Below, piece by piece: positions 1 through 22,598 of a DNA stretch of 22,598 nucleotides. The DNA comes from a virus. Where the stretch lies: IMG/VR virus record IMGVR_UViG_3300035698_007082, positions 1 through 22,598 of that record; one strand, given 5' to 3'. A model generated the notes under the pieces. That model had not been told where the DNA came from, did not search any database, and worked only from the letters and a program-made list of their open reading frames with translations. The translations under genes and the position numbers were made by a program. Each line of letters begins with the position of its first letter. Within the stretch, counting starts at the first letter, position 1.

Positions 1-1
1 T

Positions 2-40
2 AAATACATAGATCATGATAATGAAATTTTTTTGGCATAG
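2..40 (+). CDS. Possible C-terminal tail of an upstream gene (partial)
   Basis: Frame 2 is open from the window edge and ends at TAG 38-40, giving a 12-residue tail KYIDHDNEIFLA. The 22-nt gap to the next start at 63 fits the spacing of the other genes. Both other + frames contain stops in the first few codons. Nothing can be said about function, and the call rests only on position and reading frame. Confidence 0.3.
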   Translation, partial: KYIDHDNEIFLA

Positions 41-62
41 GACACTATAAAGGGAGGAATAG

Positions 63-965
63 ATGAGGATTTTGGTTACTGGTGCTGACGGTTTTATAGG
101 TACTGCTTTATGTAAACGTTTGTCTGCATGTGGGCATACAGTTCTAAAACATACAAGAAAAACACATGGTAATATAGACAATATTCTTGAGCATCCAAGA
201 CTGTTTTGCTGTGGTATTGATGTAGTATATCATTTAGCGTCTACAACGCATGATTATCATATACTTGATGATAATAGCTATGTAGATGTAATGACAAATT
301 GTATCGGTACGCAAAAGGTATTAGATATGGTAAAGGAATTTTGTCCATCGGCAAGAGTGATTTATTCATCTACAATCTATGTGAACGATACAAAATGTGT
401 TCCGCCATTTGTAGATCGTGGACAAAAACCACTTGGTATTTATGGCGCATCAAATTTATGTGCAGAACATATTTGTGATACTTATTCTCGTGTATTTGAT
501 TTAGATATAGTTATCACTAGATTCAGTAATGTATATGGTGCAATTGAACCTATTTGTAACGGTAAAAAAGGTATGTTCACTAAATTGATACACGATATTT
601 GTGATAATAAAGATATTACAGTTTATACACCTGCTCCGCATAGAGATCTAATATACATAACAGATGTTGTTGATGCGTTATTGGTACTCGCAAAACATGG
701 TGCGAATACACATTGTTACAATGTATGTACTGGTGTGAGTCGTTCATTACGGGACATATTTGAATTCGCTGTAGAAGAATCAAATAGTTCTAGTAAATTG
801 ATTCCTATTCCTCCGCGTGATTTCCATCGTCGTGTTGGTATTATGGATTGGTATGGTGACTATACTGATTTGTACAATCTTGGATGGAAACCAAAGGTTT
901 CGATATATGATGGAATTAGAATGGTAATTAATGAACATACCAAAGGAGATACTAATGAGTACTAA
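63..965 (+). CDS. NAD-dependent epimerase/dehydratase-like protein (extended SDR)
   Basis: A 300-residue extended short-chain dehydrogenase/reductase, the usual length for sugar-nucleotide epimerases, dehydratases and reductases. The N-terminal Rossmann motif is TGADGFIG (residues 6-13). Further family marks are VVYHLAS (about 54-60), the catalytic Ser/Thr region YSSTIYV (101-107) and a VTRFSNVYG-like strand (150-159). The active-site YxxxK, normally YGASK, reads YGASN (Y127, N131), so the lysine that lowers the tyrosine pKa and binds the nicotinamide ribose is replaced. The protein may have altered or no redox activity and could act in binding. The start is preceded by GGGAGG. Its last 11 bases overlap the next gene, suggesting translational coupling with the radical SAM enzyme. 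The sugar substrate cannot be told from sequence. Confidence 0.85.
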   Translation: MRILVTGADGFIGTALCKRLSACGHTVLKHTRKTHGNIDNILEHPRLFCCGIDVVYHLASTTHDYHILDDNSYVDVMTNCIGTQKVLDMVKEFCPSARVIYSSTIYVNDTKCVPPFVDRGQKPLGIYGASNLCAEHICDTYSRVFDLDIVITRFSNVYGAIEPICNGKKGMFTKLIHDICDNKDITVYTPAPHRDLIYITDVVDALLVLAKHGANTHCYNVCTGVSRSLRDIFEFAVEESNSSSKLIPIPPRDFHRRVGIMDWYGDYTDLYNLGWKPKVSIYDGIRMVINEHTKGDTNEY

Positions 966-2022
966 ATATTCACAGTATATGCAGTTTAAGGGTAGTAATC
1001 CATTTGGTACGCAAGCAAAAATGTTATTTCATGGAGATAGACTTGCTGAGTATATAAAATATGGTGATACAAAACCAATTTTTTGCGAAATCAATTTAAC
1101 ATCGAAGTGTAATCTAAAATGTGCATGGTGTATTAGCAGCAATTTTACGACAAACGAATCAATCGATACAGAACGTCTATTATATTTCTTAAGAGAATTT
1201 AAGCTATATGGTGGAAAAGCAATTACGATTAGTGGCGGTGGAGAACCAACTTTACATCCTGACTTTATCAAAATTATCAAATATGCGCATTCTGTTGGAT
1301 TAGATATGGGGCTTATGACAAATGGTGTATATCCATCGCAATACAATGAGGCTATTGGCGAACTATTCAAGTGGGTACGCTTTAGTGTTGATACTGTCGA
1401 CAAAGAAAAGTATATTGAATGGAAAGGTGCAGATAAATTAGAGGTTGTTCTTAACAATATTAAGGCATTAAAGGATTCGAATACATTTTTTGGTGCAAAT
1501 TGTAATGTTAGTAAGAATCATACTGTAAACGATGTTGATTTGTTTATCAAAACATTAGTTCCTATTTGCAAATTTATTCAGTTTAGACCAGTACTTCCCA
1601 GATATTTTTGTAATGAAAAAATAGATTTTAATGATAATGTATGGAATCATCTGCAAAAACATAATAATGATGATCCGTGTATTAGTTTGAGCAATGACAA
1701 ATTGGACGATCTATTGAGTGGAGTACCTTTTGATTATAAAACTTGTGAAGGACACTTTTTTTCGTTTATAGTTGATAGCAATGGAGATGTTTGCGTATGC
1801 ATGTATCATCCAAAAGATAAACGTTTTGTTTTTGGCAATATTATGGATGATACATTTCCAGAAATTTGGGAATCAGATCAACGTGAATCAGTTATTAAGT
1901 TTGTTCGCGAAGAACTAAATATGGATACTATGTGCCAAAGATGTTGTAAGCTACATGAAATAAATAAACTAATGGAATATGTTAACACTAATAAAACAAA
2001 GGGTGATGTTAATTTCTTATAA
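955..2022 (+). CDS. Radical SAM enzyme with SPASM-like C-terminal domain
   Basis: A 355-residue radical S-adenosylmethionine enzyme. The iron-sulfur motif CxxxCxxC is at C52, C56 and C59 (CNLKCAWC). A GGGEP motif at 94-98 matches the SAM-binding GGE region. The C-terminal third carries a SPASM/twitch-like cysteine set (C264, C280, C282, C327, C330, C331), expected to bind one or two extra Fe-S clusters as in peptide- and sugar-modifying radical SAM enzymes. The start at 955 is preferred over the longer ATG at 931 because AAAGGAG lies 7 nt before it. It overlaps the SDR gene by 11 bases, so the two products probably act in one pathway. The substrate is unknown: a ribosomal peptide, a sugar and a nucleotide are all possible. 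Family assignment is firm; the role is not. Confidence 0.9.
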   Translation: MSTKYSQYMQFKGSNPFGTQAKMLFHGDRLAEYIKYGDTKPIFCEINLTSKCNLKCAWCISSNFTTNESIDTERLLYFLREFKLYGGKAITISGGGEPTLHPDFIKIIKYAHSVGLDMGLMTNGVYPSQYNEAIGELFKWVRFSVDTVDKEKYIEWKGADKLEVVLNNIKALKDSNTFFGANCNVSKNHTVNDVDLFIKTLVPICKFIQFRPVLPRYFCNEKIDFNDNVWNHLQKHNNDDPCISLSNDKLDDLLSGVPFDYKTCEGHFFSFIVDSNGDVCVCMYHPKDKRFVFGNIMDDTFPEIWESDQRESVIKFVREELNMDTMCQRCCKLHEINKLMEYVNTNKTKGDVNFL

Positions 2023-2084
2023 GAGATCAAATAAATAGGAGTATTGATATGAAATCATAATCATATGTTAGAGCCTTTTATCAC

Positions 2085-2438
2085 TTGCCAGAACATATTG
2101 GTATTAAGATTGATGAATATACAAGAACAACTGGCGTTGGTCCAAAATCTACGTCCATAACCGAAGAACCACCAAACATTGCTTTAGATTCTTTGTTTCT
2201 TGTATCTCTTATTGAAGGGTATTTGTCAAGTCCGTTTGTATTGAGCAAATTGAGACATAGTATAGAGAATCTGTATCATGCATTGTCACGAATTAATCAT
2301 GGAACTGATTTTGATATAGACAAAGAAAAGCATAGAATCTTAAGGCTTATTAATCAAGGAGATATAATGCATGATAAACTAGATAAGGCCGGTGTTGAAC
2401 TCTGTTACACTAGTGAGCGTGCTATAGGTGACGATTAA
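2085..2438 (+). CDS. Hypothetical protein, possibly 5'-interrupted
   Basis: The reading frame encodes about 117 residues from TTG 2085 and has no recognised domain; it is predicted mostly helical. TTG 2085 has no convincing SD. A strong SD (AATAGGAG, 2034-2041) sits 7 nt before ATG 2049, which is in the same frame but reaches TAA (2058-2060) after three codons. After that stop the frame is open through 2438 and reads RAFYHLPEHIGIK near its start. The likely explanations are a nonsense mutation near the start, a three-codon leader with reinitiation, or readthrough. TAA is used as a normal stop elsewhere in the window, so a changed genetic code is unlikely. Confidence 0.5.
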   Translation: MPEHIGIKIDEYTRTTGVGPKSTSITEEPPNIALDSLFLVSLIEGYLSSPFVLSKLRHSIENLYHALSRINHGTDFDIDKEKHRILRLINQGDIMHDKLDKAGVELCYTSERAIGDD

Positions 2439-2475
2439 ATGTAGAACCAAACTATACATGACTAAGGAGAGATTT

Positions 2476-2643
2476 ATGGTAAAAATAATATCAACAATTG
2501 GTCCATATCATGACAATAAAATATCACGAGAAGTAACAAAGCTACAGCAAGACGGTTTTAGTGTAACACGAATAGAAAGAATATCAAAAGAACTGTGGAT
2601 TTTTGGAAAAGATGTAACCCATATATTCTATGATAGAAAATAG
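2476..2643 (+). CDS. Small hypothetical protein, 55 aa
   Basis: A basic 55-residue protein of unknown function starting MVKIISTIGPYHDNK. ATG 2476 is chosen because AAGGAG (2464-2469) lies 6 nt upstream; an in-frame ATG at 2428 lacks an SD and overlaps the previous gene. The alternating hydrophobic pattern (VKIISTIG, LWIFG, THIFY) suggests a small beta-rich fold. No cysteines, signal peptide or membrane segment is visible. Confidence 0.55.
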   Translation: MVKIISTIGPYHDNKISREVTKLQQDGFSVTRIERISKELWIFGKDVTHIFYDRK

Positions 2644-2671
2644 GTAATTTAGAATACGGAGAAGTAGGCGC

Positions 2672-3481
2672 ATGAACCAGATTATACATGGTGACAATTT
2701 AGATGTACTAAAAATATTTCCAAATAAATGTGTAGACTTAATTTATATTGATCCTCCATTTAATACTGGCAAGAAAAAAGAAATGGAACGCACTGTAGTA
2801 AATACGCACAATAAACCAGTAGTATTTTCTGAGTGTACTGTGAGTCCAAATGTGGCAGCAAGAAAAATGTCGTTTGATGATAATATTGATGATTATCTGG
2901 AGTTTTTGTACGATAGAGTTGCTGAATCGTATCGTTTACTCAAAGATAATGGTTCTTTTTTCTTTCATATTGATTATCGCGAAGGACATTACTGTAAGTG
3001 CATGCTAGATAAGATCTTTGGCAGAGAATGTTTTATGAATGAAATCATATGGAGTTATGAATGGGGTGCTAAATCACGCAAGAAATGGAGCACAAAACAC
3101 GATAATATATTTTGGTATGTTAAAAACAAAAAGAACTATACATTCAACTATAAAGAGGTTGATCGTGTTCCATATCTTGCACCTTCATTGGTTGGTCCAG
3201 AAAAAGCAAAACGAGGCAAAACACTATGTTCGGTATGGTGGAACAGTATCGTTCCTACAAATGGTAAGGAAAGAACGGGATATCCTACACAAAAACCTTT
3301 GGCTATTTTAGATAGAATAGTACGCGTACACACAAAACCTGGTGATGTTGTTATGGATTATTTCGCGGGAAGTGGTTCAATGGGTGAGGCCGCAGCAAAA
3401 AACGGTCGATCTTTTATTTTAATAGATTCCAATGCTGATGCGATTAAGGTTATGGAACAACGTTTAGGTAGCTTTCTATGA
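2672..3481 (+). CDS. Orphan beta-class DNA methyltransferase (N6-adenine or N4-cytosine)
   Basis: A 269-residue DNA methyltransferase of the Pfam N6_N4_Mtase type. Catalytic motif IV, DPPF (residues 27-30), follows the N-terminal IIHGDNLDVL segment. A target-recognition region lies in the middle. The C-terminal part carries TGYPTQKP and motif I, DYFAGSGSMGEAA, which binds SAM. The order IV, target recognition, I defines the beta class, which includes CcrM and HinfI methylases. No restriction enzyme is adjacent, so it probably protects phage DNA from host restriction or marks it for regulation. The target sequence cannot be read from the protein. The stop codon lies 1 nt before a long RNA helix described below. 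Confidence 0.93.
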   Translation: MNQIIHGDNLDVLKIFPNKCVDLIYIDPPFNTGKKKEMERTVVNTHNKPVVFSECTVSPNVAARKMSFDDNIDDYLEFLYDRVAESYRLLKDNGSFFFHIDYREGHYCKCMLDKIFGRECFMNEIIWSYEWGAKSRKKWSTKHDNIFWYVKNKKNYTFNYKEVDRVPYLAPSLVGPEKAKRGKTLCSVWWNSIVPTNGKERTGYPTQKPLAILDRIVRVHTKPGDVVMDYFAGSGSMGEAAAKNGRSFILIDSNADAIKVMEQRLGSFL

Positions 3482-3482
3482 T

Positions 3483-3684
3483 TCTTAGTGTTTCAGGTAG
3501 TTTGGCTACGAAGGTTGGCACTGTCTGCGCTATCTCTTGTCAGCGCCACTTTAATGGATGTGGTTGTTTCAATTTCCCCGCTCCTAGCCCCTAGATAGGG
3601 GCGAGGACGGGAGGTATAGGGATGATTCTTATGCTTATGCTGGTTATGCTGGTTCTTAGTCTTTTTACTCTTAAAACACTAAGA
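3483..3684 (+). ncRNA. Candidate structured RNA element closed by an 11-bp helix
   Basis: Bases 3483-3493 (TCTTAGTGTTT) are perfectly complementary to 3674-3684 (AAACACTAAGA). Inside are further helices: GTAG/CTAC near 3498-3510, TGGC-A-CTG with CAG-C-GCCA (about 3516-3548), CCAC/GTGG, and a GC-rich hairpin at 3577-3611. The region lies between a methyltransferase and an aaRS-like gene and has no large ORF on either strand. I match it to no known family: T-box, tmRNA, tRNA, hammerhead and twister signatures were not found. It could be a leader, a trans-acting RNA or a processed transcript. The helices are read by eye; no folding energy was computed. Confidence 0.4.
3577..3611 (+). promoter_or_regulatory. 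GC-rich hairpin touching a ribosome binding site
   Basis: CCCG (3577-3580) pairs with CGGG (3608-3611), TCCT (3582-3585) with AGGA (3604-3607), and GCCCC (3587-3591) with GGGGC (3598-3602). That gives 13 base pairs with one bulged C, one A-G mismatch and a six-base loop TAGATA. The 3' arm contains the GGG of the SD sequence GGGAGG (3609-3614) serving the small ORF at 3622, so folding could limit translation. No U-run follows, so it is not an ordinary terminator. Confidence 0.5.
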
Positions 3685-3708
3685 TTGTCACTTAGTTCCA
3701 GAATTTGA
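3622..3708 (+). CDS. Possible 28-aa hydrophobic peptide
   Basis: ATG 3622 is preceded by GGGAGG with 7-nt spacing, and the frame runs 28 codons to TGA 3706-3708. The peptide begins MILMLMLVMLVLSLFTLK and ends in a basic, serine-rich tail. Ten of 28 residues are leucine, and the first 17 could span a membrane. It resembles in form small membrane peptides such as type I toxins, or a leucine-rich leader peptide. Tandem TTATGCTGG repeats (3635-3652) generate the Met-Leu-Val runs. The codons from 3674 on overlap the 3' arm of the long-range helix, so translation and folding would compete. There is no homology evidence and it may not be expressed. Confidence 0.3.
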   Translation: MILMLMLVMLVLSLFTLKTLRLSLSSRI

Positions 3709-3734
3709 CTACTTATTTTTAAAAAAGGTAATAT
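3705..3734 (+). promoter_or_regulatory. Candidate sigma70-type promoter
   Basis: TTGACT (3705-3710) and TAATAT (3729-3734) are separated by 18 bases of A/T-rich DNA. This is close to the bacterial housekeeping consensus and well placed to transcribe the aaRS-like gene at 3885 and the operon after it. The implied transcript would have a leader of about 140 nt containing the hairpins at 3792-3871. AT-rich sequence yields such matches by chance, so confidence is modest. Confidence 0.35.
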
Positions 3735-3791
3735 TTTTTAGAAGCATGTCTTTTATACGATTATAGCAGATTTGACGTATGATTATGTAGG

Positions 3792-3813
3792 ACACGGGGA
3801 ATTTTATCCGTGT
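3792..3813 (+). terminator. Hairpin in the leader of the aaRS-like gene (weak terminator or regulator)
   Basis: ACACGG (3792-3797) pairs with CCGTGT (3808-3813), extendable by one G-U pair. It is followed by TATTATTAT, a T-rich but interrupted tract. It could be a weak intrinsic terminator or an attenuator upstream of the gene at 3885. Two more small hairpins follow: ATCGTC/GGCGAT around 3829-3845 and GATGC/GCATC at 3856-3871, the latter ending 2 nt before AAGGAG. CCTT near 3847-3850 could also pair with the AAGG of that SD. Confidence 0.35.
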
Positions 3814-3884
3814 TATTATTATAAAAAGATCGTCTATATGGCGATTCCTTTAATTGATGCCAGAGAGCATCGGAAGGAGTATTT

Positions 3885-4883
3885 ATGTCGGTTGTAGAAA
3901 GATTGGGACTACACAATAAAGTAGTCAATGCTATCAGGGGATTTTTGTCAGAAAACAAGTATATTGAGGTGCCAGTGCCTGGGTTGACTCCAGCAACTGG
4001 ATCATGCGAAGTTGTTGATTCTATGTTTAGCTTGGATTATTTTGGAGCATTAGCATTTCCTCGTCAGACTGGACAGCTTTATCTGGAAGAATTACTTGCT
4101 ATGCATGATGAATTTGATGGTTTGTATTGCGAAGGAGAAAGTTTTAGACGCGAACAAAAAGTAGATGATAGGCATTTGACAGAATTCAAGCTAATTGAGG
4201 TAGAGAAAAGGAATATGACTTTGCCTGAATTATGTGATTTACAAGAGAATCTATTGAGATATGTGATGATGTATTCTGTAAGTGATGAGGAATTGGCAAA
4301 TGCTATCCTGAACAAAGGACAGGCACATCCTCGTATTACATATCGAGAAGCAATTAAGATTTTGCGTGATAAAGGATCTAAAATCAAGTTTGGAGATGAT
4401 TTAGGAAATGATGAAGAAACTGCTTTGGTCTTGCATTGCGGGAATATACCAATTCATATTACGCATTTCCCAGAAAGTCTAAAGTTTTTCAACATGAAAA
4501 TCGATAGACATGATCCAGAGGTTGTTGTATGCTCTGATTATATCATGCCAAATTCTGGAGAGACTTTTGGCAGTTCTTTAAGGGAACCAGATGTAGACAT
4601 TCTGGGTAAGAGATTATATGAGGGGACAATGTACGAGCACCTAATGTCTAGAGTAGATGCATTTGCTGATTTGCATAATATAAAACAAGAGGAATGTGCG
4701 TCATCAATCAATAGGGCATTTGAACGGTATTTAGATCTGTTTAGGAATAAAAACATAGAACGGGCCGGTTTTGGTTTGGGAGTTGCTAGATTGTTACAAT
4801 ATTTGGCAAAAGCAAAATCAGTAAAAGACGTTGTACTATTCCCTATGGACCGTACACGATATGGACATATTGCGGTACAGTAA
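3885..4883 (+). CDS. Stand-alone class II aaRS-like catalytic core (AsnRS/asparagine synthetase-related)
   Basis: A 332-residue protein with the class IIb aminoacyl-tRNA synthetase fold. Motif 2 is FRREQKVDDRHLTEF (residues 87-101), with the invariant FRxE and RHLxEF. QLYLEE lies just before it. Motif 3 is GFGLGVARL (295-303) with its ATP-binding arginine. These most resemble asparaginyl/aspartyl enzymes. The N-terminal OB-fold anticodon-binding domain is absent: motif 1 begins within about 25 residues of the start. Stand-alone cores of this kind include archaeal asparagine synthetase-related enzymes, and EpmA is a lysyl counterpart, so the product may make asparagine or attach an amino acid to something other than ordinary tRNA. 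The start has AAGGAG 5 nt upstream. The long structured region before it suggests control of expression. Fold assignment is firm; substrate is inferred. Confidence 0.85.
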   Translation: MSVVERLGLHNKVVNAIRGFLSENKYIEVPVPGLTPATGSCEVVDSMFSLDYFGALAFPRQTGQLYLEELLAMHDEFDGLYCEGESFRREQKVDDRHLTEFKLIEVEKRNMTLPELCDLQENLLRYVMMYSVSDEELANAILNKGQAHPRITYREAIKILRDKGSKIKFGDDLGNDEETALVLHCGNIPIHITHFPESLKFFNMKIDRHDPEVVVCSDYIMPNSGETFGSSLREPDVDILGKRLYEGTMYEHLMSRVDAFADLHNIKQEECASSINRAFERYLDLFRNKNIERAGFGLGVARLLQYLAKAKSVKDVVLFPMDRTRYGHIAVQ

Positions 4884-4900
4884 AAAGTAAGGAGTTTGTT

Positions 4901-5488
4901 ATGGTTTTTAATATTCAAGAATTTGAACAACCTGGGCAACAATCATATGACAATATTAGTGTGTTACTAAATATTGCTCGCAACAATAATATTGTTTCAT
5001 TTCTAGAAATAGGTACATCATCTGGTATGTCGTTAATGGCGCTGGTTGAATATCTTACTTACGAAAAAAACAAACCATTAAAGTTTGTAGTTGTTAGCGA
5101 TACATGGGGTGGAGTTCATGGAGGAACCAATTATGGTAGTCATGACTTTGTTCTAGAACTGCTAGAACCATATACTGAAAATGGATTAGATGCTGTTTTT
5201 TTGGATGGAGAATCACAGATAGAGATACCTAAATTTGCAGGCAGTACGGACAAAACATATGATTTAATTCACGTTGATGGATTACACACGTATGATGGAT
5301 GCCGTGCTGACGTTAAGAATTGTCGTAGCCTACTAAAAGATGATGGCCTTATGGTTGTAGATGATACTCATCATCATGCCCATATGGAATTAGTTCAATG
5401 TATGAAAGATATTTGTGCAGAAGATGGTTTTAGTTGCATATATAAAACAGATCATGGAACAGGTGCAACTGTATTGCAAAAATCATAG
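4901..5488 (+). CDS. Class I SAM-dependent methyltransferase (Methyltransf_24-like)
   Basis: A 195-residue Rossmann-fold methyltransferase. Motif I is FLEIGTSSGMS (residues 34-44). The later strand and metal-like site YDLIHVDGLHTYDG (120-133) and VVDDTHHHAH (152-161) match the Methyltransf_24 group, in which related members act on small molecules or sugars, often with a divalent metal. The histidine run after DD is notable. AAGGAG precedes ATG 4901, and the gene starts 17 nt after the aaRS-like gene, so they are probably co-transcribed. The substrate is unknown. It is not a DNA methyltransferase by motif. Confidence 0.8.
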   Translation: MVFNIQEFEQPGQQSYDNISVLLNIARNNNIVSFLEIGTSSGMSLMALVEYLTYEKNKPLKFVVVSDTWGGVHGGTNYGSHDFVLELLEPYTENGLDAVFLDGESQIEIPKFAGSTDKTYDLIHVDGLHTYDGCRADVKNCRSLLKDDGLMVVDDTHHHAHMELVQCMKDICAEDGFSCIYKTDHGTGATVLQKS

Positions 5489-5509
5489 CAAAAACAATAT
5501 GGAGGATGT

Positions 5510-6055
5510 ATGCAATTACTGACATATGGCCACAGCATTTTGAGGGATAAGACAAAAAAAGTAGAATCTATTTCAGAAGAAATTATAGAAACTATTGTTG
5601 AAATGTATAAAACTATGTATGAGTGCAAAGGTAAAGGATTGGCAGCAAATCAAATTGGTGTTTCATTGAATATAATTACTATTGATAATAGTACACAGAA
5701 TAATCCAGAAGTTCCGTTATCAATGATTAACCCAGAGATTGTTTCGCATAGTGCAGATACAAAATTAGAGACAGAAAAATGTTTGAGTTTACCACAAATT
5801 AAATGCACCGTTCCACGTTGGACAAGCATTCAAATTGCATATACCGATGTAAGCGGGGAACTTATTGAGGCCAAAAACTTTAAAAGCAGCGTAGCAAGAA
5901 CGATCCAGCATGAAGTTGACCATCTTGATGGTAAATTAATTATAGACTATGTTCGTGGGATAAAACGCAATATGCTAACAAATAAGCTGAAGAGAATACG
6001 GAGGAAAATTAATGGGAATAGATTTCTTTGGGGAGAACAAGAAGAAGAAAAATAA
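5510..6055 (+). CDS. def: Peptide deformylase
   Basis: A 181-residue peptide deformylase, which removes formyl groups from N-terminal methionine of new proteins. All three family motifs are present: GKGLAANQIG (41-50, consensus GxGLAAxQIG), EKCLS (89-93, consensus EGCLS) and QHEVDHLDG (133-141, containing HExxH). Metal ligands are C91, H134 and H138, with catalytic E135. The glycine of EGCLS is lysine here, a change next to the metal cysteine that could alter substrate preference. Phage-encoded deformylases are known and are thought to speed maturation of phage or host proteins during infection. GGAGG precedes ATG 5510. Its 3' end overlaps the next gene by 44 nt. Confidence 0.95.
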   Translation: MQLLTYGHSILRDKTKKVESISEEIIETIVEMYKTMYECKGKGLAANQIGVSLNIITIDNSTQNNPEVPLSMINPEIVSHSADTKLETEKCLSLPQIKCTVPRWTSIQIAYTDVSGELIEAKNFKSSVARTIQHEVDHLDGKLIIDYVRGIKRNMLTNKLKRIRRKINGNRFLWGEQEEEK

Positions 6056-6857
6056 CGAGCCTTCAAAACCGTTTGATAGCTTTTTTAATGCTAGTGGTAC
6101 GCCACCAGCGGATGCAGATTTACCGCAAAATTTAGAAGACGAAAAACGCAATCTTAAAGATGATAAGCATGTATCGTTTCGTCCAGAGGCAAACCGTGCA
6201 TATCATAAACTAGTAAAGTTGTTCAAAGATTCAAAAGTGCAGTTTAATTCATCTAATGCACCTCCATTAATGCCTTTGTCTCCAGACATTATTAAGTTTT
6301 TGATTGGAAATAATGTATTTGAAAAATTTTGTTTCGATCTTGGCAATAACGATTATAATATAGACCATAAAGACCTTACTGCAGAATCGTTTATGAAGAT
6401 GTCAACAGATGAACGTAACGCTGCTTTTGCGGCCACAATGCTAAGGACGTTAGCGCATGTAATGAATGCTATGTATGAAGTTTTTGAACCAGATACAGAT
6501 TTAGAGATGCAATTACTATCTATTGTTTCTACATATGAAAATATCTTGTATAATACAAGAACTACGTTATCAATGCAGGCAAACTTTTTAGCAGATCCTA
6601 GCTGTGAGCTTAGTATGGAAACTTTAGCTAACCTATCTAGTGCTTTAGAGTCCAATATAAAAGAAGACGGTACAGTAACATTAGATTCAGATAGTGTGGC
6701 AGTATTGAAAAGTGTATTTGCAAGATTTGTGGATATTAGCGCTATAAATCAAACAGCAGCAGAAACAATAGGACATCAATTGACAGAACAATATAAAGTT
6801 CATAAAGACGTGTTAAAGGCTTTGAAAATAAAAAGAGGGAAAAATAAAGATGTATGA
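6012..6857 (+). CDS. Hypothetical protein, 281 aa
   Basis: I recognise no family. ATG 6012 has GGAGG 7 nt upstream (5999-6004 region) even though this lies inside the deformylase gene. The first 70 residues are polar, proline- and lysine-rich and probably disordered (FFGENKKKKNN, then acidic and basic runs). From about residue 75 to the end the protein is predicted helical, with no membrane segment, signal peptide or cysteine cluster (two cysteines only). Its end overlaps the next gene by 8 nt. It may be a structural or adaptor protein. Confidence 0.75.
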   Translation: MGIDFFGENKKKKNNEPSKPFDSFFNASGTPPADADLPQNLEDEKRNLKDDKHVSFRPEANRAYHKLVKLFKDSKVQFNSSNAPPLMPLSPDIIKFLIGNNVFEKFCFDLGNNDYNIDHKDLTAESFMKMSTDERNAAFAATMLRTLAHVMNAMYEVFEPDTDLEMQLLSIVSTYENILYNTRTTLSMQANFLADPSCELSMETLANLSSALESNIKEDGTVTLDSDSVAVLKSVFARFVDISAINQTAAETIGHQLTEQYKVHKDVLKALKIKRGKNKDV

Positions 6858-7203
6858 TCCATACGAGAATTTTGAATCACGTGTACGCTTGGTTGCTAGC
6901 GAAATGGCTGCATTGTTGATTGAAAAAAATAGATGTTATGGTAATAGTGCACTGAATCCTGTACGCATTTTTTCTAAGGCAGACACAAAAGAACAGCTAT
7001 TTGTGCGATTAGATGATAAATTAAGTCGCATTGCTAGAGGCAAAGAATTTCCTGGTGACGATACAGTACGCGATATCATTGGCTATTGTTTTTTAGTTTT
7101 AATTCAGTTAGAAAACGAAGAAAAAAATACAGAACAAAAAGACATATCTCAGAAAGATCTATTTTTAAAGATGAATAATATAAATAGTGGAACCAAATCA
7201 TAG
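6850..7203 (+). CDS. Nmad1/DUF1599-like protein (nucleotide modification-associated)
   Basis: A 117-residue, mostly helical protein. The pattern LIEKNRCYGNSALNP (residues 23-37), then RLDDKLSRIARG (52-63) and DTVRDIIGYCFLVL (70-83), matches as I remember it the Nmad1 (DUF1599) family: Kn-x-YG near the N terminus, R-x-x-DK-x-x-R in the middle and Dt-x-x-D-x-x-gY at the end. That family occurs in phages near DNA-base modification genes and has an all-helical MazG-like fold, suggesting nucleotide binding or hydrolysis. The start has AGAGGGA upstream and overlaps the previous gene by 8 nt. The next gene is a nucleotidase-like phosphatase, which fits nucleotide-pool work. Family call is moderate; activity is inferred. 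Confidence 0.65.
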   Translation: MYDPYENFESRVRLVASEMAALLIEKNRCYGNSALNPVRIFSKADTKEQLFVRLDDKLSRIARGKEFPGDDTVRDIIGYCFLVLIQLENEEKNTEQKDISQKDLFLKMNNINSGTKS

Positions 7204-7207
7204 CTAG

Positions 7208-7219
7208 TGTGTATACACA
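7208..7219. promoter_or_regulatory. 12-bp perfect palindrome upstream of the nucleotidase gene
   Basis: TGTGTATACACA is a perfect inverted repeat lying 4 nt before AGGAGG of the gene at 7234. It could be an operator or a small hairpin that affects translation. No second copy was noticed. Confidence 0.25.
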
Positions 7220-7233
7220 TATAGGAGGACAAC

Positions 7234-7869
7234 ATGAAACTAGCAATTGATATGGATGGTGTTATGGCCGACTTTGTTGGTGGAATATTGAGATGGCGTA
7301 AAATATTATATCCATGGTATGATGATATTACAGCTGAAAATGTGACGTCTTATAATTTTTCTGATATCCTAAAATATGGACAATTAATGAAAATTATGAG
7401 TATGCCTAATTTTTTCTATAATTTAGACGTTATTCCTGGTGCTATTGAATGTCTGTCTAAATTACATGGCGATGGACATAAATTGAGTTTTATTACAAAA
7501 CTGCCGGTATACTACGAAGGAAATTTTCTTTATGATTCGATTATTGGCAATTCAGCATCGGATAAATATAGATGGTTTAACAAATATATTGTAGCTCATA
7601 TACCGGGAATTACGCAGAAAGATCTTATTTTCTGTTTTGATAAATCATGGATTGCCGGTAGATTCGATATTATGCTTGATGATGATCCAAGAAATTTAGA
7701 ACTGTTCGATGGGCTCAGAGTATTATTTGGCACTTCTTATAATAAAGAATATGTAGATGCTTTTCGCGTAGGTTCTGTTAATCAAAAAAACGCTATGCCT
7801 TGGAAAGAATTTTATAGTTTTGTATCGCGTATGAGGGGGACTAGACTATATGACAACCGAAGTAATTAG
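7234..7869 (+). CDS. 5'(3')-deoxyribonucleotidase-like HAD phosphatase
   Basis: A 211-residue protein of the HAD superfamily resembling the 5' nucleotidase, deoxy (C) type group. HAD motif I is DMDGVMADF (residues 6-14), with nucleophile D6 and acid D8. Motif II is the threonine of FITKLP (T88). A lysine near 137 (FDKSW) fits motif III, and DDDP (149-152) is motif IV. It is predicted to dephosphorylate deoxynucleoside monophosphates and so shape the dNTP pool, or remove an unwanted nucleotide in a phage with modified bases. AGGAGG precedes ATG 7234. The last 20 bases overlap the next gene. The substrate is inferred from family resemblance. Confidence 0.8.
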   Translation: MKLAIDMDGVMADFVGGILRWRKILYPWYDDITAENVTSYNFSDILKYGQLMKIMSMPNFFYNLDVIPGAIECLSKLHGDGHKLSFITKLPVYYEGNFLYDSIIGNSASDKYRWFNKYIVAHIPGITQKDLIFCFDKSWIAGRFDIMLDDDPRNLELFDGLRVLFGTSYNKEYVDAFRVGSVNQKNAMPWKEFYSFVSRMRGTRLYDNRSN

Positions 7870-8512
7870 TGGCTCAGAAAACAAGATGAAATGTTTGCCT
7901 AGAATTAGATGTCCTAAATGTGCTGATACTGCATACGCATATGCTATGGATTTTATCTGCGATGCTTGTCATGCAATGTATAAAGTAGACACTAAAGCTA
8001 TGAATATTGATGGAATTATTGATGTTAATCCTAACGAAATTAAGCATAATGATGTATTTGATGTGTCAGAATACAAGGCGCGTAAACACGCGGTAGAAAG
8101 CGATTCTGATGAGTCTGTTAATGCAGAGGCCACAACTTTTCGTTTGCAGAGCGCTATATTGAAGCGCCTAAAACATATAGGCAAGAAGTATAAGCTGGGC
8201 AATATAGCCGATACAATGAATATTTTATTGTTTACGGCATTAGATATAATTGATATGGTTGATGGACGCGATACTGATTTTATTGGTTTTGTGGATGGAA
8301 AAGGCAAGCGATCATTCAACTTAAAGGATGGCAAAATATTTGATGCTGCACGTATAGCAGTAAAGAAACGACGCCTTACACAGCATACAGTTAATAGTCT
8401 AGTTGAAACAATGCAAAGAGAATTTGTATTGAACGACATAAAAGATTATTATGACAATATAGAAAAAAATAAGGAGCAGGAGAATGGCGCTAGATCAGGC
8501 GATGACGCATAA
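7850..8512 (+). CDS. Zinc-ribbon protein, unknown function
   Basis: A 220-residue protein. The N terminus has a zinc ribbon with cysteines at C21, C24, C37 and C40 (CPKC and CDAC). An acidic linker (about 60-95) leads to a basic, helical C-terminal region with runs such as RLKHIGKKYK and VKKRRLTQH. The combination suggests binding to nucleic acid or to a polymerase complex, but I recognise no specific family. ATG 7850 lies after GAGGGGG and overlaps the previous gene by 20 nt; ATG 7886 is an alternative that would still keep the ribbon. It sits between nucleotide enzymes and an exonuclease. Confidence 0.75.
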   Translation: MTTEVISGSENKMKCLPRIRCPKCADTAYAYAMDFICDACHAMYKVDTKAMNIDGIIDVNPNEIKHNDVFDVSEYKARKHAVESDSDESVNAEATTFRLQSAILKRLKHIGKKYKLGNIADTMNILLFTALDIIDMVDGRDTDFIGFVDGKGKRSFNLKDGKIFDAARIAVKKRRLTQHTVNSLVETMQREFVLNDIKDYYDNIEKNKEQENGARSGDDA

Positions 8513-9086
8513 TTATTGTATTATTGATACTGAAACTACTGGATTAGATCCTGCTAGATGTGGATTGGTCGAGGTTGCAGCGATCAAAATAGTCAATGGC
8601 ATACAAACTGCAACCTATGAATCGTTTGTTGACCCTGGAATGTCCATTCCTCCGCGAGCAACAGCTATCAATGGCATTACTACAGATATGGTAGTTGGTG
8701 CTAGGTCGCCTTTGGAGGCCCTTGGTGGTATGCGTAGTTTTGTTGGTGATCTTATGTTGATTGGACATAATATTGGTTTTGATTTATCTTTTATTAATAA
8801 GTATACAAGTTCCTTTGTAGGGTTGCGTTGTTTAGATACGAAAGGATTGGCTAAACTAGTATTTGGTCGTCGTATTGAAGGTGGGCTTAGTCAAGAAAAT
8901 TTAGAGAAGTACTTTGGAATTAAACGAGACATTAGACATAGAGCAGTTGAAGACTGTAAAGCATTGCATAAAGTATTAAAATACCTAATTGGATTATCTC
9001 CAGATATTGAATTGAAAAAAGTATCGTTCAATAATACTAAATCATCTAAGTCTAAATATAAGACTGGTACAACAGGTAAGGCATAG
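8484..9086 (+). CDS. DnaQ-like DEDDh 3'-5' exonuclease
   Basis: A 200-residue exonuclease of the DNA polymerase III epsilon (DnaQ/RNase T) superfamily. ExoI is DTET (D15, E17), ExoII is GHNIGFD (D100) and ExoIII is HRAVEDCKA (H152, D157). All four acidic residues and the DEDDh histidine are present, so it should be active with two metal ions. It may proofread for a phage or host polymerase, or trim DNA or RNA ends. The last 20 or so residues are a lysine- and serine-rich tail, likely flexible and possibly nucleic-acid binding. GGAGCAGGAG precedes ATG 8484, which lies inside the previous gene (29-nt overlap). Confidence 0.9.
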   Translation: MALDQAMTHNYCIIDTETTGLDPARCGLVEVAAIKIVNGIQTATYESFVDPGMSIPPRATAINGITTDMVVGARSPLEALGGMRSFVGDLMLIGHNIGFDLSFINKYTSSFVGLRCLDTKGLAKLVFGRRIEGGLSQENLEKYFGIKRDIRHRAVEDCKALHKVLKYLIGLSPDIELKKVSFNNTKSSKSKYKTGTTGKA

Positions 9087-9099
9087 GAAGGGATACAAA

Positions 9100-9498
9100 A
9101 TGAATGAGCAAGAAATTAGTCTACAAATTCCAGATGGAATATTTGGTCCAGAATTAAAGTCATTATTATTCAAGTTTGCTAATGCATTGTCAGCACTGAA
9201 TGAAAGACGAGACAAGATAGACTATGAGCGAGAATTGCAGGATGCGCGCGTTGAGTCCGTTGCCGCAATGGCGCTATTAGAAGTTACTGGTACCGCTATC
9301 GATAAGAAGGCTCAGGCGTTGCATTGCGAGATCGAACTTGATGGTGAATCAACTTCTGCATTTAAAGAAAAGAAACGTCTTATAGATATGAAATTTAGAC
9401 ATAATCGAGCCAAGTCACGCGTTAAAGAACTAGAGGGATTGATTGATGTTTGTAGATCTGGCTTGTCTTATGATAAATCTGAAGGGAGGACATGTTAA
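9100..9498 (+). CDS. Hypothetical helical protein, 132 aa
   Basis: A charged, almost entirely helical protein with probable coiled-coil stretches (about residues 28-60 and 85-120). It has no recognised domain. GAAGGG precedes ATG 9100. Its stop codon overlaps the start of the next gene in a TAATG junction, indicating translational coupling with the zinc-finger protein that follows. It might be a structural adaptor or a regulator that dimerises. Confidence 0.7.
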   Translation: MNEQEISLQIPDGIFGPELKSLLFKFANALSALNERRDKIDYERELQDARVESVAAMALLEVTGTAIDKKAQALHCEIELDGESTSAFKEKKRLIDMKFRHNRAKSRVKELEGLIDVCRSGLSYDKSEGRTC

Positions 9499-9812
9499 TG
9501 AAGTGTCCGTTATGCGGTTTTAATCATGGTGATCCACAGATTCGTAGATATGTTACATCTGCGACCACAGATAATGTAGTAGTAGTATATAATGATGGAG
9601 AACTAGATGAAGAAATGCATTGGAGTAAGATTTGGTCTGCGCATCTAAATGATGCTCATGGCAAAAAGGAATCAGGCACGTCAATTAGGGCATCTAATTC
9701 TAGAAGGGGGCCATTGCTATATTGCTCTACAAATGATACGTATATTCCAATATATGCTTCACATGTAGAATCAAAAGCAGATAATATATCTGACGACAAG
9801 ATAGAGTTTTAA
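9498..9812 (+). CDS. Small zinc-finger-like protein, 104 aa
   Basis: The N terminus reads MKCPLCGFNH, and HLNDAH follows about 45 residues later, giving a plausible C-x2-C and H-x4-H zinc site. ATG 9498 is preferred to ATG 9492 because GGGAGG (9484-9489) lies 8 nt before it but only 2 nt before 9492, and because it forms a TAATG junction with the previous gene. The C-terminal half is polar. Its function is unknown; nucleic-acid binding is likely from the finger. Confidence 0.65.
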   Translation: MKCPLCGFNHGDPQIRRYVTSATTDNVVVVYNDGELDEEMHWSKIWSAHLNDAHGKKESGTSIRASNSRRGPLLYCSTNDTYIPIYASHVESKADNISDDKIEF

Positions 9813-9813
9813 T

Positions 9814-10167
9814 ATGTTACAAAGACGATCAAAACAACATGTAAGTGTTTTAAAACAAATACGTAAGATATTTCCATTGATACGTATAAAAGAAGAACAT
9901 CATATTGGAGAACGTCTGTTTTTGGATATTTATATTCCACGATTTGCCGTAGCTGTTGAAATAAACGGAATTCAGCACTATCAATTTTCTCAGTTTTTTC
10001 ATGGAACACAGGATAAATTTGAATTGGCCAAATTTTTAGATAAGAAAAAGATAAGAAAATGTATGGAACTTGGTATTGGAATTTTCGTAGTAAAGTATGA
10101 CGAAGAATTTAATGAACATGATTTTATTGATTTTGCAACTAAACATCTAAGTAATTGTACGGAGTAG
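9814..10167 (+). CDS. PD-(D/E)xK / Vsr-like nuclease-fold protein
   Basis: A 117-residue protein resembling DUF559/Vsr-type endonuclease folds. The core is RLFLDIYIPRF (D38) followed by VAVEINGIQHY (E49, N51, H55), the typical strand-turn-strand with E-x-D/N-G-x-x-H. A helical segment and a final strand GIFVVKYDEEF follow. The usual active-site lysine or glutamine after the glutamate is not evident (ExN), so activity is uncertain. Related proteins nick or cleave DNA in repair or as homing enzymes. ATG 9814 follows the previous stop by 1 nt and has only a weak SD (GATAGAG), suggesting coupled translation. Confidence 0.65.
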   Translation: MLQRRSKQHVSVLKQIRKIFPLIRIKEEHHIGERLFLDIYIPRFAVAVEINGIQHYQFSQFFHGTQDKFELAKFLDKKKIRKCMELGIGIFVVKYDEEFNEHDFIDFATKHLSNCTE

Positions 10168-10169
10168 AT

Positions 10170-10751
10170 ATGACACAAGAAATTGATAAGCTAATGATGA
10201 AGTGTGAGCCGCTTGTTCAGAAATGGACATCTGGTATTAAAAATGATTTTGGTAATGAAGTGCGCCAAGAGATGCGTTTGCGGATTTGGCGCTTTATTCA
10301 GAACAAGTATATGAATACCGATAATGATACTCCAGTAGATGTTTTTGTCGGTCCATTATTGTGCTTGATATATAAGACATCGATTAATGAGGTTATTCGC
10401 TTCAATAAGCGTAAGTATGGACGTTTTGTTAGCTTAGTGACTGATGATAAGTGTAACAATGCAACCGATAACAACAATATTAGCGATCAACTGGTATTTA
10501 ATCCTGATATTTTAGAAAGACTTGCTAATTCGTCTCATGATGTATTACTTGAGTTATCCAGTTGCTTAGATGATAACGAGCAATTTATTGTACAATATAT
10601 GTTACATACTGATAATTATGGCGACAATCACGAAAGCCTAATGAGACAGTTAGGCTATACAGGGAAAGGTGCCATTAGATATATTCTAGATAAGGTATTT
10701 GCTAAGATGCGTAAACACGCTGAGTTACACGATATAGACATAAAACTATAG
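10170..10751 (+). CDS. Divergent sigma-factor-like protein
   Basis: A 193-residue protein with two helical parts. Residues about 10-75 resemble sigma region 2: VQKWTSGIKND, then NEVRQEMRLRIWRFIQNKY, where acidic and QE residues before a helix with R-x-W match core-binding and promoter-melting helices. A linker follows. Residues 128-190 resemble region 4 (LLELSSCLDDNEQFIVQYML and LMRQLGYTGKGAIRYILDKVFAKMRK), a likely helix-turn-helix. It would direct host RNA polymerase to phage late promoters. Supporting context: it is the last gene before a 133-nt gap and the head genes, where gp55-like factors would be useful. ATG 10170 is chosen because GGAG precedes it by 5 nt; the TTG at 10155 lacks an SD. 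The similarity is by eye and divergent. Confidence 0.5.
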   Translation: MTQEIDKLMMKCEPLVQKWTSGIKNDFGNEVRQEMRLRIWRFIQNKYMNTDNDTPVDVFVGPLLCLIYKTSINEVIRFNKRKYGRFVSLVTDDKCNNATDNNNISDQLVFNPDILERLANSSHDVLLELSSCLDDNEQFIVQYMLHTDNYGDNHESLMRQLGYTGKGAIRYILDKVFAKMRKHAELHDIDIKL

Positions 10752-10785
10752 AAATTTTTTCAAATCTGCACTAACATCTGCTACT

Positions 10786-10814
10786 TTTACCAATTTATAT
10801 CTGCCTTTTATACT
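10786..10814 (+). promoter_or_regulatory. Candidate promoter for the head module (TTTTATAC motif)
   Basis: TTTACC (10786-10791) and TATACT (10809-10814) are spaced by 17 nt, a fair sigma70-type match. The second element lies within TTTTATAC (10806-10813), which recurs in two other gene-start gaps (3751 and 16601). This is the only gap of note between the early-type genes and terminase, so a promoter is expected here. It could instead be read by the phage's own sigma-like protein. Confidence 0.4.
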
Positions 10815-10884
10815 TATTTTCATTAGATACGTTCTATTGTATAGGATACAGCTATGTTCTGTATTCCGTAAGGAAAGGTATCTA

Positions 10885-11706
10885 GTGGAAACAAAAAAAC
10901 ACATTCCTCAAGCTTTAAAACCTACCAAACACCAGCTCAAAGAAGCCGATGAATTACTGCGGCCATTTTTTGAGCATAATCCTGGTCGTCTTAAAACTAG
11001 GGCTGGCGTAGTTTCAACTATTGATGAAAAAATTCAAAGCATTCTTGATAAAGCAATTGCTGGATATTCTAATTGCCCAAAAACGTTTATGGGTAGGATT
11101 AAATCAATTACTAGACTTAGTGCTGGTGGTAAAAAATCTAGAGCTAAAGACAATTATTATAATGCTAGAGAACGAAAACTAGAAGAACAGTTAAAAGAAC
11201 GTGAACAGGAAAATTATCCTGGTATAAGCGCTAAAGAACTTAGAAAAATACTTAGTGATAACGAACGTAAGTTTATGGCAGAACGTGAACGATTTTATAG
11301 GTCTGAATTTGATTTTAATAATTCTGCAGATCAAGCTCTATTGACGCAAGCTCTCACAGAAGAGGTTGTGCAACATAGACTAGTTAAGCGTAAATTATCT
11401 GGTGAGGAAACACCCGAGCTAGAGAGTGCTATGGAGGCTAGTTTCAAGCGTATGGAGCGGGCACTAAAGGCACTAGGCATCACACGCGAACAGCGTGAAG
11501 GTGCCTCAATGGAGTCTGAGGGCAATATAGCGCAGCTATCATTGCTTGTTGAGCAAAAGCTCAAAAAAATTGACGCAATAAGAGAGAAAGATCGGCAGGT
11601 AGAGGTTGCATTATTGGCCGGACGAAAAAGTCCAGAAATACTAGATATATTACCTGATTCATTAAAAGACATTGTTAGAAAAGCTCAATTAACGGAGGAC
11701 TATTAA
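10885..11706 (+). CDS. Probable terminase small subunit
   Basis: A 273-residue charged, helical protein directly upstream of the large terminase gene, with a TAATG junction. Small terminase subunits bind the packaging site and load it onto TerL. Position, helical content, a basic N-terminal half (for example GGKKSRAKDNYYNARERK) and the motif ALKALGITREQRE near residues 205-217 are consistent with this role, but no helix-turn-helix is certain. GTG 10885 is chosen: AAGGAAAGG precedes it by 6 nt, whereas the TTG 48 nt upstream has no SD. Coiled-coil stretches (about 90-150 and 225-250) fit an oligomeric ring. Another packaging accessory protein remains possible. Confidence 0.6.
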   Translation: METKKHIPQALKPTKHQLKEADELLRPFFEHNPGRLKTRAGVVSTIDEKIQSILDKAIAGYSNCPKTFMGRIKSITRLSAGGKKSRAKDNYYNARERKLEEQLKEREQENYPGISAKELRKILSDNERKFMAERERFYRSEFDFNNSADQALLTQALTEEVVQHRLVKRKLSGEETPELESAMEASFKRMERALKALGITREQREGASMESEGNIAQLSLLVEQKLKKIDAIREKDRQVEVALLAGRKSPEILDILPDSLKDIVRKAQLTEDY

Positions 11707-13331
11707 TGTCCCTTAAAAAACAGTCTGCTAGAACAAGCAAACTTGATGAGTTTAGATTAACAAAACATGAACAAACGATTATGTTTTATAGGAGAGATCC
11801 TGTTGAGGCGTGCAGAGATATTCTTGGTAGAGAACCTACGTGGTTTCAAAGAATTTTGTTACGGGAGCTATGGGATAAACCCTACTGCCTATTGAAGTAC
11901 GGCCGAGGAGCAAGCAAGACGAGTTCGGTCGCTATGTATCTTCTTATGAAGGCTGCGTTGTATCCAGATATGCGTATAGGCGTTTTAGCGCCGTCATATA
12001 GGCAAGCACAATACGTATTTGACGAAATTGATGACTTATACGCTAATAGTCCGTTCATTAGGGCGGCAGCAATAAAAGCTCCTACGCGAGGAACTGATCG
12101 TGCAATAATAAAATTCCATAATAGATCTTTCATTGAAGGTTTGCCAATAGGTAAACAAGGTGCCAAAATTAGGGGTAGACGATATGTTTTAGTCTTCATT
12201 GATGAATATTCTCAAATGGATGAAGAAACCGTTAGGCTCGTAATCCGTCCTATGCTTGCAGTTATGAGGCATGGTCGTAGAAATCAGATTATTCGTGCGT
12301 CTTCACCATTCTATAAGGAAGTCGCTCGTCATTTCTATGAGGCTTATCTTAGACATAAAGAACTAATGGAGGCTGGCAATGAAGACTATCATTGCTCATC
12401 ATTTAATTTTATTGATGTTTTGCTAGATAATCATAAAGATTATCGTCCAGATCTCAATATGGTACAAGAAGCATATTCAGAAGATCCTGAAGATATTTTT
12501 TGTATGGAATGGTTAGGTACTTTTCCTGACGAATCAACTGGATTCTTTTCCAGTAGACTAATCGACAGCTGTACTCCTCGTGGTGTACGCGACATAGTGC
12601 CGCTTGAACCACGCGGAGAACCTGGCTATAAATATGTACTAGGAATTGATCCTGCTAGATCCGCACAAGGCGATTTATTCGCGATGGTTATTATTAAAAT
12701 TTTAAAGAACGGTACTAGACATATCGTTAAGATAGTTACTGGTAAAGGAATTAAATTTCCTGATATGACAAATATGATTAGAACAGAAGTATTTTTGAAT
12801 CAGTTTGATATACAAGCTATATATATGGATTCCAGAGGTGGCGGTAAAGAACTTCAGGACTTGTTAGAAGCACCGTGGATTTATAATGGAACCACTTATC
12901 CTGGCATTACATCTGTTTACCAAGAAGAAATACTTGGATTTTATGATGTAGAAACCCATACTAACGAACACCGTATTTTGCGTATGGTTGATTTTAACGT
13001 ACAAATGATTAATGATATGTATTTTAAATTTAAATCTTGTATGGAGCGACAGGCATTATTATTCCCAATTGATTTGAGGCGCGGTGAAGACGAAACGTTT
13101 GAGACTGTTGGCAAAGAAGTTATTGCGCTAAAACATGAAATGTTAGTTTTACAAACAAAGGCAGTCGCAAATGGTCTAAGATTTGTTGCTCCAAAACAAT
13201 TTTCTAAAGATAGAATTACTGCTGCTGTATTAGCTAATTTTGCGGCAAATGAAATAGATGATAATAATATGAGTCAACAAGATAGTATAGCTCTTAACGC
13301 AATGTTAAATGTTGGAGGTTGGGTAAAATAA
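11706..13331 (+). CDS. terL: Terminase large subunit (TerL)
   Basis: A 541-residue packaging ATPase and nuclease. Walker A is GRGASKTS (residues 66-73), Walker B is VLVFIDEYSQ (161-170, D166/E167), and IIRASSPF (195-202) fits the coupling motif. The C-terminal RNase H-like nuclease domain begins at YVLGIDPARSAQGD (310-323, D315) and includes AIYMDSRGGGKE (371-382, D375). It pumps genome DNA through the portal and cuts it. GGAGG precedes ATG 11706, which overlaps the stop of the previous gene (TAATG). Length is typical. The large serine of classical SAT-type motifs and finer subgroup were not resolved, so the packaging mode cannot be predicted. Confidence 0.95.
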   Translation: MSLKKQSARTSKLDEFRLTKHEQTIMFYRRDPVEACRDILGREPTWFQRILLRELWDKPYCLLKYGRGASKTSSVAMYLLMKAALYPDMRIGVLAPSYRQAQYVFDEIDDLYANSPFIRAAAIKAPTRGTDRAIIKFHNRSFIEGLPIGKQGAKIRGRRYVLVFIDEYSQMDEETVRLVIRPMLAVMRHGRRNQIIRASSPFYKEVARHFYEAYLRHKELMEAGNEDYHCSSFNFIDVLLDNHKDYRPDLNMVQEAYSEDPEDIFCMEWLGTFPDESTGFFSSRLIDSCTPRGVRDIVPLEPRGEPGYKYVLGIDPARSAQGDLFAMVIIKILKNGTRHIVKIVTGKGIKFPDMTNMIRTEVFLNQFDIQAIYMDSRGGGKELQDLLEAPWIYNGTTYPGITSVYQEEILGFYDVETHTNEHRILRMVDFNVQMINDMYFKFKSCMERQALLFPIDLRRGEDETFETVGKEVIALKHEMLVLQTKAVANGLRFVAPKQFSKDRITAAVLANFAANEIDDNNMSQQDSIALNAMLNVGGWVK

Positions 13332-13387
13332 TGCTTAATAAACTTAAAGGATTTTGGGGAGGATCTAGATGGCTGATAAAATTATAA
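13331..13387 (+). CDS. Possible 18-aa leader peptide between terL and portal
   Basis: ATG 13331 overlaps the terL stop (TAATG) and encodes MLNKLKGFWGGSRWLIKL before TAA 13385-13387. It spans the portal SD (GGGGAGG, 13356-13362) and start (13369) in another frame. Its own SD (GGAGG about 12 nt upstream) is rather distant. It may be a coupling ORF that brings ribosomes from terL to the portal start, or may be chance. Confidence 0.25.
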   Translation: MLNKLKGFWGGSRWLIKL

Positions 13388-15258
13388 AACCTAAAGTAAA
13401 AAAACGTGGTAGACCAAAAAAAAGCATTAAACGCAAACTACTTACGTCTGATGGTAATGTTTTTGATTTAGATAATACAGTAGATGCTAAGAATTTACAT
13501 GAAGCAGCCAAAAATTTAGATGGCCCTACGGAAATGGAATTTAAGTACCAAGGCCAAATGGCTATGGGATTAGTTGTTCCATCCAAGAATCCTGCTTCGG
13601 TATCTTATCTTTCCAATGTAAAAGACTATAATGACGAAACAGCAGATATACACAAGCAAATAAGCTTAAGCCGTAAATTATATATTTGGGGTGGCATTGT
13701 AGGAACTGTTATAGATATGTTTTGTGATTTTTCAAAGACAGATATAAGAATTGAAAACATTAAGAATCCGCGTGCTAAAAAAATCGCTAAATTTTTCATT
13801 AATGAAGTTAATCGTGGTAGCAATAATGTGGTCACTGGTATGTCGGCACTTAGCAAGATGTGTTCATTTTGTTATTTTGTAGATGGAAATGTATTCCTGT
13901 ATAATAAATGGTCAAAAGTCAGATATGGAACTCGTGCAAAAGAAACCGCAAAATTACCCATGTTGACTATCCCAATTGATGCTTCTATTATAGATATTCC
14001 AGAAAAAACAGTTACTTTTGGCAACAAAGCAATCTATCTCGATCTAAATAGAGTTGGCGGAAACTTTGGTGATACATCTATTAGCTCAGAAGTACCATCA
14101 CGAATTAAACGTGCACTAAAAGGCAGAGAACGCAAAATACGCTTATCAGATGACGAGATATACCATCTTAAGCGTCGTGGTACACCTTTTGGTGCTTGGG
14201 GCGTTCCGTATTTAACTCGATCATTCTCCGCTCTTGCGAGTAAGAGTAGATTACGCGCATTAGACGATAACACTACCGATGGTTTGATCAATACAATTAC
14301 AGTATTTAAAGTAGGAGACAAAGACAATCCTGCAACATGGCAGCCAAGTCGTATTCAAAGGTTATCGCAGCTACTAAGTAGTCCGTCTCCTTCACTAACA
14401 ATTGTATGGGCATATGATCTTGATGTGTTACGCGTTGGTCCAGAAGGTGATATACTTAACTTTAAAGATAAGTATAGGCAAGTTAATGAGGATGTTATTA
14501 GTGCATTAGGCGTACCTTTGTCTCTAATGACTGGTCAAGGCGAACGTACTGGAGATATTTGGGTATCACTAATGGTTCTTATGGAAAGAATACAATCATT
14601 CCGTGAAGACTATGTTGAGATAGTTAAAGATATAATCAATAGGATATTCGCTGAGAACAAGATTATTGGCGAAGAACCAGTTGTGCATGTCGTAACTCCT
14701 AAGTTGCGCAAAGAAGATATCAAAACTCAAGTACTAAGCCTGTACGAAAAGGGCTTATTGTCAAAACGTACCTCATTAGAGGAAAGCGGCTATGACTTTG
14801 ATGCCGAGATGACCAAAAAGAAAGAAGAAGATAACAAGAAAATTGACGAACTTTTTGGAATACCAGAGACTCCTTTTAGTTCTCCTTTAAATAAGACACC
14901 TAAAGATCAGGACGATACGAACAGAGAAGAAACTAGACAAAAGGATGATGAACGCAAAGAAAAGAAATTACGTGTTGAATCTTCAATGAAATTGTACCAA
15001 AGTAAATTTAGCGACATGAGAGACAGTATGGCCGAACTAATTGGTTCTAAAGGCAATGCATATGCAACTAGTTGGTATCTTGGTAAAATAAAAAACTTGT
15101 ATAAAGTATTATACAATTATGACGACTCTGTTGTGGTTATGCCAAATATTAGTTCTATTACTGCTGAAAAAAGTAGTGGTGCGATTATATATAGATGTAA
15201 GCAAATAGAAAAATATTGTTTACAGCAAATTCATGATATTTTGATTGAAAAAATGTAG
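13369..15258 (+). CDS. Portal protein
   Basis: A 629-residue portal protein, the dodecameric ring through which DNA enters and leaves the capsid. Support comes from position after terL, length, and the family-typical stretch near the middle: WGVPYLTRSFSAL, then a long helix region and YDLDVLRVGPEGDILNFKDKYRQ (around 345-367), followed by DVISALGVPLSLMTGQGERT, where a conserved glycine- and proline-rich turn is usual. The N terminus is very basic (KKRGRPKKSIKRK), suggesting contact with DNA or scaffold. A charged low-complexity region (about 480-535) precedes a helical C terminus. GGGGAGG lies 6 nt before ATG 13369. Confidence 0.9.
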   Translation: MADKIIKPKVKKRGRPKKSIKRKLLTSDGNVFDLDNTVDAKNLHEAAKNLDGPTEMEFKYQGQMAMGLVVPSKNPASVSYLSNVKDYNDETADIHKQISLSRKLYIWGGIVGTVIDMFCDFSKTDIRIENIKNPRAKKIAKFFINEVNRGSNNVVTGMSALSKMCSFCYFVDGNVFLYNKWSKVRYGTRAKETAKLPMLTIPIDASIIDIPEKTVTFGNKAIYLDLNRVGGNFGDTSISSEVPSRIKRALKGRERKIRLSDDEIYHLKRRGTPFGAWGVPYLTRSFSALASKSRLRALDDNTTDGLINTITVFKVGDKDNPATWQPSRIQRLSQLLSSPSPSLTIVWAYDLDVLRVGPEGDILNFKDKYRQVNEDVISALGVPLSLMTGQGERTGDIWVSLMVLMERIQSFREDYVEIVKDIINRIFAENKIIGEEPVVHVVTPKLRKEDIKTQVLSLYEKGLLSKRTSLEESGYDFDAEMTKKKEEDNKKIDELFGIPETPFSSPLNKTPKDQDDTNREETRQKDDERKEKKLRVESSMKLYQSKFSDMRDSMAELIGSKGNAYATSWYLGKIKNLYKVLYNYDDSVVVMPNISSITAEKSSGAIIYRCKQIEKYCLQQIHDILIEKM

Positions 15259-15280
15259 CACTAGGAGGCGACGCAGTACA

Positions 15281-15793
15281 GTGGATATCGTTACTAAGTT
15301 TGCTAAATTTATAGTTGGGCGTAGTGATCTCGTAAAGAATGGTTGTAAAGTAAGTGATGGTCGTTCTAATTTTAAAGTATTACGAGATCTTACAAATAAA
15401 TTAGAAAATCATCAAATGGAATACAATAACTTACAGCAAATGCATTGTGCGTTTGTAAAAAACAAGGACAATGTTATTATGATGACAAGACCAGATGGAT
15501 CGATTGCGTATATAAGCATGAACTGTAAGGACTTGCTTGGGTATACATGGCAGGAAATGACAACAATGAAATGTAGTAATCTATCTGAATCACCAATCAT
15601 CCATAAAGATGATATTGACATGATAAAAGTAAAATTAGAAGACGCAATTAATGGTAAAAGCGGTAGTAATTTACAATACAAAATAATCACAAAATCAGGT
15701 GAAACTAGAAAAATAAAACATTCTTGGGCACCATTATTTGTTGATAAAGAAATGTATTTGATATCGAGCGTATTCTATGAAATTCCATTATAG
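15281..15793 (+). CDS. Stand-alone PAS-domain protein
   Basis: A 170-residue protein whose C-terminal 110 residues form a PAS domain. The order is NVIMMTRPDGSIAYISMNCKDLLGYTWQEM (about 64-93), HKDDIDMIKVKLEDAINGK (108-126), YKIITKSGETRKIKH (133-147) and SSVFYEI at the end, as in canonical PAS/PAC sequences. The N-terminal 50 residues include a likely coiled coil. There is no kinase, GGDEF or DNA-binding domain. PAS domains sense ligands, redox state or light, or mediate protein contacts, and finding one between portal and protease genes is unusual. AGGAGG (15263-15268) precedes GTG 15281 by 12 nt; an in-frame start at 15245 would lie inside the portal gene without an SD. The gene begins 22 nt after portal. 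Confidence 0.85.
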   Translation: MDIVTKFAKFIVGRSDLVKNGCKVSDGRSNFKVLRDLTNKLENHQMEYNNLQQMHCAFVKNKDNVIMMTRPDGSIAYISMNCKDLLGYTWQEMTTMKCSNLSESPIIHKDDIDMIKVKLEDAINGKSGSNLQYKIITKSGETRKIKHSWAPLFVDKEMYLISSVFYEIPL

Positions 15794-15819
15794 AAAAGTA
15801 ATGTCTAGGAGGCTATATA

Positions 15820-16071
15820 TTGTCGAGCAAAGAGCATCCAAAATTGCCGTCCGATGGAAACGGATGGACAATATGGGGAAAACATATATTATTGGAATTG
15901 GAACGTCAAGATAGATGTGCTATAGCGCTTACCATAGTAGTTAATAAATTACAAATAGAAAATGCTGTTCTTAGAATAAAATCTGGAATTTGGGGCGTAA
16001 TAGGTGCATCAATTCCTATTTTGATAGCATTTATATTATGGCTAATAAAATCTAATGTTTTAATTAAATAG
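15820..16071 (+). CDS. Small one-TM membrane protein (holin/XhlA-like topology)
   Basis: An 83-residue protein starting at TTG 15820, supported by AGGAGG (15807-15812) 7 nt upstream. It has a soluble N-terminal half with a helical or coiled-coil segment (about 24-54, LLELERQDRCAIALTIVV) and one transmembrane helix near the C terminus (about 56-77, GIWGVIGASIPILIAFILW). This layout resembles XhlA-type and other small phage membrane proteins often listed as holins, but no lysis gene is adjacent, so a membrane anchor or exclusion role is equally possible. It follows the PAS gene by 26 nt and precedes an exported protein. Confidence 0.75.
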   Translation: MSSKEHPKLPSDGNGWTIWGKHILLELERQDRCAIALTIVVNKLQIENAVLRIKSGIWGVIGASIPILIAFILWLIKSNVLIK

Positions 16072-16087
16072 TAAAGGAGGAATTTTG

Positions 16088-16573
16088 ATGCAGCTAATAA
16101 GATTTTCATTTTTAATTGTATTTTGTGCCATGCTTTGTGGCGCAGCATATTTGAACGCTATTGAACCAAGTCAAGTATTAACTGCTAGTGATCAAGCTCT
16201 ATATGAGTCACAGCGACACGGTACGATGAGCGTATCTGCTAATATAGATGCTGGTTGGGATACTGTATTAGTGACTATAAGTTCTACTTGGGCAAGTAGA
16301 ACCACCATTAAGAATTTTTTGCAATCAGGATACAATCTAAGATCAATTGCAATATGTGCTCCTGTAATACCGTGTAGTGTAGCGTGGTTTGCAGATGGTA
16401 TAAATTGTAAATATGCAGATATTGACTCATTCTTTACGTGTATTGGCTCTGGTAGTACTGCTACCATTGTTGAGTTTACGTCTGTAGACTCATTTGATGT
16501 ATGGTCTGCCACTACTGGCAGTACCGCATATGTCTATGTTAGGGCGTATAGACCAATTGCTACTGCTCCATAA
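16088..16573 (+). CDS. Exported protein with signal peptide, unknown function
   Basis: A 161-residue protein. The first 24 residues form a signal peptide (MQLIRFSFLIVFCAMLCGAA, then YLNA) with a likely cleavage after the alanine at 24. The mature part is Ser/Thr-rich, predicted beta, and contains four cysteines (C90, C96, C107, C118) that could form disulfides outside the cytoplasm. A lipobox is not convincing. AGGAGG lies 7 nt before ATG 16088. It closes the three-gene insertion between portal and protease. It may be an exclusion or envelope-interaction protein; no family is recognised. Confidence 0.8.
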   Translation: MQLIRFSFLIVFCAMLCGAAYLNAIEPSQVLTASDQALYESQRHGTMSVSANIDAGWDTVLVTISSTWASRTTIKNFLQSGYNLRSIAICAPVIPCSVAWFADGINCKYADIDSFFTCIGSGSTATIVEFTSVDSFDVWSATTGSTAYVYVRAYRPIATAP

Positions 16574-16600
16574 TCAGTTAATATGCACTAAATATATGTA

Positions 16601-16609
16601 TTTTATACT
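16601..16609 (+). promoter_or_regulatory. TTTTATACT motif before the protease gene
   Basis: TTTTATAC (16601-16608) plus T matches the sites at 3751 and 10806 and includes a -10-like TATACT. It lies 55 nt upstream of the protease start, in an 82-nt gap, and could be a promoter that restarts transcription of the head genes after the inserted trio. No good -35 is seen at the usual spacing, so it might be read by the phage's own sigma-like factor. The gap at 18273-18314 has a related TATTATAC (18278-18285). Confidence 0.35.
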
Positions 16610-16655
16610 TTTGAAATATAGTTAGCGTTCTGATACTAGAAAGGAGTGGTTGAAT

Positions 16656-18272
16656 TTGCAAAAATCTTATGAGAATGTACGCGACGAATACATAGAAAGA
16701 AAGAAAAAAGATAAAGGTAGTGTATCCAAAAAAGACATTGCCGCCTGTAAAAAACAAGCTGCCATATGGTATTACGGAGAATATGGTAAACCTGTTAAGC
16801 ATATTGCTAACAAGATTGTTCTCGATAAGGACAATATTCCACTGCGTGATTTAGCTGCTGTTATGAATATAAGTGATAATTATGAGGTATCTATAGATCT
16901 TTCAGAAAAAGACATAGCAAGTATAGAAATTGACAATGCCAGAGCGGCACGTTGCACTTATTTTGCAGCTGCTAATGTTCGTGCCGGTAACACTTTAGCA
17001 GAAGTATTAGATACTCCTGACGAAATTAATGAATGTCAATCTGCTATGGCAAGAATTGTTGACGAAGCTATAGAAGAAGATAAAATAAACGACGGTATTG
17101 AACGAGATACAATGGTTCCTGATGATCAGGCATCAAAACAAAAAGACCTTATGTACGTGTCGTTTAAGCTGGTTCATGTTGGTGGAAACAAAAATAAAGA
17201 TTTCTTTTTAGAAGAAGAATTGATTTCTTCTCAGTTTACTCCACAGCTAAAACCATTGGATTGGGAACATGGAGAACCAAATATTGGTACCATGTATCTA
17301 AGCAAATATATTCCAGAAACAGCAAATGAACCAGGACACATTAAGTGTGCTACTGTTGTCTATAAATGGAAATATTCACAATATGCCAATGAAATGTTAA
17401 AAAGATACGATAACGATCAACTATTCTTTAGTATGGAGACATGGTTTACTGAATTTGAATGTTCTGCATGCCATAATATATATTCATATAAAGACTATGA
17501 CGTATGCAGCCATTTAATGGAGCGTTTTACTGAAGGCAATGAAACCTACAGGGTTTTGCACAACTTAATATTTGCCGGAGCTGGTGTTGTGGAACACCCA
17601 GCGGACACATTAGCCGACAGCATTAGCGTTGCGCATATAGTTGGCAATCCCAACGAAAAGGAGGGGAAAGATAAAATGGAAGTTACATATACTGAAGATC
17701 AGCTCAATTCTTTGATTGAGGCTAAGACCACTCTAGTACAGAATGATCTCAAGGCTTCGGCTGACGATTTGAATGATCTTAAGGAAAAACATGAAACATT
17801 AGCTACTGAAAACGATCAGTTGCGTAGTGATCTTGATGCTATTACCAAGCAGCATAGTGAGCAAACAGACAAACTTAAACAAGTAACAGATGAATATGCT
17901 ACGTTTAAGGGAGAAATTGAGAGCACCAAACGTTTGGATAGTCGTATTTCAGAGCTAACTAATCTTGGCTTTACTCTTCCGACAGACGAAACTGAAGCGG
18001 AAACTTTCGTTGAGAAGCTACGCAACGCTGATGAAGATTCATATGATTTGATTCGGCAGACAGTTTCTATGTCTGTACCGGTAGTTAAGCAAGAAGAATC
18101 TGATCCAAATGTTACCAGCGAAACAGAAGCTGATGACAATGAAATTGACGATAGCGAAACTTTAGAAGAAACAGATGAAAGTAAACCTGAAGTACCACTT
18201 GGGGCTAGTTCACAAAACCCCACAGATGCATTGTCAATTGCGCAGAATAAGATCAAAGAAATCTTATCATAA
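16656..18272 (+). CDS. Probable prohead protease with fused scaffold
   Basis: A protein of about 538 residues. The central part resembles phage prohead proteases: LDWEHGEPNIGTMYLSKYI (about 202-220) supplies a candidate catalytic histidine at about 205 and LFFSMETWF (256-264) a serine at about 259. These proteases cleave scaffold and capsid during maturation. Just after the serine, CSACHNIYSYKDYDVCSHL holds C-x2-C-x11-C-x-H, a likely zinc-binding insertion. The C-terminal 200 residues form a long acidic coiled coil that fits a scaffold. AAGGAG (16641-16646) is 9 nt before TTG 16656 but only 3 nt before TTG 16650, so 16656 is preferred. The function is inferred from order (portal, protease, decoration, capsid) and the two motif segments; alignment would settle it. 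Confidence 0.72.
   Translation: MQKSYENVRDEYIERKKKDKGSVSKKDIAACKKQAAIWYYGEYGKPVKHIANKIVLDKDNIPLRDLAAVMNISDNYEVSIDLSEKDIASIEIDNARAARCTYFAAANVRAGNTLAEVLDTPDEINECQSAMARIVDEAIEEDKINDGIERDTMVPDDQASKQKDLMYVSFKLVHVGGNKNKDFFLEEELISSQFTPQLKPLDWEHGEPNIGTMYLSKYIPETANEPGHIKCATVVYKWKYSQYANEMLKRYDNDQLFFSMETWFTEFECSACHNIYSYKDYDVCSHLMERFTEGNETYRVLHNLIFAGAGVVEHPADTLADSISVAHIVGNPNEKEGKDKMEVTYTEDQLNSLIEAKTTLVQNDLKASADDLNDLKEKHETLATENDQLRSDLDAITKQHSEQTDKLKQVTDEYATFKGEIESTKRLDSRISELTNLGFTLPTDETEAETFVEKLRNADEDSYDLIRQTVSMSVPVVKQEESDPNVTSETEADDNEIDDSETLEETDESKPEVPLGASSQNPTDALSIAQNKIKEILS
17676..18272 (+). CDS. Nested in-frame scaffold protein (internal start within the protease gene)
   Basis: ATG 17676 is in the same frame as the protease gene and is preceded by a strong SD (AAAAGGAGGGG, 17657-17666). 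It would yield a 198-residue C-terminal product, mostly an acidic coiled coil (LNDLKEKHETLATEN, SDLDAITKQHSEQ, DKLKQVTDEYATF), ending in an acidic disordered tail and QNKIKEILS. The arrangement equals lambda C/Nu3, where the scaffold is the C-terminal part of the protease gene made from an internal start. The SD to ATG spacing of about 9-11 nt is slightly long. The scaffold assignment follows from the arrangement and composition. Confidence 0.6.
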   Translation: MEVTYTEDQLNSLIEAKTTLVQNDLKASADDLNDLKEKHETLATENDQLRSDLDAITKQHSEQTDKLKQVTDEYATFKGEIESTKRLDSRISELTNLGFTLPTDETEAETFVEKLRNADEDSYDLIRQTVSMSVPVVKQEESDPNVTSETEADDNEIDDSETLEETDESKPEVPLGASSQNPTDALSIAQNKIKEILS

Positions 18273-18314
18273 ATATCTATTATACATTTTATAATGAAAA
18301 GGAGGTAAAAAACA

Positions 18315-18893
18315 GTGTTAGAAATTAAAGCTGTTGATACTACACAACGCGAAGGTCGTGGGTATATTTTCTGTGGTTCAGATGGTCTGAATCAGGGTAA
18401 GTTTCTAAAACTTAATGGCGCGTTTACTTGGGATGCTGGTCCGACTGCCTATGCGGGCAAGCCTGGCTATGCTTCATCTGGTGGACAAAGATATGATGCT
18501 GCTACTAGTGGTGATGATATCGCTACCGCAGTATATCCATTTAAGAGATATCACTATACGGCTGAAGATGGCGACGTAACTCTAGATACTGCAGTTTCCG
18601 GTCAGGAAGTTGTCGTATACAAGGGTGGCGAATTTGAAACAGATCAGTATGGTACAGGTATCACTATTGCACTAGTTAATGCTGCCACTATTGCTGTTGG
18701 TAGATTACTTTATCTAGATGCTGATTCACAATTGGTAACTGGTTTCGATGCAGATAACCGTGTACCGCGTGCTATGTTCTTGGGCTTGGCATCTACGTAT
18801 AACTCTAGTTATGCGGCCAAGGCAATGATGTGGTTCCGTATGCTACCGCAGCCGCAGATTCCTAGTGGTTGGGGACAGAAACTAGTGACCTAA
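18315..18893 (+). CDS. Probable capsid decoration / head stabilisation protein
   Basis: A 192-residue Gly-, Ala- and Thr-rich, predicted beta protein directly before the major capsid gene. Such small proteins in this place are usually decoration or head-stabilising proteins, as with lambda gpD. AAGGAGG precedes GTG 18315 by 9 nt. It uses more GC-ending codons than the early genes, as the capsid gene does, which fits high expression. No signal peptide or cysteine cluster is seen. A head-fibre protein is an alternative. I see no sequence family that decides this. Confidence 0.6.
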   Translation: MLEIKAVDTTQREGRGYIFCGSDGLNQGKFLKLNGAFTWDAGPTAYAGKPGYASSGGQRYDAATSGDDIATAVYPFKRYHYTAEDGDVTLDTAVSGQEVVVYKGGEFETDQYGTGITIALVNAATIAVGRLLYLDADSQLVTGFDADNRVPRAMFLGLASTYNSSYAAKAMMWFRMLPQPQIPSGWGQKLVT

Positions 18894-18936
18894 AGTATAT
18901 AATTATTATTGTTTGATGCGAAGGAGGTTAATAAAT

Positions 18937-19857
18937 ATGAGTAAACGGCGCGTTCTCACAAGTGAGGAAGTGCGTGAATTTGGGCAAGCTATGGCATCCG
19001 TCGATTGGCGTGATGCTGCAGCTCGGCGTGCAATTGCAGATACTATCGTAACCGATGTCCGTGAGGATATCGAACGCGATGATCTAATCCGTCTACTTGG
19101 TGCTGATGTACAGTATTTTGACGAAGGTCAAAGCGTACAATTCCGTACCAAGAAAGGGATGAAGGCGTATGTGCATACACCTGGTTCTTATGCTCCTCGA
19201 TCAACGATGACCACTAACACGGTTGTACTTACAACTGAATTAGTATCTGTTCATCCAGAAATCGAGATTGGGCAACTAAAATCGGGTCGTTACGGCTCTG
19301 TTCAAGACATTAAAACTGAGGCCATAAATGAGCTACAGGGACACCAGTATGCTACATTGTGGAACACTCTACGTGGCTCTGTCGCAGACAGTGCCGCTAA
19401 TGACTTTTCAGTGGCTAGTACAGATACTGCTGCCGTAAAGAAAGTTACTCTTGATTCTGGTGTAAATTATGTTGCCGATCAACCAGGTAGCGACGTTGTT
19501 GCTATCGTTGCTCGTCGCAGTGCACTAGGATTCTTGCAGGATTATTCTGCCTACAGTACATATGGTCCATCTGATAAGCTCAGAACTGATTTAGACAGTT
19601 CACCATTTGTAAATAGTTATCGCGGCATCCCAGTTATTATGCTAAATCAGTATTCTGATGGTTATGGCATTAATCGTATTGACGCTGGTTCAATCATGAT
19701 TATTGGTAAAGATACAATCAAGGTTGGCATTGATCGTCCAGTCGATTATGAGGAAGGTATCGAAATCGATACCCTCATGTGGCATTACCACATTTTCATG
19801 AAGTACGGCGTGGCTGTGGTTGAACCACTCCGCAATGCTGAAGTTCGGATTACTTAA
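18937..19857 (+). CDS. Major capsid protein (HK97-fold)
   Basis: A 306-residue protein in the standard position after protease/scaffold and decoration genes. An N-terminal charged helical arm (EEVREFGQAMASVDWRD, AADTIVTDVREDIERDD-like region) may be trimmed by the protease. The rest shows alternating strands and helices typical of capsid proteins, including a beta-rich P-domain-like stretch (GKDTIKVGIDRPVDYEEG) and a final segment MWHYHIFMKYGVAVVEP, which matches the usual C-terminal strand of HK97-type capsids. ATG 18937 is chosen because AAGGAGG (18921-18927) precedes it by 9 nt; the in-frame ATGs at 18913-18919 have no SD. The gene is richer in C- and G-ending codons than others here, consistent with a very highly expressed protein. 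A strong hairpin follows. Confidence 0.85.
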   Translation: MSKRRVLTSEEVREFGQAMASVDWRDAAARRAIADTIVTDVREDIERDDLIRLLGADVQYFDEGQSVQFRTKKGMKAYVHTPGSYAPRSTMTTNTVVLTTELVSVHPEIEIGQLKSGRYGSVQDIKTEAINELQGHQYATLWNTLRGSVADSAANDFSVASTDTAAVKKVTLDSGVNYVADQPGSDVVAIVARRSALGFLQDYSAYSTYGPSDKLRTDLDSSPFVNSYRGIPVIMLNQYSDGYGINRIDAGSIMIIGKDTIKVGIDRPVDYEEGIEIDTLMWHYHIFMKYGVAVVEPLRNAEVRIT

Positions 19858-19873
19858 TATATCTATATATGGA

Positions 19874-19898
19874 TTGAGGGGGATTTATTCCCCCTCAA
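19874..19898 (+). terminator. Strong hairpin after the capsid gene
   Basis: TTGAGGGGGA (19874-19883) pairs perfectly with TCCCCCTCAA (19889-19898) over 10 bp with a five-base loop TTTAT. The following TTCTAACCTT has only a few T residues. It may be an intrinsic terminator with some readthrough into the glycosyltransferase gene, or a 3' stabiliser of capsid mRNA. It lies 16 nt after the capsid stop. Confidence 0.65.
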
Positions 19899-19931
19899 TT
19901 CTAACCTTACAATAGGAAAAGGAGAAAAATT

Positions 19932-22229
19932 ATGGAAAAGGCAAAGAAAACTGATAGAAAGATTAAGCTGCTCTGGTGTTCAGATTCACCGACAGTCTCT
20001 ACTGGTTTTGGTAGGGTCGGCAAAGAAATAATTACACGACTTCTAGAAACTGGCAGATACGAAGTTATTGTACTTGGAACCAACGATAGGGGAGACCATC
20101 ACCCCATGCGCGCAATGAAAGACCTAGTAATCGAGCCATTACCGTATATTACCGAAGACCCATATGGTCAACGAAAGCTTCCTGAGATACTTAAGAAATA
20201 TAATCCAGACATTGTGTTTAGCCTAAATGATATTTGGGTATGGACAGCAGATGAACGTCATCGTGAACAGCTGCATTGGTTTCTCAAGCATCTTAGGGCA
20301 CACAAACCTTATATTCCATGGGTTGGATATTATTGCGTAGATGGCAGACCCTGGGCTCCATTGTGGACAGACATTGTAAACAACATGACATTTGGCGTGG
20401 TATATTCAGATTACGGTTATAATGTAATGAAAGAAACGCTAAATATGGACATGAATAAAATTCGTAAAATTTATCACGGATCTAGTTGCGATAAGTTTTT
20501 CCCTCTTCCAAAAGAAAAGACATTAGCTAAAAAAAAGGAAATGGGAATAGCAGAAGATACATTCCTAATGGGAATTGTAGCTCGGAACCAACCACGTAAG
20601 GGGCTCCCTCGTCTTATACAGGCATTCAAAATGTTCAAAGATGGTTATGTTGTTTGTAGGACATGTGGATATCCTCGTAGTCCTGAATTAGCAACTAATT
20701 GTGAAAACTGTGGAGACAAAGCAATTAGTGAGGCAATTTCTGGACATAAAGATTCAGCGCTATACTTACATATGAATGTTTTGGATATGCGCGGTTTTAA
20801 ATTGCCAAAAATTATTAATGATAATAAAGCAACAGGAATTGTTACTAGACCAGGACATAACGTAGGTTCCGGTGTTCCGATTGAAGAACTTAATGAAATT
20901 TACAATGCTATGGATACTTTTGTGTTACCGACACTGGCTGGGGCGTTTGAATTGCCCTGCATTGAAGCTCAAGCTGCTGGAACTCCTGTAATCGCTACTA
21001 GAACTACGGCAGTTACAGAATTATTGGAAAACGGCAAAGGCTATATGGTCACTCCTGAATCTCCCATTATTCTAGAAGACGCTAATCATTGTCACAAGCA
21101 TTTAATTGATACGCGAGGACTTATTGATGCAATGACAATGGCCTATCATGATTGGAAAGACAACACAGATAGACGTAAGAAAATTATTGAAAAGGGCATT
21201 GAGGCTGCGAACACCAAAAACTGGGATGAACCAGCACGTCAATTTGATGAGCTGTTTCAAGAAGCACTGAAAACACGTCAACCATTAGACGAACTATTAA
21301 TTAACACTGAAAATGCTAATGATTTATCAACTGGTCACAACATTATATTCACCATTGAAGACGATAGCCTATCAAAATGCCTTACAATAATGCCATCAAT
21401 TGTAGAATACAAAAAACATAATCCTAAAATAAACGTTATTATTGCAGCTAAGAATAGTCTATTGCCTGTACTAAGTGAAATTAAAGATATATCCACAATT
21501 GATATATCTAGATTATGGATAGATGATGCAAAGTTGGCTGGCAAACGATTTTCAATGAATTCTATAGATGGTATTCCCAACAGATATGAGAATGGTACAA
21601 TTCCTTATCCAGAAAAGTCATGGACAAGACTGTATTGCGAAGCATTAAGTACGCCAATAAACGAGATTATTGATTATACCATAACAGAAGATGAGAATAA
21701 AACAGCTATTGGTTTATATGAAAAAGATAAATACAAGGTCTTAATTATGCTTGGCGATAATAATGCAAATACTACGCTAAGACCAGACGTATGGAATAAA
21801 ACGTATAATTTCTTAGGTAATTACAAAGATATTTCATGCAAAATAACTGGACCAAATAGCGTGTTACAAAATATTGATTGTGACGGAAAAATACACGATG
21901 TAAATCATAGACAGCTTATCGCTTTGGCAAAAAATGCAGATTGTGTAATGGTTACAGATGATAAACTATTATTGATTGCTAATATATTGCCAGATACTAT
22001 GTTTGTGTCTATAGATTCTGTAAGAAACAATAAGCACAACATCTTGCATGACAACGTTCAATATGTAAATACTTCAGCTAGATTTGCGTGTTCGCCATGC
22101 TGGAAAAAACTTGAAGATTCTTGTAAAATGAGTAAAAATATTAGGGCGGCCTGCACAGAAGCAACTAGTCCTGCAGAAATATTCTCAAAGATTTTACGTA
22201 TTAAAAAAAATCAACAGAAAAAAACATAA
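19932..22229 (+). CDS. Two-domain glycosyltransferase (GT4-like fused to GT9-like)
   Basis: A 765-residue protein. The first 460 residues form a GT-B fold glycosyltransferase of GT4 type: WCSDSPTVSTGFGRVG (15-30), ARNQPRKGLPRLIQAF (217-232) and FELPCIEAQAAGTPVIA (339-355), which binds nucleotide sugar. A zinc-ribbon insertion with C242, C245, C257 and C260 follows the ARNQPRKG strand. From about 465 a second domain resembles GT9 (heptosyltransferase type): IIFTIEDDSLSKCL-like start, KVLIMLGDNNANTTLRPDVW (about 610-630) and a final CSPCWKKLEDSCKM...C stretch. AAAGGAG precedes ATG 19932. Being next to the capsid gene, it may decorate virion proteins, DNA or host surface. No metal DxD or acceptor can be read with confidence. 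Confidence 0.8.
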   Translation: MEKAKKTDRKIKLLWCSDSPTVSTGFGRVGKEIITRLLETGRYEVIVLGTNDRGDHHPMRAMKDLVIEPLPYITEDPYGQRKLPEILKKYNPDIVFSLNDIWVWTADERHREQLHWFLKHLRAHKPYIPWVGYYCVDGRPWAPLWTDIVNNMTFGVVYSDYGYNVMKETLNMDMNKIRKIYHGSSCDKFFPLPKEKTLAKKKEMGIAEDTFLMGIVARNQPRKGLPRLIQAFKMFKDGYVVCRTCGYPRSPELATNCENCGDKAISEAISGHKDSALYLHMNVLDMRGFKLPKIINDNKATGIVTRPGHNVGSGVPIEELNEIYNAMDTFVLPTLAGAFELPCIEAQAAGTPVIATRTTAVTELLENGKGYMVTPESPIILEDANHCHKHLIDTRGLIDAMTMAYHDWKDNTDRRKKIIEKGIEAANTKNWDEPARQFDELFQEALKTRQPLDELLINTENANDLSTGHNIIFTIEDDSLSKCLTIMPSIVEYKKHNPKINVIIAAKNSLLPVLSEIKDISTIDISRLWIDDAKLAGKRFSMNSIDGIPNRYENGTIPYPEKSWTRLYCEALSTPINEIIDYTITEDENKTAIGLYEKDKYKVLIMLGDNNANTTLRPDVWNKTYNFLGNYKDISCKITGPNSVLQNIDCDGKIHDVNHRQLIALAKNADCVMVTDDKLLLIANILPDTMFVSIDSVRNNKHNILHDNVQYVNTSARFACSPCWKKLEDSCKMSKNIRAACTEATSPAEIFSKILRIKKNQQKKT

Positions 22230-22327
22230 CTAATTTTGGTGAATGTCCTAGTGACAAAGGGATTATTGTAAGAGGTGGGGCTTGCGATTAAGATAGATAT
22301 GTATGAAAAATTAATTGTGGAAGGATT

Positions 22328-22598
22328 ATGATAATAATGCAAAAATACATGTTGATTTTATGCATCATGTTATTAGCATTAGCGTGTTCAGTAACTGCAT
22401 CTATGGTTCATGTGTATGATCCTGTTGGAACTCCTACTGATTTATCTACTTTAACTGATGTCACTTTATCAGCAATTGCTAATGGTGATATTTTATATTA
22501 TAATAATAGCGTGTGGAATAATCTGCCCAAAGGAGATAATGGGAAAATATTAAAAATGGTTGGCGGATTAGCAGCATGGGGTACTGATGATACCGGAA
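22328..22598 (+). CDS. Exported fibre-like protein (partial, runs off the window)
   Basis: The frame is open from ATG 22328 to the window end, at least 90 residues. It begins with a signal peptide (QKYMLILCIMLLALACSVTA, cut probably after the alanine before SMVH). The mature part reads DLSTLTDVTLSAIANGDILYYNNS and WNNLPKGDNGKILKMVGGLAAWG in two adjoining pieces, a pattern I associate with phage tail-fibre and virion proteins (xLxDVTLxxxxNGDILxYN-type repeats). A signal peptide on such a protein is odd. GGAAGGA (22319-22325) is close to ATG 22328 and 11 nt before ATG 22337, so either may be the start. The 98 bases before it hold nothing else I recognise. Confidence 0.7.
   Translation, partial: MIIMQKYMLILCIMLLALACSVTASMVHVYDPVGTPTDLSTLTDVTLSAIANGDILYYNNSVWNNLPKGDNGKILKMVGGLAAWGTDDTG

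Follow-up and report, generated by a model that had tools for sequence, protein, structure and literature searches.

Two described phage systems come closest to the locus considered here. In phage T4 the holin T, a membrane lysis protein, is regulated by a cue-responsive partner, the antiholin RI, which is periplasmic and senses superinfection. XhlA (PF10779) of the PBSX lysis cassette is a small protein with a helical, soluble N-terminal part followed by one C-terminal membrane segment, and we know of no sensor partner for it. It is described as a membrane protein that is predicted to cooperate with the holin XhlB; vesicle release required all three of xhlA, xhlB and xlyA (PMC5589764). The window, i.e. 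the whole stretch of DNA analyzed here (a 22.6 kb virus record from IMG/VR), encodes a small membrane protein (gene 2) of similar layout to XhlA, directly preceded by a PAS protein (gene 1). Both parallels are to be taken as likenesses in how the proteins may work: in contrast to T and RI, the sensor would here be a cytoplasmic PAS, cupin or GAF protein, and no sequence relation to that system is seen in Pfam or PHROGs. The phage sensors share their folds with bacterial PAS_3 and Cupin_2 sensor proteins, but differ from them in standing alone before a membrane protein and in having an added N-terminal motif, SN[LI]EKLRELTxxLP.

The genes lie in the head run of the phage, which reads terS, terL, portal, three extra genes, protease/scaffold, decoration-like gene and capsid (Table 1). 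The extra genes are plus-strand ORFs, each with a good ribosome-binding site. Bacillus phage Staley, a Slashvirus, and Microcystis phage MaeS show the same terS-terL-portal-protease-small protein-capsid order, with terL proteins ~31% identical to that of the window; in both, however, portal and protease adjoin and none of genes 1-3 is found there. The three are thus an addition relative to these named phages, which bears out the claim of an interrupted head-gene order in the sequence-only reading. A pattern scan for conserved motifs of terL recovered only Slash-like and MaeS-like contigs, and scans for close relatives with the terL, PAS and exported proteins gave no match. The one relative found, L114 (IMGVR_UViG_3300009285_002417), is identical to the window phage at 46% of positions in terL, 41% in portal, 35% in protease and 54% in capsid. 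Between its portal and protease it encodes a gene 2 homolog (112 aa, NGWNEWSKYVLRELERL), with neither gene 1 nor gene 3 present; hence, gene 2 forms the core at this site, with a variable presence of the sensor and exported proteins. The proposed three-gene cassette accordingly holds insofar as all three genes are real, but not as one unit: the recurrent pair consists of genes 1 and 2, and gene 3 lies outside it. The protease gene of L114 (5164-7101) is in two adjacent frames (5266-5742 and 5746-7101), as against a single ORF in the window, and represents either two genes or a frame break.

Table 1. Coordinates of the head run, genes 1-3 and associated elements in the window
Feature	Position	Strand	Remarks
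Third TGNNTTTTATAC	3747..3758	+	within the 403-nt gap that precedes the synthetase-like gene
Second TGNNTTTTATAC	10802..10813	+	closely precedes terS; the transcript ending with genes 1-3 is proposed to start here
terS	10837-11706		small-subunit role from weak profile matches and from alignment and gene order with Staley and MaeS
terL	11706-13331		
portal	13369-15258		
Gene 1, PAS sensor-type protein, 170 aa	15281..15793	+	GTG start; Shine-Dalgarno TAGGAGG at 15262
Gene 1 helix motif LRDLTNKL, residues 34-41	15380..15403	+	from the table of 25 upstream proteins; within predicted helix 27-60
Gene 1 PAS fold, residues 76-153	15506..15739	+	Pfam
Gene 2, small tail-anchored membrane protein, 83 aa	15820..16071	+	TTG start; Shine-Dalgarno TAGGAGG at 15806
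Gene 2 N-box WTIWGKHILLELER, residues 16-29	15865..15906	+	conserved box of the family
Gene 2 transmembrane segment, about residues 58-76	15991..16047	+	19-residue hydropathy of 2.3, starting at residue 58
Gene 3, predicted exported protein, 161 aa	16088..16573	+	signal-peptide-like start (predicted), four cysteines after it
Promoter-like TGNNTTTTATAC, gene 3/protease gap	16597..16608	+	TTTTATAC at 16601-16608; TTTATACTTT in the equivalent gap of L114
protease/scaffold	16650-18272		role from weak profile matches and from alignment and gene order with Staley and MaeS
decoration-like gene	18315-18893		as for protease/scaffold
capsid	18913-19857		as for protease/scaffold
Strong hairpin after capsid gene	19871..19901	+	MFE -23.7 kcal/mol, z -4.1

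On its Pfam match gene 1 is a true PAS protein, as its earlier description as PAS sensor-like had implied: PAS_3 is matched with E 5e-9 and 36.8 bits, above the gathering score of 25.6. This assignment rests on the profile match because the structural evidence is weak: the model, made from seven alignment rows, has a pLDDT of 54, and its Foldseek matches are mostly PAS structures but at E 0.003 or worse and with rmsd near 12 A.

Gene 2 codes for a protein with one strong C-terminal transmembrane segment, as previously noted, and belongs to no named family in Pfam or PHROGs. A degenerate DNA pattern for its LRIKSGIWGVIG stretch, run on IMG/VR, returned 63 stretches, nearly all of which code for small proteins of one form: W.EW.K.VL.EL.RL ... 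EIA.LKVK[SA]G[IV]WG.[IL]GG.IP. The N-terminal half of these proteins aligns even though the pattern did not select it, and a second IMG/VR scan with the N-terminal box alone returned 37 stretches, again of the same family. The family has 63 distinct proteins in IMG/VR; duplicate contigs were removed by membrane-protein similarity only, and genes in the relatives were called by a simple script. Gene 2 scores 71 bits against a profile of relatives built without it, is 43% identical to the L031 protein, and displays all the features by which we define this LKVKSGIWG family, viz. the N-box, a coiled middle, the [LI]xK[SA]GxWG stretch and the C-terminal membrane segment. A search of 257 Gb of bacterial and archaeal genomes with the N-box pattern gave no match, nor did an alignment scan, and the family has no credible match in 50,697 named phages or in plasmids, a result from which a low-complexity filter may hide some members. 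As far as the searched collections show, this is a gene of uncultured, probably virulent phages.

Despite the similar layout, gene 2 could not be assigned to XhlA: PF10779 does not match it and reaches 1 of 20 relatives at E 0.27, the PHROG hemolysin family is reached at E 0.13-0.21 only, and the XhlA-type setting of adjoining holin and endolysin genes is not seen among the scanned window proteins.

Many members of the gene 2 family adjoin head genes (portal, protease, capsid) rather than lysis genes. In L013, L019, L021 and their kin, for example, the membrane gene lies between a ~552-aa gene, which resembles a terminase in L013, and a ~610-aa gene that is probably portal. Such neighborhoods, along with the location between portal and protease and the same placement of gene 2 in L114, could be taken to mean that we are dealing with virion or morphogenesis parts, in which sensor-like domains serve as structural folds made together with the head proteins. 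The phyletic pattern is at odds with this: L114 has neither gene 1 nor gene 3, and none of the three is present in MaeS or Staley, so that the genes do not recur at the same place in all relatives, as head proteins would. Further, domains that bind ligands, such as cupin, PAS and GAF, are uncommon as head components, and a tail-anchored membrane segment would be odd for a non-enveloped particle. We therefore regard a role in the virion as improbable.

The genes preceding the gene 2 relatives show a characteristic pattern. A sensor-type gene lies directly upstream of the family gene in 26 distinct cases including the window (each distinct membrane protein is counted once; L129 stands in for L125, which is truncated, and L132, also truncated, is added), with 7 PAS, 14 cupin, 2 GAF and 3 short versions without a sensor domain, as assigned from Pfam totals and from reading of the sequences. 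Across 58 upstream proteins, Pfam detects Cupin_2 in 11, PAS_3 in 6 and GAF_2 in 2. Among 130 control genes located farther off on the same contigs no PAS or cupin family has two or more matches in the 25 of 61 families listed, so that a single match is possible. Sensor and membrane genes are separated by at most 2 nt in 23 of the 26 pairs and usually overlap. The window is an exception in that its genes 1 and 2 neither overlap nor abut, being 26 nt apart, but it conforms to our definition of the pair in having a sensor-type gene directly upstream that carries [LI]xx[LIM]TxxL. No upstream sensor is recognized for roughly half of the membrane genes, that of L114 among them, and no significant link is seen between the N-box and sensor presence (p 0.44).

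The unrelated upstream folds have in common the SN[LI]EKLRELTxxLP motif, which is usually near the N-terminus and in one case lies between a receiver-like part and a cupin. Within residues 1-60, its core is found in 17 of the 58 upstream proteins as against 1 of 287 control genes (Fisher 1e-13), and it also occurs in 53- and 66-aa proteins devoid of a sensor fold. In the PAS protein of the window it reads SNFKVLRDLTNKLEN and falls within the helix that is predicted best in an otherwise weak model. L130:3782-4546, in a 159 kb contig, directly precedes a membrane-family gene and links a receiver-like N-terminal part to a cupin via LRxLTxxL. Given that the motif is common to PAS, cupin, GAF and bare proteins, all of which precede the same membrane protein, it is best read as a docking helix, the likely partner of which would be the conserved N-box. 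In L037 and L043 the sensor has a degenerate motif and the membrane protein lacks a clear N-box, a pattern that fits the docking reading in these two cases.

Since the upstream sensors recur and share a motif that is also present in the PAS protein of the window, genes 1 and 2 appear to constitute an undescribed modular pair of sensor and membrane anchor, and we consider it very probable that the two are functionally paired. The literature searched for PAS, cupin or sensor-linked lysis proteins of phages yielded no paper on this topic. One might instead see the PAS gene as a moron, i.e. a chance acquisition with only an incidental adjacency to gene 2: it is absent from L114, is set apart from gene 2 by 26 nt with no overlap, and is slightly AT-richer than its neighbors (the base composition of genes 2 and 3 does not mark them as foreign). 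This would, however, leave the PAS, cupin and GAF genes preceding gene 2 relatives in many unrelated phages, and the motif that the window protein shares with them, as coincidences, and we give it little credence.

Gene 3 is predicted to be exported, in keeping with its earlier characterization as a secreted cysteine-containing protein (Table 1). It has no relatives in Pfam, PHROGs, phages, the IMG/VR scan or the loci of the relatives. It was also considered as a virion beta-sandwich protein, but comparison with the proteins in the loci gave nothing convincing and we treat it as an orphan; a single-sequence AlphaFold model was unusable (pLDDT 48). Gene 3 is thus outside the recurrent unit and figures as a separate accessory in the scheme proposed below.

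The organization of transcription appears to set the three genes apart from the protease and capsid genes. The plus-strand copies of TTTTATAC (at 3751, 10806 and 16601) are intergenic in 3 of 3 cases and all read TGNNTTTTATAC, with non-coding sequence amounting to only 5% of the window. When the other gaps were shuffled, 17 of 5000 trials yielded at least two further copies of TTTTATAC, and none of the 5000 yielded the longer form TGNNTTTTATAC in two or more gaps. If the 8-mer is not specified beforehand, one of this kind turns up by chance in 37 of 300 shuffles, and hence the 8-mer alone is modest evidence. In L114 TTTATACTTT is present at 5094 in the gap between gene 2 and protease, as the only exact copy in L114; the window has TTTATACTTT at 16602. 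Scans for sigma-70 promoters and terminators gave sites no more numerous than in shuffles. As judged by these repeats, TTTTATAC is promoter-like, and the earlier suggestion that head transcription restarts after the three genes is supported: genes 1-3 would close the terS-terL-portal unit and a new capsid unit would start after them. The protease-to-capsid transcript probably ends at the hairpin that follows the capsid gene (19871-19901).

Taking these observations as a whole, we favor, with some reserve, the explanation that genes 1 and 2 exemplify a modular phage system of two genes, in which a sensor docks on a membrane protein, most likely for the timing of lysis. The genes themselves, the gene 2 family, its repeated association with sensors, their common motif and the retained location of gene 2 in L114 are observed; physical docking, an N-in topology, a sensed cue and the control of lysis are what we infer. 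The cytoplasmic sensor (a PAS protein in the window and, in other phages, a cupin, a GAF protein or a short version without a sensor domain) would use its LRxLTxxL helix motif to dock on the cytoplasmic N-box helix (GWxEWxKxVLxELxRL) of the membrane protein, itself held N-in by its one C-terminal transmembrane segment. Docking would be altered by a ligand, metal or redox cue, and the assembly state of the membrane protein would shift with it, by which lysis would most likely be advanced or delayed. The unit would be the last part of the terS-terL-portal transcript, at its 3' end, with the putative new promoter for protease and capsid immediately downstream. The earlier idea of signal sensing coupled to action at the envelope thus survives for genes 1 and 2, on the strength of the PAS, cupin and GAF genes upstream in many unrelated phages and their shared motif, with no such support for gene 3.

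Control of lysis as the output is our tentative best guess, prompted by the late-operon position, the XhlA-like tail-anchored layout and the endolysin-like genes near a minority of the members. An endolysin-like gene is located within 2.5 kb in 8 of 62 loci of relatives, a count that is biased in that most seeds come from the same neighborhoods; in L052 the order is cupin, membrane protein, receiver and lysozyme. Among the scanned window proteins there is no endolysin or holin match in Pfam or PHROGs. A different output, proposed in the sequence-only reading, is superinfection exclusion, or host takeover more generally, in which the membrane protein would block a second phage or alter the envelope and the sensor would tune this to the state of the cell. 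Membrane location, small size, spread over unrelated phages and a variable sensor partner would all fit; but such genes are usually early or expressed from prophages, whereas the pair sits in a late head operon, and the N-box pattern is without a match in bacterial genomes. Nor did any PADLOC model match genes 1-3 or their relatives at E 0.1 or better. We hence consider exclusion or takeover unlikely.

Outside the head run, the window encodes several enzymes. A class II aminoacyl-tRNA synthetase-like protein (3885-4883, 332 aa; tRNA-synt_2 E 7e-37, residues 5-322) seemingly consists of the catalytic domain only, and no tRNA genes are present in the window. It is preceded by a 403-nt gap (3482-3884) in an otherwise packed region, which contains G+C-rich inverted-looking parts and one TGNNTTTTATAC; its best Rfam match, PyrR, is far below threshold (29 versus a gathering score of 54 bits). 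A phage-encoded peptide deformylase is at 5510-6055 (E 5e-44). An NAD-dependent epimerase followed by a radical SAM/SPASM protein (63-2022) and a glycosyltransferase (19932-22229) suggest sugar or peptide modification by the phage. The ORF running off the end of the window (22328-22598) has a signal-peptide-like start and then a fiber-like segment, with weak matches to tail fiber families.

If the favored explanation of genes 1 and 2 is correct, they would represent a phage sensory system absent from the searched libraries and literature, in which one membrane effector family is served by swappable receptors. It would be spread over many unrelated phages, none of them represented by a prophage or isolate in the searched collections. 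We offer it as a tentative proposal that, in many uncultured phages, PAS, cupin or GAF receptors may plug via a common helix into a common membrane effector, such that the redox, metal or metabolite state of the host would set the time at which the envelope is opened. The sensing of host physiology by virulent phages for the timing of a late step would thereby become testable with two small proteins.
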